Below, one piece after another: positions 1 through 64,000 of a stretch of 64,000 nucleotides of DNA. The notes under the pieces are model-generated. The model searched no databases, had not been told where the DNA came from, and worked only from the letters and a program-made list of their open reading frames with translations. Each line of letters opens with the position of its first letter. The first letter of the stretch is position 1. Source of the stretch: Thermomonas sp. (GTDB lineage Bacteria; Pseudomonadota; Gammaproteobacteria; Xanthomonadales; Xanthomonadaceae). The stretch lies in assembly GCF_019104945.1 (NCBI RefSeq), contig NZ_JAHRWW010000033.1, positions 1 through 64,000 on the forward strand, in the 5' to 3' direction. Made by a program: the position numbers and the translations under genes.

Positions 1-213
1 GAGGCCGCTCCTCGCGCAGAAGACCCGCTAGCACTTCAGGCTGCGATAGACGTTTTGCAACACCAAAATAACTGCTTATCCTGCCGCAGCGAATTACGCC
101 GTTTAATTTGGCCGTTGCTCAGCACGCCTCCTGCCAGCGTAACGCGCCGCCCCGCGCCAAGCGCGCAAGGTCTGCGCTATTTAGACGCCCTGCAGCGGGA
201 GAAAACGCCATGA
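1..213 (+). CDS. C-terminal end of an unrecognised protein (5' partial)
   Basis: An open frame runs from the first base of the window to a TGA at 211-213 and encodes the last 70 residues of a protein whose start lies outside. The piece contains a CLSC motif and a basic, proline-rich tail ending in LQREKTP. The TGA overlaps the ATG of the next gene (ATGA at 210-213), the usual mark of translational coupling, which supports this frame. I do not recognise the family. The membrane topology of the next gene suggests a set of membrane-associated proteins, but that is inference. Confidence 0.55.
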   Translation, partial: EAAPRAEDPLALQAAIDVLQHQNNCLSCRSELRRLIWPLLSTPPASVTRRPAPSAQGLRYLDALQREKTP

Positions 214-1796
214 ACCAGCCGCAGCTCCTCACGCTTGGCATTCTCATACTGGCCACAGTCTTCGGCTTGCTGCGCTGCATCTTGCGTCAACGCCGTGCGC
301 CAATGTCGAAGCTTCGATTCGCGTTTTTACTGATCGCGCAGCCTGCACTGGCTGCGTTGCTCTATCTTGGGCTATACCCACCGCCCACGGCCGTTACTGC
401 AGACACACTAACCGTCTTCACCGCAGAAGCGCCTGTTTCAACACCTGCGAAAGGATTACGCATTGCGCTTCCAGAAGCACCGCCAGCCGTACAAGCACAG
501 CGCTTTCCAGACCTTGCCAGCGCACTGCGCCGCTTCCCAAACATAAGCCGGCTGCACATCGTTGGCCAAGGGCTTGAACTCCGCGACCTAGAAGCCGCCA
601 AACACCGTCCTCTAACATTTAGCCCAAGCGCAAAACCGACCGGGCTGATCCAGCTTTCAGCTCCGCGCCAAGTGGCTATTGGCAATCCCTTTCAAGTATC
701 TGGACGCGTACAAGGTATTGCACAGGGGCGTGTTGAACTACTCACGCCCGCCCAGCAACGTGCTGCGGAAACACGGTTGACCGGAAACGGTGCATTCACA
801 CTTAGCGGCGGCGTTAAAACGGCTGGGCTGGCCGTATTCCAGCTGCGCCTATTCGATGCTCATAACACGCTGCGCGAAACCTTTCCCATTACACTTGAAG
901 TTCAAGCACCGCCGCCGCTTCGCATCCTCGTGCTGGCGGGTGCGCCCACGCCAGAGCTTAAATATCTGCGCCGCTGGGCACTGGATGCCGGGGCCACACT
1001 GCACACCCGTATCAGCGCCGGTGACGGCTTAATACTCGGTGATGCGCCCCTCACACTCAACATCGAAACGCTCAACCGGTTTGACGCAGCCCTGCTCGAC
1101 CAACGCAGCCTTGGCACGCTTTCCAGCAATGAGCTACGCAACCTGAAACAAAGCGTAGAAACCGGTTTAGGGCTGCTTATTCGCACCGAATCCCCTCTTA
1201 CAGCAGGCGAGCGCACGCGCCTACGCGCGTTGGGGCTAGCGCAGCCAAGCGGCACTTGGCAGGCGGTTGGACGCGGGCGTATCACCACCGTGCAGGCCAG
1301 CGATACCTACAAGCAGGTGCTGGCTGGAAAATCTTCCCAGCATGCACAGTTTTGGAGCCACGCTTTTACCGCCATCGCCCGCCCAGGCACGCAGCCCGAA
1401 GCGCCCAGTATTCCGGCGTTTATTTGGCCAAACGTCGCAGCCCAACTGTGCGGCCTAGCAACAAATGCAGGCGTCATTGCCCCAAACAACACGCAAGTTC
1501 CGCTTGCAATTGACCCCGCCACTGGCAGCCGCCGCTGCGCCGCGTTCTGGCCCACCCAGCCCGGTTGGCATCAACTAAAATCAGGCCGCACAAGCACCGG
1601 CTTTGCTGTTTTGAATAACGAGACAGGCGTAGCACTGCGCGCCCAACAGCGGCTTGACGCCACCCAAGCACTTGTCAGCGCGTCTTTCCCTGTTCAAGCA
1701 AAGCGGCTCACCCAGCAAAACGGCTCCCCATGGCCTTGGCTAGCGCTGTGGCTGACGCTTGCCAGTGCTGTGTGGTGGCTAGAAAGACGCTCTTAG
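210..1796 (+). CDS. Membrane-anchored protein of unknown function, three predicted membrane segments
   Basis: The ATG at 210 overlaps the stop of the upstream gene and has a GGGAG ribosome site, so I prefer it to the in-frame start at 108. The 528-residue product has hydrophobic segments at about residues 6-21 and 36-56 and again near the C-terminus (about 505-522, ending WWLERRS). Between them lies a roughly 440-residue region, presumably extracytoplasmic. Its middle part (LRILVLAGAPTPELKYLRR) resembles the glutamine-amidotransferase-like fold found in membrane proteins encoded with BatA/von Willebrand-type operons. I see no catalytic Cys-His signature, so an enzymatic role is not claimed. 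The gene converges on fur with a 4-base overlap. Confidence 0.6.
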   Translation: MNQPQLLTLGILILATVFGLLRCILRQRRAPMSKLRFAFLLIAQPALAALLYLGLYPPPTAVTADTLTVFTAEAPVSTPAKGLRIALPEAPPAVQAQRFPDLASALRRFPNISRLHIVGQGLELRDLEAAKHRPLTFSPSAKPTGLIQLSAPRQVAIGNPFQVSGRVQGIAQGRVELLTPAQQRAAETRLTGNGAFTLSGGVKTAGLAVFQLRLFDAHNTLRETFPITLEVQAPPPLRILVLAGAPTPELKYLRRWALDAGATLHTRISAGDGLILGDAPLTLNIETLNRFDAALLDQRSLGTLSSNELRNLKQSVETGLGLLIRTESPLTAGERTRLRALGLAQPSGTWQAVGRGRITTVQASDTYKQVLAGKSSQHAQFWSHAFTAIARPGTQPEAPSIPAFIWPNVAAQLCGLATNAGVIAPNNTQVPLAIDPATGSRRCAAFWPTQPGWHQLKSGRTSTGFAVLNNETGVALRAQQRLDATQALVSASFPVQAKRLTQQNGSPWPWLALWLTLASAVWWLERRS

Positions 1797-2191
1797 CGCT
1801 TTTTACGCACGTACAGCACTAGCGCATGGTCGTGAATCTCATAACCATGCTCTGCGGCAATTTTGTGCTGCAGCACTTCAATTTCATCGCTATGAAACTC
1901 AATTACCTTGCCGGTTTCCACGTCCACCATATGGTCGTGGTGTTCACCGCGATCTAGCTCGTAAATGGCCGTACCGCCTTCAAAATTATGCTTTAGCACC
2001 AGCCCGGCCGACTCAAACTGGGTGAGCACGCGGTAAATGGTGGCCAGCCCAATTTCTTCGCCTTCAGCCAAAAGTTGGCGATAAATGTCTTCTGCGCTCA
2101 TATGGCGCGGGCGCGCGTGTTCTAACAGCTCCAAGATACGCAGCCGAGGATGGGTGACTTTCAAACCGGCTTTGCGTAAATCCTGCGACAT
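1793..2191 (-). CDS. fur: Ferric uptake regulator Fur (cysteine-free form)
   Basis: The 132-residue product is a full-length Fur repressor. It has an N-terminal winged helix (residues about 1-80, with IGLATIYRVLTQFESAGLV as the recognition region) and a C-terminal metal-binding dimer domain with HHDH at 84-87 and GKVIEF after it. Fur represses iron-uptake genes when loaded with Fe(II). The two cysteines that follow HHDH in E. coli Fur and hold structural zinc are absent, and the protein has no cysteine at all. Fur proteins without this zinc site are known in gammaproteobacteria, including xanthomonads. The gene diverges from bamE across 70 bases, a common arrangement (fur beside omlA/bamE). 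Confidence 0.96.
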   Translation of the reverse strand: MSQDLRKAGLKVTHPRLRILELLEHARPRHMSAEDIYRQLLAEGEEIGLATIYRVLTQFESAGLVLKHNFEGGTAIYELDRGEHHDHMVDVETGKVIEFHSDEIEVLQHKIAAEHGYEIHDHALVLYVRKKR

Positions 2192-2261
2192 CGGGAGTGC
2201 TCCTAGTAACCGACATGAGAGTGTATCATCGACGTTTCCGTCACTGCTTCACTACTTGCCC

Positions 2262-2651
2262 ATGCGAAAACTGCTTCCCCTCGTTCTTGCAACCCTTTTG
2301 GTGAGCGGCTGCGGCCTGCTGTACAAACAGCCGGTCTTTCAAGGCAACCTCCTTGAAAAAACGTCGGTAGATCAACTGCAGCCCGGCATGGACCGGCAGC
2401 AAGTGATGATGCTCTTGGGCACCCCGTCCATTCGCGATCCCTTCCATCAAAACCGCTGGGACTACGTGGCCAGCCAGCGCATTGGCCGCCGCAGCAAAAC
2501 CGATATTAAAACCCTCACCGTCTTTTTTGAAAACGGCCAGCTAAAAACGTGGGAAGGCGAATACTTCCCAGAACAAGACTCCGAACTCGCCAAAAATGCC
2601 ATTCGCTACTTTGGCCCGAACCTCGCCAAAGATAAAAAGAAGCGCCGCTAA
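2262..2651 (+). CDS. bamE: Outer membrane assembly lipoprotein BamE (OmlA/SmpA)
   Basis: The start is set by the signal sequence MRKLLPLVLATLLVSGC, whose lipobox LVSGC places the lipidated cysteine at residue 17. The mature part carries the BamE core, including a turn after LQPGMDRQQVMMLLGTP and the WDYV strand, and ends in a lysine/arginine-rich tail (KDKKKRR). BamE is a small accessory lipoprotein of the BAM complex, which inserts beta-barrel proteins into the outer membrane. At 129 residues it has a typical length. It lies divergent to fur. Confidence 0.95.
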   Translation: MRKLLPLVLATLLVSGCGLLYKQPVFQGNLLEKTSVDQLQPGMDRQQVMMLLGTPSIRDPFHQNRWDYVASQRIGRRSKTDIKTLTVFFENGQLKTWEGEYFPEQDSELAKNAIRYFGPNLAKDKKKRR

Positions 2652-2655
2652 GCCC

Positions 2656-2919
2656 TTAGCCGCGGCGGAAGCCTTCTGCCCGCTTTCTGCGCGCCTGCTT
2701 TGGGTCTAACCGAAGTGGGCGCAGCAGCTCAATACGATCCCCTTCGTGCAGCACCGTCTGCGGCGTTGCGCTGATCGAATACACTGAAAGCGCCACAAAT
2801 TCCGCATCCAGCGCCCAGCCCGCCGCCTGCATGGCTGCATCCACCGTTGCGAAGGCCGGAACCTCTACAAACACCTGCTCGCAGCGATGCGGCCAAGCCC
2901 GCACCAGCTCAACCCGCAT
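2656..2919 (-). CDS. rnfH: RnfH family ubiquitin-like protein
   Basis: I start at the ATG at 2919 (MRVELVRAWP), which gives 87 residues as in the RnfH/YfjF family. A longer frame starts 36 bases upstream, inside ratA. The sequence has the ubiquitin-like pattern of the family: VEVPAFATVDAAMQAAG, a short EFVALSVYS strand, then LHEGDRIELLRPLRLDPKQARRKRA. The function is not firmly known. The gene overlaps the end of ratA by 11 bases, and the ratA-rnfH pair beside smpB is highly conserved in gammaproteobacteria. Confidence 0.9.
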   Translation of the reverse strand: MRVELVRAWPHRCEQVFVEVPAFATVDAAMQAAGWALDAEFVALSVYSISATPQTVLHEGDRIELLRPLRLDPKQARRKRAEGFRRG

Positions 2920-3349
2920 GGCTGGCCTCCTGCTCCGCTTCGCGCACAAAATCATTCACCATACGGTCGGCAAGGCTTTGCATGCCCAAGGCCAGCGCCG
3001 GAGAAAGCAACCTGCTTTGCGGCTCAAAATCCAACTGCAGCACCACTTTGCACGCAGTTTCAGCCAGCGCGTGGAACTCCCAACGCCCCACTAACCGCTG
3101 AAACGGCCCGTCGTGCAGCACCATATCAATTTGATGCGGCGGGCTAAGCGTATTTTCGGTGGTAAACCATGTATGGAAACCAGAAATTCCAAGGTCGAGG
3201 CGCGCCAGAACGCGCAGTTCGTCCGATTCCAGTACCTGCGCCTGTCTGCACCAATTGAAACGGCGCGGATACGCCGCCACATCATTTACCAATGCAAACA
3301 TGCAGGAAGCCGAATGTTCAACCAAAGCACTGCGCGTAATTACGGGCAT
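2909..3349 (-). CDS. ratA: RatA-type START-like ribosome association toxin / coenzyme Q-binding protein
   Basis: The product from the ATG at 3349 (MPVITRSALVEHSA) is 146 residues and matches the START-like/polyketide cyclase fold of RatA and Coq10. Visible signatures are MFALVNDVAAYPRRFNWC near the N-terminus, the central FHTWFTTENTL strand, and a C-terminal helix containing LADRMVNDFVREAE. In E. coli RatA binds the 50S subunit and blocks subunit association. Family members are also proposed to bind quinone or lipid, so the role here is uncertain. It diverges from smpB and is co-directional with rnfH. Confidence 0.93.
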   Translation of the reverse strand: MPVITRSALVEHSASCMFALVNDVAAYPRRFNWCRQAQVLESDELRVLARLDLGISGFHTWFTTENTLSPPHQIDMVLHDGPFQRLVGRWEFHALAETACKVVLQLDFEPQSRLLSPALALGMQSLADRMVNDFVREAEQEASHAG

Positions 3350-3408
3350 GAAACCATCCAAACAGGGCAAACTCACCGAAACGCGATCAGATCGGCGAAA
3401 ATAGCCCC

Positions 3409-3900
3409 ATGAGCAAAAAGAAAGACAAGGATAAAGCAAACAGCGGCACGATCGCGCTCAACAAGCGCGCGCGTCACGACTATAGCTTTGAAGAAAAATT
3501 TGAAGCCGGGCTTGCACTGCAAGGTTGGGAGCTTAAATCCATCCGTGCCGGGCGCGCCAATATTGGCGACGCCTATGCCGTGCCGCTGCAGGGTGAAATG
3601 TTCCTGATCGGCTCGCAGATCACCCCGCTGATCCAAGCCTCCACCCACGTTGTCGCCAACGACCGCCGCACCCGCAAGTTGTTGCTGCACCGGCGCGAGA
3701 TCGACACCCTTATTGGCCGCATCCAGCGCGACGGCTACACCGTTATCCCCACCGCGCTGTACTGGAAAGGCAACAAGGTGAAACTGGAACTGGCGCTGGC
3801 ACGCGGCAAAAAGCTGCATGACAAGCGCGAAGCCGATAAACAGCGCGACTGGAACCGCGAAAAACAGCGCGTAATGCGCCGCCACAACAAAGACGCATAA
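3409..3900 (+). CDS. smpB: SsrA-binding protein SmpB
   Basis: A complete 163-residue SmpB, the RNA-binding partner of tmRNA in rescue of stalled ribosomes. It shows the conserved beta-barrel core, with [36 protein letters not shown] and [12 protein letters not shown]. The basic C-terminal tail ([16 protein letters not shown]) is the part that inserts into the decoding centre in the family. Divergence from ratA is the typical gammaproteobacterial arrangement. I looked for ssrA just downstream, but aguB follows after 7 bases. Confidence 0.97.
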
Positions 3901-3907
3901 TCAGCCT

Positions 3908-4792
3908 ATGGAATACAAAACCCTCCCTGTTGCGCTGGTGCAAGAGCGCCACCACGGCAGCGCCGAAGCTAATTTGGCGGTAATCGAAACCCGCGTGGCC
4001 GAAGCCGCCAAGGCAGGGGCCAAACTTGTGCTGCTGCAAGAACTGCACAACGGCGCCTATTTTTGCCAGCACGAATCGGTGGGCGAATTTGACCAAGCCG
4101 AACCCATCCCCGGCCCCAGCACCGAGCGTTTGAGCCAGCTCGCCAAACAGCATGGCGTGGTGCTGGTTAGCTCGCTGTTCGAAAAACGCGCCACTGGCCT
4201 GTATCACAACACAGCCGTAGTCTTCGATGCCGACGGCAGCACTGCGGGCAAATACCGCAAGATGCACATCCCAGACGATCCTGGTTTTTACGAAAAATTC
4301 TATTTCACCCCAGGCGATCTTGGCTTTACCCCCATCGACACCAGCGTTGGCCGCCTTGGCGTACTGGTGTGCTGGGACCAGTGGTATCCCGAAGCCGCGC
4401 GCCTCATGGCGCTGGCCGGTGCCGACCTATTGCTCTACCCCACCGCCATCGGCTGGGACCCAGACGATGCGCAAGACGAAAAAAACCGCCAACGCGATGC
4501 CTGGGTGCTTAGCCACCGTGGCCACGCCGTAGCCAACGGCCTGCCGGTGCTTTCCTGTAACCGCGTTGGCCACGAAGCCTCGCCACTGGGCGCTTCCGGC
4601 ATCGACTTCTGGGGCAACTCTATTGTGCTTGGCCCACAGGGTGAAATCATCGCCGAAGCAAACACAAAAGAAACACTCTTGCTTGCTGATGTGGACATGC
4701 AGCGCAGCGAACACGTGCGCCGTATCTGGCCGTTCCTGCGCGATCGTCGCATCGACGCCTACGCCGATATCACCAAACGCTACCGCGACTAA
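3908..4792 (+). CDS. aguB: N-carbamoylputrescine amidase
   Basis: The 294-residue product belongs to the nitrilase superfamily. The catalytic triad can be read as E45 (LLQELHNGAYF), K118 (KYRKMHIPDD) and C155 (VLVCWDQWYPEAARL). The PDDPGFYEKFYFTPGD stretch and the overall length are characteristic of AguB, which converts N-carbamoylputrescine to putrescine, CO2 and ammonia. This is the last step of the agmatine route to putrescine. The partner agmatine deiminase (aguA) is in this window but about 55 kb away. Confidence 0.93.
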   Translation: MEYKTLPVALVQERHHGSAEANLAVIETRVAEAAKAGAKLVLLQELHNGAYFCQHESVGEFDQAEPIPGPSTERLSQLAKQHGVVLVSSLFEKRATGLYHNTAVVFDADGSTAGKYRKMHIPDDPGFYEKFYFTPGDLGFTPIDTSVGRLGVLVCWDQWYPEAARLMALAGADLLLYPTAIGWDPDDAQDEKNRQRDAWVLSHRGHAVANGLPVLSCNRVGHEASPLGASGIDFWGNSIVLGPQGEIIAEANTKETLLLADVDMQRSEHVRRIWPFLRDRRIDAYADITKRYRD

Positions 4793-4797
4793 TTTGA

Positions 4798-5997
4798 ATG
4801 ACCCTTGAAGAAACCTCCATCGCCGAGCAACCCACCATCGAAGTGCAACGCGACGGCGTTCACTACACCTTACTGGGCACCGCACACGTCTCCAAAGCCA
4901 GCGTGGACGCTGTTCTGCAGGCGATTGATAGCGGCAATTTTGATGCCGTTGCGGTAGAGCTAGACGAACAGCGCCACAAAGCCCTCACCCAGCCGGATTC
5001 ACTGGCTCAGTTGGACTTGGTAAAGGTCATTCGAGAAAAGAAAATTGCCCCGTTTGCCGCCAGCCTCGCACTGGCCGCCTATCAGCGCCGCCTTGCCGAA
5101 CAAATGGGGGTTGAGCCGGGCGCCGAACTTAAAACCGCCGCACTAGAAGCCAGCGCGCGCGGCCTGTCTATGCAGCTAATCGACCGCGACGTGGGCATCA
5201 CCTTTCGCCGCATCATGCAGGGCCTAGGCTGGTGGGACCGCATGCAACTTATCAGCAGCGTTGGCGCGGGCCTGTTTACCAGCGAAGAGGTATCTGAAGA
5301 AGATATTGAACGCCTGAAAGAAGGCGACATGCTGGAATCAAGCTTTGGTGAATTTGCCCAGCAAACGCCAACCCTTTATGCCACCTTGATCGACGAACGC
5401 GACCAATACATGGCCGCCAAACTGCGCCAGCGCAGCGACGGCGCCAAACGCGTGCTGGCCGTAGTAGGCGCTGGCCACCTCAAAGGCATGGCGAAATACC
5501 TTGCCGAAGACACCCGCGTACCTGAAACCCTTACCGCCGAACTTGCCGCAGTAAAAAAGAAGCGCAACATCCCGTGGATCACCCTCACCCTAATGCTACT
5601 GATTTTTGGCGGCATCACTTGGGGCTACCTACACGGCGGCGTCAACCTAGGCCGCGACCTGCTTTTGCAGTGGGTCATCTGGACCACCGGCTGCACCGCA
5701 CTGGGCGCGCTTATCGCCGGGGCCAACCCATTTGCGCTCATCGCCGGAACCATTGCCGCCCCCTTCAAACCCTTCCGCCCCGGCCTACCTTCCGGCATGT
5801 TCAGCGCCTTGGTTGATGTGCGCCTGCGCAAACCCGCCTACCCCGATTTCCTCGCCCTGCGCGACGACGCACAAACCCTGCGCGGCTGGTACAAAAACCG
5901 CGTCACCCGCGTCGTCCTTGTATTCATGCTCACCAACCTTGGCACCATCGCTGGCGAATGGATGGCAGGCGCACGGATTTTAGGGAAGCTGGTCTAA
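4798..5997 (+). CDS. TraB/PrgY-family membrane protein
   Basis: The 399-residue product starts 5 bases after aguB. Its N-terminal half is a TraB/GumN-like domain with the GTAHVS motif, an AVELDEQR stretch and a conserved VGAGHLKGM near residue 222. The C-terminal part carries hydrophobic segments at roughly residues 258-276, 290-325 and 370-390, so it is an inner-membrane protein. Family members include the enterococcal pheromone-shutdown protein TraB/PrgY and uncharacterised bacterial and archaeal proteins, and the biochemical activity is not established. The tight spacing suggests co-transcription with aguB. Confidence 0.85.
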   Translation: MTLEETSIAEQPTIEVQRDGVHYTLLGTAHVSKASVDAVLQAIDSGNFDAVAVELDEQRHKALTQPDSLAQLDLVKVIREKKIAPFAASLALAAYQRRLAEQMGVEPGAELKTAALEASARGLSMQLIDRDVGITFRRIMQGLGWWDRMQLISSVGAGLFTSEEVSEEDIERLKEGDMLESSFGEFAQQTPTLYATLIDERDQYMAAKLRQRSDGAKRVLAVVGAGHLKGMAKYLAEDTRVPETLTAELAAVKKKRNIPWITLTLMLLIFGGITWGYLHGGVNLGRDLLLQWVIWTTGCTALGALIAGANPFALIAGTIAAPFKPFRPGLPSGMFSALVDVRLRKPAYPDFLALRDDAQTLRGWYKNRVTRVVLVFMLTNLGTIAGEWMAGARILGKLV

Positions 5998-6039
5998 CGT
6001 TTGACGGAAGAGCCCAGATACGAATTGTTAGGTGCTGCC

Positions 6040-6318
6040 TTAGCGACTCTCAAAGTGGTGCCAGATGCGCAGAATAACCAATGCGCTGTCATGCACTGTA
6101 TAGCGGACAACATACCTACCAAAGGTGAAGTCACGCACTGTATCCGGTTGTGGCGCTTCAGCGACACTCCGCCCCATCGCAGGAAACTGGCAAAGGTGAT
6201 CAATACGCGACACTAGATCCGCGGCGATGCGTGCTGCAGCGAATGGGTCGTGAGTTGCGATGAAAGCGCGAAGGCGTACAAGGTCAGCGACAGCCTCTTG
6301 AGAATAGATGAGCCTCAC
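6040..6318 (-). CDS. ParE/RelE-family toxin
   Basis: The 92-residue product has the ParE/RelE fold pattern: MRLIYSQEAVADLVRLRAFI at the start, a middle region with FPAMGRSV, and a C-terminal strand set DFTFGRYVVRYTVHDSALVILRIWHHFE that matches family members acting on gyrase or ribosome-bound mRNA. The start overlaps the antitoxin stop by 4 bases (6315-6318), the normal layout of such modules. Assignment between ParE and RelE activity cannot be made from sequence alone. The pair sits between the TraB gene and the flagellar locus, typical accessory content. Confidence 0.88.
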   Translation of the reverse strand: MRLIYSQEAVADLVRLRAFIATHDPFAAARIAADLVSRIDHLCQFPAMGRSVAEAPQPDTVRDFTFGRYVVRYTVHDSALVILRIWHHFESR

Positions 6319-6587
6319 TCACCCACCTTGGGAGGCAGCAGCTCATTGGGGCTACCCCAAGATTCCAGCCACGCATGGACGGCTTGGCTAGAGACAACCT
6401 TGCCTTGGGCGACGGATTCCATGGCAGCCAGCGTCTCGCTCCAGCGCAACTGCTCCTGCTCCTGACGCGCGACGAATTCTCGAATGGCTTGGTTGACCAG
6501 CCAATTCTTGCTGCGATGGAGCTTGTCTGCCATGGCCTCAAGGCCACTTTCAACTTCGGGCTGCAAGCGAACAGTCGTTACGCTCAT
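6315..6587 (-). CDS. Ribbon-helix-helix antitoxin of the ParE-type module
   Basis: I place the start at the ATG at 6587 because GGAGG lies seven bases upstream. The 90-residue product begins MSVTTVRLQPEVESGLEAMA, a ribbon-helix-helix (CopG/ParD-like) DNA-binding segment, with KNWLVNQAIREFVARQ as the second helix. The C-terminal half should bind and neutralise the toxin encoded immediately downstream with a 4-base overlap. Such antitoxins repress their own promoter, and a near-perfect palindrome lies 21 bases upstream of this start. Confidence 0.88.
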   Translation of the reverse strand: MSVTTVRLQPEVESGLEAMADKLHRSKNWLVNQAIREFVARQEQEQLRWSETLAAMESVAQGKVVSSQAVHAWLESWGSPNELLPPKVGE

Positions 6588-6608
6588 AGACGCACCTCCG
6601 GAACGATC

Positions 6609-6635
6609 TGAATGCACTGTATTACATTGCATTCA
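6609..6635. promoter_or_regulatory. 27-bp near-perfect palindrome, probable antitoxin operator
   Basis: Arms TGAATGCA (6609-6616) and TGCATTCA (6628-6635) are exact inverted copies. They enclose a second, concentric inverted repeat TGTA-T-TACA (6618-6626) with the same centre at 6622. Only one base pair of the whole element (6617/6627) fails to match. It lies 21 bases upstream of the antitoxin ATG, where ribbon-helix-helix antitoxins bind to autoregulate. Confidence 0.75.
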
Positions 6636-6777
6636 AGTACACAAGAAAGGAACGAAGGAGATGACCGGCTCATTATGGCCGCTCTAGAAGAAGTTGCGCG
6701 TGCGCAAAATCAGCAGAAGGGTGTGGCACATCACCGCCAGTCTTCGGCGGCTTAGCTCTGCCATATAGGAACCTCAC

Positions 6778-7068
6778 TTACGCAGCCGTCGGCGTCAACT
6801 GCATGCCCAGCGCGTGCATGACCTTCAGAACGGTAGCAAAGCTGGGATTGCCTTCTGCCGACAACGCACGGTAAAGCGATTCCCGCGACAGCCCTGTTTC
6901 ACGTGCCAATTGCATCATGCCGCGTGCGCGCACTACCTCGCCAATGGCTTGAGCGATGTAGCTCACATCATCACCGCCGTCCTCGAACACAGCCTCCAGA
7001 AACAGGCGGCAATCTTCGTCGGTTTGTAGGTGCGCTTGCACATCGAATTGTGTGGTCTTAGTGGTCAT
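6778..7068 (-). CDS. HigA-like addiction-module antidote protein, no toxin partner seen
   Basis: The ATG at 7068 gives 96 residues (MTTKTTQFDVQAHL). The sequence fits the family of addiction-module antidotes paired with HigB/Gp49-like toxins: an N-terminal dimer region, then a helix-turn-helix with GMMQLARETGLSRESLYRALS and the C-terminal NPSFATVLKVMHALGMQL. In this family the toxin gene usually precedes the antitoxin. Here the preceding gene, ending 8 bases away, is the giant TPR/methyltransferase gene. The 190 bases between this gene and the ribbon-helix-helix antitoxin hold no recognisable toxin. It is therefore an orphan antitoxin, or a regulator derived from one. Confidence 0.82.
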   Translation of the reverse strand: MTTKTTQFDVQAHLQTDEDCRLFLEAVFEDGGDDVSYIAQAIGEVVRARGMMQLARETGLSRESLYRALSAEGNPSFATVLKVMHALGMQLTPTAA

Positions 7069-7076
7069 GAATCCCT

Positions 7077-10000
7077 CTACCCCACCCTCCTCAATACCCA
7101 AAACTCGCGGTAGTTCAGGCCGTCATCGCATAGGCTGCCGGTACGCAGCACCTTGAAGCCTGCACTCACAATCGTATTTGCTTTTTCCAGAAAACCAACT
7201 TCGGTGCTTTCGGTGTTTCGTGTGCCTTGGCTTTCCAACAGCACAATACCGCCGGGTTTGCAGAAGCTGTACAGCTTTTTGCCGAAGGCATCTAACGGCA
7301 TGCCAATCCAGTGATGCACGGCGCAGGCAATCACCAAATCAAACGCTTTTGTAAGCTTGAATTGGTCGAAGGTGAGATGGTTCAAGTCGATATGCGAATG
7401 CCCTAGGTGCGCCGCCACCTTTCTACCTACATCAATACAGCTCTTAGAAATATCAAACCCGTAGCCATATTCTAGCTTGTCTGCCAACCCCATCAGCAAG
7501 AAGCCGTGGTTACAGCCAATGTCCAGCGCACGCGCTTTGCTGGGCAAAAACTCTTCCAAGTTGTAAATACCCAATCGGTGCATGGCGGGCCGGGTACCGG
7601 GAAGCATCAATGGCTCAAATGACTGGTACGGCAAGCCATAATCACCAAACGAATACTGAAGCGCATCTTTGCTGTATCCAGCCCATGCTTTTTGAATGTC
7701 CTGGTGCAGCCCAACAATGGCCTGCAACGCAGCATCGCCTGCCTTCGGCAGCGCCTGCAAAAACCGCTGATAGGCACGCACCGCATAAGGGGAATAAGGG
7801 CGCGTATTACACGCCTGCCACAGGCTATGGCAAGCCGCATCCACCTGCCCCACCTGCAACTGCGTTTGCGCTTGCGCCAGCAGTAGTTCGGCCTTGAGTG
7901 GGCCAACTTTTTCTGCAATCGAGCTTAACGCTTGCGTATGCCCTGCCAATGCAGCGTCGACTTGCCCAGCATGTGCATACAGGCGTGCCTGCGTAGAAAG
8001 CTCAAGCGCCTGTTCGCGCCCATCTTCGCTCCACGGTGCCTCTTCGCGTTGCTGCAGGGCTCGTTGCACTTGCACCTTATCTGGCGCAGGTTGTGCGGCC
8101 AGCACTTGCCAGCCCCGCTTGCGTACGTGCAAGCTCTCTGGAAGGCGTTTTTGTACTGCCTGTTGCACAATTTCAGCTTCCCACCACAGGCCACCACGCA
8201 GCAATACATCCACCGCTGTCATGCGAATGGAAAAATCACCCGGCGCAAGCTTTGTGGCCATTTGTAGTGGCGCAATCGCCTGCTCCAAATTGCCATGCCA
8301 AAAACAAAATTCAGCGAATAGCCGCTGGCTTTGCGCGTCTAGCGGAAACCGCTGCCCCAACGTCTGCAGCTCCACACCTAAGGCCAAATGCGAAGCACCG
8401 TCTGCAAGTTTGGCACGGAAATCAGCCAATTCCTGCATGGCCGGACCATCTCCACGGTAGTCAAAATACCCGCGCGCCTTGAAGAAATTATCGGCCAGAT
8501 CGCCCCCAATGGCCTGGAGTAACGCATAGGCTTGATCGTGCAAACCGTATAGGCCATCTAACACAAAAGCTAACTTCAATCGTTGTGAATCAGTGAGTTT
8601 CGCCGTGCGCTCAAGATTAGGTAGCAGCAGCACGTTCGCCTGTTCCAGCACAGAGCCCTCAGGTTCACGGGCAAACGGGCGCAGTTCGGGTGCGCGTGTG
8701 TCAATGGCAGAGTGGAACACCGGCTTAGCCAGCTGATGCATACGGAACCCGTTTTGCGCAGCCCAATAGCTCAGTTCCGCAAAGCTGGTCTGGCGCTCAT
8801 AGAGTTGCTCAAATAAAACTCCTACTTGAATCAGCAGCGTATCGGCTAAAACACGTTTGCCATTTTCAAGAATGGCCAAACTGTCGTTACGCGGCCCCAG
8901 CAGCAGGCAATCCAAGTGAGTCATACCGTCAATTTGGTCTAATGCGACGGTACGCACTGGAAACTCGGCCAGCACCTCCAAATCATCGGCTTGCTGGGCG
9001 GTGAGCTGTGCTGCGGGCAAAGGCTTCAGCGTGCTGGTGCAGTCTGTGCTCATACAGCCATACAACACCGTAGGCTGGCCATCCCCCAGTAGCATGTCTT
9101 TCACATATTGCAGGCGCGGGTTTTGCAACTCGCTGGGCGAAGGGTTGGCATCGCCGGTGACATCGAATGACAGAAAATTGAAGGTATTAAGCCCCATCAA
9201 CTTATCTGCATTACCCATACGCAGCAGCAGGCTGGTGTTATCCAACACATTAAGCGGTGTATCCAATACCCATTCGAACTTGGCGGTTTTACTGGGCTGT
9301 AAGTCCAGCGTATCACCGTCATAAAGATGGCCTGGCAGCGGCTCTGGCAGCACATTTGGAACATCCAAACGTGGAAACTCAGCCACTGCCTGCTTATAGC
9401 CCTGCATCATCGGGGCAAATTTATCGCGAAAGCGCTCACCTAGCCCCATAAAGCGGTTGGTGATGGGCATGGGCGCATCCCAAGACACAATAGGGCCAAG
9501 GTCGCCTAATAACGCTGCATTTTCCCCCACCACAGATTCGTAACTCTGCGCGCGCTTCAGCCCCAGCTTGCCTAATAGGTTTTCCATCACCTGCTGTGGG
9601 TTAGTGACCAGCTCCCCGTACTCTACAAGGTAGATAGGGTTCGGTAGCACCTGCGTCCAGTGCTCCATTACTTTTTCAGTCACCGCGATCTGCCGCCCTA
9701 AGGAGGGCTGGTCATAGCTATAGCGGTTATCTTCGGGTTTAGCATACATTTGAAAATAGCCAGTAACGGCCAAGTCAAGCACATTGCGAACACAAAAAAT
9801 CACCGGTACTTTGGGGGCCAAAAGACCAATATGCCCGAGATACCACAAGTCACCGGGAATGGTGGTGACCCGTAGCTTGCCGTCATCACCGCGCTGCTCT
9901 ATATAGCGCTGCGATGCCTGCGCAATGCTTTCGGGGGTTTGTTCGGCCAGCCAAGTGGCCAAGTTGCCGCCATAAGATGCGGTAAGCGAATCGTTGAACT

Positions 10001-10910
10001 TGGCGAGTAAATCCCCTTCACCCGCCAACTCCACGCCTTCCACACCGCGAAATAGCGACTCCACTAAACTCTTCCCGGAACGCGAAAGCCCCGCCACAAT
10101 CACCTGCGGCACCTTGCTGCTGGCAAACGGCGAGAGCTGTTGAAACAGTGACGCCGTGTAGTGATTGCGAACGAACGTCAAATTGCCGTCAAACGTCGCA
10201 GCATTACTAGGTGGCAAGCTTTCATGCACCAGCTTATTGGCCTGCTCAAACAGATCGAACGCGCGTGCATCTTCGCCCAGATCCAAATATGCTTTGCCTA
10301 ACGCAGCCAGCGCCTGCGAACGCATGCTTGCAGACAGTGTCGCATCTTCCAAGTACCGGCCAAGGATGTCGAAGATAGGGCTATCGGCCGTAATGGTTTG
10401 CAGAGAAGCTAAGGTTTGATACAGCGCGGCGTTCTCAGGGTCTTGCTGCAATGCGCGCATGAGGTACTGCTTGGCCAGCGCAGGCTGTCCAGCCAACATC
10501 AATGCGTTACATTTCAGGCTCAGCAAGGTCAAATTGTTAGGCTGCTTTTTTTCAGCCTCATCGAGATGTGCCAGCGCCTGTAGTACGCGGGCTTTCAGCG
10601 GGTTGCGCAATAAACTTTGCGCCAGCGCCATAAGCAACTCGGGCGTGCGCATGCCTTGGTCATAGAGCTGCTGATACACCGCCTGCGCCGCTTCCCAGCG
10701 CTCAAGCTTGACCAACGTATCACCGTAATGAGTCAGCACGGCAATGTCATTAGGGTGCAAAGTGCGAAGCTCAGCCAGCAAAGACTCCGCTGCTGCATAT
10801 TGCTCTTGTTGGTAGAGCAGCTTCGCCTGCGCCAACTGCTGCTGGTAAACCTTGCCCGCATTGTCGGCAGGTTTAACGAAGGGGAGTGCAGCTTTTCGAT
10901 GCTTGGCCAT
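7077..10910 (-). CDS. Giant multidomain protein: TPR, sulfotransferase-like, FkbM-like, TPR, SAM methyltransferase; candidate flagellin-modification factor
   Basis: The 1277-residue protein has five parts. Residues about 20-230 are TPR repeats. Residues about 268-530 resemble TPR-linked bacterial sulfotransferases, with a P-loop-like GLSRSGKSLVESLF (274-287), IPGDLWYLGHIGLLAP (351-366), CVRNVLDLAVTGYFQMY (373-389) and VEYGELVTNP. Residues about 540-735 resemble an FkbM methyltransferase (VRTVALDQID, then QVGVLFEQLYERQTSFAEL), but the usual KIDVEG-type motif reads LLGPRN. Residues about 800-1075 are further TPR-like helices. Residues about 1120-1277 form a Rossmann methyltransferase with motif I LDIGCNHGF (1129-1137), GFDIS (1151-1155) and ACAVHHWIGMP. 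Sulfotransferase hallmarks are also weakened: the DKMPGN-type lysine is replaced and the 3'-phosphate serine is threonine. The gene diverges from fliC1 and has its own FliA-like promoter. Role in flagellin or glycan modification is inference. Confidence 0.8.
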   Translation of the reverse strand: MAKHRKAALPFVKPADNAGKVYQQQLAQAKLLYQQEQYAAAESLLAELRTLHPNDIAVLTHYGDTLVKLERWEAAQAVYQQLYDQGMRTPELLMALAQSLLRNPLKARVLQALAHLDEAEKKQPNNLTLLSLKCNALMLAGQPALAKQYLMRALQQDPENAALYQTLASLQTITADSPIFDILGRYLEDATLSASMRSQALAALGKAYLDLGEDARAFDLFEQANKLVHESLPPSNAATFDGNLTFVRNHYTASLFQQLSPFASSKVPQVIVAGLSRSGKSLVESLFRGVEGVELAGEGDLLAKFNDSLTASYGGNLATWLAEQTPESIAQASQRYIEQRGDDGKLRVTTIPGDLWYLGHIGLLAPKVPVIFCVRNVLDLAVTGYFQMYAKPEDNRYSYDQPSLGRQIAVTEKVMEHWTQVLPNPIYLVEYGELVTNPQQVMENLLGKLGLKRAQSYESVVGENAALLGDLGPIVSWDAPMPITNRFMGLGERFRDKFAPMMQGYKQAVAEFPRLDVPNVLPEPLPGHLYDGDTLDLQPSKTAKFEWVLDTPLNVLDNTSLLLRMGNADKLMGLNTFNFLSFDVTGDANPSPSELQNPRLQYVKDMLLGDGQPTVLYGCMSTDCTSTLKPLPAAQLTAQQADDLEVLAEFPVRTVALDQIDGMTHLDCLLLGPRNDSLAILENGKRVLADTLLIQVGVLFEQLYERQTSFAELSYWAAQNGFRMHQLAKPVFHSAIDTRAPELRPFAREPEGSVLEQANVLLLPNLERTAKLTDSQRLKLAFVLDGLYGLHDQAYALLQAIGGDLADNFFKARGYFDYRGDGPAMQELADFRAKLADGASHLALGVELQTLGQRFPLDAQSQRLFAEFCFWHGNLEQAIAPLQMATKLAPGDFSIRMTAVDVLLRGGLWWEAEIVQQAVQKRLPESLHVRKRGWQVLAAQPAPDKVQVQRALQQREEAPWSEDGREQALELSTQARLYAHAGQVDAALAGHTQALSSIAEKVGPLKAELLLAQAQTQLQVGQVDAACHSLWQACNTRPYSPYAVRAYQRFLQALPKAGDAALQAIVGLHQDIQKAWAGYSKDALQYSFGDYGLPYQSFEPLMLPGTRPAMHRLGIYNLEEFLPSKARALDIGCNHGFLLMGLADKLEYGYGFDISKSCIDVGRKVAAHLGHSHIDLNHLTFDQFKLTKAFDLVIACAVHHWIGMPLDAFGKKLYSFCKPGGIVLLESQGTRNTESTEVGFLEKANTIVSAGFKVLRTGSLCDDGLNYREFWVLRRVG

Positions 10911-10928
10911 GAAATTCCCTGTTGTGGC

Positions 10929-10955
10929 GTAACGGGTGCGCGCTCACAAACCTTA
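10929..10955 (-). promoter_or_regulatory. FliA (sigma-28)-type promoter of the multidomain gene
   Basis: On the minus strand TAAGGTTT (10955-10948) is followed after 11 bases by CCCGTTAC (10936-10929). The enterobacterial consensus is TAAAGTTT-N11-GCCGATAA, and the local flagellar promoters read GCCGTTAC. Predicted transcription would start about 10 bases upstream of the ATG at 10910, with AGGGA as the ribosome site. Confidence 0.65.
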
Positions 10956-11115
10956 GTTTGCCGATGGCTTACAAGTCAACGTGCTTGCGTTCCAGCGTGC
11001 GCTACGGCTCCCGTTCATATGCGTCAAGCCTGAAACACCCCCTTCAGAGAACTTTAGCCAAACCACAAAAATTTTTTCAAATCTGCGAACAAAGTCTCAA
11101 ATCACAACATTTCCC

Positions 11116-11142
11116 TCAAGAAATCATGCACTCATCCGTTAC
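11116..11142 (+). promoter_or_regulatory. FliA (sigma-28)-type promoter of fliC1
   Basis: TCAAGAAA (11116-11123), an 11-base spacer, then TCCGTTAC (11135-11142). The same CCGTTACCGG extension follows the downstream promoter of fliC2, which supports a shared element. The predicted leader to the ATG at 11244 is about 95 bases. Confidence 0.6.
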
Positions 11143-11243
11143 CGGGAGCAACGGAGCACACGGTCACATTGCCGGGCGCTCCTGGCAACCACAACCGCAG
11201 CGAAGGAAGGAATCCGGAGCTGCAAAAACGGGAGAAATGCACC

Positions 11244-12449
11244 ATGGCTATTATCAATACCAACGTTATGTCGTTGAACGCACAGCGCAATCTGGCTGTG
11301 AACAGCGCCAGCCTTGGCACCACCATTCAGCGCCTGTCCTCGGGTTTGCGCATCAACAGCGCCAAAGACGATGCCGCAGGCCTTGCCATCGCCGAGCGTT
11401 TCACCACGCAGATCCGTGGCCTAGACCAAGCTGCACGCAATGCCAACGACGGTATTTCATTGGCGCAAACGGCAGAAGGCGCGCTGGGCGAAGTGAGCAA
11501 CAACCTGCAGCGCATCCGCGAGTTGGCGGTGCAGTCGCGCAACGCCACCAATAATGATAGCGACCGCGAAGCCCTGCAAAAAGAAGTCACCCAGCTGAAA
11601 GGCGAAATTGACCGCGTGGCCAAGCAGTCGGCATTCAACGGCACCATGCTGCTAGACGGTAGCTTCTCTGCGCAGGCCTTCCAGGTGGGGGCCAACCAAG
11701 GCCAAACCATTGATCTCACAGCTATTATCAATGCCAAAATTGATTCACTAGGCACTTGGGATAGCGTAACCGTACCTGCCGACACTGGCATTTCTGGCAC
11801 GCTAACCGAAGTCGCCAGTGCCGCCTCTGCAGGTACGTTTGTATTGAAGGTGGGCACCGTTACTGTTGCCAATCTTGCCGTGGCAGCAGGCGACGCACTC
11901 ACCGCCTCTGCGGTGGATGCGGCCATTGCAGGTAACGCTACCGCACTTACCACCGCAGGCTATACCAAAACGGGTACAGCCGCCGATGGCACCTTACGCT
12001 TCAGCCGCACTGACGGAACCAACTTTACGGTAAGTGCTGCTGCAGCGGGCGGCGTATCGGCCGCCATTTTCTCCAAACAAGCCACCTTTACCGCCCCCAC
12101 CGCCAATGGTGAAGCCGCCACTACCGGTAAAGTAGGCTTTGAATTCTTGAGTATTGCCACCACCGCAGGAGCCGACAATGCCATTTTGGCCATGGACGCC
12201 GCGTTAAAAGACGTAAACGCGACCCGCGCAGACCTAGGCGCTATTCAAAACCGCTTTGAATCGGTGATCCGCAACCTCACCACCACCTCGGAAAACTTGA
12301 GCGCCTCACGCAGCCGTATCCGCGACGCCGATTTTGCCAAAGAAACCGCCGAACTCACCCGCACGCAAATCTTGACCCAAGCCGGTACCGCTATGTTGGC
12401 CCAAGCCAACCAAGCCCCGCAGAACATTTTGAGCCTACTGCGTCAGTAA
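11244..12449 (+). CDS. fliC: Flagellin (first copy)
   Basis: The ATG at 11244 follows GGGAG and gives 401 residues. The N-terminal 150 residues are a canonical D0/D1 flagellin region (MAIINTNVMSLNAQRNL, SSGLRINSAKDDAAGLAI, then IRELAVQSRNATN). The C-terminal 100 are the matching half (NAILAMDAALKDVNATRADLG, LTRTQILTQAGTAMLAQA, ending LLRQ). Between them lies a low-complexity Ala/Thr/Ser-rich D2-type region exposed on the filament surface, a usual target of O-linked glycosylation. A second flagellin gene follows after 203 bases with almost identical ends but an unrelated centre. FliS, FliD and the anti-sigma factor FlgM are all encoded in this window. Confidence 0.97.
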   Translation: MAIINTNVMSLNAQRNLAVNSASLGTTIQRLSSGLRINSAKDDAAGLAIAERFTTQIRGLDQAARNANDGISLAQTAEGALGEVSNNLQRIRELAVQSRNATNNDSDREALQKEVTQLKGEIDRVAKQSAFNGTMLLDGSFSAQAFQVGANQGQTIDLTAIINAKIDSLGTWDSVTVPADTGISGTLTEVASAASAGTFVLKVGTVTVANLAVAAGDALTASAVDAAIAGNATALTTAGYTKTGTAADGTLRFSRTDGTNFTVSAAAAGGVSAAIFSKQATFTAPTANGEAATTGKVGFEFLSIATTAGADNAILAMDAALKDVNATRADLGAIQNRFESVIRNLTTTSENLSASRSRIRDADFAKETAELTRTQILTQAGTAMLAQANQAPQNILSLLRQ

Positions 12450-12454
12450 TGCCC

Positions 12455-12481
12455 TAAAGAAACCTAAACAACGGCCGTTAA
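12455..12481 (+). promoter_or_regulatory. FliA-type promoter, distal, upstream of fliC2
   Basis: TAAAGAAA (12455-12462), 11 bases, then GCCGTTAA (12474-12481). It begins only six bases after the fliC1 stop codon. It is one of the closest matches to the sigma-28 consensus in the window and would give a leader of about 165 bases. Confidence 0.6.
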
Positions 12482-12556
12482 GAGCCTACAGGACGATGTA
12501 AAAACCAGTTTTAGCGGAATTTTTCTGACAGGAGTCACAGTTTCACACATTCGGTC

Positions 12557-12583
12557 TCAAGCTGCTTCAACTACAGCCGTTAC
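12557..12583 (+). promoter_or_regulatory. FliA-type promoter, proximal, upstream of fliC2
   Basis: TCAAGCTG (12557-12564), 11 bases, then GCCGTTAC (12576-12583), followed by CGG exactly as in the fliC1 promoter. The predicted leader is about 63 bases. With the site at 12455 it forms a tandem pair. Confidence 0.62.
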
Positions 12584-12652
12584 CGGAAATAAGCAAAGAA
12601 CACCCCCGTTCTTGCGTACCCCCAGCAACTCAACACCACCAGGAGCCTTACC

Positions 12653-13825
12653 ATGGCCATTATCAACACCAACGTCATGTCGCTGAACTCGCAGCGTAAC
12701 CTGGCGGTTAACAGTGCGAGTCTCGGCACCACCATTCAGCGTCTATCGTCGGGCCTGCGCATCAACAGCGCCAAAGACGACGCCGCGGGCCTTGCCATTT
12801 CTGAGCGGTTTACCACGCAGATCCGTGGCCTAGACCAAGCCGCGCGCAATGCGAATGACGGTATCTCGCTGTCGCAAACCGCTGAAGGTGCGCTGGGTGA
12901 AATTGGCAACAACCTGCAGCGTATCCGTGAGCTGGCCGTGCAAGCACGTAACGCCACCAACAGCAGCGACGACCGCGCCGCCCTGCAAAAGGAAGTGGCA
13001 CAGCTTAAGTCTGAAATTGCCCGCGTAGCCAAAGATACCTCATTCAACGACACCAAACTGCTGGACGGCAGCTTTACTGCGCAGTCGTTCCAGGTGGGTG
13101 CCAACCAGGGCCAAACCATTGATATTTCCAGCATTGCCAATGCCAGCATCACGCAATTGGGTAGCTGGACATCGGCAAGCACCACCACCTACACGCAGAC
13201 AACTGCAGCCAACACAGTGGGCGCTACCACCGCAACACAAGGCGCCTCCATGGTGATCAACGGCGTCACGGTTTCCATTTCCGCCAGCGCTCGTTCTGCA
13301 GCGGCTGCCCAGACGGCGTTTGTTGCTGCGTTCAACACAGCCAAAGGTCTTTCGGCTAACGCTGCTGCGCTAGGTAATGTCACAATGTCGGCTACCGGTG
13401 CAATCACATCTACCGACAAACAGCTGACCGTCGGCACCATGACCAACGTCACCGGTATGACACCTGGCACCACCACGGGTACAGCGACTGTTGTAGCAGG
13501 TTCTGCACAAACAGGTTTCAATAATCTGAGTATTGCCACGGTCTCGGGTGCCGATAACGCCATCTTGGCCATGGACGCCGCACTGAAAGATGTGAACGCC
13601 AGCCGCGCGGATCTTGGTGCCATTCAGAACCGCTTCGAGTCGGTGATCCGCAACCTCACCACCACCTCGGAAAACCTAAGCGCATCGCGTAGCCGCATCC
13701 GCGACACCGACTTCGCTAAGGAAACCGCCGAGCTAACGCGGACGCAGATCCTCACCCAGGCCGGTACTGCTATGTTGGCCCAGGCCAACCAAGCCCCGCA
13801 AAGTGTGCTGAGCCTGCTGCGTTAA
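12653..13825 (+). CDS. fliC: Flagellin (second copy)
   Basis: A 390-residue flagellin whose first 150 residues and last 100 residues closely match the upstream copy (SLNSQRNL and LAISERFTTQ are among the few differences). The centre, about residues 165-285, differs and is rich in threonine, alanine and serine. The ends form the filament core together with the other flagellin, and the middle would give a different surface. The gene has a good ribosome site (AGGAG) and two FliA-like promoters, and is followed by a strong hairpin. Both copies appear intact, so mixed or spatially ordered filaments are possible. Confidence 0.97.
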   Translation: MAIINTNVMSLNSQRNLAVNSASLGTTIQRLSSGLRINSAKDDAAGLAISERFTTQIRGLDQAARNANDGISLSQTAEGALGEIGNNLQRIRELAVQARNATNSSDDRAALQKEVAQLKSEIARVAKDTSFNDTKLLDGSFTAQSFQVGANQGQTIDISSIANASITQLGSWTSASTTTYTQTTAANTVGATTATQGASMVINGVTVSISASARSAAAAQTAFVAAFNTAKGLSANAAALGNVTMSATGAITSTDKQLTVGTMTNVTGMTPGTTTGTATVVAGSAQTGFNNLSIATVSGADNAILAMDAALKDVNASRADLGAIQNRFESVIRNLTTTSENLSASRSRIRDTDFAKETAELTRTQILTQAGTAMLAQANQAPQSVLSLLR

Positions 13826-13853
13826 TTTGAAGAGACACGTCAAGGATGACACC

Positions 13854-13885
13854 GCTGGCTCCGGCACTCTCCCGCCGGGGCCAGC
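13854..13885 (+). terminator. Hairpin terminator after fliC2
   Basis: GCTGGC-T-CCGGC (13854-13865) pairs with GCCGG-G-GCCAGC (13874-13885) around an eight-base loop. The tail that follows is CCCTTTC, so the U-run is weak. It separates the flagellin unit from flaG. Confidence 0.6.
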
Positions 13886-13998
13886 CCCTTTCACCACTGG
13901 CTGCTGACTGTCTTATAGTTCATCTAAAGGAATCACCCATTATGTTACGGCGACACCCAGCAATCAGGCGGAGACCCCCTTTATTAGAGTGATGAGCC

Positions 13999-14433
13999 AT
14001 GTCCACGATCGCGCCCATCCCTAGCCCGCTAAGCGGTGCTACCCCCGCCTCGACGCACAGCGCCGGGGCTTTGTCGCGTGCGTCTGCTACGGCAAGCGCC
14101 ACGCAAACCCCCACCAGCCAAGCTCAGGCCAAAACCCAAGCCCCTTCGCTACAGGCGGCCAACGCGCAAGAGCGCGCACAAGACGCGTTGGCGCAGGCCC
14201 AGCAAAAGGTAGAGCCGGGCGAGCTGCAAAAGCAGATCGACACGGTAATGGCGCAGGCGCAGGTGCAAACTTCGCTGCAGTTCCGCGTAGACGACGACGT
14301 GGGCGAAGTGGTGGTGTCGGTGGTAGATTCCGACTCCGGCGAAACCATCATGCAAATTCCCAACGAGGCAGCGCTGTCCATTGCCAAACGCTTGGCAGAG
14401 TTTGGGAGCGGGCTGGTAAACCAAGAGGCGTAA
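13999..14433 (+). CDS. flaG: FlaG family flagellar protein
   Basis: The 144-residue product has a long Ala/Ser/Thr/Gln-rich N-terminus. Its conserved C-terminal FlaG domain contains LQFRVDDDVGEVVVSVVDSDSGETIMQIPNEAAL, then IAKRLAEF. FlaG proteins are small cytoplasmic or filament-associated proteins that influence flagellar filament length and are commonly encoded between fliC and fliD, as here. I saw no good FliA promoter directly in front of it (TAAAGGAA at 13925 lacks a matching -10), so it may depend on read-through. Confidence 0.9.
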   Translation: MSTIAPIPSPLSGATPASTHSAGALSRASATASATQTPTSQAQAKTQAPSLQAANAQERAQDALAQAQQKVEPGELQKQIDTVMAQAQVQTSLQFRVDDDVGEVVVSVVDSDSGETIMQIPNEAALSIAKRLAEFGSGLVNQEA

Positions 14434-14464
14434 CGCTTTAAACGGCTAAGGCAGCCGCGCCTAT

Positions 14465-14491
14465 TCAAGTTTTTTCTCTGGCTGCCGTTAC
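14465..14491 (+). promoter_or_regulatory. FliA-type promoter of the fliD operon
   Basis: TCAAGTTT (14465-14472), 11 bases, then GCCGTTAC (14484-14491), 49 bases before the fliD ATG. The -10 element is identical to those of fliC2 (proximal) and flgM. Confidence 0.68.
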
Positions 14492-14540
14492 ACTAAGCGA
14501 TGCAGCATGGCTTCAGGAATCTGACAGCGGAGAATTTAAC

Positions 14541-15884
14541 ATGGCGAGTCTTTCCAGCACCGGCATTGGCTCAGGCCTTGATGTCAGCACAATCGTAGCC
14601 AAGTTGGTGGCCGCCGAGCGCGCCCCAACTGAAAACCGCATTACACGGCTAGAAACCACCACCAAGGCACAAATTTCGGCCTTTGGCAGTATTAAAGCAG
14701 CGCTTTCTGGCCTTGAAAGTGCGCTAAAAAAGCTGGACGGAGCAGGCAGCCTCCCCGGCCGCAAGGCCACAGTGGGCACCGACGCAGGCTTTGCCGCCAG
14801 TGTCGATACCAAAGCCGCACTGGGCATCTACTCCGTCACCGTAGATGCACTTGCCACGGCACATAAGTTGCAGTCGGCCGCAGCGGCCAAAGACACCCAA
14901 ATTGGCAATGGCACCCTCACCATTCAAGTAGGCACGGGCGATAGTTTCGATATCACCATCGAGCCGGGCAAAGGCACGCTGAACGATATTCGCAGCGCCA
15001 TCAACGCGCAAGGCGCGGGTAAAGGCGTGTCGGCCACCATCGTGCGCGGCGACGCGGGCGACGTGCTGGTGCTCTCCTCTACCAAAACTGGCAGCGAAGG
15101 TGCCATGACCATCACCTCAAGCGGTGGCGATGGCGGCCTTTCGGTGCTGAACACATCGGGTGGCACACTCACCGTGGCCGCCGCCGCGCAAGACGCGCAA
15201 GTCACCGTGGACGGCATTTCCCGCACGGTGTCTAGCAACCACATCACCGACATGATCGACGGCGTAACCTTGGACCTCACCAAAGCCAAGCCGGGTGAGT
15301 CGTTTAGCTTAGAAGTGACCTCTGACCCCAGCACCCTCAAAGCCTCAATGTTAAGTGTGGTCAGCGCTTACAACACTGCGCTAAGTGCCATTCGTACGCA
15401 AAGCGCTGCGGGTGGTGAAGGCGCTGTAGCGGGCGCACTCAGCGGCGACTCCATGACCCGCGGCATTCAGCAATCGCTGCGTAATGCTATTGGCGGAAGC
15501 TATTCAGACCTCGCCGAGATGGGCTTTAAGACCGCCGTCGATGGCTCGTTAAGCCTTGATGGGGCCAAGTTTGATGCAGCCATGGCGGCCGACCCGGGTA
15601 AGATCAAAGCGGTATTTGGTGAAGAAGGCAGCTTGGGTAAAGGCATGCGCGATATGCTGCATAATTACTTGGGCGACCAAGGCACCCTAACCGACCGCAC
15701 CAAGGGCTTGAACGACCGTCTGAAATCAGCCACCCAACAGCGCACCGATCTTGACGCCCGTATGAGCCGCGTTGAAGCGGCGTATCTGCGCCAGTTCACC
15801 GCGCTGGATACTATGATGGCCAAGATGCAAAGCACCTCCAACTACCTCGCCCAGCAATTGGGGCAGATTTCCAACTCTAAATAA
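14541..15884 (+). CDS. fliD: Flagellar filament cap protein FliD
   Basis: A full-length 447-residue FliD (HAP2), the cap that helps flagellin subunits polymerise at the filament tip. The N-terminal signature SSTGIGSGLDVSTIVAKLV and the coiled N-terminal helix are present. The C-terminal domain carries MSRVEAAYLRQFTALDTMMAKMQSTSNYL. The middle is Gly/Ala/Thr-rich, as is usual for the variable D2/D3 part. fliS follows after 9 bases and should be co-transcribed. Confidence 0.96.
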   Translation: MASLSSTGIGSGLDVSTIVAKLVAAERAPTENRITRLETTTKAQISAFGSIKAALSGLESALKKLDGAGSLPGRKATVGTDAGFAASVDTKAALGIYSVTVDALATAHKLQSAAAAKDTQIGNGTLTIQVGTGDSFDITIEPGKGTLNDIRSAINAQGAGKGVSATIVRGDAGDVLVLSSTKTGSEGAMTITSSGGDGGLSVLNTSGGTLTVAAAAQDAQVTVDGISRTVSSNHITDMIDGVTLDLTKAKPGESFSLEVTSDPSTLKASMLSVVSAYNTALSAIRTQSAAGGEGAVAGALSGDSMTRGIQQSLRNAIGGSYSDLAEMGFKTAVDGSLSLDGAKFDAAMAADPGKIKAVFGEEGSLGKGMRDMLHNYLGDQGTLTDRTKGLNDRLKSATQQRTDLDARMSRVEAAYLRQFTALDTMMAKMQSTSNYLAQQLGQISNSK

Positions 15885-15893
15885 CGGCTCGCC

Positions 15894-16283
15894 ATGAACG
15901 CACACGCCTACGCCCAGCAGTACCGCCAAACCGCCGTGAGCAGTGCTGTGCTAGACGCCAGCCCACATAAGCTGGTGGCTCTGATGTTGGCCGGTATTCG
16001 CGAACGTTTGAAACTGGCCTCGGCCTGCATTGCCCGCGAAGATTTTGCCCGCAAAGGCAAAGCCATTGGCGAAACCAACCTGCTGCTGGGGGAGTTAAAC
16101 GGCTCACTTGACCACAGCGCCGGCGGCGACATCGCCGACGGTCTTTCGGCCCTATACGACTACGCCCAGCAGCGCCTCACCGAAGCCAACCTCAATAACG
16201 ACGCCACCATTTTGGACGAAGTAGATAGCCTAGTTGCCGACATTGAAAGCGCCTGGCTGGCTATTGACCCGGATAAGCGCTAA
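15894..16283 (+). CDS. fliS: Flagellin export chaperone FliS
   Basis: The 129-residue product matches FliS, the four-helix chaperone that holds flagellin before export. It shows AYAQQYRQTAVSSAVLDASPHKLVALML at the N-terminus and SLDHSAGGDIADGLSALYDYAQQRLTEANLN, both hallmark regions. It lies between fliD and a FliT-like gene, the usual order. Confidence 0.96.
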   Translation: MNAHAYAQQYRQTAVSSAVLDASPHKLVALMLAGIRERLKLASACIAREDFARKGKAIGETNLLLGELNGSLDHSAGGDIADGLSALYDYAQQRLTEANLNNDATILDEVDSLVADIESAWLAIDPDKR

Positions 16284-16292
16284 AAGGCAGGT

Positions 16293-16604
16293 ATGGCCGA
16301 CTACACCCCCGGAACACCCCCGCCACTACCCGCTGAGGCGGTGCGCAAGGCGCTTGGGGAAGGCAATTTGGATGCAGCGGAAGCCTATTTAGATGCCCAC
16401 GACCGCGCTGTGCGCCAGCTATTGCCCCCCGATGAAGCGGCCACGCTGGATGCGCGGCAGCGCCAGGCATGGCTGAACTTGATTGAAGAACAGCAGGCAC
16501 TTTACGCCGAACTGGGCCAGCTACGTGACCACACTGCCGACCAATTACAGCAGCTGCAGCGCCACCAACGTGGTGCCAGCGCGTATTTGCAGGCCATGGA
16601 ATGA
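16293..16604 (+). CDS. FliT-like small flagellar chaperone
   Basis: A 103-residue, highly helical, glutamine- and leucine-rich protein (LNLIEEQQALYAELGQLR, DHTADQLQQLQRHQRG) encoded directly after fliS. In the fliDST order this slot belongs to FliT, the chaperone of FliD, and size and helix content fit. Similarity to FliT itself is weak, so the call rests largely on position. Its stop overlaps the start of the PilZ-like gene (ATGA at 16601-16604). Confidence 0.6.
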   Translation: MADYTPGTPPPLPAEAVRKALGEGNLDAAEAYLDAHDRAVRQLLPPDEAATLDARQRQAWLNLIEEQQALYAELGQLRDHTADQLQQLQRHQRGASAYLQAME

Positions 16605-17161
16605 ACGCCGATAGCGCCAATACTGCGCTGTTTGGCAATGCGCTGACATGCGAAGACAGCCAGCGTGCCAGTTTTTACACAGAAACCCTAACGCCCGCAC
16701 AAGCGCAGCGTGTTTGCGCCCGCACCGAAACCAGCCTGCGCGCCATTGCCACCATTGAAGACAGCACGTCTGAAGACGATGAAGGTAAGCAGTCTTTAGC
16801 ACTACGCCGCATTGAAGCCCGGCTGGAACTGCTCACAGCGATGGTGGCCAAACTTGCCCACCCCACCGCCGAGCCGGAGCCTACTCCGTTGCAACTACGC
16901 TGGTCAGCGCTTGGAGCGCGGTTTATTGCTGAAACGGCGGCAGAGGAAGGGCAAGCCGGGATCTTCCGCACCCGCATTGTGCCGTGGCTGCCTGAGCCGC
17001 TGGAAATCCCGGCATCGGTGCTGGCCTGCCAACCCGTTAGTGGCGGGTATCAGCTGTGGCTGCGCTTTACGCCCCTTACCGAGGGGCTAACCTCTGCGCT
17101 AGAGCGCCACTTATTTCGCCTGCACCGCCGCGCCATCGCGGAGCGGCGGCAGCAGGTTTGA
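16601..17161 (+). CDS. PilZ-like domain protein at the end of the fliDST operon
   Basis: The 186-residue product has an N-terminal helical segment containing LALRRIEARLELLTAMVAKL. Its C-terminal beta-rich part (PLQLRWSALGARFIAE, then FRTRIVPWLPEPLEIPASV, then YQLWLRFTPLTEGLTSALERHLFRLHRR) fits PilZ-like proteins found behind fliS in xanthomonads. The classical RxxxR and DxSxxG cyclic-di-GMP motifs are not apparent, so nucleotide binding is doubtful. It would be translated together with the FliT-like gene and may couple signalling to filament assembly. It converges on secF with 7 bases between. Confidence 0.6.
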   Translation: MNADSANTALFGNALTCEDSQRASFYTETLTPAQAQRVCARTETSLRAIATIEDSTSEDDEGKQSLALRRIEARLELLTAMVAKLAHPTAEPEPTPLQLRWSALGARFIAETAAEEGQAGIFRTRIVPWLPEPLEIPASVLACQPVSGGYQLWLRFTPLTEGLTSALERHLFRLHRRAIAERRQQV

Positions 17162-17168
17162 CGGCCGC

Positions 17169-18131
17169 TTACGGGCGGCGCGCCAGTGCTTCGGTGTCTT
17201 TTGCTTTTGGCATCAGGTCTTGCTTGTCCACCGTCAGCGGCCCAATGGTGAGCAGCGCGCCGGAGATGAAGATCGACGACAGGGTGCCGATTACGATACC
17301 AATCATCTGCGATTCGGCCATACCGCGCAGCGAATCGCCGCCGTACATATACAGCGCCAGTGCCGTGAGGAAGGCCACAAAGGAGGTAATTACGGTACGC
17401 GATAGGGTTTGGTTCACCGAGCTATTGAGAATTTCGGTGGGCGTTGCGCGCATGCTGCGGAAGTTTTCACGCACGCGGTCGAACACCACGATGGTGTCGT
17501 TGATGGAGAAGCCCATCACCGAGAGGATACCGGCCAGCACGTTGAGGTCGAACTCGTGCCCGGACACCGCAAACCAGCCTGCGCACACCACGACGTCGTG
17601 CAAGGTACCGATAATCGCAGCAATTGCGAACTTCTTCTCAAAGCGCATCGAGATATAGAGCAAAAAGCCCAGCATCACGAAGATCACCGCGTATAGGCCG
17701 TTCAGGGCAAGGTCTTTACCTACCTGCGCGCTGATCACCGAACTGCTGCGCTTGGTTGCCGGATTGTTCTCAAGCGATGCGGCCTTGGCTACGGCGTCGC
17801 CAATGCTGCTGGCTTTGCTAGCGCCACCTTCCTGCGTGCCTTCGGCCTGCAGGCGCACCAAGAGATCGTTGCCGCTGCCGAAGTTCTGCACCTGTGCGCC
17901 GTTGAAACCGGCGGCATCAAGCTGGTCGCGCACTTTATCCACGTCGGGCGCTTTGTCGTAACGCAGCTCAACGCCAATACCGCCGGTAAAGTCCAGCGCA
18001 AAGTTGAATCCGCGTGTGGCCATGGCCCCTACAGCCACCACCACCAGCAACAGGGCGATGGAAAGTGAGACCCAGCGCATCCGCATAAAGTCGATGCGGC
18101 TGTCATACGGGAACACATTAAAAGGTTTCAT
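17169..18131 (-). CDS. secF: Protein translocase subunit SecF
   Basis: The 320-residue product is a typical SecF. It has an N-terminal membrane segment (SIALLLVVVAVGAMATRGFNFALDFTGGIGVELRY), a periplasmic domain, then five membrane segments with VLAGILSVMGFSINDTIVVFDRVRENFR. With SecD it pulls preproteins out of SecYEG on the periplasmic side using the proton-motive force. It starts 12 bases after the secD stop. Confidence 0.98.
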   Translation of the reverse strand: MKPFNVFPYDSRIDFMRMRWVSLSIALLLVVVAVGAMATRGFNFALDFTGGIGVELRYDKAPDVDKVRDQLDAAGFNGAQVQNFGSGNDLLVRLQAEGTQEGGASKASSIGDAVAKAASLENNPATKRSSSVISAQVGKDLALNGLYAVIFVMLGFLLYISMRFEKKFAIAAIIGTLHDVVVCAGWFAVSGHEFDLNVLAGILSVMGFSINDTIVVFDRVRENFRSMRATPTEILNSSVNQTLSRTVITSFVAFLTALALYMYGGDSLRGMAESQMIGIVIGTLSSIFISGALLTIGPLTVDKQDLMPKAKDTEALARRP

Positions 18132-18143
18132 TGAGCGTGCTCC

Positions 18144-20012
18144 TTAAATCGCAACCGACTTGATCTTGCGCTTGCCGCCGTAGATCAAGGTGGCGATACC
18201 GCGCGAAACCGACACGGCGGTATAGGCCGAGGTGATGATGCCAAGCATGGTGGTCATGCCGAAGCCCTTCAGCGGGCCGCTGCCGAAGGCAAACATGGCA
18301 AGACCGGCGAGGAAGGCGGTGACGTTGGCGTCCAAAATGGTGCCGGAAGCGCGCTCATAACCTTCTGCGATGGCTTTCTGTGGAGGCAGACCAATACGCA
18401 GTTCTTCACGAATACGCTCGTTGATCAGCACGTTGGCGTCCACCGACATACCCACGGTGAGTGCGATACCAGCAAGCCCTGGCAAACTCATGGTGGCCCC
18501 GATTACCGACATCAGCGCAAACACCATCAACAGGTTGATCAGCAGCGCAAGGCAGGTGATCAGGCCGAATACGCGGTAATAGACAAGGAAGAAGATCAGC
18601 GCAAAACCGAACGAGAAGACGACTGCCTTCAAACCACGGTCAATATTTTCTTTACCAAGGCTTGGGCCGATGGTGCGTTCGTCCACGAAATCCATCGGTG
18701 CGGCCAGCGAACCAGCACGCAGCAACAGCGCAAGGTCGGCGGCTTCCTTCATGCTCTCAAGGCCGGTGGTTTGGAACTCTTTACCCAGCGTGCCTTGGAT
18801 GGTGGCAACGGAAATCACCTGCTCGTTGATGCGGGTGGTGTGTACTTCCTTACCATCAACGATTTTGACCTCAGGAATGCGCTCGATATACACCACGGCC
18901 ATTGGCTTACCCACGTGGGCGCTGGAGTAGTCGAACATGCGCTGCCCGCCGATGGCGTTCAAACGCACACGCACCGCCGGGGTACCAGACTGCGAATCAA
19001 AGAATGACGAGGCCGTTTGCAGCTGATCGCCCGAGGTGATCACGCGCTTATTCAGCAGCACCGGCAGCGGCTTACCGTCGGGGCCAATTTCTTTACGGTT
19101 ATAGATGCGCGCTTCCGGCGGTACATTGCCGGTATCGCGCGCTTCAATCGCGTTGCCGTCCACTACACCGCGATATTCTAGTGTGGCAGTGGCACCCAAG
19201 ATGCGCTTGGCCTGCGCGGTATCTTGCACACCCGGCAGCTGCACCGCCACGCGGTCGGCACCTTGGCGCTGGATGATCGGTTCAGCCACACCCAGTTCGT
19301 TGATACGGTTGCTGAGGGTGCCGATGTTTTGCTGTACGGCATCGCTCAAAATTTTATCGAGCTCGGCTTCGGGAATACGCACGCTGAGCGTTTGCCCTTC
19401 CGTATCCAGCTGATAGGTGGGCATGTCGCGCACGATCAAGCGCTGCGCCGCAGCCATGTCTTGCCCGGCACCAAGTTTGGCAACCACGGCGCCGCCTGCG
19501 GTGGGTTCCACCGAGATATAGCGAATGCGGTTATCCCGCAGCAGGCCACGGATATCTTCCGCTGTGGCTTCAAAACGCTTGTTCAGCGCTGCTTGCTTAT
19601 CCACCTGCATCAAGAAATACACGCCGCCGCGCAGGTCAAGGCCAAGGAACATCGGCTTTGCGCCAATGCGCTGCATCCATGCGGGAACGGTAGAGGCTTG
19701 GTTCAGCGCCACCACGTAGCCGCTGCCCAGCTCATCACGCACCAGCTCGGCCGCGCGCGACTGGTCGTCATCGCTATGCGTGCGCACCAGCAAGTTGCCG
19801 TCTTTGTCGATCTCCGTGCCAATCACCGGCAGTGAGGCTTTTTTCAGCATGGCATCAACGCGTGAGCGCAGCGCCTCATCGACCTTGGAGCCGCGATTTG
19901 CGGTGATCTGCACAGCCGGGTCCTGCGGGAACGCATTCGGCACTGCGTACAGCACGCTAAGCGCTAGCGTGAGCACAATCAGCAGATATTTTAGGCGGGA
20001 ATATTCAAGCAT
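18144..20012 (-). CDS. secD: Protein translocase subunit SecD
   Basis: I take the ATG at 20012 (MLEYSRLKYLLIVLTLALSVL), preceded by GGGGGA, rather than a GTG 15 bases upstream. The 622-residue product has the first membrane segment, a large periplasmic region with AQPMFLGLDLRGG-like GLDLRGGVYFLMQVD, and the C-terminal RND-type membrane domain with GMSVDANVLINERIREEL. SecD acts with SecF and YajC. The order queA-tgt-yajC-secD-secF is a classic conserved block. Confidence 0.98.
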   Translation of the reverse strand: MLEYSRLKYLLIVLTLALSVLYAVPNAFPQDPAVQITANRGSKVDEALRSRVDAMLKKASLPVIGTEIDKDGNLLVRTHSDDDQSRAAELVRDELGSGYVVALNQASTVPAWMQRIGAKPMFLGLDLRGGVYFLMQVDKQAALNKRFEATAEDIRGLLRDNRIRYISVEPTAGGAVVAKLGAGQDMAAAQRLIVRDMPTYQLDTEGQTLSVRIPEAELDKILSDAVQQNIGTLSNRINELGVAEPIIQRQGADRVAVQLPGVQDTAQAKRILGATATLEYRGVVDGNAIEARDTGNVPPEARIYNRKEIGPDGKPLPVLLNKRVITSGDQLQTASSFFDSQSGTPAVRVRLNAIGGQRMFDYSSAHVGKPMAVVYIERIPEVKIVDGKEVHTTRINEQVISVATIQGTLGKEFQTTGLESMKEAADLALLLRAGSLAAPMDFVDERTIGPSLGKENIDRGLKAVVFSFGFALIFFLVYYRVFGLITCLALLINLLMVFALMSVIGATMSLPGLAGIALTVGMSVDANVLINERIREELRIGLPPQKAIAEGYERASGTILDANVTAFLAGLAMFAFGSGPLKGFGMTTMLGIITSAYTAVSVSRGIATLIYGGKRKIKSVAI

Positions 20013-20064
20013 TGCAGTCCCCCGCACGCGCCGTTAGGGGCGCGTGCTTCTTGCAGTAAAGAAA

Positions 20065-20406
20065 TCAGATCGACTTCAGCGTGCCCTTCGGCAGAACGCT
20101 GGAGATGGCACCTTTTTGTACGCGCAGCTGCACGCCACTGGCCACTTCGACGGTGATAAAGCCATCGCTCAGACCTACGACGGTGCCAGCAATACCGCCA
20201 CTGGTGATCACTTCGTCACCCTTGCCGAGCTTTTCCAGCATGGCGCGGTGTTCTTTCTGACGCTTCATCTGCGGGCGGATCATCAGGAAATACATGACCG
20301 CAATCAGGATGATCGGGAACAGCAGGGTGGACATCATGCCGCCCGGCTGTGCCGGTGCAGTGGCTTGGGCATGGGCGACGGGAATCAAAAAATCAATCGG
20401 GTTCAT
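20065..20406 (-). CDS. yajC: Preprotein translocase accessory subunit YajC
   Basis: From the ATG at 20406 the product is 113 residues. It has one membrane segment (MMSTLLFPIILIAVMYFLMI), then RPQMKRQKEHRAMLEKLGKGDEVITSGGIAG, the family signature. The stretch before the membrane segment is Ala/Gln/Pro-rich. YajC associates with SecDF in the inner membrane. It sits between tgt and secD. Confidence 0.96.
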   Translation of the reverse strand: MNPIDFLIPVAHAQATAPAQPGGMMSTLLFPIILIAVMYFLMIRPQMKRQKEHRAMLEKLGKGDEVITSGGIAGTVVGLSDGFITVEVASGVQLRVQKGAISSVLPKGTLKSI

Positions 20407-20501
20407 TCGGAATCCGTAAGCAAGTAAAAACAAAAGGGTTGGCGAAAGGCCAGCCGAGGATTATGCCACGGCCAAGCCCCTTCCCGCACCGACAAGGCAA
20501 A

Positions 20502-21623
20502 TCAGCGGCGCGAAGCGTAAAAAGACTCGCGGAATGCGGCAAAAGTTCCCATCTCGATCGCCTGCCGCATTTGCGCCATCAAACGCTGGTAGTAGCGCAG
20601 GTTGTGCAAGGTGCCCAGCATGGGCGCCAGCATTTCGTTGCAACGATCCAAATGACGCAGGTAGCCACGGCTGAAACCTCCGGCGCAGGCCACACAATCG
20701 CAGCCATCTTCAATGGGACGCAGGTCGTGTTCGTACTGCGCGTTGCGCACGCGTATAACGCCTGTGGAAGTGAAATAGTGACCGTTGCGGGCATTGCGGG
20801 TGGGCATCACGCAGTCGAACATATCCACCCCACGCGCCACCGCTTCCACCAAGTCTTCGGGCCGCCCCACGCCCATCAGATAGCGCGGGTGATCTTCTGG
20901 CAACTGCGGTGCGGTGTGGTCCAGCATGGCGTTGCGCTCGTCTTCGGTTTCGCCCACCGCCAAGCCGCCAATGGCGTAGCCGTCAAAACCAATTTGCTTC
21001 AAGCCTTCTGCCGATTGGGTGCGCAGGTCGTGGTGCACGCCGCCCTGCACAATACCAAACAGCGCCGCGTCGTTGCCTTCATGGGCTTTCTTGGAGCGTT
21101 CGGCCCAGCGCAGCGAGAGCTGCATGGATTTATCAATAATGCGTTTATCGGCAGGCTTACCGTCGATATTCACCGGCGGGCATTCATCGAAAATCATCAC
21201 AATATCGCTGCCCAGCACTTTTTGGATGTGCATGGATTCTTCTGGCCCCAGAAACACCTTGCGACCATCGGTGGGCGCAGCGAAGGTCACGCCCGCTTCG
21301 GTAATTTTGCGGCGGTGGGCCAGCGAGAACACTTGGAAGCCGCCGGAGTCGGTGAGAATTGGCCCATCCCAGCGGCCAAACCCATGCAGACCGCCGTGGG
21401 CTTCGATCACTTCCAGCCCCGGGCGCAGAAACAGGTGGAAGGTATTGCCAAGAATAATCTGCGCGCCAAGGTCTTTGATCTGCTGCGGCAGCACGCCCTT
21501 CACCGAGCCATAGGTACCCACCGGCATAAACGTGGGGGTTTCGATGCTGCCACGCGGGAAGGTAATGCGGCCACGGCGCGCTGCACCGTCGGTCTTCAAT
21601 AGGTCAAAGTGCATCCGGCTCAT
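20502..21623 (-). CDS. tgt: Queuine tRNA-ribosyltransferase (TGT)
   Basis: A full-length 373-residue TGT, which exchanges guanine-34 for preQ1 in tRNAs with GUN anticodons. Visible elements are the active-site [10 protein letters not shown], the [12 protein letters not shown] loop, [11 protein letters not shown], and the C-terminal zinc site [18 protein letters not shown]. The start overlaps the stop of queA by four bases (ATGA), so the two consecutive queuosine enzymes are probably translationally coupled. Confidence 0.98.
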
Positions 21624-22666
21624 TGGGAACTCTCGGGAAAAAGCAGCATGGCGTCGCCATAACTAAAGAAACGATAACGCTCGCGTACTGCGTGCTTATA
21701 AGCCGCAAACATGCGCTCTTTCCCAGCAAACGCCGATACCAGCATGAGCAGTGTGGATTCGGGCAGGTGGAAGTTGGTCATCAGCGCGTCGATGCTGCGA
21801 ATTGTGTAGCCGGGGAAGATAAAGATCGACGTATCGCCTGCGAATGGCTGCAGCTCACCATCCACCAGAGCGCTTTCTAGGGCGCGCACCACGGTGGTAC
21901 CCACGGCGATTACGCGGCCACCGTTCGCACGGGTGTGGCGCACCTTGGCCACCAATTCGGCGCCGACATTGATCCATTCGCTGTGCATGTGATGGTTATG
22001 AACATCGTCCACCCGCACCGGCTGAAACGTACCTGCGCCAACGTGCAAGGTGACGTGGCCAAACTCCACGCCATGTGAGCGCAGGGCTTCCAGTAGCGCC
22101 TCATCAAAATGCAAGCCCGCGGTAGGCGCCGCCACTGCGCCTACTTCCCGCGCAAAGACGGTTTGGTAGCGCTCGGCGTCGGCGGCATCGGGGCGGCGTT
22201 CGATATATGGCGGCAACGGCAATTGCCCGGCGTGTTGCAACCAGTCTTCCAGCGCACCATCCACGTGAAAGTGCAGGCGCCAAAAACCACCTTCCTCGCG
22301 TGCCAGCACTTCGGCCTCGCCACCTGCATCCAGCGCAATGCGGCTGCCGAGCTGCGGCGCTTTACTCACGCCAATCTGCGCGCGCGCTTCGTTATTTGGC
22401 AGTAGGCGCTCGATCAAAATCTCCACACGCCCGCCGGTTTGTTTTGCACCGAACAGGCGCGCCGGGATCACGCGGGTGTCGTTGAAGATCAGCAAATCGC
22501 CCGCGCGTAGCAGCGAAGGAAGGTCACGCACGTGCAGGTCTTGCAGGGGAGTATCGCCAGCGGGGACATGCAGCAAACGGCTGGCCGAACGCTGGGCCAG
22601 CGGCGCCTGCGCAATCAGTTCATGCGGCAGGTCGTAGTGGAAATCAGAGGTTTTCAAAGGTGTCAT
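21620..22666 (-). CDS. queA: S-adenosylmethionine:tRNA ribosyltransferase-isomerase QueA
   Basis: The real start is the ATG at 22666 ([20 protein letters not shown]). An in-frame extension beyond it has non-coding character. The 348-residue protein shows family motifs [36 protein letters not shown] and the C-terminal [17 protein letters not shown]. QueA transfers the ribosyl part of SAM onto preQ1-34 to form epoxyqueuosine, after TGT has acted. It leads the queA-tgt-yajC-secDF block. Confidence 0.98.
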
Positions 22667-22700
22667 CAACGCGAAAGCAACCGCGTATTGTACGGCGTGT

Positions 22701-23132
22701 TTAGCGTTCGAACTTAGTGGATAGGATGATCGAGGTATTGGTGCGCTCCACCCCGTCGATAATGCCGATGCGATCGGTAAGCACGTCCATCTCGCCCACT
22801 GTAGCCGTGACCGCCTGCGCGATGAGATCGTGACCGCCGCTAATGGAATACAGCACACGCACCTCGTGCATGCCTTGCAGGGCTTTGACCACGGCATTCA
22901 TTTGCTTGGGGCGCAGGGTAATCATGATGTGGGCGCGAATGCGGCTGCGCTCTAGTTCATCATCCACGCGCACCGTATAACCGCGAATCACCCCCTGTTC
23001 TTCAAGCCGGGCAATCCGGTTTTGCACGGTGGTGCGCGATAGCCCCAAACGGCGGGCGATATCGGCGGTGGCGGCGCGGGCATCCTCACGCAGGAGGGAC
23101 AGGAGTTGTTCGTCGGCAGGAGATATTCGCAT
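22701..23132 (-). CDS. Lrp/AsnC-family transcriptional regulator
   Basis: From the ATG at 23132 (MRISPADEQLLSLLREDARA) the product is 143 residues, normal for the family; an ATG at 23153 is also possible. It has the N-terminal helix-turn-helix (IARRLGLSRTTVQNRIARLEEQGVIRGY) and the C-terminal ligand-binding RAM domain (ALQGMHEVRVLYSISGGHDLI). Such regulators usually sense an amino acid and control a neighbouring gene. It diverges from a class III aminotransferase across 114 bases that contain a short inverted repeat, so that enzyme is the likely target. Confidence 0.92.
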   Translation of the reverse strand: MRISPADEQLLSLLREDARAATADIARRLGLSRTTVQNRIARLEEQGVIRGYTVRVDDELERSRIRAHIMITLRPKQMNAVVKALQGMHEVRVLYSISGGHDLIAQAVTATVGEMDVLTDRIGIIDGVERTNTSIILSTKFER

Positions 23133-23198
23133 ATCGACAAATAATAGCGTCATTTCGCCCAAACCGCTCGTCGTTCAAGTCGAATCCACCCTACCGAA

Positions 23199-23215
23199 TG
23201 ACGGTGAACCCGTCA
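23199..23215. promoter_or_regulatory. Inverted repeat, possible AsnC-family operator
   Basis: TGACGG (23199-23204) and CCGTCA (23210-23215) are exact inverted copies separated by five bases. They overlap a CATAAT at 23214-23219 that could be the -10 of the aminotransferase promoter. The site lies between the divergent regulator and aminotransferase genes. Short repeats of this size can arise by chance. Confidence 0.35.
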
Positions 23216-23246
23216 TAATAGGAGGTATTGACGGGAGACTTACACC

Positions 23247-24725
23247 ATGAGCTTGATCGACACCCTCGCCCCCCTACGCGCCCACGGCAAGGCCCGCACC
23301 ACTGGCCTTGATGACGCCACCGTTCTGAAATTCGCCGCGCAAGACCCAGCGCTGGGCGAAGCCATTGCTGCCGCTGCAGACGAATATGCGCGCATTCGCG
23401 CCGAGTTCCCAGAGCTGCTGGACTTGGACGAAAAAGAACAAGACGCGAAGGTGCAGGCAGGTTTCGTCAACTTCTACGCGGCCGATGCGGCCAACCCATA
23501 TGTGGCGCTGACCGCGCGCGGGCCGTGGATCATCACGCTAAAAGGCGCTGTGCTGTATGACACTGGCGGCTACGGCATGCTGGGCCTTGGCCATGCGCCG
23601 AAGGCGGTCATTGAAGCCATGGCCAAGCCGCAGGCGATGGCCAACATCATGACCCCGAACGTTTCGCAGCTGCGTTTCACCAACGCTATGCGCAAGGAAA
23701 TTGGCCAGACCCGCGGCGGCTGCCCGTACACCGCGTTTATGTGCTTGAACTCTGGTTCTGAATCGGTATCGCTGGCTTCGCGCATTGTGGACACCAACGC
23801 CAAGACCATGACCGACCCCGGCGCACGCCACGCGGGTAAAGAGATCAAGCGGATTGTGGTGAAGGGCGCCTTCCACGGCCGCACCGAAGCACCCGCGCTG
23901 TATTCGGACTCCAGCCGCAAAACGTATAGCCAATATCTCGCCAGTTTCCGTAACGAACATTCGGTGATCACCATCTCGCCGTATGACAAGGACGAACTGC
24001 GCAAGGTATTTGCTGACGCCGACGCCAATGGCTGGTTTATTCAAGCCATGTATTTAGAGCCGGTGATGGGCGAAGGCGACCCCGGCCGCAGCGTGCCGGT
24101 GGACTTTTACAACCTCGCTCGTGAGCTCACCCACGCGCATGGCAGCCTGTTGCTGGTGGACAGCATTCAAGCCGGCCTGCGTGCTACCGGGTACCTGTCC
24201 ATTGTGGACTACCCCGGCTTTGAAAGCGCCGAAGCGCCGGACATGGAAACCTATTCCAAGGCGCTCAATGCCGGGCAGTACCCGCTTTCGGTGTTGGCCG
24301 TCACCGCACACGCCGCCGAGATTTACAAGCGCGGCCTGTACGGCAACACCATGACCGCCAACCCGCGTGCGCTGGATGTGGCCTGCACCGTACTGGGCTC
24401 GCTCACCCCTGAGCTGCGCGCCAACATTCAAGAACGCGGCCGCGATGCGCTGGCACTACTGGAAGCACTGAAAACCGAGCTAGGTGGCCCGATCACCAAG
24501 GTACAAGGCACTGGCCTGCTGTTCTCCTGCGAGCTGACCAAGCAGTTCAAGGGCTACGGCGCAGGTTCCACTGAGGAATGGATGCGCGAACACGGCATTG
24601 GTGTGATTCACGGCGGTGAAAACTCGCTGCGTTTCACCCCGCAGTTCGATGTGACCAAGGCCGAGTTAGAGCTTGTGGTGAGCGTAGTAAAGCGCGCGAT
24701 TTTGGAAGGCCCGAAGGTCGCTTAA
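23247..24725 (+). CDS. Class III PLP-dependent aminotransferase, substrate unknown
   Basis: The 492-residue product has the class III fold. It shows [15 protein letters not shown] (166-180), the [11 protein letters not shown] loop (206-216), D305 in LVDSIQAG for the pyridine nitrogen, and K338 in [15 protein letters not shown] as the Schiff-base lysine. The DSIQAG and YSKAL versions differ from the common DEVQ/GKA forms of ornithine and GABA transaminases, so I do not name the substrate. The AsnC-type regulator divergent to it suggests an amino-acid-responsive role. The ATG at 23247 follows GGGAG. A good hairpin terminator ends the unit. Confidence 0.85.
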
Positions 24726-24750
24726 TTCGGCCATTCAAATTGCTTTATCG

Positions 24751-24782
24751 CGGGGCGGCCAGTGGTCGCCCCGTTTGTTTTC
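24751..24782 (+). terminator. Rho-independent terminator after the aminotransferase gene
   Basis: CGGGGCG (24751-24757) pairs with CGCCCCG (24767-24773), and the inner GCC/GGT adds a further two to three pairs. TTTGTTTT follows. It ends 18 bases before the upp ATG. Confidence 0.8.
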
Positions 24783-24799
24783 GCGCTAAGCTTATGCGT

Positions 24800-25432
24800 A
24801 TGAAAACGGTTGAAGTAAAGCACCCACTGGTGCGCCATAAACTGGGCAAGCTGCGCGATATTCAGTCTGACCCGGTGTTGTTTCGCCTGATCGCGGGCGA
24901 GATTGCCGGCCTGTTGGCCTATGAGGCCACCCGCGACCTACCCACCGAGCCGATGACGGTGCAAACCTGGGCAGGCCCGCTAGAGGTTGACCGCGTAGCC
25001 GGTGAAAACCTCACCATCGTGCCGATCTTGCGCGCCGGGCTTGGTTTTCTTCCCGGTGTGCAGTCGCTGCTCCCAGCCGCACCGGTAAGTGTGATTGGCC
25101 TGCGCCGCGATGAAGTGACGCATCAACCAGAAGGTTATTACCAGCGCCTCGCCGACCGCATGGACGAGCGCACCGCGCTGCTCATCGACCCAATGCTTGC
25201 CACCGGCGGTAGCGCAGCGGCGGCCGTTCAACTATTAAAGGACGCGGGCTGCAAGAAGATCAAATGCATCTTTCTTGTGGCCGCACCAGAAGGGTTGGCC
25301 GTATTGGAAGCGGCGCACCCCGAAGTTGAGGTGTATGTAGCCGCCATTGACGAACGCTTAGACGAAAACGCCTACATCCACCCCGGCCTTGGTGATGCCG
25401 GTGATCGTTTGTTTGGAACGCCGGTGGATTGA
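24800..25432 (+). CDS. upp: Uracil phosphoribosyltransferase
   Basis: I choose the ATG at 24800 ([20 protein letters not shown]), which aligns with the usual Upp N-terminus; another ATG lies two codons upstream. The 210-residue enzyme makes UMP from uracil and PRPP. The PRPP-binding loop is read as [17 protein letters not shown] and the uracil site near [36 protein letters not shown] is also conserved. Confidence 0.97.
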
Positions 25433-25438
25433 CGCCTA

Positions 25439-25465
25439 GCCTGAGTATATTTCCGATACTCAGGC
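25439..25465. terminator. Bidirectional terminator hairpin between upp and the hydrolase gene
   Basis: A perfect 10-bp stem, GCCTGAGTAT (25439-25448) with ATACTCAGGC (25456-25465), and a seven-base loop lie between the convergent genes. The right arm overlaps the stop codon of the metallo-beta-lactamase-fold gene at 25460-25462. Confidence 0.7.
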
Positions 25466-26350
25466 TTCCAGCGCGTAAGCATCAAGCTGTTCCCACTTTT
25501 GCCCTGCGCTGAAGCGCCCCTTTTCATCTTGGGCCACCGAGGCCATTGCATAGCGCGCATCGTGGGTGAAGAACAGGCGCACGTCACGTGCTTGCATATC
25601 GCGTAGAAACGCTGTTTTCTCATCGATCAACAGCTCGGCGCAGCGGTCGTAGCCCATAGTGATCGGCACGTGTACCCAAGGGCTTCCTGGAATCAGATCG
25701 GCGCAAAACACCACACCACCGTGGGCCTGCCCATCCACGATATTTGGCCCTAAGACTTCTGCCAGCATCAGTCCCGGCGTATGGCCGTTGCTGTGATGAA
25801 AACGCACAGTGTTACCCAGCGCTGCGCAATGATCACCGCTTACCAGCTCAAGCCGCCCGGTTGCTTCCAATAGTGCAGGTATTTCTGGAATAAAACTGGC
25901 GCGATCGCGTGGGTGCGGATGCGTGGCGCGCACCCAGTGTTCTTTACCCACTACAAACGTGGCATTGGGAAACAAGAGTTGCGGCGCGCGGCCTTCGGCC
26001 CATGGTGCAAGCAGGCCGCCGACGTGGTCGAAATGCAGATGTGATAGCACGACCACGTCCACATCTTCATGGCGGAACCCAGCCTGCCCGAGCGACTCCA
26101 GCAAGACGTGGTGTTCTTCCACCACACCGTAGCGCTCACGCAGATTGAGTGGGAAAAACGTGCCAATACCGCTATCAAACAGCACAGTTTTGCCGTTAAG
26201 CGGCGAGGCCAACAGCGCGCGACAGGCAAGGTCGATGCGGTTTTGTGCATCGACTGTTACCCAGCGCTCCCACATAGCGCGCGGCGCGTTGCCGAACATC
26301 GCGCCGCCGTCGAGTTTTTGCGAATTACCTGCAATAGACCAGAGTTTCAT
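25460..26350 (-). CDS. Metallo-beta-lactamase-fold hydrolase
   Basis: The 296-residue protein carries the zinc motif HLHFDH (104-109), a later HSNGHTPG histidine, and an aspartate in [12 protein letters not shown]. These together fit a dinuclear metallo-beta-lactamase-fold site. There is no signal peptide, so it is cytoplasmic. Such enzymes include glyoxalase II, lactonases and many uncharacterised hydrolases. The substrate cannot be read from the sequence, and beta-lactam resistance is not implied. Confidence 0.85.
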
Positions 26351-26374
26351 GGGGATAAGTGTACTGCGCCAGCG

Positions 26375-28096
26375 TTACGGCTGCGCCAACACCTCTGCCT
26401 TGCCTTCCGGGTAACGCGGGTCACTGCCACCCATCAGTTGGTTGCTGCGGCGATCCCATTCCACTGTTTGCAGGTTGCCCCAAACATGGCTGGAACCGCG
26501 CCCACCTTCGGCGGTATCCGGCGGCAGCTCTAACGCATGCCCCATGGCACGCAGCGCTTTGGCAGCTTCAGCAGAAATTGCTTTGGGTTCTGCACCGATC
26601 ACATCGGGCAGCCACTGGTGGTGGTAACGCGGCAGTGCAGCAACCTGCTGCGCGTTGAGGCCGTCGTCATAGCCAAGAATGCCCAGTAGCACCATTGTAA
26701 TGATGCGGCTCCCCCCCGGCGTGCCGATCACCACAACCTTATCTTTCGACTCCATAAACGTAGGCGTCATCGAGCTGAGCATGCGCTTGCCGGGCTTGGG
26801 CGCATTGGCTTCATAGCCCATCACACCAAAGGCGTTGGGCGTACCCGGCTTCAATGCAAAGTCGTCCATTTCATTATTCAAAAGCACGCCTGTGCCCGGC
26901 GGGATGAGACCGGAGCCGTACAGCAGGTTGACGGTTTGGGTCGCCGAAACGCGGTTACCGTCGGCATCGATGATGGAAAAATGTGTGGTTTCTTCATCTT
27001 CCAGCGGCGTAGGCGCGCCCGATAGCAGGTTGCTGGGGGTGGCTTTGCTTGGGTTGATGGAGGCACGCAAACCGGCCGCGTAGTCGGGGCTGGTGAGCAA
27101 TTTTTGTGGCACTTGCACGAAATCGGGGTCGCCCAGATAGAAGGTGCGGTCGCGGAAGGCGCGGCGCATGGACTCCACGACCAAATGCACGCGCTCGGCC
27201 TCCGGTATAGCTTTCAAGTCATACGGGGCAAGAATTTGCAGCATCTGCGCCAGCGCAATACCGCCCGACGACACCGGCGGTGCTGTAGTAATGTCCCAAG
27301 CGTGGTAGCGGAAACGGATGGGGTCGCGCTCTTTTATGCGGTAGCTGGCCAGCTCGTTCAAATTCCACTGTCCACCCTGCGCATTCACGCCTGCCACAAG
27401 GCGCTTGGCGGTAACGCCGCGATAAAAACCATCAAAACCGTTCTCTGCCAAACGCTCCAAGGTGGTCGCCAAATCCTTCTGGCGGAACAGATCGCCCTCC
27501 GCAATGGGTTTACCATTGGGTGAAAACACCGCGCGCGTGCCGGGGTATTGATCCATTACCGCACGCTTGACTCGGTAGCCATTGGCCATGCGGCCGTAGA
27601 TGGGAAAACCGTTCTTAGCAATGCGAATAGCCGGTGCCAGAGACTGCTTCAGCGGCAACTTGCCGTAGGTTTCGGCAACGTGCACCAGCATGGCGGGCAA
27701 GCCGGGGATACCGGCCGACCACGGGCCGTTTTGAGAACGGTTGATGTCAAGATTGCCGTTTTTATCCAAAAACTTGTCTGGCGTTGCCGCTGCAGGCGAG
27801 GTTTCGCGTGCATCGACAAAAATATCGCGCCCACTCTTTGCGTCGTGCAGCAGCCATAACCCGCCGCCACCTAGGCCCGAACTGATCGGCTCCACCACTG
27901 AAAGTGCTGCCGACACCGCAACCGCCGCGTCAAACGCATTACCGCCTTCGCGAATAACTTCCGCACCTGCATCGGTGGCCAGTGCATGCGCCGAAGCAAT
28001 AGCCGCCCCCGGTGGATGCTCTGCGGATTTGGTAGTTTGGGCGAAGGCCGCTACAGGCAGCAACAACGCAAAAGACAAAGCGGTTAACGATTTCAT
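26375..28096 (-). CDS. ggt: Gamma-glutamyltransferase (glutathione hydrolase proenzyme)
   Basis: The ATG at 28096 (MKSLTALSFALLLPVAAFAQ) follows AGGTG and starts a clear signal peptide, so the enzyme is periplasmic. The product of 573 residues matches the autocleaving Ntn-hydrolase GGT. The large subunit contains GGNAFDAAVAV, SGLGGGGLWLL and AGIPG. The small subunit would begin at the first threonine of TTHFSIIDADGN (about residue 370 of this start), the catalytic nucleophile. It cleaves the gamma-glutamyl bond of glutathione. C-terminal GTPGGSRIITMVL is also conserved. Confidence 0.95.
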   Translation of the reverse strand: MKSLTALSFALLLPVAAFAQTTKSAEHPPGAAIASAHALATDAGAEVIREGGNAFDAAVAVSAALSVVEPISSGLGGGGLWLLHDAKSGRDIFVDARETSPAAATPDKFLDKNGNLDINRSQNGPWSAGIPGLPAMLVHVAETYGKLPLKQSLAPAIRIAKNGFPIYGRMANGYRVKRAVMDQYPGTRAVFSPNGKPIAEGDLFRQKDLATTLERLAENGFDGFYRGVTAKRLVAGVNAQGGQWNLNELASYRIKERDPIRFRYHAWDITTAPPVSSGGIALAQMLQILAPYDLKAIPEAERVHLVVESMRRAFRDRTFYLGDPDFVQVPQKLLTSPDYAAGLRASINPSKATPSNLLSGAPTPLEDEETTHFSIIDADGNRVSATQTVNLLYGSGLIPPGTGVLLNNEMDDFALKPGTPNAFGVMGYEANAPKPGKRMLSSMTPTFMESKDKVVVIGTPGGSRIITMVLLGILGYDDGLNAQQVAALPRYHHQWLPDVIGAEPKAISAEAAKALRAMGHALELPPDTAEGGRGSSHVWGNLQTVEWDRRSNQLMGGSDPRYPEGKAEVLAQP

Positions 28097-28120
28097 CGAC
28101 ACACCTAATTTTTCAAAAAC

Positions 28121-28151
28121 AAAAAAGCCGGAGGACCACTGGCCCCCCGGC
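28121..28151 (-). terminator. Rho-independent terminator after the lipoprotein gene
   Basis: On the minus strand an 11-bp stem (28151-28141 with 28137-28127, two G-U pairs, three-base loop) is followed by six T residues (28126-28121) and further T-rich sequence. It separates the lipoprotein gene from ggt. Confidence 0.85.
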
Positions 28152-28202
28152 CGTATTACTCAGCAGCGTGCGCACCCAGTTGAGATGGGAGGCACCTCAC
28201 CG

Positions 28203-28691
28203 TTACTTAGCTTCTTCAAAGATGTAGTTCACGCCAGCGGGCTCAACCACAGTGCGTACGCGCTCACCCAAAATCGGGGTACCGATGTACACCAGCTTCA
28301 CCCCTTTCATGGTGCCCGGCTCAACGTTTTTGAACGCGGTTTCGATCATTTCCACTTCTTTCTCGGCCGCTGGCGACACGAACACCAGCATATTGCCTTC
28401 GATGATACCGCGGCTTAGATCCAGCTCCAGCTTCTCCAGCTGACGCTTGTATTGGCCGTCGAAATCTTCGGTATCTGCTGCTGGCAGGAAGTACACGAAC
28501 GGGCTATTGGAGATGCCCGCCATATGCGGTGTGAGTTTGTACTGCAGGTACGGCAGCCAGTCTTTTTGCGCGCTGCCGGTGGGTAGCGGAACCGCCGCAA
28601 CGGCTTCAACTTTCGGGGCTTCTTCTTTCTTGCAAGCGGTAAACGGCAGAGCGAGACAGGTGACGATAAGCAGGCGAGATAAGGTATTCAT
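28203..28691 (-). CDS. Lipoprotein of unknown function
   Basis: From the ATG at 28691 the product is 162 residues with a lipoprotein signal (MNTLSRLLIVTCLALPFTAC). The mature part begins KKEEAPKVEAVAAVPLP and contains YLQYKLTPHMAG, LELDLSRGIIEGNMLVFVSP and VKLVYIGTPILGERVR. I do not recognise a named family. The regular alpha/beta pattern suggests a small periplasmic domain. It lies between coaD and ggt with its own terminator. Confidence 0.7.
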   Translation of the reverse strand: MNTLSRLLIVTCLALPFTACKKEEAPKVEAVAAVPLPTGSAQKDWLPYLQYKLTPHMAGISNSPFVYFLPAADTEDFDGQYKRQLEKLELDLSRGIIEGNMLVFVSPAAEKEVEMIETAFKNVEPGTMKGVKLVYIGTPILGERVRTVVEPAGVNYIFEEAK

Positions 28692-28748
28692 TTCTTTTCC
28701 CCTAGGCGGAAACGGTGGCAAAGGATACAACGCGGGTTGCGGGCAGGT

Positions 28749-29920
<1,172 letters not shown>

Positions 29921-29931
29921 ATCTCGGCAAC

Positions 29932-31023
29932 ATGCTCAACTGGTTTCGCCGCAAAAAACCCGACGCACACACTTCTACGCCGGAATCGGCACATGTAGAA
30001 GAGCACACCGCTGTTGAAACGGTTGATACCGCTCCCGAGCCTGCTGCCGCTGCGCCTTCCGAAACCAATGAACCGGCCGAGCACGCGCTGCCGGCCCCTG
30101 CAGCAGAAGGCAAGCCCGGCTGGCGCGAACGCCTACGCAACAGTGCCTTTGCGCGCACGTTTAGCGGGCTGTTTTCGCGCAACCCCAAGCTCGACGACGA
30201 CCTGTTAGATGAAATTGAAACGGCGCTACTTACTGCCGATGTTGGCGTAACGGCCAGTACGCAGCTGGTGGAATCGCTGCGCAAGCGCATGAAAGCGCGT
30301 GAATTTGCCGACGCCAATGCGCTGCTGCAGGCGCTCCGTAGCGACCTGATCGCCCTGCTCGCACCCGTGGCCAAGCCGCTGCACATTGATGCCTCAAAAA
30401 AGCCCTTCGTGCTGCTTACTGTTGGCGTCAACGGCGTGGGCAAAACCACGACCATCGGCAAGCTAGCACATCGTTTCAAAGGTGAAGGCCGCAGCTTGAT
30501 GCTGGCCGCAGGCGATACCTTCCGCGCCGCCGCGGTTGCCCAGCTGCAGGCGTGGGGTGAGCGCAACGGCGTGGCTGTGGTGGCGCAAGGGCAAAACGCT
30601 GACGCTGCTTCCGTTGCTTATGACGCGTTGCAAGCGGCCAAATCACGCGGCACCGACGTTCTAATTACCGATACCGCTGGCCGCCTGCATACCCAAGGCG
30701 GGCTGATGGATGAGCTGGCCAAAGTGGCGCGTGTGCTGCGCAAAATTGATGCCGAAGCGCCGCATGAAGTGTTGATGGTGATCGACGGCACCACCGGCCA
30801 AAATGCCATCAATCAAGTACGCAAGTTCAATGAAAAAATTCCGGTCACGGGCCTTGTTGTGACCAAGCTCGACGGCACGGCCAAGGGCGGCGTGGTGTTT
30901 GCACTGGCGCGCGAATTTGGCATTCCCATTCGCTTTGCGGGTATTGGTGAACGCCAAGAAGACCTGCGCGTCTTTGATGCCGAGGCTTTTGTGGATGCAC
31001 TGCTTCCGGAGGCTTTGGGGTGA
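29932..31023 (+). CDS. ftsY: Signal recognition particle receptor FtsY
   Basis: The 363-residue product has a short basic start (MLNWFRRKKPDAH), an acidic, Ala/Pro-rich A region to about residue 65, then the N and G domains of SRP GTPases. G motifs are visible: GVNGVGKTTTIGKLAH (about 165-180), DTFRAAAVAQL, DTAGRLHTQ, TKLDGTAKGG and the C-terminal GIPIRFAGIGERQEDLRVF. FtsY docks SRP-bound ribosomes at the membrane. Confidence 0.98.
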   Translation: MLNWFRRKKPDAHTSTPESAHVEEHTAVETVDTAPEPAAAAPSETNEPAEHALPAPAAEGKPGWRERLRNSAFARTFSGLFSRNPKLDDDLLDEIETALLTADVGVTASTQLVESLRKRMKAREFADANALLQALRSDLIALLAPVAKPLHIDASKKPFVLLTVGVNGVGKTTTIGKLAHRFKGEGRSLMLAAGDTFRAAAVAQLQAWGERNGVAVVAQGQNADAASVAYDALQAAKSRGTDVLITDTAGRLHTQGGLMDELAKVARVLRKIDAEAPHEVLMVIDGTTGQNAINQVRKFNEKIPVTGLVVTKLDGTAKGGVVFALAREFGIPIRFAGIGERQEDLRVFDAEAFVDALLPEALG

Positions 31024-32255
31024 AACGGCGGCGGCTGCTCGGTTTTACCGGCACCTTCCTTGCCATCGTTTTGCTGGGACTTGGCCTGCTGCAAACGCAA
31101 TTTTTTGCACGTTTTTTGCTATCGCAAGCTGGGCGGACACTTGGTCTTGAGCTTTCGGCAAGCGCTATCCATTACCAACTGCGCGGCACACCGGCGCTGG
31201 AAGTGTCCGGCCTTTCTGCCAAGCAAATAGGCCAAGACACCCCGCTTCTAAAAAGCCAGCGCATCGAAGTTACGCTGCCGTGGCAAACGCTGCGCAATCT
31301 TGGCGCGCCGTTAGTGCTAGAGCGCATCGCGCTAGACGCCCCTGTTTTGGACATCCCTGCGCTACAGCGCTGGTTGGCTTCGCGTCCATCCGCTGAAACA
31401 ACGCAGCTCCCCACACTTCGCAGCGGCCTAAGCGTTCACCAAGGGCAGGTACGTAACAACGATTGGGACATTGAAAACATTACCCTTACGCTGCCGCATT
31501 TCGTACCCACGCAGCCCATGCAGCTACGCGTAAGCGGACGTTATATCGACGCACCGCTGCAAGCCAATGCAAATCTTCATATTGATCTAGACAGCCCAGA
31601 GGCTCTGCTTAACAAGCGCAGTGCGGATCTTCGCAGCCGTGGAACACTAGACATTCATGGCGACGGATGGAACCTGTCCACCCAAATTTCGCTGGCAGGG
31701 CCGCTGCGCATTGGCAAAGACTCGGTCTTGCTCAAACCCGCAAAAATCGGCATCGCAGGCCGCTATGCTGTGGGCACAACACAGACTTCTTTCAAACTAA
31801 GCCTTGATGGCCCCATGCTGTTTGATGACGCCAACTGGCGTTTCGTTCCTGTTGCAGTCACCTTACAAGGCGACAACCTCGTACCTAGCTTTACCGCACG
31901 CGGCCAGATAGCCGCTGGCCGTGAACTGCGGCTACGTCTTGATGGCACGATGGCGCATTGGCCTAGCGGCTGGCCCGCCCTCCCCGTGCCGCTATCGGCC
32001 AATGCTGCGCCTTACACTTTTACCTTGCGCTATACCGGCACACCCGACCTTGCCAATACAACGCAGCTCACCCTGCAGCAAGACAAGACGCATTTTGAAG
32101 CGACTTTTCAGCTTCCTGATGTTTTACGCTGGATCGACGGCAACAACAGCACCCCGCTACCTCCGCTAACAGGCAAGCTCACCACACCGCGCATCGAAAT
32201 GAGCGGCGTTATTTTGGAAGGCGTTGAAGTTGAACTTGATTCTAACCATGAGTGA
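31020..32255 (+). CDS. AsmA-like envelope protein of unknown function
   Basis: Translation probably starts at the GTG at 31020, which overlaps the ftsY stop (GTGA). The 411-residue protein has one N-terminal membrane segment (LLGFTGTFLAIVLLGLGLLQ), followed by an extended beta-rich periplasmic part with SASAIHYQLRGTPALEVSGL, typical of the AsmA/DUF748 group. Such proteins are thought to bridge the envelope in lipid traffic. It also overlaps the start of mutY by 8 bases, so ftsY, this gene and mutY look like one transcript. Confidence 0.65.
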   Translation: MKRRRLLGFTGTFLAIVLLGLGLLQTQFFARFLLSQAGRTLGLELSASAIHYQLRGTPALEVSGLSAKQIGQDTPLLKSQRIEVTLPWQTLRNLGAPLVLERIALDAPVLDIPALQRWLASRPSAETTQLPTLRSGLSVHQGQVRNNDWDIENITLTLPHFVPTQPMQLRVSGRYIDAPLQANANLHIDLDSPEALLNKRSADLRSRGTLDIHGDGWNLSTQISLAGPLRIGKDSVLLKPAKIGIAGRYAVGTTQTSFKLSLDGPMLFDDANWRFVPVAVTLQGDNLVPSFTARGQIAAGRELRLRLDGTMAHWPSGWPALPVPLSANAAPYTFTLRYTGTPDLANTTQLTLQQDKTHFEATFQLPDVLRWIDGNNSTPLPPLTGKLTTPRIEMSGVILEGVEVELDSNHE

Positions 32256-33297
32256 CGCACGCCTTACTTCATTCGCGCCACAGTTGCTTGAATGGTTCGA
32301 TGCGCACGGCCGCCACGATCTTCCTTGGCAGCACCCACGCACACCGTATCGAGTCTGGCTGAGCGAGATCATGCTGCAGCAGACGCAAGTGTCTGTCGTT
32401 ATCGACTATTTTCAGCGCTTCATCAATGCACTCCCAAGCCTACCTGCGCTGGCCGCAGCCCCTTTAGACGACGTACTTAGCCTGTGGTCGGGGCTTGGCT
32501 ATTACAGCCGCGCGCGCAATCTGCATGCTGCTGCCCAGCGATGTATGCAACAACACGGCGGTGATTTGCCGCGTGACCTTGAAGCACTGATGCAGCTACC
32601 AGGTATTGGCCGCAGCACTGCGGGCGCGATTGTGTCGCAGGCTTGGGGCGATGCCGCGCCCATTTTGGATGGCAACGTTAAACGCGTACTCTGCCGCCTG
32701 TTTGGCATCTCTGGCTGGCCGGGCACACCCGCCATTGAAAAGCAGCTTTGGGCTCTTGCCGAACAACTGCTCCCCGCTGCCCGCCTAGCCGACTACACAC
32801 AGGCGCAAATGGATTTTGGCGCAACTCTGTGCACGCGCAGCAACCCAAGCTGCCAGCGTTGCCCACTACAAACGATTTGCTCCGCCTTCCAGACCCAGCG
32901 CACGCACGAGCTGCCTACACCCAAGCCGAAAAAAGCGCTGCCGCAGCGTAGTGTGATTCAGCTTATTCTCAAAGACAGCAAAGACCGCGTGTTTCTACAG
33001 CGCCGCCCCGCTACCGGCATTTGGGCGCAGCTGTGGTCGCTGCCTGAATTTGATACGGAAGATGAAGCGCAGCACTGGCTGTTGCAGCATCACGGCAAGA
33101 CGCTGCAAGACGCACAAACACTACCGATTCTTGTGCATCGCTTTTCTCATTATCGGCTCAACATTCAGCCGCGCACCATTCACGTCAAGCGCCTGCCTGC
33201 GCGGATCAGCGATAATGACAGCCAGCGCTGGGTAGCCCCCGGCGAACTATCCGCACACGGGCTACCGGCCCCCGTAAGAAAGCTGCTTCAGGAGTAA
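32248..33297 (+). CDS. mutY: A/G-specific adenine DNA glycosylase MutY
   Basis: I start at the ATG at 32248 (MSDARLTSFAPQLLEWFDAHGR), giving 349 residues. The helix-hairpin-helix (MQLPGIGRSTAGAIVSQAWG), the catalytic aspartate in ILDGNVKRVLCRLFG, and the [4Fe-4S] cluster ligands C-X6-C-X2-C-X5-C (CTRSNPSCQRCPLQTIC) are all present. The C-terminal NUDIX-like domain (VFLQRRPATGIWAQLWSLPEF) recognises 8-oxoG. MutY removes adenine mispaired with 8-oxoguanine. yggX follows after 3 bases, a conserved pair. Confidence 0.98.
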   Translation: MSDARLTSFAPQLLEWFDAHGRHDLPWQHPRTPYRVWLSEIMLQQTQVSVVIDYFQRFINALPSLPALAAAPLDDVLSLWSGLGYYSRARNLHAAAQRCMQQHGGDLPRDLEALMQLPGIGRSTAGAIVSQAWGDAAPILDGNVKRVLCRLFGISGWPGTPAIEKQLWALAEQLLPAARLADYTQAQMDFGATLCTRSNPSCQRCPLQTICSAFQTQRTHELPTPKPKKALPQRSVIQLILKDSKDRVFLQRRPATGIWAQLWSLPEFDTEDEAQHWLLQHHGKTLQDAQTLPILVHRFSHYRLNIQPRTIHVKRLPARISDNDSQRWVAPGELSAHGLPAPVRKLLQE

Positions 33298-33300
33298 CAG

Positions 33301-33582
33301 ATGGCGCGCAAAGTGCATTGCGTCGTAGACGATATCGACACCGACGGGTTGGATTTTCCGCCTTGGCCCAGTGCCGATGGTCTGCGTGTCTATCACGAGG
33401 TAGGTAAGCCCGCTTGGCAGCGCTGGATGGCGCATCAAACTATTTTGATCAATGAATACCGCATCACCCCGATGAACCCGGAGCAATGCGCATTTCTTGA
33501 ACGCGAGATGGTCAAATTTTTATTTGAAGGCCAAAAGACCATGCCACCGGGCTATCACCCGGCCGAGCCTGAGCAAGACTAA
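33301..33582 (+). CDS. yggX: Iron-sulfur/oxidative damage protection protein YggX
   Basis: The 93-residue product matches YggX: MARKVHCVVDDIDTDGLDFP with the conserved Cys7, then AWQRWMAHQTILINEYRITPMNPE and LEREMVKFLFEG. YggX limits oxidative damage to labile Fe-S clusters and takes part in iron trafficking. Its link to mutY is widespread. The 3' end overlaps the convergent lipoprotein gene by 4 bases. Confidence 0.95.
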   Translation: MARKVHCVVDDIDTDGLDFPPWPSADGLRVYHEVGKPAWQRWMAHQTILINEYRITPMNPEQCAFLEREMVKFLFEGQKTMPPGYHPAEPEQD

Positions 33583-34001
33583 GACTTCTGCGCTTTCGCC
33601 TGTTCACGCAGCGCGTTTTCACTCGCTCGAATCGCCTTGATATTCACCGGGCGGATTTCATTGATGCGGCAAGACATCGGTGCGCCTTTCACATGCACTT
33701 CGTCAAACTTCGCCAGCATTCCGCCTATTTTCGGCTCAAGCCCAATAAACGGCGAGCCCGTGCCCCAGTCGAGGCAATTTCCGCTCAAGGTGAGCAGCCA
33801 CTGCCGGTTAGGCGCCATATCTACCACGATATGCTCACTATCCACGCGGTCCCAGCCGCGCGGCGAGGTGTACATGATGGTATTCACCGGCGCGCCCGCA
33901 TTGGCTTGATACAGCGCCAAGCGGTCTGAATCGCTTATTTGTGCGGTGGCGCAGCCCGCCAGCACAGCGGCGGCAATGACGGAAAGTACGAGCGTTTTCA
34001 T
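33579..34001 (-). CDS. DUF6491-like lipoprotein
   Basis: From the ATG at 34001 the product is 140 residues with a lipoprotein signal (MKTLVLSVIAAAVLAGC). The mature part has GWDRVDSEHIVVDMAPNRQWLLTLSGNCLDW and GAPMSCRINEIRPVNIKAI, the pattern of the DUF6491 lipoproteins common in xanthomonads. The two conserved cysteines (in NCLDW and MSCRI) may form a disulfide. Function is unknown. Confidence 0.75.
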   Translation of the reverse strand: MKTLVLSVIAAAVLAGCATAQISDSDRLALYQANAGAPVNTIMYTSPRGWDRVDSEHIVVDMAPNRQWLLTLSGNCLDWGTGSPFIGLEPKIGGMLAKFDEVHVKGAPMSCRINEIRPVNIKAIRASENALREQAKAQKS

Positions 34002-34180
34002 AATGGCTCCCTCCAACAAGATCGAGAAGTTATCAGCTAAGACTCAACTTAGCCCACCTCGTTCCAGCAAAACCAACCACACCCCGCTGCGATTTATCTA
34101 TCTGACAGCTTGTTGTTACGAAATATTCAAAATTGCTTGCCACAGCGCCCACCCTTCCCCTAAAATTTGCCTTCCCTTAT

Positions 34181-34256
<76 letters not shown>

Positions 34257-34264
34257 CTATTCAG

Positions 34265-34296
34265 CGCCCAACCGTTCTCGGTTGGGCGTTTCGTTT
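34265..34296 (+). terminator. Rho-independent terminator after tRNA-Ala
   Basis: CGCCCAACCG (34265-34274) pairs perfectly with CGGTTGGGCG (34279-34288) around a TTCT loop, and TTTCGTTT follows. Confidence 0.92.
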
Positions 34297-34357
34297 GCGG
34301 AATCCGCACGCCACGCGGGGTGAGCACATCCGCTTTTAGTGGACTCCAAAAGTGGGG

Positions 34358-34852
34358 CTAAGCAAGGCGTCTCGCGTCCTTGAGCAAGAGAATCAACTGC
34401 CCTTCGTTTTCCGGTGTTGATTCAAAGCCGAAACGCCGGTAGAACGCATCTGCCTCGGCATCGAAGGGGTGGGTCAGCATCGCGCGGATGCCTGCATTCT
34501 CGGCAACGGCGATGGCACGCCGAATGGCATCCTGTAACAGACTGAAGCCAAGTCCACGCTTCTGGTAGTCAAGGTCAACGGCCAACCTTGCAAGGATGAT
34601 CAACGGGATCGGGTACTGGCCCATCCCGCGGCGAACCCGCTCGGGGGCCTCAAGGGTGTCGATTTGGCCGACCGTCAAGCTGTAGTAGCCTGCAACACGC
34701 TCACCATCGCAAGACACAAAAGTCCTTGCTGAGCCGCTGCTTTGTGCTTGCCGCGCGTGGCGCAGCAGCCAGTCCGTGAGTGCCGGTTTTCCACAGTCGA
34801 ACCCTTCAAGCCGATGACGAGCACCTAGGGATAACGGTGCTGACAGACTCAC
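34358..34852 (-). CDS. GNAT-family acetyltransferase toxin (TacT/AtaT type)
   Basis: The 164-residue product matches GNAT toxins that acetylate aminoacyl-tRNA. It shows HRLEGFDCGKPALTDWLLRHA at the start, VAGYYSLTVGQID, ILARLAVDLDYQKRGLGFSLLQDA (acetyl-CoA loop with the Q/RxxGxG-like QKRGLG) and the C-terminal FYRRFGFESTPENEGQLILLL. The catalytic tyrosine of the family corresponds to the FYRRFGF region. It overlaps its DUF1778 antitoxin by four bases. Confidence 0.9.
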   Translation of the reverse strand: MSLSAPLSLGARHRLEGFDCGKPALTDWLLRHARQAQSSGSARTFVSCDGERVAGYYSLTVGQIDTLEAPERVRRGMGQYPIPLIILARLAVDLDYQKRGLGFSLLQDAIRRAIAVAENAGIRAMLTHPFDAEADAFYRRFGFESTPENEGQLILLLKDARRLA

Positions 34853-35136
34853 TTCTTGTCCCAGACCGGACGGCGTGAAAACAGATCGGCCAAGCCGGGA
34901 TTGTCAGATTCTGGCCGATCCAACATTTCAAGCAGCGCTTGGTATTGACTGCCAGACACCATAAACAGCCGCTGGTCCAGCAAGGTCTGCTCGGCGGCAC
35001 GGTACGCCGCGTCGAGGATGAAATCGGTCAAGGACTTGTGTGCCACTTCGGCGGCACGGCGAAGCACCGCCTCTTGCTGTGTAGTCGCACGCAGCCCAAG
35101 CCGGGCGGAGCGCGCAGGTACAGAAGCGGTAGGCAT
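34849..35136 (-). CDS. DUF1778 antitoxin (TacA/AtaR type)
   Basis: The ATG at 35136 has a strong AGGAGG site, so I choose it over an upstream start. The 95-residue product has the ribbon-helix-helix part SARLGLRATTQQEAVLRRAAEVAHKSLTDFIL and a C-terminal toxin-wrapping segment with SGSQYQALLEMLDRP, as in TacA. It neutralises the acetyltransferase and should repress the operon. The region upstream carries TGTAC and GTACA in inverted order (35154-35179). Confidence 0.9.
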   Translation of the reverse strand: MPTASVPARSARLGLRATTQQEAVLRRAAEVAHKSLTDFILDAAYRAAEQTLLDQRLFMVSGSQYQALLEMLDRPESDNPGLADLFSRRPVWDKK

Positions 35137-35153
35137 GGCAGACCTCCTGATGA

Positions 35154-35179
35154 TGTACGTCAGACACAATGTTAGTACA
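35154..35179. promoter_or_regulatory. Weak inverted repeat upstream of the DUF1778 antitoxin
   Basis: TGTAC (35154-35158) and GTACA (35175-35179) are inverted copies 16 bases apart, 18 bases upstream of the antitoxin ATG. Position suits an autoregulatory site, but the arms are only five bases long. Confidence 0.3.
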
Positions 35180-35241
35180 AAAGACGCAAATCATCCATAT
35201 CCAGAACGTCAGCCGTACTAGCGGAATTTCCCTAAAGTTAT

Positions 35242-35277
35242 TGACAACTGGTTACCGATAATGGAAACTGGTTGTCA
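35242..35277. promoter_or_regulatory. Inverted and direct repeats upstream of marR, possible operator
   Basis: TGACAAC (35242-35248) and GTTGTCA (35271-35277) are exact inverted copies 22 bases apart. The direct repeat AACTGGTT occurs next to both (35247-35254 and 35266-35273). A TTGACA at 35241-35246 could be a -35. MarR-type regulators bind such repeats near their own promoters. Confidence 0.5.
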
Positions 35278-35299
35278 TATTAACAAACGGTTGCCCCAG

Positions 35300-35770
35300 A
35301 TGACATTCAATCTCCATGCTGCCGCAATTACCCATACCGCACTGACGGTTTTTCGCCTAAATGGGGCGCTTTTACAGTGGGAGGATCGGCTGGTTGAACC
35401 CTTGGGGCTGACTAGTGCGCGCTGGCAAATGCTAGGGGCGATCACCTTGGCGGATGCACCACTCACCGCCCCACAAGTAGGTGAAGCAATGGGCGTCACG
35501 CGCCAAGGGGCGCAAAAACAACTGAACTTATTGCTTGAGCAAGGGATGCTCCAATCGCGTCCCAACCCGGCGCACAAGCGCTCTCCACTCTACAGCCTAA
35601 CGCCGAAAGGACAGGCGCTTTATGCACAAGCAGATGCGCTGTGGAACGCCCAAGCAGAGCAGTTGGCGGCATTGATCCCCGCCGCTCAACTAGAGACAAC
35701 GACACAAACCCTAGTGAGCCTCCTGCACCACCTGCAAACCACGCCCTTTTCATTGGAGGCCGAATCATGA
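35300..35770 (+). CDS. MarR-family transcriptional regulator
   Basis: I prefer the ATG at 35300 (MTFNLHAAAITHTALTVFRL) because an upstream in-frame ATG at 35261 falls inside the repeat that looks like the operator. The 156-residue product has the MarR winged helix: PLGLTSARWQMLGAITLADAP, then APQVGEAMGVTRQGAQKQLNLLLEQGML and the wing with PAHKRSPLYSLTPKGQAL. MarR proteins usually respond to small phenolic or redox signals. Two small membrane-protein genes follow, the first overlapping by four bases, so they are the likely targets. Confidence 0.9.
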   Translation: MTFNLHAAAITHTALTVFRLNGALLQWEDRLVEPLGLTSARWQMLGAITLADAPLTAPQVGEAMGVTRQGAQKQLNLLLEQGMLQSRPNPAHKRSPLYSLTPKGQALYAQADALWNAQAEQLAALIPAAQLETTTQTLVSLLHHLQTTPFSLEAES

Positions 35771-35991
35771 AAGCAAAGCTGCATGGTTTTTTTGGAGCTG
35801 TAGCACTGCTGTGCATTACGACGTTCTGGGTGTCGACAGCCGTTTCCGAAGCGTTTCTCGGTCTGGATAGCGTCACGGCGATAAAGAACGCGATCCTCGC
35901 TGGCATGTGGCTGCTCATCCCAGCGATGGCCGCCACCGGGGCAGTGGTTTTTCACTCGCCAGCACGCGCCGTGGTCGCCTCATTGAAGTGA
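35767..35991 (+). CDS. Small membrane protein in the marR operon (74 residues)
   Basis: The ATG at 35767 overlaps the marR stop (ATGA). The product has two predicted membrane helices: FFGAVALLCITTFWVSTAV and NAILAGMWLLIPAMAATGAVVF. The C-terminus, HSPARAVVASLK, is basic and probably cytoplasmic. I do not recognise a family. Coupling to marR suggests expression under its control. Confidence 0.7.
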   Translation: MKAKLHGFFGAVALLCITTFWVSTAVSEAFLGLDSVTAIKNAILAGMWLLIPAMAATGAVVFHSPARAVVASLK

Positions 35992-36002
35992 AGGCACAGC
36001 GG

Positions 36003-36221
36003 ATGAAGATCGTGGCGGCGAACGGTCTATTGGTATTGTTGCCAAGCGCCTTCGTGCTGGCCTCTTGGGCCAACGCGGGTCGTTTTGATGGCGCGTTCTA
36101 CGCGTTGCAGGGGCTGGAATTGCTCGCTGGCGCTGCCAACATCACCCTACTGGGGCTCAATATGCGCGATGGCTTGCGGCTGGCGGGGCGCTTACGGCTT
36201 CGAGCAACGGGTGACAAGTAA
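36003..36221 (+). CDS. Small membrane protein in the marR operon (72 residues)
   Basis: The ATG at 36003, 11 bases after the previous stop, gives a product with two hydrophobic segments (VAANGLLVLLPSAFVLASWANAG and LQGLELLAGAANITLLGLNM) and a basic tail (RDGLRLAGRLRLRATGDK). It is unlike its neighbour in sequence but similar in size and topology, so the two may work together. Function is unknown. Confidence 0.65.
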   Translation: MKIVAANGLLVLLPSAFVLASWANAGRFDGAFYALQGLELLAGAANITLLGLNMRDGLRLAGRLRLRATGDK

Positions 36222-36345
36222 CAGTAGCCACATAATTGGAACAATGCGTAAGTTTTTAAGTATTTATATCCATTATTACAAACAATAGAATGACTCTACT
36301 GCCTTCAGCACCGGTCCTCGCCGGTCGGCATTCGGAGTTTTCACC

Positions 36346-37224
36346 ATGTCTGACACCTCATACAAAACCCTTCTGAACACCATTAGCGCGCCCGGTCGCC
36401 ACTGGGTAGGAAATGGCTTCCCCGTCCATGGCATGTTCAATTACAACGGCCCGAAGGTGGCCGAACGCAGCCCGTTTTTGCTGCTCGATTACGCCGCGCC
36501 CACGGAGTTTTCCCCAACCACGGAGCGCCGAGGCGTGGGACAGCACCCGCATCGTGGATTTGAAACGGTCACCATTGTGTATGCAGGTGAGGTTGAACAC
36601 CGCGACTCCACTGGCGCGGGCGGTGTGATTCGTGAAGGCGACGTGCAGTGGATGACTGCAGGTGGCGGCATCATCCATGAGGAATTTCATTCAGAAGACT
36701 ACGCGGCACGCGGCGGCCCGTTCGAGATGGTGCAGCTGTGGGTCAACCTGCCCGCCAAAGACAAAATGACACCCGCGCATTATCAGGGCATTACCGCTGC
36801 GCAGATTCCCACGGTTACCCTGCCCGATTCGGCAGGCAAACTGCGGGTGATCGCGGGCGCGCACCTTGGCGTGCAAGGCCCCGCGCGCACGTTTACTCCC
36901 ATGAACGTGCTCGATGTTCGCCTCGCTGCTGGCCACACGGTAGAGCTGCCGCAGCCTGAAGGCTGGACAACGCTGCTAGTTATGCTGGGCGGCAATATCG
37001 TAGTGAACGATGCCACGCCACTGGCCGCGGCCGAAATCGCCACGCTTTCAACCTCGGGTAAAGGCGTTCGTATTACCGCGAAAGATGAAGCCAAATTCTT
37101 GCTACTCTCCGGAGAGCCCATCAACGAGCCAGTAGTGGGGCACGGGCCATTTGTGATGAACAGCCAAGCAGAAATCATCCAAACCATTGCCGACTTCAAT
37201 AGCGGAAAATTTGCCCAGCACTAA
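36346..37224 (+). CDS. Pirin family protein
   Basis: The 292-residue product is a bicupin of the pirin family. The N-terminal metal site is seen in GQHPHRGFETVTIVYAGEVEHRDS, and WMTAGGGIIHEEFH follows. FEMVQLWVNLPAKDKMTPAHYQ and a C-terminal pirin domain (LSGEPINEPVVGHGPFVMNSQAEI) complete it. Bacterial pirins bind iron or another metal; some show quercetinase activity or act on metabolic enzymes. The role here is not determined. Confidence 0.93.
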   Translation: MSDTSYKTLLNTISAPGRHWVGNGFPVHGMFNYNGPKVAERSPFLLLDYAAPTEFSPTTERRGVGQHPHRGFETVTIVYAGEVEHRDSTGAGGVIREGDVQWMTAGGGIIHEEFHSEDYAARGGPFEMVQLWVNLPAKDKMTPAHYQGITAAQIPTVTLPDSAGKLRVIAGAHLGVQGPARTFTPMNVLDVRLAAGHTVELPQPEGWTTLLVMLGGNIVVNDATPLAAAEIATLSTSGKGVRITAKDEAKFLLLSGEPINEPVVGHGPFVMNSQAEIIQTIADFNSGKFAQH

Positions 37225-37255
37225 CGTGCTTGAACAAGCGCCCCCCAGACCAAGC

Positions 37256-37282
37256 TCAAGAATAGTGATCAAACCGCGTTAT
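37256..37282 (+). promoter_or_regulatory. Weak FliA-like promoter candidate of the chemoreceptor gene
   Basis: TCAAGAAT (37256-37263), 11 bases, then CGCGTTAT (37275-37282). The -35 matches the local flagellar form, but the -10 matches GCCGTTAC at only five of eight positions. Chemoreceptor genes are commonly FliA-dependent, which is the main reason for listing it. Confidence 0.3.
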
Positions 37283-37348
37283 AGTCCTTGATAGGCTGCT
37301 GTAAAGTAGCGCCCGATTTTCACAACAACGGCACGTCAAGGGGTAGCC

Positions 37349-40054
37349 ATGCGCAAAAAAGACACTGGGCTTGGCCTGAAATCTATCGTTGCACGCACAG
37401 CGCTGATCTTAGGAGTCGTGGCAGCGCTGTGCTTTGCTATCGCCACTTGGCTCATTCAACAAAAAGCCGCCGCGCTACAAGAGGCTGCAGCCATTAGTGA
37501 GTTGGAAGAACTCGCCAAAGCCGAAGCGGCCAAAGTGGGCGGCAGTGCCGGTGAGACACTTGCACAAGTGCGCGGTCTTGCCGATGCCACCACCAATATC
37601 ATGGCGCACCAGGGAAGCCGAGAAGAGGCTTCTAGCTTAGCACGCAACTTCACGGTTTCAGACGCCAGCGCGCTTGGTTACTGGCTAGAGTTTGCTCCCA
37701 ATGGCTTTGATGGAAAAGACGCAGAGTTTGCTCGCAGTTGGCCGAATGGCGAGCCAGACGAAGCAGGCCTTACCGCGTTCTCAGACACGCTAACAGCCTC
37801 ACAAAAAGCCGGTACCGATTCTGGCCGTGTTTCGATTTATTGGCATAGCGATGGCCCCGGAAAGGTCAGCCTTCAGAACTCGATAGGCAGCGCCAGCGAC
37901 CTTAAAACCGACGGTCCAGATGCCATGCCCTACTACGTTGCGGTTCAACAACGTGATGGCGAAATGATGTTTGAGCCCTACTCCGACGATGTCTCGGGCA
38001 AGCAGGTGTTGATGACCAGCCTGATGGTGCCCATCAAGGTGAACGGTGAATTCAAAGGCGTTGCTGGTGCCGACATTACGCTGGACGCGATTCAAGCCAG
38101 CCTTGCCAAGGTGCGCCCTTATGGCAACGGCATTGCTCGCCTGCTCTCGCCCACGGGCATGGTCTTAGCCGCCCCAGAAAAAGAGTTACTGGGTAAACCT
38201 TGGAACCAAGACATCAAAAACGTTACCGCCGCGCTTGCGAAAGGAGAAACGGTATATGTGCGCGACCAAGGCACGCTGATTAAGGGTGAAGTGCTGCGCG
38301 TCTATGCACCCGTCAAAATTGGCCGCTCTGCAGATACGTTTATCTTGATGGTAACCGCACCGTTGGATGCCGTAATGGCGGGGGTCGTGGAAATACGCAA
38401 CCGCGTGATTATGGTGGGAGTGCTGACTGTTCTTGCTCTTGTTGCCGTGGTGATTGTGCTGCTTCGTACGATGATTGGCAGCCCGCTCAAAGGTATCGTT
38501 CAAGGCGTTGATGCCGTGGCCGCAGGCCAACTGGATTATCCCATTGCCGCAGGCGGCGAAGATGAAGTGGGGCTCGTCTCCAAAGCCTTGCGCACAATGC
38601 AAACCGACCTCAAAGCACGTTTGGAAAGCGAGCATAAAATTGCTGCCGAAAATTTGCGCGTGCGAACGGCCCTTGATTACATTTCCACTGGTGTTTATCT
38701 CACCAACCCCCAGCTCGATATCGTATTTGCCAACCAAGCACTCAAGGACAGCCTAGAGCGCTATGGCAGTGACTTCAAGGCCACGCTTCCACACTTCGAC
38801 GGCAATAAGCCATTGGTGGGGCAACCCATTACCGTGCTGGAGCCCAACCAAAAAATGGATACCGCTTTAATACAGCGGCTGGAGCAGAACGGATCAGCGC
38901 AGCGTCAAATGCAATTTGGCAACGCACAGTTTGCGCAAAACATAGCCACCATTCGTGACGATCAAGGCCAGCCGGTGGGCCATGTCGTGGAATGGCGCGA
39001 CCGCACTGGTGAAGTTAAAACCGAGCAGGAAGTGGCCAAGGTTTTGGCCTCGGCCGCCAACGGCGATTTGAACCAGAGGATCGACAAAAACGGCAAGGAA
39101 GGCTTCTTCCTCACCCTAGCCGATCAGCTCAACACCCTTCTGCAAACCAATGCGGCCACCATGGCCGATGTGCAGCGCGTTCTTACAGCTATGGCCGATG
39201 GCGATTTAACCCAGCGCATCACCGCCAATTACTCAGGCGTGTTTGGCAATATGCGCGATGCCACCAACACCACGGCCGAACGCCTGACAGAAACCCTACA
39301 GCGCGTGCAAACTGCCGTTGATGCCATTCGCACCGCAGCGCGTGAAATTGCTGCAGGCAATAGCGACCTGTCTGCACGTTCAGAACAGCAAGCCGCCTCA
39401 CTGGAAGAAACGGCTGCGTCGATGGAAGAGCTCACATCGACGGTGAAGAACAACGCCGAATCGTCGAATCAAGCACGCCAAGTCACCACCGGCGCCGCCG
39501 ATGTGGCCGCGCGCGGTGGCAAAGTGGTGGAGCAAGTTGTCGAACAAATGACCGGCATCACCAGCGCATCGAAGCAAATTGAAAACATCATTGGTGTGAT
39601 CGACAGCATTGCTTTTCAAACCAATATTCTTGCACTCAATGCCGCAGTCGAAGCGGCGCGCGCAGGTGAACAAGGCCGCGGGTTTGCCGTTGTTGCAGGT
39701 GAAGTACGCGCACTCGCGCAGCGCAGCGCTGGTGCGGCCAAGGAAATTAAAGACCTCATCAGCGATTCTGTTGAACGCGTGGATCAAGGTGCTGCCTTGG
39801 TTAACGATGCGGGCAATACGATGCGGGAAATCGTGGCCGCTATTTCAAGAGTCAACGATTTGATGGCCGAAATCTCTGCAGCCTCGCAAGAACAAAGTGC
39901 GGGCATTGAGCAGGTGAACCAAACCATCACCCATATGGACGGCGTTACTCAGCAAAACGCCGCGATGGTGGAAGAAGCCTCGGCCGCAGCGCACTCGTTA
40001 CAAGAGCAAGCCGACGACCTCGCCGACGCTGTAGCTGTGTTTAAGATGCAATAA
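37349..40054 (+). CDS. Methyl-accepting chemotaxis protein with periplasmic Cache-type domain
   Basis: The 901-residue chemoreceptor has a membrane segment at about 12-35 and a long periplasmic sensor (about 36-350) with dCache-like features ([51 protein letters not shown]). A second membrane segment lies at about 352-373, then HAMP. A PAS-like region (about 440-545, [25 protein letters not shown]) precedes a second HAMP-like stretch. The signalling domain has the conserved tip [34 protein letters not shown] near residue 765. No C-terminal NWETF-like tether is present. Small carboxylates or amino acids are usual Cache ligands, but none is assigned here. Confidence 0.95.
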
Positions 40055-40065
40055 GCAGCTTGCCT

Positions 40066-41790
40066 TTAGTGCTGAAACAGCGCTCCAATTCGGAGCGCTG
40101 TTTGGTATGGCTCTGGATCGTTCCGGTTGCTCAGTAAAATCACTGTTAGCCGCTGCTTGGGCCAACGCACGATCACATTGCGAAAGCCAATCGTTTCCCC
40201 AGAATGCCAAAGCGTATCGCCTGTGATGCGCCAGCCGAAGCCATAACCAGCTTCATAACCTTCACCCGCTACCTGTACATGCGCTGAGAACGCCAGTTTG
40301 CGCGAGGCATCCGACAATAGGCGGCTGTCATATAGGGCGGCGTCCCACAGCGCAAGATCATGCAGATTGGAATAAATACCGCCATCTCCCAGTACGGCGC
40401 TTGTCGAACTTTGGTCGGTGCGCTGCCACGATTCGCCCGCCCAGCTATACCCATAGGCGCGATGCGGCACGTCAGCACCACCTTCTACATAAGCCAGCGT
40501 ATTGTTCATGCCTAATGGCTTAAAAATACGTTGCTTTAGAAACTCAGGATATGGCTGTTTTGCGGCGCGCTCTACGATCAATGCGAGCAGTGCATAGGCG
40601 CTATTGCTGTAGCGGTACTGCGTTCCCGGCGCAAAGTACAGGCGATGTTCTTTCTCCAGCAATGCAAGCACGCCGGCATCGCGAATTTGTCCTGTGCAAG
40701 GCACTGGCATCAAGTCTTCGTAATCAAGCAAACCCGATGTATGCGTCAGCAAATGCTCAAGCGTGACTCCAGCCACCTCGTTTGGCAAAGAAGGCAACCA
40801 GCGCCGCACGGGGTCTTTAATTGAAAGCGTTCCATCTTGCGCCAACAGCAAAATCGCGGCGGCAGTAAATTGCTTGCTTACCGACGCCAACCGATAATTG
40901 GTGTGCGCATCGGCCAATACGTCTTGCTCTAAAAGTGAACGTCCGTAGCCGCGCATCACCAGTGGCTTACCGTCTTTCAACACCAACAGCGATGCACCCG
41001 GCGCTTCACCTTCATAGGCCTGCATCAACCGCTCAACTGCAGTGTTTGGCATTGCATCCTCAGGGTAATTCACGGGCACGTCGTACATTATTTCTGGCGT
41101 GGGCTCATTTTTTAATGTGTAGTGCCACCACTCATCCACGTAATTGCGAAAGCCCTGTTGCTCCATCGCAGCACGCAGCATATGGCGGTTCGTGCGCTGC
41201 GCGAGTGAGACTTCATCGGTATCGGTGTGTGCCTTCGTTCCAAAAAAATCGAACGCCGTGCCCATATCTAAAGGTGTGCAGCTACTCCCTACGTCATCAC
41301 ATTGCAGTAGGGTGAGATCTACCGTGCCACCTCGGCTATGCCCAGAAACCGGCGCGATATAGCCACCACTGAGCTGCTTCTTTTCTAAATCTGGATAGAA
41401 CTCGGTCTTCATTTTGGTATCGGCAGGGTCATCCATCCAACGCACAAAATACGCCACCGCGCGCGCCGGGCGGTAGCAGTCATAAATACGCAGCCTCCGG
41501 TGCTGTTTACGCAGCTCGGTGTCCACACGCGCTAGGGCTTCGGCTACCTCGTTTTGCAACCAGCAGCGCGGCGCGGCATAGCCTTCCACCGGCCTTCCCA
41601 TAAAATTATGCTGCCCGAAATAGCGGATCTCTTGATCCATATCTGGCACTAAACTACGAATATCCACCAGACCAGCATCGTGCATGGTTGTTGCGGGTGA
41701 GAGCTGCTGTGCTGGTGCGGCGGATGCGCCACCTGCAACCCATAACGCGAGGGCCGCGCCAAGTAGATGCGTTTTCAATATAGGCTTCAT
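40066..41790 (-). CDS. D-Ala-D-Ala dipeptidase (VanX/DdpX type) fused to a class C beta-lactamase-like domain
   Basis: From the ATG at 41790 the product is 574 residues with a signal peptide (MKPILKTHLLGAALALWVAGGASA). Residues about 40-235 form a peptidase M15D domain: the zinc and catalytic residues are H151 and D158 in SGHSRGGTVDLT, E220 in DEWWHY and H223. Residues about 250-574 form a serine beta-lactamase/DD-peptidase-like domain with SVSK (303-306), YSN (394-396) and a late HSGETIGFRN in place of KTG. Both halves act on D-Ala-D-Ala-type substrates in known families. Their fusion on one periplasmic protein suggests linked steps of muropeptide breakdown or of defence against peptidoglycan-active compounds. 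The activity is inferred only. Confidence 0.88.
   Translation of the reverse strand: MKPILKTHLLGAALALWVAGGASAAPAQQLSPATTMHDAGLVDIRSLVPDMDQEIRYFGQHNFMGRPVEGYAAPRCWLQNEVAEALARVDTELRKQHRRLRIYDCYRPARAVAYFVRWMDDPADTKMKTEFYPDLEKKQLSGGYIAPVSGHSRGGTVDLTLLQCDDVGSSCTPLDMGTAFDFFGTKAHTDTDEVSLAQRTNRHMLRAAMEQQGFRNYVDEWWHYTLKNEPTPEIMYDVPVNYPEDAMPNTAVERLMQAYEGEAPGASLLVLKDGKPLVMRGYGRSLLEQDVLADAHTNYRLASVSKQFTAAAILLLAQDGTLSIKDPVRRWLPSLPNEVAGVTLEHLLTHTSGLLDYEDLMPVPCTGQIRDAGVLALLEKEHRLYFAPGTQYRYSNSAYALLALIVERAAKQPYPEFLKQRIFKPLGMNNTLAYVEGGADVPHRAYGYSWAGESWQRTDQSSTSAVLGDGGIYSNLHDLALWDAALYDSRLLSDASRKLAFSAHVQVAGEGYEAGYGFGWRITGDTLWHSGETIGFRNVIVRWPKQRLTVILLSNRNDPEPYQTALRIGALFQH
40075..40103. terminator. Bidirectional terminator between the chemoreceptor and the dipeptidase fusion
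   Basis: A perfect 12-bp stem, AAACAGCGCTCC (40075-40086) with GGAGCGCTGTTT (40092-40103), and a five-base loop. It lies within the last codons of the convergent fusion gene, which ends at 40066, so the element is both coding and a terminator. Confidence 0.8.
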
Positions 41791-41897
41791 GGCTTCGGCT
41801 TTTACCCGCTTCTCTAGCCAAACGCCAGTGCAAGCAGGCACTCTGTCTGGCAATTATTCCCCCACACTCGGCGCCGCCACGCGGCACAATACATCCG

Positions 41898-42905
41898 ATG
41901 GACGCCATTACAACCACAACCGCCGAATACATCGTGCTTGAGCACTGGAACGTGCGCGGCCAAGCCAGCGAGCTACCTTCTTACTCCGACCGCAATTTTC
42001 GCATTCGCACAGAAAACGGTGACTTTGTTTTGAAAATCGCCCACCCATCATGGGCACGGGAAGAAATTGACCTAGAAAACCAAGCCATGCTGCATCTTGC
42101 ACAACAAGAACCGCAACTTGGTTGCCCGCAGGTGCGGTTGACGGCAAGTGGCGAGCACCTGCTTTCGCTCCATCTGGAAGGCCAGCAGCGCCTAGTACGC
42201 CTGCTGAGTTTTGTTCCCGGCACCACTTATGCCGACACCATTGCTACGCTTAATCAATATCAACGCGAAGCGCTTCACGACCATCTTGGCCAAGCCGTTG
42301 GCACACTGACGCGTGGTCTGAGCCGCTTCCAACACCCTGCTGCTGCGCGTATGCACGAATGGAACCTGCTGCACTTACCCGCGCTGCTAGAAGAAATTCC
42401 CAATATTGAAGACAGCCCGATCCGCACAATCGTGGCCCAGCATGCGCAGGCATTTTGTAATGCTCTTGCGCAGCGGATGGAAGAGCTTCCAATTCAACCG
42501 CTGCATAACGATGCGAACGATCTCAATGTCCTCATTGATCAACAACTCAATGTCGCCGCCATTATTGATTTCGGTGACTTGTGCACCAGCTTTCGCTTAG
42601 CCGATCTTGCCATCACCTGCACCTATGCCATGCAGTTTGAAGAAGACCCAATTACCTGCGCGCGGCGCATTGCAGCAGGCTACTTAAAACAGCTTCCACT
42701 GCTGCGTTGCGAGCTTGAAGCACTTCAGGAATTTATTCTTGCGCGCTTATGCCAAAGCATCTTGATGGCCACACGAAACCAACGACAACAGCCGGACAAC
42801 GCCTTCGTGATGGTTTCACAGCAGGGTGTACGCAAACTTCTCACCCTGCTTAGCCGCGCGCCTAGGCACGCCATTGTCGCTCCACTTCTCGGACCAACAG
42901 CATGA
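41898..42905 (+). CDS. Phosphotransferase resembling hydroxylysine kinase
   Basis: The 335-residue product belongs to the APH/choline-kinase-like family. It has the ATP-lysine region FVLKIAHP (K46), the Brenner motif LHNDANDLNVLID with H203, D205 and N210, and the metal motif IIDFGD (222-227). The HNDANDxNVL form is shared by AGPHD1-type hydroxylysine kinases and by the kinase part of large bacterial kinase-aminotransferase fusions. It overlaps the next gene, an AGXT2L-type PLP enzyme, by four bases. Together they suggest phosphorylation of an amino alcohol followed by phospho-lyase cleavage. Confidence 0.8.
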   Translation: MDAITTTTAEYIVLEHWNVRGQASELPSYSDRNFRIRTENGDFVLKIAHPSWAREEIDLENQAMLHLAQQEPQLGCPQVRLTASGEHLLSLHLEGQQRLVRLLSFVPGTTYADTIATLNQYQREALHDHLGQAVGTLTRGLSRFQHPAAARMHEWNLLHLPALLEEIPNIEDSPIRTIVAQHAQAFCNALAQRMEELPIQPLHNDANDLNVLIDQQLNVAAIIDFGDLCTSFRLADLAITCTYAMQFEEDPITCARRIAAGYLKQLPLLRCELEALQEFILARLCQSILMATRNQRQQPDNAFVMVSQQGVRKLLTLLSRAPRHAIVAPLLGPTA

Positions 42906-44221
42906 TCGACACTACCCAACTTCATATCCCACAGCGCAGTAGTGACGAACTGCTACGCCTACGTCGCACGCACCTTAACCCGACCCTCAGTGTCGCCTAT
43001 TCCCAACCACTCAAAATTGTGCGCGGTGAAGGCACATGGCTTTACGACGACTCTGGGCAAGCCTATTTAGATATGGTGAACAACGTTTGCCACGTTGGCC
43101 ATTGCCACCCGCGCGTGGTGCGTGCAGGTAGCGAGCAGATGGCGATTTTGAATACCAATACCCGCTATCTACACGACAATCTTGTGGAATATGCGCTGCA
43201 CCTAACGGCCACCCTGCCCGCCCCGCTCTCCGTCGTATTTCTTACCAATTCCGGTACCGAAGCGAACGACCTTGCGCTGCGCCTTGCGCGTGCGCACACC
43301 GGCAACCGTGGCGTGGTTGTGCTCGATCACGCCTACCATGGCCACTCGCCTTCGATGATTGAGCTAAGCCCGTACAAGTTCAACGGTAAAGGTGGTGCCG
43401 GACAAAGCGCGCATGTTGCAGTCGCCCCCATGCCCGACACATATCGAGGCGAGATTCGTGACGCCTCCGATGCCGGGCAACGCTACGGCCAGCGGGTAGG
43501 CACGGCCATCCAAACACTGCAATCTAATGGCCACAAGCCTGCAGTGTTCTACGCCGAATCTCTGCTGGGTTGTGGCGGACAAATCATCCTTCCCCAAGGT
43601 TATCTTGCAGAAGCCTATGCGCAGGTGCGCGCCGCCGGAGGGCTATGCCTCGCGGATGAAGTGCAGGTAGGGTTTGGCCGCGTGGGTGACGCCATGTGGG
43701 CATTTGAAGCGCAGGGTGTTGTCCCTGACATCGTGACCCTAGGCAAACCTATTGGTAACGGCCACCCGATGGGCGCGGTGGTAACAACACCTGAAATTGC
43801 CGCCAGTTTCGTCACCGGCATGGAGTATTTCAACACGTTTGCAGGCAACCCCGTTTCATGCGCCATGGGGCTCGCTGTGCTCGAGGTGATTGAAGAAGAA
43901 CGGCTTCGCGAGAACGCATTACAGGTTGGAAATTTTATTATGGAAGGCCTGCGTGATTTACAAAACCGCTACAGCGGTATTGGCGAGGTTCGTGGACGTG
44001 GCCTATTTATCGGTGCAGAGTTCGTGGCCGATACCAACCAACGCCTGCCTGATGCAGCACGCGCCAAAGCGGTTGTAGAAGCAATGAAGGCCAAACACGT
44101 ACTTCTTTCTACCGATGGCCCCGATGACAACGTACTGAAGATCAAGCCACCGATTGTGTTTAGCCGCGCCAACGCTGAAGAGTTTCTAAGCAAGCTTGAT
44201 GCCGTATTAAAAACTCTATAA
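42902..44221 (+). CDS. Class III PLP enzyme of the AGXT2L type (probable O-phospho-amine phospho-lyase)
   Basis: The 439-residue product has the class III fold with [18 protein letters not shown], the DHAYHGHS loop, [19 protein letters not shown] (251-269) and K282 in [14 protein letters not shown]. These closely match human AGXT2L1/AGXT2L2, which are phospho-lyases acting on phosphoethanolamine or 5-phosphohydroxylysine rather than aminotransferases. The N-terminal [24 protein letters not shown] also fits. Coupling to a hydroxylysine-kinase-like gene favours a phosphorylate-then-eliminate pathway. A classical aminotransferase reaction cannot be excluded. Confidence 0.82.
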
Positions 44222-44226
44222 GCAAC

Positions 44227-46629
44227 CTATAGCGCGACTGCCGGGTGCATATCGTCCAACAGTGAAAAGTGCAGGCTGTCCCAAGCCCCGCTATCGGCCA
44301 GCGCCGTCAATTCATGACGCCCTGGCTCATTAAACTCCCGCGTAAAAACACGCGCGCTTTCAGTTTCACCAATCCAGCGCCCATCGAGCAGCCATTGCAC
44401 GCGCGTGCTTGCACCTAACGCACGTAGCGATAGCACCACTCCACCTGTTTGGTTGGGCGGGCGCACCAACGTCACGCCATCATTAAGCCCCGCAATTTGG
44501 ATGGTCTCAGTCGCCGCGCGGCTATCGGCCTTACAGTCTTCTGCAAGCGCAGGAAGCACAGCATTATTCCGCCACGTGCTAGGTAACCACGGCATGGTTA
44601 ACGCTGGCCAGCGTGCAATGCTCCGCTGTTGCGGCACATGCGGTAGGCGACATTCTGCAGACAAGCGCCGCCCGCTGCGGGCGTCAACGGAAAACACCTC
44701 AATGCCTGCGCTCCACAACCGCGCCTGTCGTTCTGCAAAAGTGGGCGGCAAATTGTCATCCAAAACCCAAGCGGGCATTCGCTTCACACAAAGTTCCGGA
44801 GGCTGCGCATTGGCAGCAGTACCAAGCGGCCAACAAATATCCACCTGCGTCACGCTCTTCGGCCTTGCAATACGCGCAGGATCATTCGGCTGGTGCGGCA
44901 GGCTATCAATAATTTCAAACATCAACGGTAGCGCCGTCACGGCGCCGTACTGACCCGGTAACGGTGTTCCATCCGGACGCCCTACCCACACGCCCACGCT
45001 ATAGCGCGGTGTTGCGCCCACTGCCCAAGCGTCACGAAAGCCGTAACTTGTTCCTGTTTTCCAAGCCACCTGCGCACGCTGTTGATTGGAGAACATACCT
45101 TCGCGCTCACCGGGCCGAGGGGCTTCAGCGAGCATCTCGCGCACGATCCAAGCCGCACCTGGTGAAAGTAGTCGGCGTTCGGTTTTCGGAGACGCGGGTG
45201 TATAGCGAACGCGCCCAGCAGTGCCGCCACGTTGTAGCGCTGCAAACGCTCCTACGACATCTTCAAGGCGCGCCCCCGTGCCACCAAGAATGAGCGATAA
45301 ATTCGGCGCTGCACCTTGCGGAAATTTCAGCGCAAGACCGGCATGCTCTAACCGTGTTGCAAAACGTACAGGGCCAACACGCTCAAGCAAATCAACCGCC
45401 GGAACATTCACCGAGAGGCGCAGTGCTTCGGCCGCACCAATAGGGCCATTAAACGCACTATCAAAATTACTCGGCCGGTAGCCATCAAACGACTGTGGCG
45501 CATCCACTAGCAAACTCTCTGAATGAATCAAGCCGTCGTCTAACGCCATGCCGTACAAAAATGGTTTAAGGGTAGAACCTGGGGAGCGATTCGCCTGCAC
45601 CATATCCACATGTCCAAGCCGCTCTTTATCCGCAAACACCACTGAACCGATATAGGCGCGCGCTTCCATATCTGCGTTATCCACCACCAGTACCGCCGCA
45701 GAAGTACGCGATGGCAAGTTCGAGAAATAACTGGCCACGCGCTCCTCCAAGGCACGCTGTAACCCGATGTCGAGTGTGGACACAATTCGCTGCTGATGAG
45801 GCTGCGCGCTATGCAGGCGCCGCGCTAACAGGGGCGCAATAAGCGGTTGCTGAAGATGGCGTGTCACAACGGTTTCAATACGCGCATCCTCCACCTGTGC
45901 CGATGTCCAAACCTTGCGCGTCTTCATTCGCTGTAGAAGTTTGTTCCGCGCGGCCTGCGCAGCTTCCGGGTGTCGGTCTGGACGTAGGCGGCTGGGGGAC
46001 TGCGGCAATACGGCAAGCAGAGCCGCTTCTGCATGCGAGAGTTTGGCGGCAGGCTTGCCTAAATAAGCCCAACTGGCGGCCTCGACGCCTTCAATGGTTC
46101 CACCAAAAGGAGCGCGCTGCAGATAGAGCGTGAGTATCTCGCGCTTTGAGAGATGCGCTTCAAGCTGCAGTGCGCGCAGTACCTGTCGTAGCTTACCCGG
46201 TGCGCTGCGCGTGCGTCGCCCTTGCAGGTGAGGGTCGATCATTCGCGCCACTTGCATCGTGAGCGTCGAACCACCCGAAACGATATGTCGATGACCCACA
46301 AGCTGCAAACTGGCGCGCAGCATGGCTACCGGGTTAACTCCTGGGTGCCACCAGTACCAACGATCCTCATACCCCAAAAGTGCCTGCAGATATAAAGGCG
46401 AGACCTGTTCCATTGTTGTTGGATAGCGCCACACACCACGCGCATCGGCAAACGCGCGTAGCGGCGTGCCGTCACGCGCAACAACGACAGTCGCAACATC
46501 TTTGCGCTTGGGGAGCGGCAACGGGAAGGCCCAATCAAGTATCAGCAACAATGCGAGCATTGCTGCCAGCCCCAAGCGTAGCCCCACAAAGCACCGTCTC
46601 CTAAAAGCAGGAGACAGGTACTGCGTCAC
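44227..46629 (-). CDS. pbpC: Penicillin-binding protein 1C
   Basis: The 800-residue protein probably starts at the GTG at 46629, overlapping the stop of the alpha-2-macroglobulin gene (GTGA). It has an N-terminal membrane anchor (LGLAAMLALLLILDWAFP), a GT51 glycosyltransferase domain (ALLGYEDRWYWWHPGVNP; GGSTLTMQVARM), and a transpeptidase domain with S352 in SPGSTLKPF and WKTGTSYGF. The C-terminal BiPBP_C domain contains GVVLSLRALGASTRVQWLLDG. PbpC and the YfhM-type macroglobulin are a known conserved pair, proposed to repair and protect the cell envelope. Confidence 0.96.
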   Translation of the reverse strand: MTQYLSPAFRRRCFVGLRLGLAAMLALLLILDWAFPLPLPKRKDVATVVVARDGTPLRAFADARGVWRYPTTMEQVSPLYLQALLGYEDRWYWWHPGVNPVAMLRASLQLVGHRHIVSGGSTLTMQVARMIDPHLQGRRTRSAPGKLRQVLRALQLEAHLSKREILTLYLQRAPFGGTIEGVEAASWAYLGKPAAKLSHAEAALLAVLPQSPSRLRPDRHPEAAQAARNKLLQRMKTRKVWTSAQVEDARIETVVTRHLQQPLIAPLLARRLHSAQPHQQRIVSTLDIGLQRALEERVASYFSNLPSRTSAAVLVVDNADMEARAYIGSVVFADKERLGHVDMVQANRSPGSTLKPFLYGMALDDGLIHSESLLVDAPQSFDGYRPSNFDSAFNGPIGAAEALRLSVNVPAVDLLERVGPVRFATRLEHAGLALKFPQGAAPNLSLILGGTGARLEDVVGAFAALQRGGTAGRVRYTPASPKTERRLLSPGAAWIVREMLAEAPRPGEREGMFSNQQRAQVAWKTGTSYGFRDAWAVGATPRYSVGVWVGRPDGTPLPGQYGAVTALPLMFEIIDSLPHQPNDPARIARPKSVTQVDICWPLGTAANAQPPELCVKRMPAWVLDDNLPPTFAERQARLWSAGIEVFSVDARSGRRLSAECRLPHVPQQRSIARWPALTMPWLPSTWRNNAVLPALAEDCKADSRAATETIQIAGLNDGVTLVRPPNQTGGVVLSLRALGASTRVQWLLDGRWIGETESARVFTREFNEPGRHELTALADSGAWDSLHFSLLDDMHPAVAL

Positions 46630-49600
46630 GGCTGCACCACAGTTATTCGTTCTGGAACGGCTTTACCCACCCCGCGGAGCGTCGGTTGATACATATCCTC
46701 GAGCAAAGGCGGAGGCACCGTATAGCTACCGGGCGTCACCGCACGCACCAAATAAAACACATTGGCCGTTGAGCCCGCATCCAAACTCACTGCAGCTACG
46801 TAGCGATCATCACGAAACTCTTCATGGCGCACTTTTGCGGCGCTATTACGGTCGCTAATCTCGATGCCCTCCACACTTACATCAGCCCACTGTTTCGCAT
46901 CAGACAGATTGAAATTTTCAATCTCAAGCCCTGCTGGGAGCAAGTCTGTGAGCAGGGCATCGGGCATATCACGGTCTGCGCGCATCGAAACGCGCACGAT
47001 AAGCGCCTCACCTTCTTTCAAAGGCTGCGGCGTCCAAGGCTTGCCGTCCGTGGTGTACAGGGTGCGCTCTACTTTAACCACCCTAAAGTCCTCTACGGGT
47101 GCTTTACGCGGAACCCCGGCCACATCCAAACTTGCATAGAACGGCCCCTGACCACTTGGTACAAAGCGCATCCCTTTCTCCAGCGCCGCGTAGTCAAGCT
47201 CTTTCGAAAAACTCTTGGCTGCCGCAATCACGCTGGCGGCTCCGTTTTGTGTCAACGTTCCACTGATCAATTTCTTTTGATCCACAAGCAGTGCTTTACC
47301 CAAACGTGCCAACGCAATTTGCTCTTGCGTACTTAACCAGAACCACGGCGATGCGCGGCGACGTGCGTCCAGCTCAAGCCCAAGCTCAACCACCTTTGCA
47401 TCAAAACTAGGCTTGGAATAACCACGCTCGTGCGTCATCGCCACCATCAGCGCAGAATCACGCAGCGGCGTGCTGTAATCACCTAACCAGCCCTGCCTAT
47501 CGCCCTTGAAAGCAAAGCCTTCTGCAATCGCATGTTCACCGCGCTTTTTATCACCTTGCATGGCCAATGCAAGGCCGAGGCGCACCAGCGGAAGCCCGCT
47601 AAGCGTTTGCTTACGATCATTGTCATACAGTGCGCGCAGCGTTCCTAATGGCGCACGATTGACGCGTGCCAACACATAACCGGCATAGGCCTGGTATGAG
47701 AACTTCAGGTATTGGCGATGATTGCGTCCGTAGAACTCATTGCTTCCAGACAGCAAATCATCATTTAACCGCTGCAAGGCTTTTTGCAGCACTGTATCGG
47801 GAACGGCAAAACCAGCATCACGTGCATCGAGCAGGTATTCAACGATATAGGGTGTGAGCAACGGATCTATATCGCTATCGCTCCCCCATACCGAGAAATG
47901 CCCATTCCCTACTTGCATTGCAGACAGCCGCCCCAATGCGCCTTCCATTCGCGTGCGGCGCTTGGCTGCATTCAAGCCTTCTACACCAAACCGCTGCGCC
48001 GTTTCCGCATCCAATGTCAGTGCCGCATAGCCTTTGCTGGTGGTTTGTTCAGCGCAGCCATAGGGATAGTCCAGCGCGCCCTTCAGCGCGGCTCCAAATG
48101 GAATGGGCGGCAGCGGGCTCACCAACATCCGTGCCCGCACCGACCCTGTGATCAAACCGTCGGCAAAATCAGCATTCATACTGACGGCCGCACCATCTCC
48201 CGCCACCTGCGTCTGCGAGCGCAATACCGAAGGCCACGCCGGGCGCACCGGTAGGTCGTACTTGCGATCTACACGATACATTGCGCTATCGACGCGTACC
48301 CGTACTTGCGCAACACCAAAGCCCTCTAACGCCGTTAGCGGGAAGCTCTGCGTGGACTTAGCTCCCGCCGTAAGCGTCAGCGTTCGTGTGGCATCTGCAA
48401 TAACGGCAGGCCCAATGCCATCCAGCTTCACTTTGAACTCGCCGTTCTTGCCGGTGAAATTGGTGACATCCAGCGTTACCGTCCCTTTATCGCCTGGCGC
48501 CATCACACGCGGCATGCTGATCTCCGCCACCACCGGCGCACGCACTATGGTTTCAGTATCCGCCTGCCCATAGCGCGTATCCGAATACACCAGTGCTGAA
48601 ACGCGCAGCGTACCGTTGAAGTCGGGCACATTGAGCGCCAGCGCCGCATTCCCTTTGGCGTCTAGCTGCACGGGGCCAGAGAACACATCCACGGTTTGCA
48701 CACGCGCAGTCGGGCGCCGCGCCTGCGGCAGCGCAGCCAACGCCATATCACCACCAAAACGCAGCTTCGCCGTACTGCCCTCATAGCTTTCGATGATGCG
48801 TCCGTAGATGTCATAGGCATCAATGCCCAGCCTGCGCTGCGCAAAGAAATAGGAGGCCGCATTGGGTACTGGGAAGCGGGTGATATTCAAAATCCCGACA
48901 TCCACCGCCGATACAGTTGCCCAAGCGCGCTGCCCCGCCAACTGCGGCGCACTTAGGCTTATCTGCAGCGGTTTTTCTGGCAGCACCTGTTTGGCCACCT
49001 TCAAACTTACAGGAGCCACTCGATCACGCCGATCCATCGGCACAAACACTTCGCCCACCGCGCGTGCAGGTGTAATTTTGCTGGCCGCGCTGCCGCCGCG
49101 AAACACAAGCGCTGTGACATAAATATCGTGGCGCTCCCAGTCTTGGGTCACCGGGATTTCCACCACGCTTCCTGCTTTCACGTCCACCGACTTCACAAAG
49201 AGCAAGCGGTCGCTTTCCACCATCACCAGCCCCTCTCCCGCATGCGGCGGGGTGAGCGTGAGCTTGAGTTTATCCCCTGCGCGATACGCGGTTTTATCCA
49301 GCGCCAGCTTGACCTTATCCGGCCGGGCATCAAGACCGCGATTTTCGTCATTCCAGCTCCACCCTGCACGGAACGGATAACGCATGGTGAGCTTGGTTGA
49401 AGGGTCTGTAACCTCGATACGGTAATCGCCCCACTCTACCGGCACATTGAAACGCGTTGCCACCGTGCCGACGTCATACGTTTGCGCCTGCACATCTTCG
49501 TAGCGTCGCGTAAAGTCATAGCTCCAACCACTACTATCGTCGTGGACCCAGCGGTAATCCCGAATTTCACGCACGAGCTTGACGCGCAGCCCTTTCGCAG

Positions 49601-51560
49601 GCTTCGGCTTGCCATCGCTGCCATAGCGCAGCAGTTCAAACCCTGCACTGGAGTTGGCATTTGCTCCATCGGCATCATTGAATAACGGGCGCACACCCAC
49701 CAAGGCATCGGCAGGCCAGAGCGTCTGCATCAAGCTGCGGTTGATCGTGCGACCACCTGTCTCATACAGGCTACCGGCAACGATGACTTTTATCGGCGTA
49801 TCGTTTTTTACTTCCTCCGGCAGCGCAATATCTTGCCGAAGCTCACCACGCGCATTGAGTTTGACATCCAGCACGTCACTGGCTTGCTTCGGTAAGCTGA
49901 TCGTCGGGTCACCGAAGAACCAACCCTTTAGGTTTTCCAACGGATGCTGATCAACGACCACGGCCAACTTAGCCGTAAACCGATTTCCGTCAGCAGGCGC
50001 GCCATACAAATAAGCTCCTTTCGCCACAAGCCGCAACGGCTTTCCTGGGCGCAGCAGCGCATCGGCAGCCGCTAAATCCAGTTTCATGCGCTCGGGTAAA
50101 AACTCTTCAATGCGCAGCACCATCCCCTGTACCGACTCTTTACTGGCCGGGTCGGTGCGGAACTCTACCTGCCAACGCCCCGTGGGCGCCTCTGTCGGGA
50201 TCGTTTTTTCGAATTGGAAATACCCTTGCGCCTTGGGCTCAATTTTTGTTTCGACAAATGTTTTACCGTCCGGCTGTTTTAGCCGAACAAAGAGCGATTG
50301 GCTTTTTCCGTCTTTCGCAACAATCGGCTTACCATCCATATCGCGCAGTAGTGCTGAGACACGCACCGTTTCACCCGGCCGGTACAAATCCCGGCCCGAC
50401 CACGCAAACACGTCAAACCAAGTCTGCTTTCGGCCTTCAACGGCAAACTCAGAAAGGTCCAGTGCAGGCTGATTGAACGGCAACAGGCTCATGTCTTTAC
50501 CGCGCAGCGCCATGAGCACATGCGCCGCGTCTAAGGTGTAATTGAGCAAGGCATTGCCGTTACCGTCTGTTTTACTTTTGAAGATCACCTGACCGCGGGC
50601 ATCCAGCACTTTGAGCTCCACCCCACCCAAACCCTCGCCATTGGCAAGAGATGCCGTGTGTACAAATAGCTTGTCTTTATACGCGCGCGCGTGCAGGCCA
50701 ATATCGCTTACCATGAACCATGCAACATCAAACTCACTTTTGAAGCTGCCGGTTTTTTTCATCACCGCAAAATACAGGCCAGGCTTTTGCAGTTCTGTAA
50801 TGTCTTGCAATGGCAAATAGGTCAGCACGCGCTCATTGCGCGCGCCACCCAACACGAAACGGTTGACGTATACAGGTTCGGCTAATTTCGAGAGGGGCGA
50901 ACGGCTATCTTCCTCGTCTTCGTCATACCACGAAGGGTCGAGCTCCCAGCTACTGCGCCGCCCGTTGCGCTGGTATTCGGCAAAAAACTTAGGCAATGCC
51001 GAGTCGCGCACGCGCAAAAATTCAACGTCCACTTCATCGACATTCACCGATACCACCGGCAAGCCGCGTGACTCCTTCGCAGGAATGACGCTTCCCTGCG
51101 AGGCAAACCCAACAGTTGGCTCCAGTTCGCCGGTAAAGACTTTGAGCTCAACGTCCTTACCCAATGTACTGCCATCTGCGGCAGTCAGCGTAGAGGAAAT
51201 TTTCAGCGTGTAGGTTTGATTGGCTTCCACATAGGGAAAGCGCAGCACTGTGCCTTTTTCATTCAGTGCCCAGCCGCTTTGCCCGTCGCCCTTGGCATCA
51301 ATGGTGAGCAGCTTATCGAACTCTTGCGTGCCCACCAGAGGGCGTGAAAACTCCACCGCTACCGCGAGCCCGTCCGGGCGCTGATCGGGGTAGGCGCGCA
51401 GCACCACAAACCCCTTAACCGCTTCGCGCTGCGCCTGAATAGCCTCGCCGCCGGCAACAGGAATATCGCCGCCTACGTTACGCTGACACCCCACAAGCGT
51501 GGCAAGCGAAAACGCTACCACCAGCCACGCGACCATCCAAAAAGAATTTACCCCTTTCAT
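46626..51560 (-). CDS. yfhM: Bacterial alpha-2-macroglobulin lipoprotein (YfhM type, thioester-containing)
   Basis: From the ATG at 51560 the product is 1644 residues with a lipoprotein signal ending LVGC. It contains repeated MG-type beta domains, including GRDLYRPGETVRVSALLRD, then the thioester motif YPYGCAEQTT with the cysteine near residue 1169. After it come the alpha-helical thioester domain (GNGHFSVWGSDSDIDPLLTPY) and a C-terminal receptor-like domain. Bacterial macroglobulins trap external proteases in the periplasm. The thioester links to the attacker after bait cleavage. Its stop overlaps the start of pbpC. Confidence 0.96.
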   Translation of the reverse strand: MKGVNSFWMVAWLVVAFSLATLVGCQRNVGGDIPVAGGEAIQAQREAVKGFVVLRAYPDQRPDGLAVAVEFSRPLVGTQEFDKLLTIDAKGDGQSGWALNEKGTVLRFPYVEANQTYTLKISSTLTAADGSTLGKDVELKVFTGELEPTVGFASQGSVIPAKESRGLPVVSVNVDEVDVEFLRVRDSALPKFFAEYQRNGRRSSWELDPSWYDEDEEDSRSPLSKLAEPVYVNRFVLGGARNERVLTYLPLQDITELQKPGLYFAVMKKTGSFKSEFDVAWFMVSDIGLHARAYKDKLFVHTASLANGEGLGGVELKVLDARGQVIFKSKTDGNGNALLNYTLDAAHVLMALRGKDMSLLPFNQPALDLSEFAVEGRKQTWFDVFAWSGRDLYRPGETVRVSALLRDMDGKPIVAKDGKSQSLFVRLKQPDGKTFVETKIEPKAQGYFQFEKTIPTEAPTGRWQVEFRTDPASKESVQGMVLRIEEFLPERMKLDLAAADALLRPGKPLRLVAKGAYLYGAPADGNRFTAKLAVVVDQHPLENLKGWFFGDPTISLPKQASDVLDVKLNARGELRQDIALPEEVKNDTPIKVIVAGSLYETGGRTINRSLMQTLWPADALVGVRPLFNDADGANANSSAGFELLRYGSDGKPKPAKGLRVKLVREIRDYRWVHDDSSGWSYDFTRRYEDVQAQTYDVGTVATRFNVPVEWGDYRIEVTDPSTKLTMRYPFRAGWSWNDENRGLDARPDKVKLALDKTAYRAGDKLKLTLTPPHAGEGLVMVESDRLLFVKSVDVKAGSVVEIPVTQDWERHDIYVTALVFRGGSAASKITPARAVGEVFVPMDRRDRVAPVSLKVAKQVLPEKPLQISLSAPQLAGQRAWATVSAVDVGILNITRFPVPNAASYFFAQRRLGIDAYDIYGRIIESYEGSTAKLRFGGDMALAALPQARRPTARVQTVDVFSGPVQLDAKGNAALALNVPDFNGTLRVSALVYSDTRYGQADTETIVRAPVVAEISMPRVMAPGDKGTVTLDVTNFTGKNGEFKVKLDGIGPAVIADATRTLTLTAGAKSTQSFPLTALEGFGVAQVRVRVDSAMYRVDRKYDLPVRPAWPSVLRSQTQVAGDGAAVSMNADFADGLITGSVRARMLVSPLPPIPFGAALKGALDYPYGCAEQTTSKGYAALTLDAETAQRFGVEGLNAAKRRTRMEGALGRLSAMQVGNGHFSVWGSDSDIDPLLTPYIVEYLLDARDAGFAVPDTVLQKALQRLNDDLLSGSNEFYGRNHRQYLKFSYQAYAGYVLARVNRAPLGTLRALYDNDRKQTLSGLPLVRLGLALAMQGDKKRGEHAIAEGFAFKGDRQGWLGDYSTPLRDSALMVAMTHERGYSKPSFDAKVVELGLELDARRRASPWFWLSTQEQIALARLGKALLVDQKKLISGTLTQNGAASVIAAAKSFSKELDYAALEKGMRFVPSGQGPFYASLDVAGVPRKAPVEDFRVVKVERTLYTTDGKPWTPQPLKEGEALIVRVSMRADRDMPDALLTDLLPAGLEIENFNLSDAKQWADVSVEGIEISDRNSAAKVRHEEFRDDRYVAAVSLDAGSTANVFYLVRAVTPGSYTVPPPLLEDMYQPTLRGVGKAVPERITVVQP

Positions 51561-51632
51561 ACGCGCCATCTAGGATCCATCCCACAATGAAGTTCCCCAA
51601 GTATGACGCAGAAAACGGGAAAAACAGGACGC

Positions 51633-52544
51633 CTAGGTCTCCACCACGCCCATTTCATCCAGAGCACGATGCATTAGCTCGCGCACCGCGCCGCTGAGCG
51701 TCTCATTATCCAGCGCGTGGCGAATGGTTGCTTCTACCAGTCCAATATGGGTGCCGCAGTCAAAACGTGTCCCACGGAAGCGGAAAGCATCGACACGCTC
51801 TTGCTGCAGCAGCGCCGCAATGGCGTCGGTCAGTTGAATTTCACCGCCGCTGCCTTTTTGCGTCTGCTCCAGCAAATCAAAAATAGCGGGTGTTAACACA
51901 TAGCGCCCAACGACCGCCAAATTACTGGGTGCGTCCGCAGGCTTTGGCTTTTCAACGATCTGCTGAATCCGGCCGGCTTGGCCCTCAAATGCATCGGTTG
52001 CCACAATGCCGTAACTGCCGGTCTGCGCATGTGGAACGTCTTGAACAGCCACCGCGCTTCCGCCCGTTTTCTGCACATGATCGGCCATCTGCTTGAGCGC
52101 GCCATCGCCACGGCTCCAAATCAGGTCATCGGGAAGCAGTACCGCAAAAGGCTCATCGCCGACAACCGGCTTCGCGCACAGCACCGCATGCCCCAACCCC
52201 AATGCCTCGGCTTGGGTCACAAACACCGCACGCACGCCTTCCGGCAATACGTTCCGAATCAGCTCAAGTTGTTCGGACTTACCCGCCTTCTCAAGCTTTT
52301 GCTCCAGCTCGTAGGCCTTGTCAAAATAATCAGCCACCGCGTGTTTGTAGCGGTTTGTCACAAAGATCAGCGTATCGCAACCGGCCGCAACGGCTTCATC
52401 TACCGCGTACTGGATCAGCGGCCGATCTACAACCGGAAGCATTTCTTTCGGCACAGTTTTGGTGGCAGGAAGAAACCGCGTACCTAAACCGGCGACGGGG
52501 AATACGGCTTTGCGAATGCGTTGATGAGTTGCTGTCATTTCCAT
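51633..52544 (-). CDS. galU: UTP-glucose-1-phosphate uridylyltransferase
   Basis: The 303-residue enzyme forms UDP-glucose. Signature residues are AVFPVAGLGTRFLPATKT with KEMLPVVDRPLIQYAVDEA, then FAVLLPDDLI and the C-terminal EIQLTDAIAALL and FDCGTHIGLVEA. It follows a polysaccharide-type gene pair on the same strand (WecA-like transferase and membrane dehydratase), so it probably supplies precursor for O-antigen or capsule. Confidence 0.97.
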   Translation of the reverse strand: MEMTATHQRIRKAVFPVAGLGTRFLPATKTVPKEMLPVVDRPLIQYAVDEAVAAGCDTLIFVTNRYKHAVADYFDKAYELEQKLEKAGKSEQLELIRNVLPEGVRAVFVTQAEALGLGHAVLCAKPVVGDEPFAVLLPDDLIWSRGDGALKQMADHVQKTGGSAVAVQDVPHAQTGSYGIVATDAFEGQAGRIQQIVEKPKPADAPSNLAVVGRYVLTPAIFDLLEQTQKGSGGEIQLTDAIAALLQQERVDAFRFRGTRFDCGTHIGLVEATIRHALDNETLSGAVRELMHRALDEMGVVET

Positions 52545-52570
52545 CTGACTCGTGATTATTGCTTCTAAGG

Positions 52571-54478
52571 TTAAGCTGCCTTAAAGCTTCGTGCCGGAAA
52601 GATCATTATAGTTGACGTATTGCGTGGTTCGCTACGAACGCTTTCCGGATGAAATTCAGGAACCGCCCGCTGCAATGCTGCGTCTAGGATAGCAAGGTCA
52701 TAATGATTCACCGCGTCACGTAGCACGGTGAGTTGCCGCTCCAGCTGGGGAGTTGAGATTTCACGCGGCTGGGCTTGGAAGATTTCTTGAAACTCCGTTC
52801 GCCCATAGTGCTCATCCTTATAAAACAATGTTTCGTGCAGGCGCTCACCCGGACGCAGACCGACGTATTCAATCTGAATATCCTTGCCTACTTCTTTACC
52901 AGCCAAGCGAATCATCTGCTCCGCCAGTACACGAATTGGAACCGGCTCGCCCATATCAAGCGTGTAAATGGCTTGCTGGGTACCAATGCTGGCCGCCTGC
53001 AAAATCAATAAGCAGGCTTCTGGAATCGTCATGAAATAGCGCGTGACCTCCGGGTCGGTGACCGTTACCGGGCCGCCATTTTGGATCTGCTCACGAAACA
53101 GTGGCACCACACTTCCCGCAGAATCGAGCACATTGCCAAAGCGCACCGTAACCATCCGCGTTGAGTGCGTATTTGCCAGCATCTGGCACACCATTTCACC
53201 AAGCCGCTTGGTAGCACCCAGCACATTGACCGGATCAACCGCCTTGTCGGTGGACACCAATACGAACGTTTCAACATTAGCAACCCGGCTAGCGCGCGCA
53301 ACGGTTTCTGTGGCTAGCACGTTGTTGCGCACGGCTTCACGCAACTGCCCCTCTAGTAAAGGCACCTGCTTATACGCTGCCGCATGAAACACGGCATTCG
53401 GCTTTGCTTGCTTGAGCGCGTAGGTAATAACGGCAGGGTCCCCACAATCACCCAGCACATGCACAAGCTCTAAGCTTGGAAAATCCCGCCGTAATTCGCC
53501 ACGAATACGTAGCAGCGCTAGCTCATTGATCTCAAGCAACGTAATTTTTCGAGCACCGTGCCTTGCACACTGACGGCAAAGCTCCGAGCCAATCGAACCA
53601 CCAGCCCCCGTTACCAATACGGAGGCACCATCTAGCCAGCGTTGAATCTTATTCCAATCTGCTTTCCGTGGTGATCGTCCAAGGAGATCTTCAATCGACA
53701 CTTCTTTTAATTGCGCTGGCGTCGTTGCCCTACCCTGCAAATAATCTGCAAGTTTCGGTACCGTGCGAAACGGCACCCCGGTCTTCTCGCACATCCGCAC
53801 CACACTCTGCATTTGTGCGGAATTTAAAGAAGGCATTGCAATGACGAGGAGCTTTACCCCCGTCTCACTGGCAACGCGACCCACGTCACTTAGGCAGCCA
53901 AGTACGGGAAGACCTAGTATTGACGCGCCTTTCAGTGCCTTTGAATCATCAAGAAAACCGACCGGATCATAATGCCCCATGCGGAGCAGGTCGCGCACTA
54001 AAGCCTCACCTGCGCGCCCAGCTCCCAGCACCAACACGCGCTCCGCACCTTTTGCAAGATGCCGCTGTGCCTGCTCTTTCCATGCGCTGTAGAGCATCCT
54101 TGGAATTGCAAGCAAAAAGGTCAGTGCAGCAGGATAAAGCAGCAACGCTGTGCGCGAAACGAACTGCAGACGGGAGTAGAAAAATAGCCCAACAACGATC
54201 GCGAGCAGACCAAGCACACTCGCCTTGATGATATTGACAAGATCAGGCGTACTTGCGAACCGCCAAAGGCCGCGATACAGCCCAACCTTCCAAAATACCA
54301 AACCCTGTGCAATGAGCACCATAGCAACAGTGTCAGAAAAAAATGGCAGTTCTGGTGGAAACGGTTTAAAGGCATAGCGCAAAAAATGCATGCCCTGCCA
54401 GCATAACCACACCATTGCTAGATCATGCAAAACAACTGCGATCCGCGGCAATCGATACCACAATGTTCCTGCGTTCAT
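52571..54478 (-). CDS. Membrane nucleotide-sugar epimerase/dehydratase (CapD/WbpM/PglF type)
   Basis: The 635-residue protein has about four N-terminal membrane segments (to about residue 130), a first Rossmann domain (VLVLGAGRAGEALVRDLL), then an SDR domain with VTGAGGSIGSELCRQ (289-303). The catalytic region VSTDKAVDPVNVLGATKR (408-425) shows the tyrosine position filled by leucine (L420) ahead of K424, where members of this group usually have methionine. These enzymes make 4-keto-6-deoxy sugars from UDP-GlcNAc and feed O-antigen or flagellin glycans. It may start the pathway for the nearby WecA-type transferase. Confidence 0.93.
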   Translation of the reverse strand: MNAGTLWYRLPRIAVVLHDLAMVWLCWQGMHFLRYAFKPFPPELPFFSDTVAMVLIAQGLVFWKVGLYRGLWRFASTPDLVNIIKASVLGLLAIVVGLFFYSRLQFVSRTALLLYPAALTFLLAIPRMLYSAWKEQAQRHLAKGAERVLVLGAGRAGEALVRDLLRMGHYDPVGFLDDSKALKGASILGLPVLGCLSDVGRVASETGVKLLVIAMPSLNSAQMQSVVRMCEKTGVPFRTVPKLADYLQGRATTPAQLKEVSIEDLLGRSPRKADWNKIQRWLDGASVLVTGAGGSIGSELCRQCARHGARKITLLEINELALLRIRGELRRDFPSLELVHVLGDCGDPAVITYALKQAKPNAVFHAAAYKQVPLLEGQLREAVRNNVLATETVARASRVANVETFVLVSTDKAVDPVNVLGATKRLGEMVCQMLANTHSTRMVTVRFGNVLDSAGSVVPLFREQIQNGGPVTVTDPEVTRYFMTIPEACLLILQAASIGTQQAIYTLDMGEPVPIRVLAEQMIRLAGKEVGKDIQIEYVGLRPGERLHETLFYKDEHYGRTEFQEIFQAQPREISTPQLERQLTVLRDAVNHYDLAILDAALQRAVPEFHPESVRSEPRNTSTIMIFPARSFKAA

Positions 54479-54503
54479 TACACCATCCTTGCAGCAGGTT
54501 GTT

Positions 54504-55472
54504 TTATTGACTATGCAGTTTAACCCAAATCTTCAACGTGACCGCCGCAAATAAAATAGTCACGAGCCAGCTCCAACCAGCCGCCATACTTACAGCAAGC
54601 TGCATAGACAGCCCGGCCATTATCGTCCACATGGCATAGCTAATGCTAACTCGAACATGACCATAGCGCCGCGCCAGCTTCTGGTAGAGGTGCTGGGTAT
54701 GCGGCTCCCACCAGCGTTCACCGCGCCGCATGCGCCAAAGCAAGGTAATCCCGCTGTCTGCCAGCATGGCGCTTACCGGAAGAAATAGCACCGGCCACAT
54801 GCTAGGTGTGTGCTGTTGCATCGAAAACACAAGCAGCATGGCCATTAGAAACCCCAGCCCACCGCTCCCCACATCCCCGAGAAAGATCCGCGCACGTGGG
54901 AAATTGAACGGCAAAAACCCGAGTGCAGCCGCAGCAACAGCAAGCGCCACTAGCTGGGCAACACCGCTTAGCAGGCAAGCCAGCGCAAGCGCGGCCAGTG
55001 TCGCCTGGCTAGCCGCCATCCCGTTGATTCCGTCCATAAAATTCCAGACGTTGACCAACACGGGCACTGCAATAAACGCAGCCCCTACCAGCCACAGGTC
55101 TCCATTTGTCACTGCCACCGAAGCAGCGAAAATGCCGCCCGCACAAACCTGCACGATCAAACGAGACAGCGCAGAAAGCGGGTGATGGTCATCCCACCAA
55201 CCGATACCCGCAACGAGCAGCAAACCCAAAGCAGCACCACCCCAGAGCACAGGCGCTTGTTGGGCCAGCATCAACAGCAGCATAAGCGTTACGACAACAA
55301 GCCCGATGCCCCCCCCACGCGGCGTAGGCTGGGTGTGACTACGCCGTTCTCCTGGCTGATCCAGCATTTTGCGGCGCAGCGCATAGCCGCGCGCCGTCCA
55401 CGTCCCCAATGCAGACAGCAACAAACACGCGATAAATAGCAACCACTTCGAAGTGGAATCAGACCACGGCAT
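54504..55472 (-). CDS. Glycosyltransferase family 4, WecA/WbpL type
   Basis: The 322-residue multi-span membrane protein has the polyprenyl-phosphate N-acetylhexosamine-1-phosphate transferase signatures. These are RRSHTQPTPRGGGIGLV, the DDH motif in GWWDDHHPLS, WNFMDGINGMAASQA, FPRARIFLGDVGSGGLGFL, and HTQHLYQKLARRYGH. It would start a lipid-linked glycan. It overlaps the lapB stop by 14 bases, so it is translated with lapB, and is followed by the WbpM-like gene. Confidence 0.93.
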   Translation of the reverse strand: MPWSDSTSKWLLFIACLLLSALGTWTARGYALRRKMLDQPGERRSHTQPTPRGGGIGLVVVTLMLLLMLAQQAPVLWGGAALGLLLVAGIGWWDDHHPLSALSRLIVQVCAGGIFAASVAVTNGDLWLVGAAFIAVPVLVNVWNFMDGINGMAASQATLAALALACLLSGVAQLVALAVAAAALGFLPFNFPRARIFLGDVGSGGLGFLMAMLLVFSMQQHTPSMWPVLFLPVSAMLADSGITLLWRMRRGERWWEPHTQHLYQKLARRYGHVRVSISYAMWTIMAGLSMQLAVSMAAGWSWLVTILFAAVTLKIWVKLHSQ

Positions 55473-56637
55473 AGTTGAGAAGAGGCTTCACCGTGCCCCA
55501 ATCTTTACAACTTGGGCACTGCCAGTGGTGGCTCTTTGCGCCAAAGCCACAGCGTGTACAGCGATAGCTGGGGTTACGTACCAGCAGCTGTTCGGTAATG
55601 TGTTTCAAATCCTGCAGCGTCGCTTCGGCATTGGCATGATCGGCCAGAGTCAGGTCGATCAGCGCCGCCTCACCGCGCACGGATGGGCGATCTTTCAACT
55701 CCTGCGCAAGATATTGCCGTGCGGCCGCCACACCGTCTTCGGTTTCGGTCATTCGGGTAAGCGCCAGCACCGGCGCGATACCGCGGTAGTGCTCGCACAT
55801 CCCGCTTAGGAACGCACGCGCACCAGTACGCTCGTCCACCTTATCGTAATTCTCCAGCAGGCTTGGCAAAATCACCGGCAAGAAGTCTGGATCATGCTGC
55901 GCCGCACGCTCATACGCACGAATCGCTGCCAGCGGGTTCCCCGCTTCTGTTTCTAAGCGACCTTCGGCAATTCCTGCGCGCACCGATGTGGGATCGGCAG
56001 CATAGGCTCGTACTACCGCTTCACGCGCGGCTTCTGCATCACCGTTGCTGCGGTGGCGCTCGGCCAATTCACATTCAAACTGCGCGATCAACTTCCCCAT
56101 CGGCTCGCCAGTCACTTCCTCGTAGCGCGACGCATTGGCAATCGCCTTTGCCCAGTCACGCTCCGACTGATAGATGCCGATGAGGTGCTTCAGCGCCTGC
56201 GGTGCGCGTTGATCGAGCTTTGCAAGATCGGTGAACACTGTTTCTGCGCGATCTAAAAGACCGGCGCGCATATAGTCTTCACCCAGCGCTGAGAGCGCCT
56301 GAATTTTCTGTGCGTCAGACAAGCCTGGTCGCTGTGCCATCGCTTGGTGCAAGCGAATCGCACGATCTACCTCGCCGCGCTTGCGGAATAAATGCCCCAG
56401 CGCCAGCTGGGTCTCAAAGGTTTCCATGTCGAGCTCGGCCACATGGAGAAACAGCTCGATCGCTTTATCGGGCTGCTCATTAAGCAAATAGTTCAAACCA
56501 CGAAAATACGTCGTGGAAAGTTTATTGACCTGGCTTCCACTGTGCCGCTCGCCACCGCGACGCCCCAGCACCCAGCCAAATAGCCCGGCCAGCGGAACGA
56601 AGATGACAAACCACATCCACTGATCGAGAAAATTCAC
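55459..56637 (-). CDS. lapB: Lipopolysaccharide assembly protein LapB
   Basis: The 392-residue product has one N-terminal membrane helix (WMWFVIFVPLAGLFGWVLG), nine or so TPR repeats, and a C-terminal rubredoxin-like zinc knuckle (YRCTRCGFGAKSHHWQCPSCKDWGTV). LapB binds FtsH and LpxC to balance LPS with phospholipid synthesis. In many gammaproteobacteria lapA lies just upstream. Here ihfB ends only 15 bases before, so lapA is missing. Confidence 0.96.
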   Translation of the reverse strand: MNFLDQWMWFVIFVPLAGLFGWVLGRRGGERHSGSQVNKLSTTYFRGLNYLLNEQPDKAIELFLHVAELDMETFETQLALGHLFRKRGEVDRAIRLHQAMAQRPGLSDAQKIQALSALGEDYMRAGLLDRAETVFTDLAKLDQRAPQALKHLIGIYQSERDWAKAIANASRYEEVTGEPMGKLIAQFECELAERHRSNGDAEAAREAVVRAYAADPTSVRAGIAEGRLETEAGNPLAAIRAYERAAQHDPDFLPVILPSLLENYDKVDERTGARAFLSGMCEHYRGIAPVLALTRMTETEDGVAAARQYLAQELKDRPSVRGEAALIDLTLADHANAEATLQDLKHITEQLLVRNPSYRCTRCGFGAKSHHWQCPSCKDWGTVKPLLNYAVV

Positions 56638-56652
56638 GTTTACGCCCTCGCG

Positions 56653-56955
56653 TCAGTCGTTATCAGCCTGCGGCACCACATCGGTCACACGCTCCCGAAG
56701 CTCTTTGCCCGGCTTGAAATGCGGAACGTGCTTCGCTGGAAGCGCAACCGCTTCCCCTGTTTTTGGGTTTCGCCCCATGCGCGGCGGGCGATAGTGCAGA
56801 GAAAAACTACCAAAACCACGCACTTCAATCCGCTCGCCTTCCGACAGTGCGCCGCTCATCATTTGCAATAACGCTTTCACCGACAGATCCACATCGTCGG
56901 CTTTTAAATGCGATTGGCTACGCGTCAGTAGTTCGATGAGTTCGGATTTTGTCAT
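56653..56955 (-). CDS. ihfB: Integration host factor subunit beta
   Basis: I start at the ATG at 56955 ([23 protein letters not shown]), giving 100 residues. The fold is seen in [27 protein letters not shown], with the intercalating proline in RNPKTGE. IHF bends DNA and helps sigma-54 promoters and many other sites. The gene follows rpsA, as is usual. Confidence 0.97.
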
Positions 56956-56980
56956 GTTGAATGGCAGCTCTTCACAAAAC

Positions 56981-57012
56981 TGCGGCGGCCCGATATGCAT
57001 CAGGCCGCCGCA
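56981..57012 (-). terminator. Hairpin between rpsA and ihfB
   Basis: A perfect 10-bp stem (minus strand TGCGGCGGCC, 57012-57003, with GGCCGCCGCA, 56990-56981) and a 12-base loop. GTTTTG follows on the minus strand. It may be a partial terminator that lowers expression of ihfB relative to rpsA. Confidence 0.6.
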
Positions 57013-57032
57013 TGGGTACGACTACAGCAAGA

Positions 57033-58730
57033 TTAGTCAGCCTTGTTCAGCTGTTCACGCAGCAGCGCGCCCAGCTTGGTGGTGCCGCTGGCGGCTTCTG
57101 CATTGGCCTTGTTGTACTCGGCAATGGCTTCGGCGGTTTCTGCCTCGTCCTTAGCCTTGATCGACAACTGCAGGCTGCGGCCCTTACGGTCCATGCCCAC
57201 AAACTTGGCTTCAACTTCCTGGCCCACCTTCAGCACTTGGCTGGCATCTTCGATACGGTCGTGGCTGATGTCGCGCACGGCCACGTAGCCTTCCACGCCT
57301 TCGCCCAGATCAATGGTAGCGCCCTTGGCATCGACTTCCTTCACGGTGCCGGTAACCTTGGTGCCCTTGGCGTGCGCGGCCATGAACTGACCCAGCGGGT
57401 CCTGTTCCATTTGCTTGACGCCGAGGCTGATGCGCTCACGTTCCGGGTCCACAGCCAGCACCACGGCTTCCAGCGTGTCGCCCTTCTTGTAGTTGCGGGC
57501 CAGCTCTTCGCCGGTGGAGTTCCAGCTGATGTCGGACAGGTGGATCAGGCCGTCGATACCGCCGTCCAGACCGATGAAGATACCGAAGTCAGTGATCGAC
57601 TTGATCTGACCGGATACCTTGTCGTTCTTCTTGTGGATGGCCGCAAAGGTTTCCCACGGATTGCTGGTGACCTGCTTGATGCCCAGCGAGATGCGGCGAC
57701 GCTCTTCATCCACGTCCAGCACCATCACTTCAACTTCGTCACCCACCTGTACCACCTTTGCCGGGTTGACGTTCTTGTTGGTCCAGTCCATTTCGGAAAC
57801 GTGCACCAAGCCTTCCACGCCCGGCTCGATCTCGACGAACGCGCCGTAATCGGTGACGTTGCTGACCTTGCCGAACACGCGGCAGTTGGCCGGGTAACGG
57901 CGAGCGATGTTGTCCCACGGATCCTCGCCCATCTGCTTCAGACCCAGCGACACGCGGTTGCGCTCGCGGTCGTACTTCAGCACGCGCACTTCGAGCTCTT
58001 GACCCACTTCCACCACTTCGGACGGATGGCGCACGCGCTTCCACGCCATGTCGGTGATGTGCAGCAGGCCGTCGATGCCACCGAGGTCGACGAATGCACC
58101 GTAGTCGGTCAGGTTCTTGACAACGCCCTTCAAGATGGCGCCTTCAACCAGCTTCTCCATCAGCTGTTCGCGCTCTTCCGAATGTTCGGTCTCAACCACC
58201 GCACGGCGGGAAACCACAACATTGTTACGCTTACGATCGAGCTTGATGAGCTTGAACTCCAGCTCCTTGCCTTCCAGATAGACCGGGTCACGGACCGGAC
58301 GCACGTCCACCAGCGAGCCCGGCAGGAACGCACGGACGTCCTTGATGTCGACGGTGAAACCGCCCTTGACCTTGCCGCTGATGCGGCCAACGATGGTGGC
58401 ATTGGCTTCGAGCGCTTCTTCCAGCTCGTCCCACACCATGGCGCGCTTGGCCTTCTCGCGCGACAGCACGGTTTCGCCGAAACCATTTTCGAGGGAGTCA
58501 AGGGCGACCTTGACTTCGTCGCCGATGCCAACATCGATTTCGCCGTTGTCGTTGCGGAACTGTTCGATCGGCACGATGCCTTCGGACTTCAGGCCGGCGT
58601 TGATCACCACAACGTCGTTGGTAACAGCAACCACGACGCCCTTGACGATGGCACCAGGCTTGAGCTTGGCAAAATTGGCCTGGCTGGCTTCAAACAGTTC
58701 GGCGAAAGATTCGGTAGCTACGGAGTTCAT
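57033..58730 (-). CDS. rpsA: 30S ribosomal protein S1
   Basis: From the ATG at 58730 ([20 protein letters not shown]) the product is 565 residues with six S1 RNA-binding domains, the gammaproteobacterial form. Repeats with [34 protein letters not shown] and [18 protein letters not shown] are easy to read. S1 binds mRNA and brings it to the 30S subunit. The 162 bases upstream hold no gene; an autoregulatory leader as in E. coli is possible but I did not resolve its structure. Confidence 0.98.
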
Positions 58731-58892
58731 GAAAAATCTCAGGTGGATACACGGGCTGCTCACAGATATGGAAGCGGCCCACCTTGGGTCTGGCGTTTAC
58801 GCAGAATGCGCTTGGCCATGTGTGAGTGAATGAATTAAGCCGCCGATATATGCAATACCTGCGGCACCTATCTGCAACGACATCAACGCGCG

Positions 58893-59570
58893 TCAAGTAC
58901 CGGACACAACACCCAGCACCCGCGCCACGACCGTTTCAATGGAAAGCCCGGTAGTGTCGATGTGCACAGCCTCAAGGGCTGGCCGCAGCGGCGCTACCGC
59001 GCGATTCGCATCGCGGGCGTCACGAGCGAGAATCTCTCGTAGCAGACCGTCCATTGTGACCGAAACCCCTTTGTCTTTCAACTGTTTATAGCGCCTCTGT
59101 GCGCGCTCATCGGCGCTGGCGGTCAAAAACACCTTATGCGCCGCATCGGGAAAGATGACCGTCCCCATATCGCGACCATCCGCCACAAGGCCAGGCAATT
59201 GCCGAAACGCGCGCTGCCGGTCTTTTAGCGCCGTCCGCACCTCTGGAATTGCTGCAATAGCCGAAGCCGCCGCCCCTGCGGTTTCGGTGCGCAGCTCATC
59301 GGTTGCGTCCACACCATTCACAATGACGCGTGGCTCACCTGCTGCGTCGTCGCGGAAGCCAATATCGGTATCAAACGTGCAGCGCACCAGCGCCGAAGCA
59401 TCCGATAAATCCACATCCGACCAACCCGCCGCGATACCAATAGCCCGGTATAACGCGCCGGAATCTAAATAATGCCAGCCCAGGCGCGCGGCCACGATGC
59501 GGCTAATCGTCCCCTTCCCTGAACCGGAAGGGCCATCAATTGTAAGTACAGGAGCAAGAATGGAAGTCAT
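58893..59570 (-). CDS. cmk: Cytidylate kinase
   Basis: The 225-residue product starts [24 protein letters not shown], with the P-loop at about 13-21, then [15 protein letters not shown] and [16 protein letters not shown], all typical. It phosphorylates CMP and dCMP. It lies upstream of rpsA on the same strand, the common cmk-rpsA order. Confidence 0.97.
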
Positions 59571-59628
59571 CCAGGTATTATGACGCGGCCTATCAATTTC
59601 ACGCAGTGAATTTTATTTCCGGCAACCC

Positions 59629-59659
59629 ATTGATCTAGCGATCAATTGCACGCTAGAAT
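59629..59659 (+). promoter_or_regulatory. rpmJ promoter with a perfect inverted repeat over its -35
   Basis: TTGATC (59630-59635), 18 bases, TAGAAT (59654-59659) form a sigma-70-like promoter 45 bases upstream of rpmJ. The -35 lies inside the perfect palindrome ATTGATC-N4-GATCAAT (59629-59646), which could bind a regulator. Confidence 0.5.
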
Positions 59660-59703
59660 GTGCGGCTTCGTATTTCTTCCCATCCATTTGCCGAGGTTTC
59701 ATC

Positions 59704-59829
59704 ATGAAGGTCCTGTCCTCCCTGAAGTCGGCGAAGGCCCGTCACCGCGACTGCAAGGTGGTTCGCCGTCGTGGCAAGGTCTTCGTGATCTGCAAGTCCA
59801 ACCCGCGTTTCAAAGCGCGTCAGCGCTAA
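59704..59829 (+). CDS. rpmJ: 50S ribosomal protein L36, two-cysteine form
   Basis: The 41-residue product reads [20 protein letters not shown] at the start and ends [11 protein letters not shown]. It has two cysteines (C17 and C30) but not the four-ligand zinc ribbon of the common L36. This is the YkgO-like form and is the usual L36 in xanthomonads. L36 helps stabilise 23S rRNA. A strong terminator follows. Confidence 0.95.
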
Positions 59830-59854
59830 GCAACAGCGCGTTGGCTGCATGCCA

Positions 59855-59880
59855 AAAAGGCCGCCTCTGGGCGGCCTTTT
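59855..59880 (+). terminator. Rho-independent terminator after rpmJ
   Basis: AAAAGGCCGCC (59855-59865) pairs with GGCGGCCTTTT (59870-59880) around a four-base loop. The T-run is part of the right arm. Confidence 0.92.
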
Positions 59881-59910
59881 GCGTATTGAACTCTTGAGTA
59901 TCTCAACACT

Positions 59911-60963
59911 ATGACCACGCAAACGCTGCGCTTCCCCGCCGAATGGGAGCCGCAATCCGCCATCCTCATCGCTTGGCCGCACGCCGGAACCGATTGGGCG
60001 AAGCGCCTTGCCGCCGTCGAAACCACCTATACCGAACTTGCTGCAGCCATCACCCGCTTTCAGCCGCTGATCATCTGCGTGGCCGATGCCGAGGTGGAAG
60101 CGCGCGCGCGTGAGCTACTCGCCGTCAGCAGCGCATCGCTTGAGCGCATTCGTTTCGAACGGGTGGCCTACAACGACACCTGGCTGCGCGATAGCGGCCC
60201 GGTCACACTCGTGCCTGCAGAGAGCGCTGATGCTTCGCAGCCGTTTGGCCTGCTCGACTTTCACTTCACCGCGTGGGGTGGAAAATTTGAGGCCAGCCTC
60301 GACGACCAACTCGTAGAAAAACTTGCAGCACGCGGCCTGTTTCCCAATGCCTCGCGTCAGCGCATCGACTTCGCCTTAGAAGGTGGCGGCATCGAGACCG
60401 ATGGCAAGGGCAGCTTGCTCACCACGTGGATCTGCCTGCACGAACGTCACCCTCACCTCAGCCGCGAAGAACTTAGCGCTCAGCTCGCCGCATGGCTCCA
60501 GCAAAAGCGCGTGCTGTGGCTCGATCACGGTTATTTAGAAGGTGACGACACCGACGCCCATATCGACACCCTCGCCCGCTTCGCACCGAATGAGGCCATC
60601 GTCTATCAGGCCTGTGATGACGCTGCAGATGCGCACTTCACCGAGCTACAGGCGATGGCGGCTGACATCGCGGCGCTACGCACCCTAGGTGGCCAGCCTT
60701 ATCGGCAATTTCCGCTGCCGTGGGCGCAGCCTATTGTGGATGAAGGGCGCAGACTCGCGGCGTCTTACGCCAACTACCTCATCCTTAATGGTGCGGTACT
60801 GATGCCCGCCTATGGTGACGCCGCCGACAATGCTGCAGCCAACGTATTAGCGCTTGCCTATCCGGGCCGCGAAATTATCCAAATCCCCTGCCGCCCACTG
60901 ATCTGGCAGAACGGCAGCCTGCACTGCATTACGATGCAGCTTCCGGCGGGGCTGCTGGGCTAG
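59911..60963 (+). CDS. aguA: Agmatine deiminase
   Basis: The 350-residue product belongs to the peptidyl-arginine-deiminase-like (PAD_porph) family. It shows FPAEWEPQSAILIAWPHAGTDW, YNDTWLRDSGP, ALEGGGIETDGKG, DHGYLEGDDTDAHIDTLARF and the C-terminal catalytic cysteine in NGSLHCITMQLP. It converts agmatine to N-carbamoylputrescine, which AguB then cleaves. aguB is at 3908-4792. Its 3' end overlaps the convergent histidine kinase gene by 35 bases. Confidence 0.95.
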   Translation: MTTQTLRFPAEWEPQSAILIAWPHAGTDWAKRLAAVETTYTELAAAITRFQPLIICVADAEVEARARELLAVSSASLERIRFERVAYNDTWLRDSGPVTLVPAESADASQPFGLLDFHFTAWGGKFEASLDDQLVEKLAARGLFPNASRQRIDFALEGGGIETDGKGSLLTTWICLHERHPHLSREELSAQLAAWLQQKRVLWLDHGYLEGDDTDAHIDTLARFAPNEAIVYQACDDAADAHFTELQAMAADIAALRTLGGQPYRQFPLPWAQPIVDEGRRLAASYANYLILNGAVLMPAYGDAADNAAANVLALAYPGREIIQIPCRPLIWQNGSLHCITMQLPAGLLG

Positions 60964-61846
60964 CCTGCTCCAGATTTGGCTGACGAATGGGCAGCACGAC
61001 TTGAAACGTGCTGCCCTGCCCCACGCGGCTCTTTACATCAATTCGTCCGTGGTGCTTATTCACAATACTGTGGGAAATGGCCAGCCCAAGCCCAGTGCCG
61101 CGCCCGATGGGCTTGGTGGTAAAGAACGGGTCAAAAAGATGGGGCAGTGCATCGGCTGGAATACCGCAGCCGTTATCGGTCACATTCACCCACACTTCGC
61201 TATCGCTACAACCGCTGGATAGCTCGATAGTGCCGTGGGTTTCAATCGCCTGCCCGGCATTGAGCAGTAAATTCATAAAGACCTGATTGATCTCCGATGC
61301 AAGACACTCCACCTGCGGCAGTGGGTTGTAGTGTTTTTCCAACCGCACTTTATATTTCAGCTCATTCCATACGATATTGAGCGTGGAATCTAAACCATGC
61401 AGCAAGTCCGCGGGCTGCATCTTCTGCTCCCTGCCCACGCGGGAAAAATCTTTCAGGTCTTGCACAATTTTAACGACCCGCTCGATCCCTTCGCGCGATT
61501 CGCGCAGTAGGTTTGGCAAATCCCCGATGATGTACTCCACATCCATCTGCTTGCGCATGCGCAAGAGGCTTTCGCGCTGTGCGATTGGATCGTCTGAAAA
61601 TAGGGCTTCGTGGTATTTTTCGATCAGACCAAGCAGCACTGTGCCGTAATCTTGCAGCGTGCCGAGGTTGGAGCCAACGTAGCCAATAGGGTTATTGATC
61701 TCATGCGCCACACCTGCCGCCAGCTGGCCGATGGACGCCATTTTTTCCGACTGCAACAGCTGCTCTTGCGCCGTCGCTAAACGCTGCCCGGCGCGCTGCA
61801 GTTCTTCATATTGCAACTGATTGGCGCTACGTCCTGAACGAGTCAC
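60929..61846 (-). CDS. Soluble histidine kinase next to flagellar genes
   Basis: No ATG is well placed. I suggest the GTG at 61846 (VTRSGRSANQLQYEELQRAG), 17 bases after the flgN stop, giving 305 residues. A longer frame would run into flgN. The N-terminal 40 residues are coiled-coil-like. The phospho-acceptor is in KMASIGQLAAGVAHEINNPIG (H48). The ATPase domain shows NQVFMNLLLNAGQAI, DNGCGIP and GRGTGLGLAISHSIV. No sensor domain or membrane segment is present, so input must come from a partner. Its place behind flgMN suggests a flagellar or chemotaxis role. Confidence 0.85.
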   Translation of the reverse strand: MTRSGRSANQLQYEELQRAGQRLATAQEQLLQSEKMASIGQLAAGVAHEINNPIGYVGSNLGTLQDYGTVLLGLIEKYHEALFSDDPIAQRESLLRMRKQMDVEYIIGDLPNLLRESREGIERVVKIVQDLKDFSRVGREQKMQPADLLHGLDSTLNIVWNELKYKVRLEKHYNPLPQVECLASEINQVFMNLLLNAGQAIETHGTIELSSGCSDSEVWVNVTDNGCGIPADALPHLFDPFFTTKPIGRGTGLGLAISHSIVNKHHGRIDVKSRVGQGSTFQVVLPIRQPNLEQASPAAPPEAAS

Positions 61847-61863
61847 GCGCAGCCCGCCAACGC

Positions 61864-62199
61864 TTAGACGCTTCCTAGCAGCCGGGATTGCGCCTGCGCA
61901 CCGGCGTAGCCAGTACCGTCGTAGGTGGCGCTGGTTTCGGTACGCCCCAAATGGCGCAGCGTCCACGCCACTTCGCGGCGGCGCCGCGACAACAGCACGG
62001 CATTTGCGCGGTTAAGCTCATAGAGCGCTTCGATCCGCGTCGAGTCGCTGGCTTTAGCCACCTGCTCCGCCTCTGCCAGCGCTTCTAACTTGGCCTGCGT
62101 CGATTGCAACAGGCCTTCAATATCGTGTTCCAACAACGCCTGACGCTCGGCCTTCAGGGCCGACTCCAATGCATCCAACGGGTGCACATCCTGGCTCAT
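61864..62199 (-). CDS. flgN: FlgN-like hook-junction chaperone
   Basis: A 111-residue helical protein (DALESALKAERQALLEHDIEGLLQSTQAKLEALAEAEQ) encoded directly behind flgM, with a four-base overlap (ATGA). FlgN is the export chaperone for FlgK and FlgL and normally follows flgM. The family is weakly conserved, so position carries much of the call. Confidence 0.85.
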   Translation of the reverse strand: MSQDVHPLDALESALKAERQALLEHDIEGLLQSTQAKLEALAEAEQVAKASDSTRIEALYELNRANAVLLSRRRREVAWTLRHLGRTETSATYDGTGYAGAQAQSRLLGSV

Positions 62200-62510
62200 C
62201 GCAGCAGCTGACGTTCCAAAGCAAGCAGACGGTTCGCGATATCCTGCGGATTCACTTGATAGGTGCCGGACTCGATTGCACTGCGCAGCTCTTTCACCCG
62301 CGCCATATCAACCTTGTTCGACGACGCCATATCTTTTGCCATGGCCTTGATGCCCACAGCTTCCCCGGTTAAACGCAGGCTATCGACCGGCGGGGTTTTC
62401 TGTACGTCGGCATCACGGGCCACTGCGCCCGAGCGCGCTTGGTTGGCTTCCTTTACGAGCGGCGTCTCGACTGGCTTAGCCGACAAGCCTCCATCGATTT
62501 TAGTACTCAT
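62196..62510 (-). CDS. flgM: Anti-sigma-28 factor FlgM
   Basis: The 104-residue product has a disordered N-terminal half and the conserved C-terminal FliA-binding part (DMARVKELRSAIESGTYQVNPQDIANRLLALE). FlgM holds FliA inactive until it is exported through the completed hook-basal body. A FliA-like promoter directly upstream closes the feedback loop seen in other bacteria. Confidence 0.95.
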   Translation of the reverse strand: MSTKIDGGLSAKPVETPLVKEANQARSGAVARDADVQKTPPVDSLRLTGEAVGIKAMAKDMASSNKVDMARVKELRSAIESGTYQVNPQDIANRLLALERQLLR

Positions 62511-62542
62511 GACGCGGTGCTCCTAAGGGGTGTTCGAACTCA

Positions 62543-62569
62543 GTAACGGCCGATACTGGGGTAACTTTA
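62543..62569 (-). promoter_or_regulatory. FliA (sigma-28)-type promoter of flgM
   Basis: On the minus strand TAAAGTTA (62569-62562), 11 bases, then GCCGTTAC (62550-62543), 32 bases before the flgM start. Seven of eight -35 positions match the sigma-28 consensus. Confidence 0.7.
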
Positions 62570-62588
62570 GGGAAAAATGAAAAAACCT

Positions 62589-63101
62589 TCAATTGATCAC
62601 CTCGACCGTCCCGTCGGGCGCCAAACGTCCGCGAATAATGCGGTGTGAGCTGTCATTTTCCACATTAACAATGCCCCCAGCGCGCGCCTGCCCCAGCGCG
62701 CGACCGCCCATGCGCACCTCAGAAGCCCCAAACGCCGCGCGTAAAACAACAGGGTCACCGCGCCGCACTAAGATTTCTGAATCCACACTCGCTACGTTAC
62801 CACGAGTTCCGCCGCCTACTGAAGTGTCGGCCGGGCGTACCGGCACGTACAGCCGCCATCCCGGCACGTCCGGGCAGCGCACATCGGCCAACTGTGGCCC
62901 CGCTGCCGTGGCGGCCAGAGGCTGTTTACAAGCTTTTAGACGCAATCCCGGCACCAAGGTGGCCTGTGCGCCCGGTCCGGCCTGAATCACAGCCAGCGCT
63001 GCATCACGCACCGCTTGCAAGGACTGAGCCGCCTCTTGCGCACGCGCAGCGCCCACTGAGAGCAGCAGTACGCAGGGCAGCAGAAGTGTGAAAACACGCA
63101 T
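62589..63101 (-). CDS. flgA: Flagellar basal body P-ring formation protein FlgA
   Basis: From the ATG at 63101 the product is 170 residues with a signal peptide (MRVFTLLLPCVLLLSVGAARAQ). The mature part has the AFP/SAF domain with LVPGLRLKACKQPL, DVPGWRLYVPV and the C-terminal EVRMGGRALGQARAGGIVNVENDSSHRIIRGRL. FlgA is the periplasmic chaperone for FlgI. It diverges from cheV and precedes flgM. Confidence 0.95.
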   Translation of the reverse strand: MRVFTLLLPCVLLLSVGAARAQEAAQSLQAVRDAALAVIQAGPGAQATLVPGLRLKACKQPLAATAAGPQLADVRCPDVPGWRLYVPVRPADTSVGGGTRGNVASVDSEILVRRGDPVVLRAAFGASEVRMGGRALGQARAGGIVNVENDSSHRIIRGRLAPDGTVEVIN

Positions 63102-63156
63102 AAAGATCTCATTCGTGATGCAATCTGCTCCCAATGCAGCAAAAGTCATGCCACAC

Positions 63157-63183
63157 TCAAGCTCTGGCCGCCCCTGCCGAAAA
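63157..63183 (+). promoter_or_regulatory. FliA-type promoter of cheV
   Basis: TCAAGCTC (63157-63164), 11 bases, then GCCGAAAA (63176-63183). The expected transcription start is within a few bases of the cheV ATG at 63192. Confidence 0.55.
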
Positions 63184-63191
63184 CTCTGACT

Positions 63192-64000
63192 ATGTCATCG
63201 CGCAACCAACTGCTGGACCGAATTGACCAACGTATCCGCCTCGCCGGGCATAATCGACTGGCGTTGCTGCTGTTTCGCTTGGGTGGGCGTCAGATTTTTG
63301 GCGTCAATGTTTTTAAGGTGCAGGAAGTGCTGCTGCGCCCGCAGCTGTTCACCATGCCGCAGCTCCCCAGCAGCTTTTTAGGGGCTGCCGACATTCGCGG
63401 CCGCAGCGTCCCGGTGCTGGATTTGGCTAGGGCCATCGGCCAGCCGGTGGATGAGCAGCCCAACTACCTTGTGGTGACCGAGTTCAACCGCACCGTTCAA
63501 GGCTTTTTAGTGTCGATGGTCGATCGCATCGTCAATATCGCCGTTGAAGATGTGATTCCGCCGCCAGACCTCGGCAACGACCCGCACTACCTCACCGGCG
63601 TCACGCGCTATCACGACGAACTCATTCAACTGGTGGACGTGGAAAGCGTACTGGCCGAAGCACTGCCACCGCCCGCTGCGATTGCCTCGATCACCCCTAT
63701 CATGAACGTGGGTAACCGCGAGGTACTGGTTGTGGACGACTCGCGTGTGGCGCGCAACCAGATTCGCTTTGTGCTGGACCAGCTCGGCCTCACCTGCACC
63801 CAGCTCTCGGACGGGCGGCAGGCGCTTGACCACCTCAAGCAGCTGGCCGCCACTGGGGTGAAACCAACCGACCGCTACGCGATGGTGATCTCCGATATTG
63901 AGATGCCGTCGATGGACGGCTACACGCTAACGTCGGAAATTCGACGCGACCCCGCGCTCAAAGACCTCTATGTGCTGCTGCACACCTCACTTTCAGGTGT
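63192..64000 (+). CDS. cheV: Chemotaxis coupling protein CheV (3' partial)
   Basis: The frame from the ATG at 63192 is open to the end of the window (269 codons). The N-terminal part is a CheW domain (LLDRIDQRIRLAGHNRLALL, GVNVFKVQEVLLRPQL, LPSSFLGAADIRGRSVPVLDLA). The C-terminal part is a receiver domain with VLVVDDSRVARNQIRFVLDQ and the phospho-aspartate in VISDIEMPSMDGYTLTSEIR. CheV couples receptors to CheA and can be phosphorylated. No ribosome-binding site is visible, and a FliA-like -10 ends 8 bases before the ATG. The end of the gene lies outside the window. Confidence 0.95.
   Translation, partial: MSSRNQLLDRIDQRIRLAGHNRLALLLFRLGGRQIFGVNVFKVQEVLLRPQLFTMPQLPSSFLGAADIRGRSVPVLDLARAIGQPVDEQPNYLVVTEFNRTVQGFLVSMVDRIVNIAVEDVIPPPDLGNDPHYLTGVTRYHDELIQLVDVESVLAEALPPPAAIASITPIMNVGNREVLVVDDSRVARNQIRFVLDQLGLTCTQLSDGRQALDHLKQLAATGVKPTDRYAMVISDIEMPSMDGYTLTSEIRRDPALKDLYVLLHTSLSG

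Follow-up and report, generated by a model that had tools for sequence, protein, structure and literature searches.

The closest described counterpart of the protein analysed here is FlmG of Caulobacter, a cytoplasmic modular flagellin modifier that combines TPR repeats with a GT41 domain, the transferase coming after an N-terminal part that binds flagellin. The published account characterizes FlmG as a flagellin O-glycosyltransferase and the way in which modifying enzymes select flagellin as poorly understood (PMC7591256). A further flagellin-linked system is found in the enterobacterial flagellin glycosylation islands, in which a SPINDLY-type GT41 enzyme is joined to a methyltransferase domain (PMC4875605); the main text of this source contains no word starting with "sulf".

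The window, i.e. the whole stretch of 64,000 nucleotides analysed, contains a gene (P0001) oriented divergently to the flagellin gene fliC1. Its observed domains, motifs, neighbouring genes and promoter-like site are listed below.

7077..10910, minus strand: P0001, 1277 aa, with the order TPR, sulfotransferase, pseudo-FkbM (DOM), TPR-like, methyltransferase (ORF list and Pfam)
10221..10838, minus strand: N-terminal TPR superhelix, residues about 25-230 (Pfam TPR_14, E 6e-17; AF2 helices)
9555..10109, minus strand: sulfotransferase domain, residues 268-452 (Sulfotransfer_3, E 4.8e-14; PDB profile matches)
10068..10091, minus strand: 5'-phosphosulfate loop G274-LSRSGK-S281, Walker-A-like, with K280 (alignment; invariant in P0001 and five homologues)
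8472..9278, minus strand: DOM, residues 545-813, an FkbM-type methyltransferase domain that has degenerated and characterizes the flagellin-linked family
7611..8471, minus strand: helical TPR-like repeat region, residues 814-1100 (26-33% identity to six homologues)
7245..7526, minus strand: SAM methyltransferase domain, residues 1129-1222, with the motif LDIGCNHG (Methyltransf_12, E 3.5e-12; alignment)
10929..10955, minus strand: sigma-28-type promoter-like site TAAGGTTT-N11-CCCGTTAC, 18 nt upstream of the P0001 ATG
11244..12449, plus strand: FliC1, flagellin (Pfam, E 4e-46)
12653..13825, plus strand: FliC2 (Pfam)
13999..16283, plus strand: FlaG, FliD and FliS (Pfam)

The preliminary description of a 1277-codon gene divergent from fliC1 is confirmed by an intact reading frame with an ATG start and without internal stops, and the TPR, sulfotransferase-like and methyltransferase modules recognized therein withstood a profile search, as all three score above the curated Pfam cut-offs. 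Among the features of the FlmG type, the N-terminal TPR part is present in P0001 (Pfam, AF2), whereas no GT41 match was obtained in the protein or in the genome; the transferase position is occupied by the sulfotransferase, supplemented by the pseudo-FkbM and methyltransferase domains. We consider it probable, in the absence of expression, binding or mass data, that P0001 works in the cytoplasm as a self-contained, single-chain modifier of flagellin that resembles FlmG, with a sulfotransferase and a methyltransferase replacing the glycosyltransferase. Binding of flagellin by P0001 is inferred from the neighbourhood only. The arrangement of the domains in space is uncertain given a pTM of 0.64 for the AF2 model of 830 aa, which in Foldseek retrieved mainly TPR/OGT superhelices among the 50 matches listed and was uninformative on the sulfotransferase. 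Only weak TPR-type Pfam matches were obtained for residues 814-1100.

The sulfotransferase domain (Sulfotransfer_3, PF13469; 53.6 bits versus a curated cut-off of 27) retains E298, R375 and T383, the catalytic Glu and the Arg and Thr binding the 3'-phosphate of PAPS; the corresponding residues are E, R and S in 18 other TPR-sulfotransferases, which were aligned out of 32 matches listed. The catalytic Glu and the 3'-PAPS residues are shared with TPR-containing Sulfotransfer_3 proteins, which also have the pairing of TPR and sulfotransferase in common with P0001, and with protein-tyrosine sulfotransferases. From both groups P0001 differs in its K280 loop, the added DOM and methyltransferase domains and the flagellar locus. 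The Ser/Thr following RSG or RAG in the 5' loop is lacking in P0001, which reads RSGKS with a Lys at this place, while all 18 other aligned proteins carry S/T there, so that donor use might differ. Moreover, the loop G274-LSRS-GKS forms a perfect Walker A motif (GxxxxGKS), invariant in P0001 and five homologues, as would be expected if the "sulfotransferase" had turned into a phosphotransferase using ATP or into a scaffold that binds nucleotides. We regard this conversion as improbable owing to the conservation of R375, T383 and the catalytic Glu and to a homologue-profile search of the PDB (E up to 1), in which all 20 matched sequences are named sulfotransferases, albeit with weak E values of 0.003-0.9 (TPST1 aligned over profile positions 10-200); following this search, the possibility that the GKS loop denotes a kinase was ranked low. 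The genome also encodes an APS kinase and two sulfotransferases besides P0001.

At the C-terminus, Methyltransf_12 scores 47.3 bits versus a cut-off of 30, and motif I of SAM-dependent methyltransferases is kept (LDIGCNHG; alignment). For the middle domain, searches of Pfam, NCBIfam and the PDB yielded no sequence relative. Aligned with FkbM (Methyltransf_21) by hhalign, however, DOM is homologous across its length (259 columns, 100%, E 3e-40), and its PDB matches have a methyltransferase fold. Both FkbM signature motifs, the DIGAN-like and KIDxQG-like elements for SAM binding and catalysis, are lost in 71 of 71 DOM copies, which identifies DOM as a pseudo-methyltransferase. The earlier designation "FkbM-like" therefore stands with respect to homology but has to be qualified, as the domain is degenerate, devoid of the motifs and not detected as FkbM by Pfam in P0001. 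A sample of the phylum yielded 23 further, weaker DOM matches (L084-L106), eight of which have a frame with both FkbM motifs intact; the remaining 15 are unclassified, and none of the 23 enters the flagellin-neighbour counts given below. A 315-aa frame in genome G038 (E 5e-9 to the middle domain), without flagellin in its 19 kb, was rejected as an FkbM enzyme because it carries intact motifs. The lost DOM motifs, together with modules decayed or changed in some homologues (the sulfotransferase of L145; motif I of the methyltransferase in L107 and L108), could also mean that the whole chain is catalytically dead and that its TPR and DOM parts merely chaperone flagellin or regulate its export. 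We give this little credence for P0001, where the motif residues of the sulfotransferase (E298, R375, T383) and of the methyltransferase are present.

The link of P0001 to flagellin is strongly supported by the observed genomic neighbourhood. The gene order after fliC1 is fliC2, flaG, fliD and fliS. A DOM scan of named genomes revealed 72 loci, mainly of Halomonadaceae, whose DOM copies share 30-43% identity with that of P0001. In 69 of them a flagellin ORF is present at a distance of less than 2 kb, the nearest at 61-1948 bp, and in 65 of these 69 it is situated upstream on the same strand; the other three loci lack one because their contigs leave only 264, 1279 and 3 bp ahead of the gene. 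Homologues residing mostly away from flagellar genes would have refuted the initial assignment as a single-chain flagellin or flagellin-glycan modification factor; the opposite was found, which supports it, although sulfation and methylation remain inferences. The sulfotransferase - DOM - methyltransferase order of P0001 recurs in six of the 72 loci with flagellin at 84-1646 bp, so that the architecture, initially put forward as a combination not known from a described system, is not unique to this genome. No published description of flagellin-linked DOM chains was found. They share DOM and the fliC neighbour with P0001, but where P0001 has the sulfotransferase, most have GT41 or GT4. The partners include chains of flagellin-type glycosyltransferases and vary between TPR-GT41 (FlmG-like), GT4/GT2, FkbM and sulfotransferases: of 72 proteins scanned, 43 contain GT41 and 15 match Sulfotransfer_3 at E up to 0.001 (proteins from 71 loci, omitting a 151-aa piece of L176 and a 165-aa piece of L178), and GT4 in 18 of the 72 loci. 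At least two nonulosonate-type genes occur within the stretch of 10 of the 72 loci. On the DOM tree (72 rows, those under 200 bits being left out) the partner classes require seven changes versus a minimum of three. P0001 is joined first by L108 of Halomonas socia (100/86) and next by L107 (100/98), but its branch of 1.33 renders this placing unsure.

No full-length homologue was detected in 24 genomes of the same genus, of which eight contain flagellins, and none of the 33 records of a plasmid search covers 80% of the query, the 15 matches listed falling within residues 50-512. Long frames in G007, G046 and G011 (1089-1396 aa) were discarded as full homologues, consisting of a TPR-sulfotransferase part on seemingly spurious high-GC extensions; the fetched stretches contain no flagellin. 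TPR-sulfotransferases are common in the taxonomic order of the window and not necessarily flagellar, six control stretches (11.8-19 kb) being without a FliC match, and two other sulfotransferase genes exist in the genome. One might thus argue that the neighbourhood is incidental and that the target sulfated by P0001 is a polysaccharide or a protein other than flagellin. This appears very unlikely in view of the flagellin within 2 kb of 69 of the 72 DOM genes and of the sigma-28-type site before P0001.

The exact sequence TAAGGTTT-N11-CCCGTTAC of this site occurs only once in the window, and five matches with up to three mismatches compare with 0.28 expected. A stricter test (at most one mismatch to TAAAGTTT, N11, NCCGNTAN) returned three sites, compared to an average of 0.04 and a maximum of 1 in 100 Markov shuffles; of the remaining two, one is found upstream of fliD (14465) and one upstream of an ORF of 104 aa that follows flgA. 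The latter gene was identified by Pfam, and the ORF is presumably flgM, judging by its position. The claim that P0001 and the filament genes carry one and the same signal is correct for fliD; fliC2 is preceded by two three-mismatch sites and fliC1 by only a four-mismatch variant. In the relatives, 85 of 107 fliC ORFs have a sigma-28-type site in front of them (opposite-strand control 6/107; flagellin ORFs below 200 aa or less than 350 bp from an end were left out), as do none of 70 DOM genes (control 2/70; two genes too close to an end were left out); three divergent Marinobacterium loci likewise lack a site in the same scan. The site of P0001 is not conserved in relatives. In most of these the gene follows fliC in the same orientation, and the two probably share a transcript; the window gene probably has a sigma-28 promoter of its own that leads to co-expression with the filament, for which no expression data exist.

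P0001 appears to be built for sulfating and methylating flagellin or the sugars on it; FliC1 and FliC2 are the likely substrates, but the target could be another product synthesized concurrently. A serious contender, to which we nevertheless accord somewhat less than an even chance, is that P0001 decorates a flagellin glycan built by an unlinked glycosyltransferase, sulfate and methyl being placed on the sugar without the polypeptide ever being touched. Sulfotransferase and FkbM domains are indeed fused to GT41-DOM chains in L109 (TPR-GT41-DOM-FkbM-sulfotransferase), L111 and L143, the GT41 enzymes of the enterobacterial islands carry methyltransferase domains (PMC4875605), and 14 GT2 matches occur in the genome, all of them outside the contig of the window. 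On the other hand, the genome (about 95% complete) has no GT41 match, no glycosyltransferase was found among the Pfam-scanned window proteins (a subset of the window ORFs) or among 10 ORFs around L107 and L108 of the same architecture, and no flagellin glycosyltransferase of this species has been identified. The MptE-like profile PF01973, tried as a test for Maf, was uninformative, with control matches in archaea only. A more far-reaching proposal, which we put forward as possible but doubtful, is that P0001 sulfates the flagellin polypeptide itself on Ser/Thr/Tyr and methylates it, thereby replacing glycosylation in this lineage, and represents a large unrecognised family unified by the pseudo-methyltransferase as a flagellin-docking module for interchangeable modifying enzymes.

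For P0001 as flagellin-modifying enzyme we infer the following chemistry, including the substrate, the binding and modification of flagellin, donor use, the order of reactions and the roles of TPR and DOM. The N-terminal TPR superhelix, predicted to be the substrate-binding part, would capture new flagellin before export, and the pseudo-FkbM module might act alongside it as a docking or scaffold part. The sulfotransferase domain would then move a sulfonate from PAPS, and the C-terminal domain a methyl group from SAM, onto flagellin or onto a sugar on flagellin.

With respect to sulfate on filaments, the closest literature found is archaeal, i.e. on archaellum N-glycosylation (PMC11239922) and on sulfotransferases of Halobacterium whose reported target is an N-linked glycan (PMC11980604). 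P0001 points to sulfate on bacterial filaments. Since DOM stays beside flagellin at 69 of 72 loci while its partners (GT41, GT4, GT2, FkbM, sulfotransferase, methyltransferase) change, it is a candidate for the element that confers flagellin specificity.

P0001, the 1277-residue protein under study, is encoded by an intact frame divergent from fliC1, from which the plus strand continues in the order fliC1, fliC2, flaG, fliD and fliS. The preliminary description of a 1277-codon gene in this arrangement, with a sigma-28-type signal 18 nt before its start, was borne out by the frame and the site found:

7077-10910, minus strand: intact ORF of P0001, 1277 aa
10955-10929, minus strand: sigma-28-type site TAAGGTTT-N11-CCCGTTAC, 18 nt ahead of the P0001 start

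A strict scan of the 64-kb window (at most one mismatch in TAAAGTTT, -10 element NCCGNTAN) returned three sites, compared with a mean of 0.04 and a maximum of 1 in 100 Markov shuffles; they lie ahead of the P0001 gene, of fliD and of a 104-aa ORF 3′ of flgA, which by its position we take to be flgM. The supposed sharing of this signal with the filament genes thus holds for fliD but not for fliC1 and fliC2, whose own sigma-28-type sites are weaker versions. Elsewhere in the window (44227-51569, minus strand), a gene for a bacterial alpha-2-macroglobulin (1647 aa) adjoins that of a transglycosylase/transpeptidase penicillin-binding protein.

Pfam profile searches recovered three of the previously proposed modules above the curated cut-offs, namely TPR (best match residues 25-64), Sulfotransfer_3 (residues 268-452, E 4.8e-14) and Methyltransf_12 (residues 1129-1222, E 3.5e-12). 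The 5′ loop of the sulfotransferase, GLSRSGKS (residues 274-281; 10068-10091, minus strand), is a perfect Walker A motif and invariant in five homologues of P0001. Alignment with 18 other TPR-sulfotransferases, out of 32 listed, placed E, R and S in all 18 at the positions of E298, R375 and T383, presumably the catalytic and 3′-phosphate residues; K280 is common to P0001 and five of six homologues, the 18 others having S or T there. In the sixth homologue, from Vreelandella jeotgali (L145:9047-13063), the 5′ loop is gone, as are the counterparts of E298 and T383; the arginine is still present and the methyltransferase motif is intact. Judged by these residues its sulfotransferase domain looks dead, and modules of the chain can, as in this case, decay singly. 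A profile of six such sulfotransferase domains matched 20 PDB sequences (E 0.003-0.9), all sulfotransferases, the match to TPST1 spanning profile positions 10-200. The genome encodes an APS kinase, so that PAPS can be made. Motif I of the methyltransferase reads LDIGCNHG in P0001 and LDIGCxxG in four homologues, and is altered in two (L107 and L108, from Billgrantia aerodenitrificans and Halomonas socia).

The middle domain, DOM (residues 545-813), has no match in Pfam, PHROGs or NCBIfam and none in the PDB by sequence; among 20 DOM copies, a single one touched the Pfam FkbM model (E 0.029). Aligned profile to profile with FkbM domains, of which five came from tandem chains and five were remote hits, DOM scored a probability of 100 and an E of 3e-40 over 259 columns. 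The motifs D[IV]GANPIDG and KIDIQGGE are present in the five tandem FkbM copies, and none of 71 DOM copies keeps either. The earlier designation as an FkbM-like module is therefore correct as to homology but not as to the motifs, both of which are lost in 71/71. In the AlphaFold2 model (pLDDT 88.6) the fold resembles that of methyltransferases, and all six PDB structure matches at E ≤0.001 are methyltransferases or SAM-dependent enzymes by title or name (e.g. UbiG, METTL6), with low TM-scores of 0.29-0.33 by query. DOM is a pseudo-methyltransferase.

Besides the window, a class-wide sample of 369 genomes queried with P0001 residues 500-860 contained four weak matches and one strong match (G423, 39%, E 2e-54), the latter within a 1168-aa GT4-DOM-GT2 protein beside a flagellin; its further neighbours are presumably FliD and pseudaminate-type sugar synthesis genes. 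A two-row DOM profile matched in 52 of 146 relatives of G423, and 26 matches, mostly weak, came from a phylum sample of 398. The 23 weaker loci of that sample (L084-L106), retrieved with no more than 1.5 kb on either side and kept outside the flagellin counts, comprised eight that had a frame with both FkbM motifs intact and 15 that were left unclassified. Scanning named genomes with an alignment of 20 DOM copies yielded 97 stretches fitting a pattern, 72 of which encode relatives. These 72 loci are mostly from Halomonadaceae, the others from Marinobacterium (3), Halochromatium (2), Marinobacter, Alloalcanivorax, Pseudomonas and a gammaproteobacterial MAG (1 each). At L178 (Halomonas sulfidaeris), DOM, FliC, FliD and sugar genes lie in pieces over several frames, perhaps owing to sequencing errors in the record.

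Domain counts on 72 proteins from 71 loci showed GT41 in 16/38 and 27/34 DOM proteins, so that a TPR-GT41 chain resembling the Caulobacter flagellin O-glycosyltransferase FlmG is the commonest form, P0001 being a form with a sulfotransferase in the place of GT41. Sulfotransfer_3 matched 7/38 and 8/34 (E up to 0.001, some below its cut-off), and GT4 occurs in 18/72 loci. Mixed chains are TPR-GT41-DOM-FkbM-sulfotransferase (L109) and TPR-GT41-DOM-Sulfotransfer_4 (L111). The P0001 order of sulfotransferase, DOM and methyltransferase recurs in 6/72 loci (B. aerodenitrificans, B. kenyensis, B. lactosivorans, H. socia, H. colorata and V. jeotgali) with 34-41% overall identity and a flagellin at 84-1646 bp. 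Pfam detected no glycosyltransferase among ten ORFs around L107 and L108. About 4 kb past the L107 gene lies a sulfatase-modifying-factor (FGE) domain protein (L107:16486-18063), which is probably unrelated.

Homologues mostly remote from flagellar genes would have spoken against the proposed role; instead, 69/72 DOM loci contain a flagellin ORF, detected by phmmer with FliC1 at E up to 1e-5, at 61-1948 bp from the DOM gene, and the remaining three are truncated by a contig end lying 264, 1279 and 3 bp 5′ of the gene. In 65 of the 69, the closest flagellin ORF precedes the DOM gene in the same orientation; in one it lies downstream, and in three, all Marinobacterium, it is divergent as in the window. 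No FliC match occurred in six control stretches (four with TPR-sulfotransferases from other genomes of the order, L040 from the same genome as the window, and L038). L038, fetched as a middle-domain match, turned out to encode an FkbM enzyme with intact motifs. From the fixed neighbourhood and the changing partners we infer that DOM docks flagellin. Frames of 302 and 304 aa (L165:9968-10873 and L172:9947-10858), both in loci with a flagellin, consist almost of DOM alone, judging by which DOM may act as a separate protein. Sigma-28-like sites precede 85/107 fliC ORFs at the 72 loci (opposite-strand control 6/107) and 0/70 DOM genes (control 2/70); the relatives' gene is therefore probably expressed from the fliC promoter, while that in the window has its own site.

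The contig belongs with the genus, since its Tgt protein is 87-92% identical to those of 18 same-genus genomes. A full-length P0001 homologue was found in none of 24 same-genus genomes; flagellin occurs in 9/25, that of the window included. Compared with flagellins of three same-genus genomes and 13 of the 72 DOM loci, FliC1 and FliC2 matched best within their own genus (53-63% identity over full length; long DOM-locus matches 38-46%). GC3 of the P0001 gene is lower than in five neighbours (0.60 vs 0.63-0.70). The flagellin identities, the DOM tree, although unsure in its placing, and the lower GC3 suggest, by inference, that the flagellin was already resident when the enzyme was gained next to it. 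The genes directly 3′ of the P0001 gene (6315-7101, minus strand) encode an antidote protein of the dnstrm_HI1420 type (PF21716, E 2e-26) and a protein of the ribbon-helix-helix kind; these toxin-antitoxin-like genes would fit a mobile insertion beside fliC. Sampled stretches of this genome have 52-57% GC vs 65-70% in five same-genus genomes, which is unusual within a genus. On its contig C28 (8842-14939), a cluster of three large GT2-domain frames (488, 664 and 642 aa) is a candidate for an unlinked glycan locus, and C9 (53279-56062) carries a second sulfotransferase gene with a GT2 gene ca. 2 kb off, perhaps a sulfated polysaccharide locus.

Among the open-access matches listed, no title or abstract opening describes a protein of the P0001 or DOM type. 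With a chemistry that is predicted, and with either flagellin itself or its glycan as the possible target, P0001 is best read as a modifying enzyme, new in its modular form, that has a strong link to flagellin.
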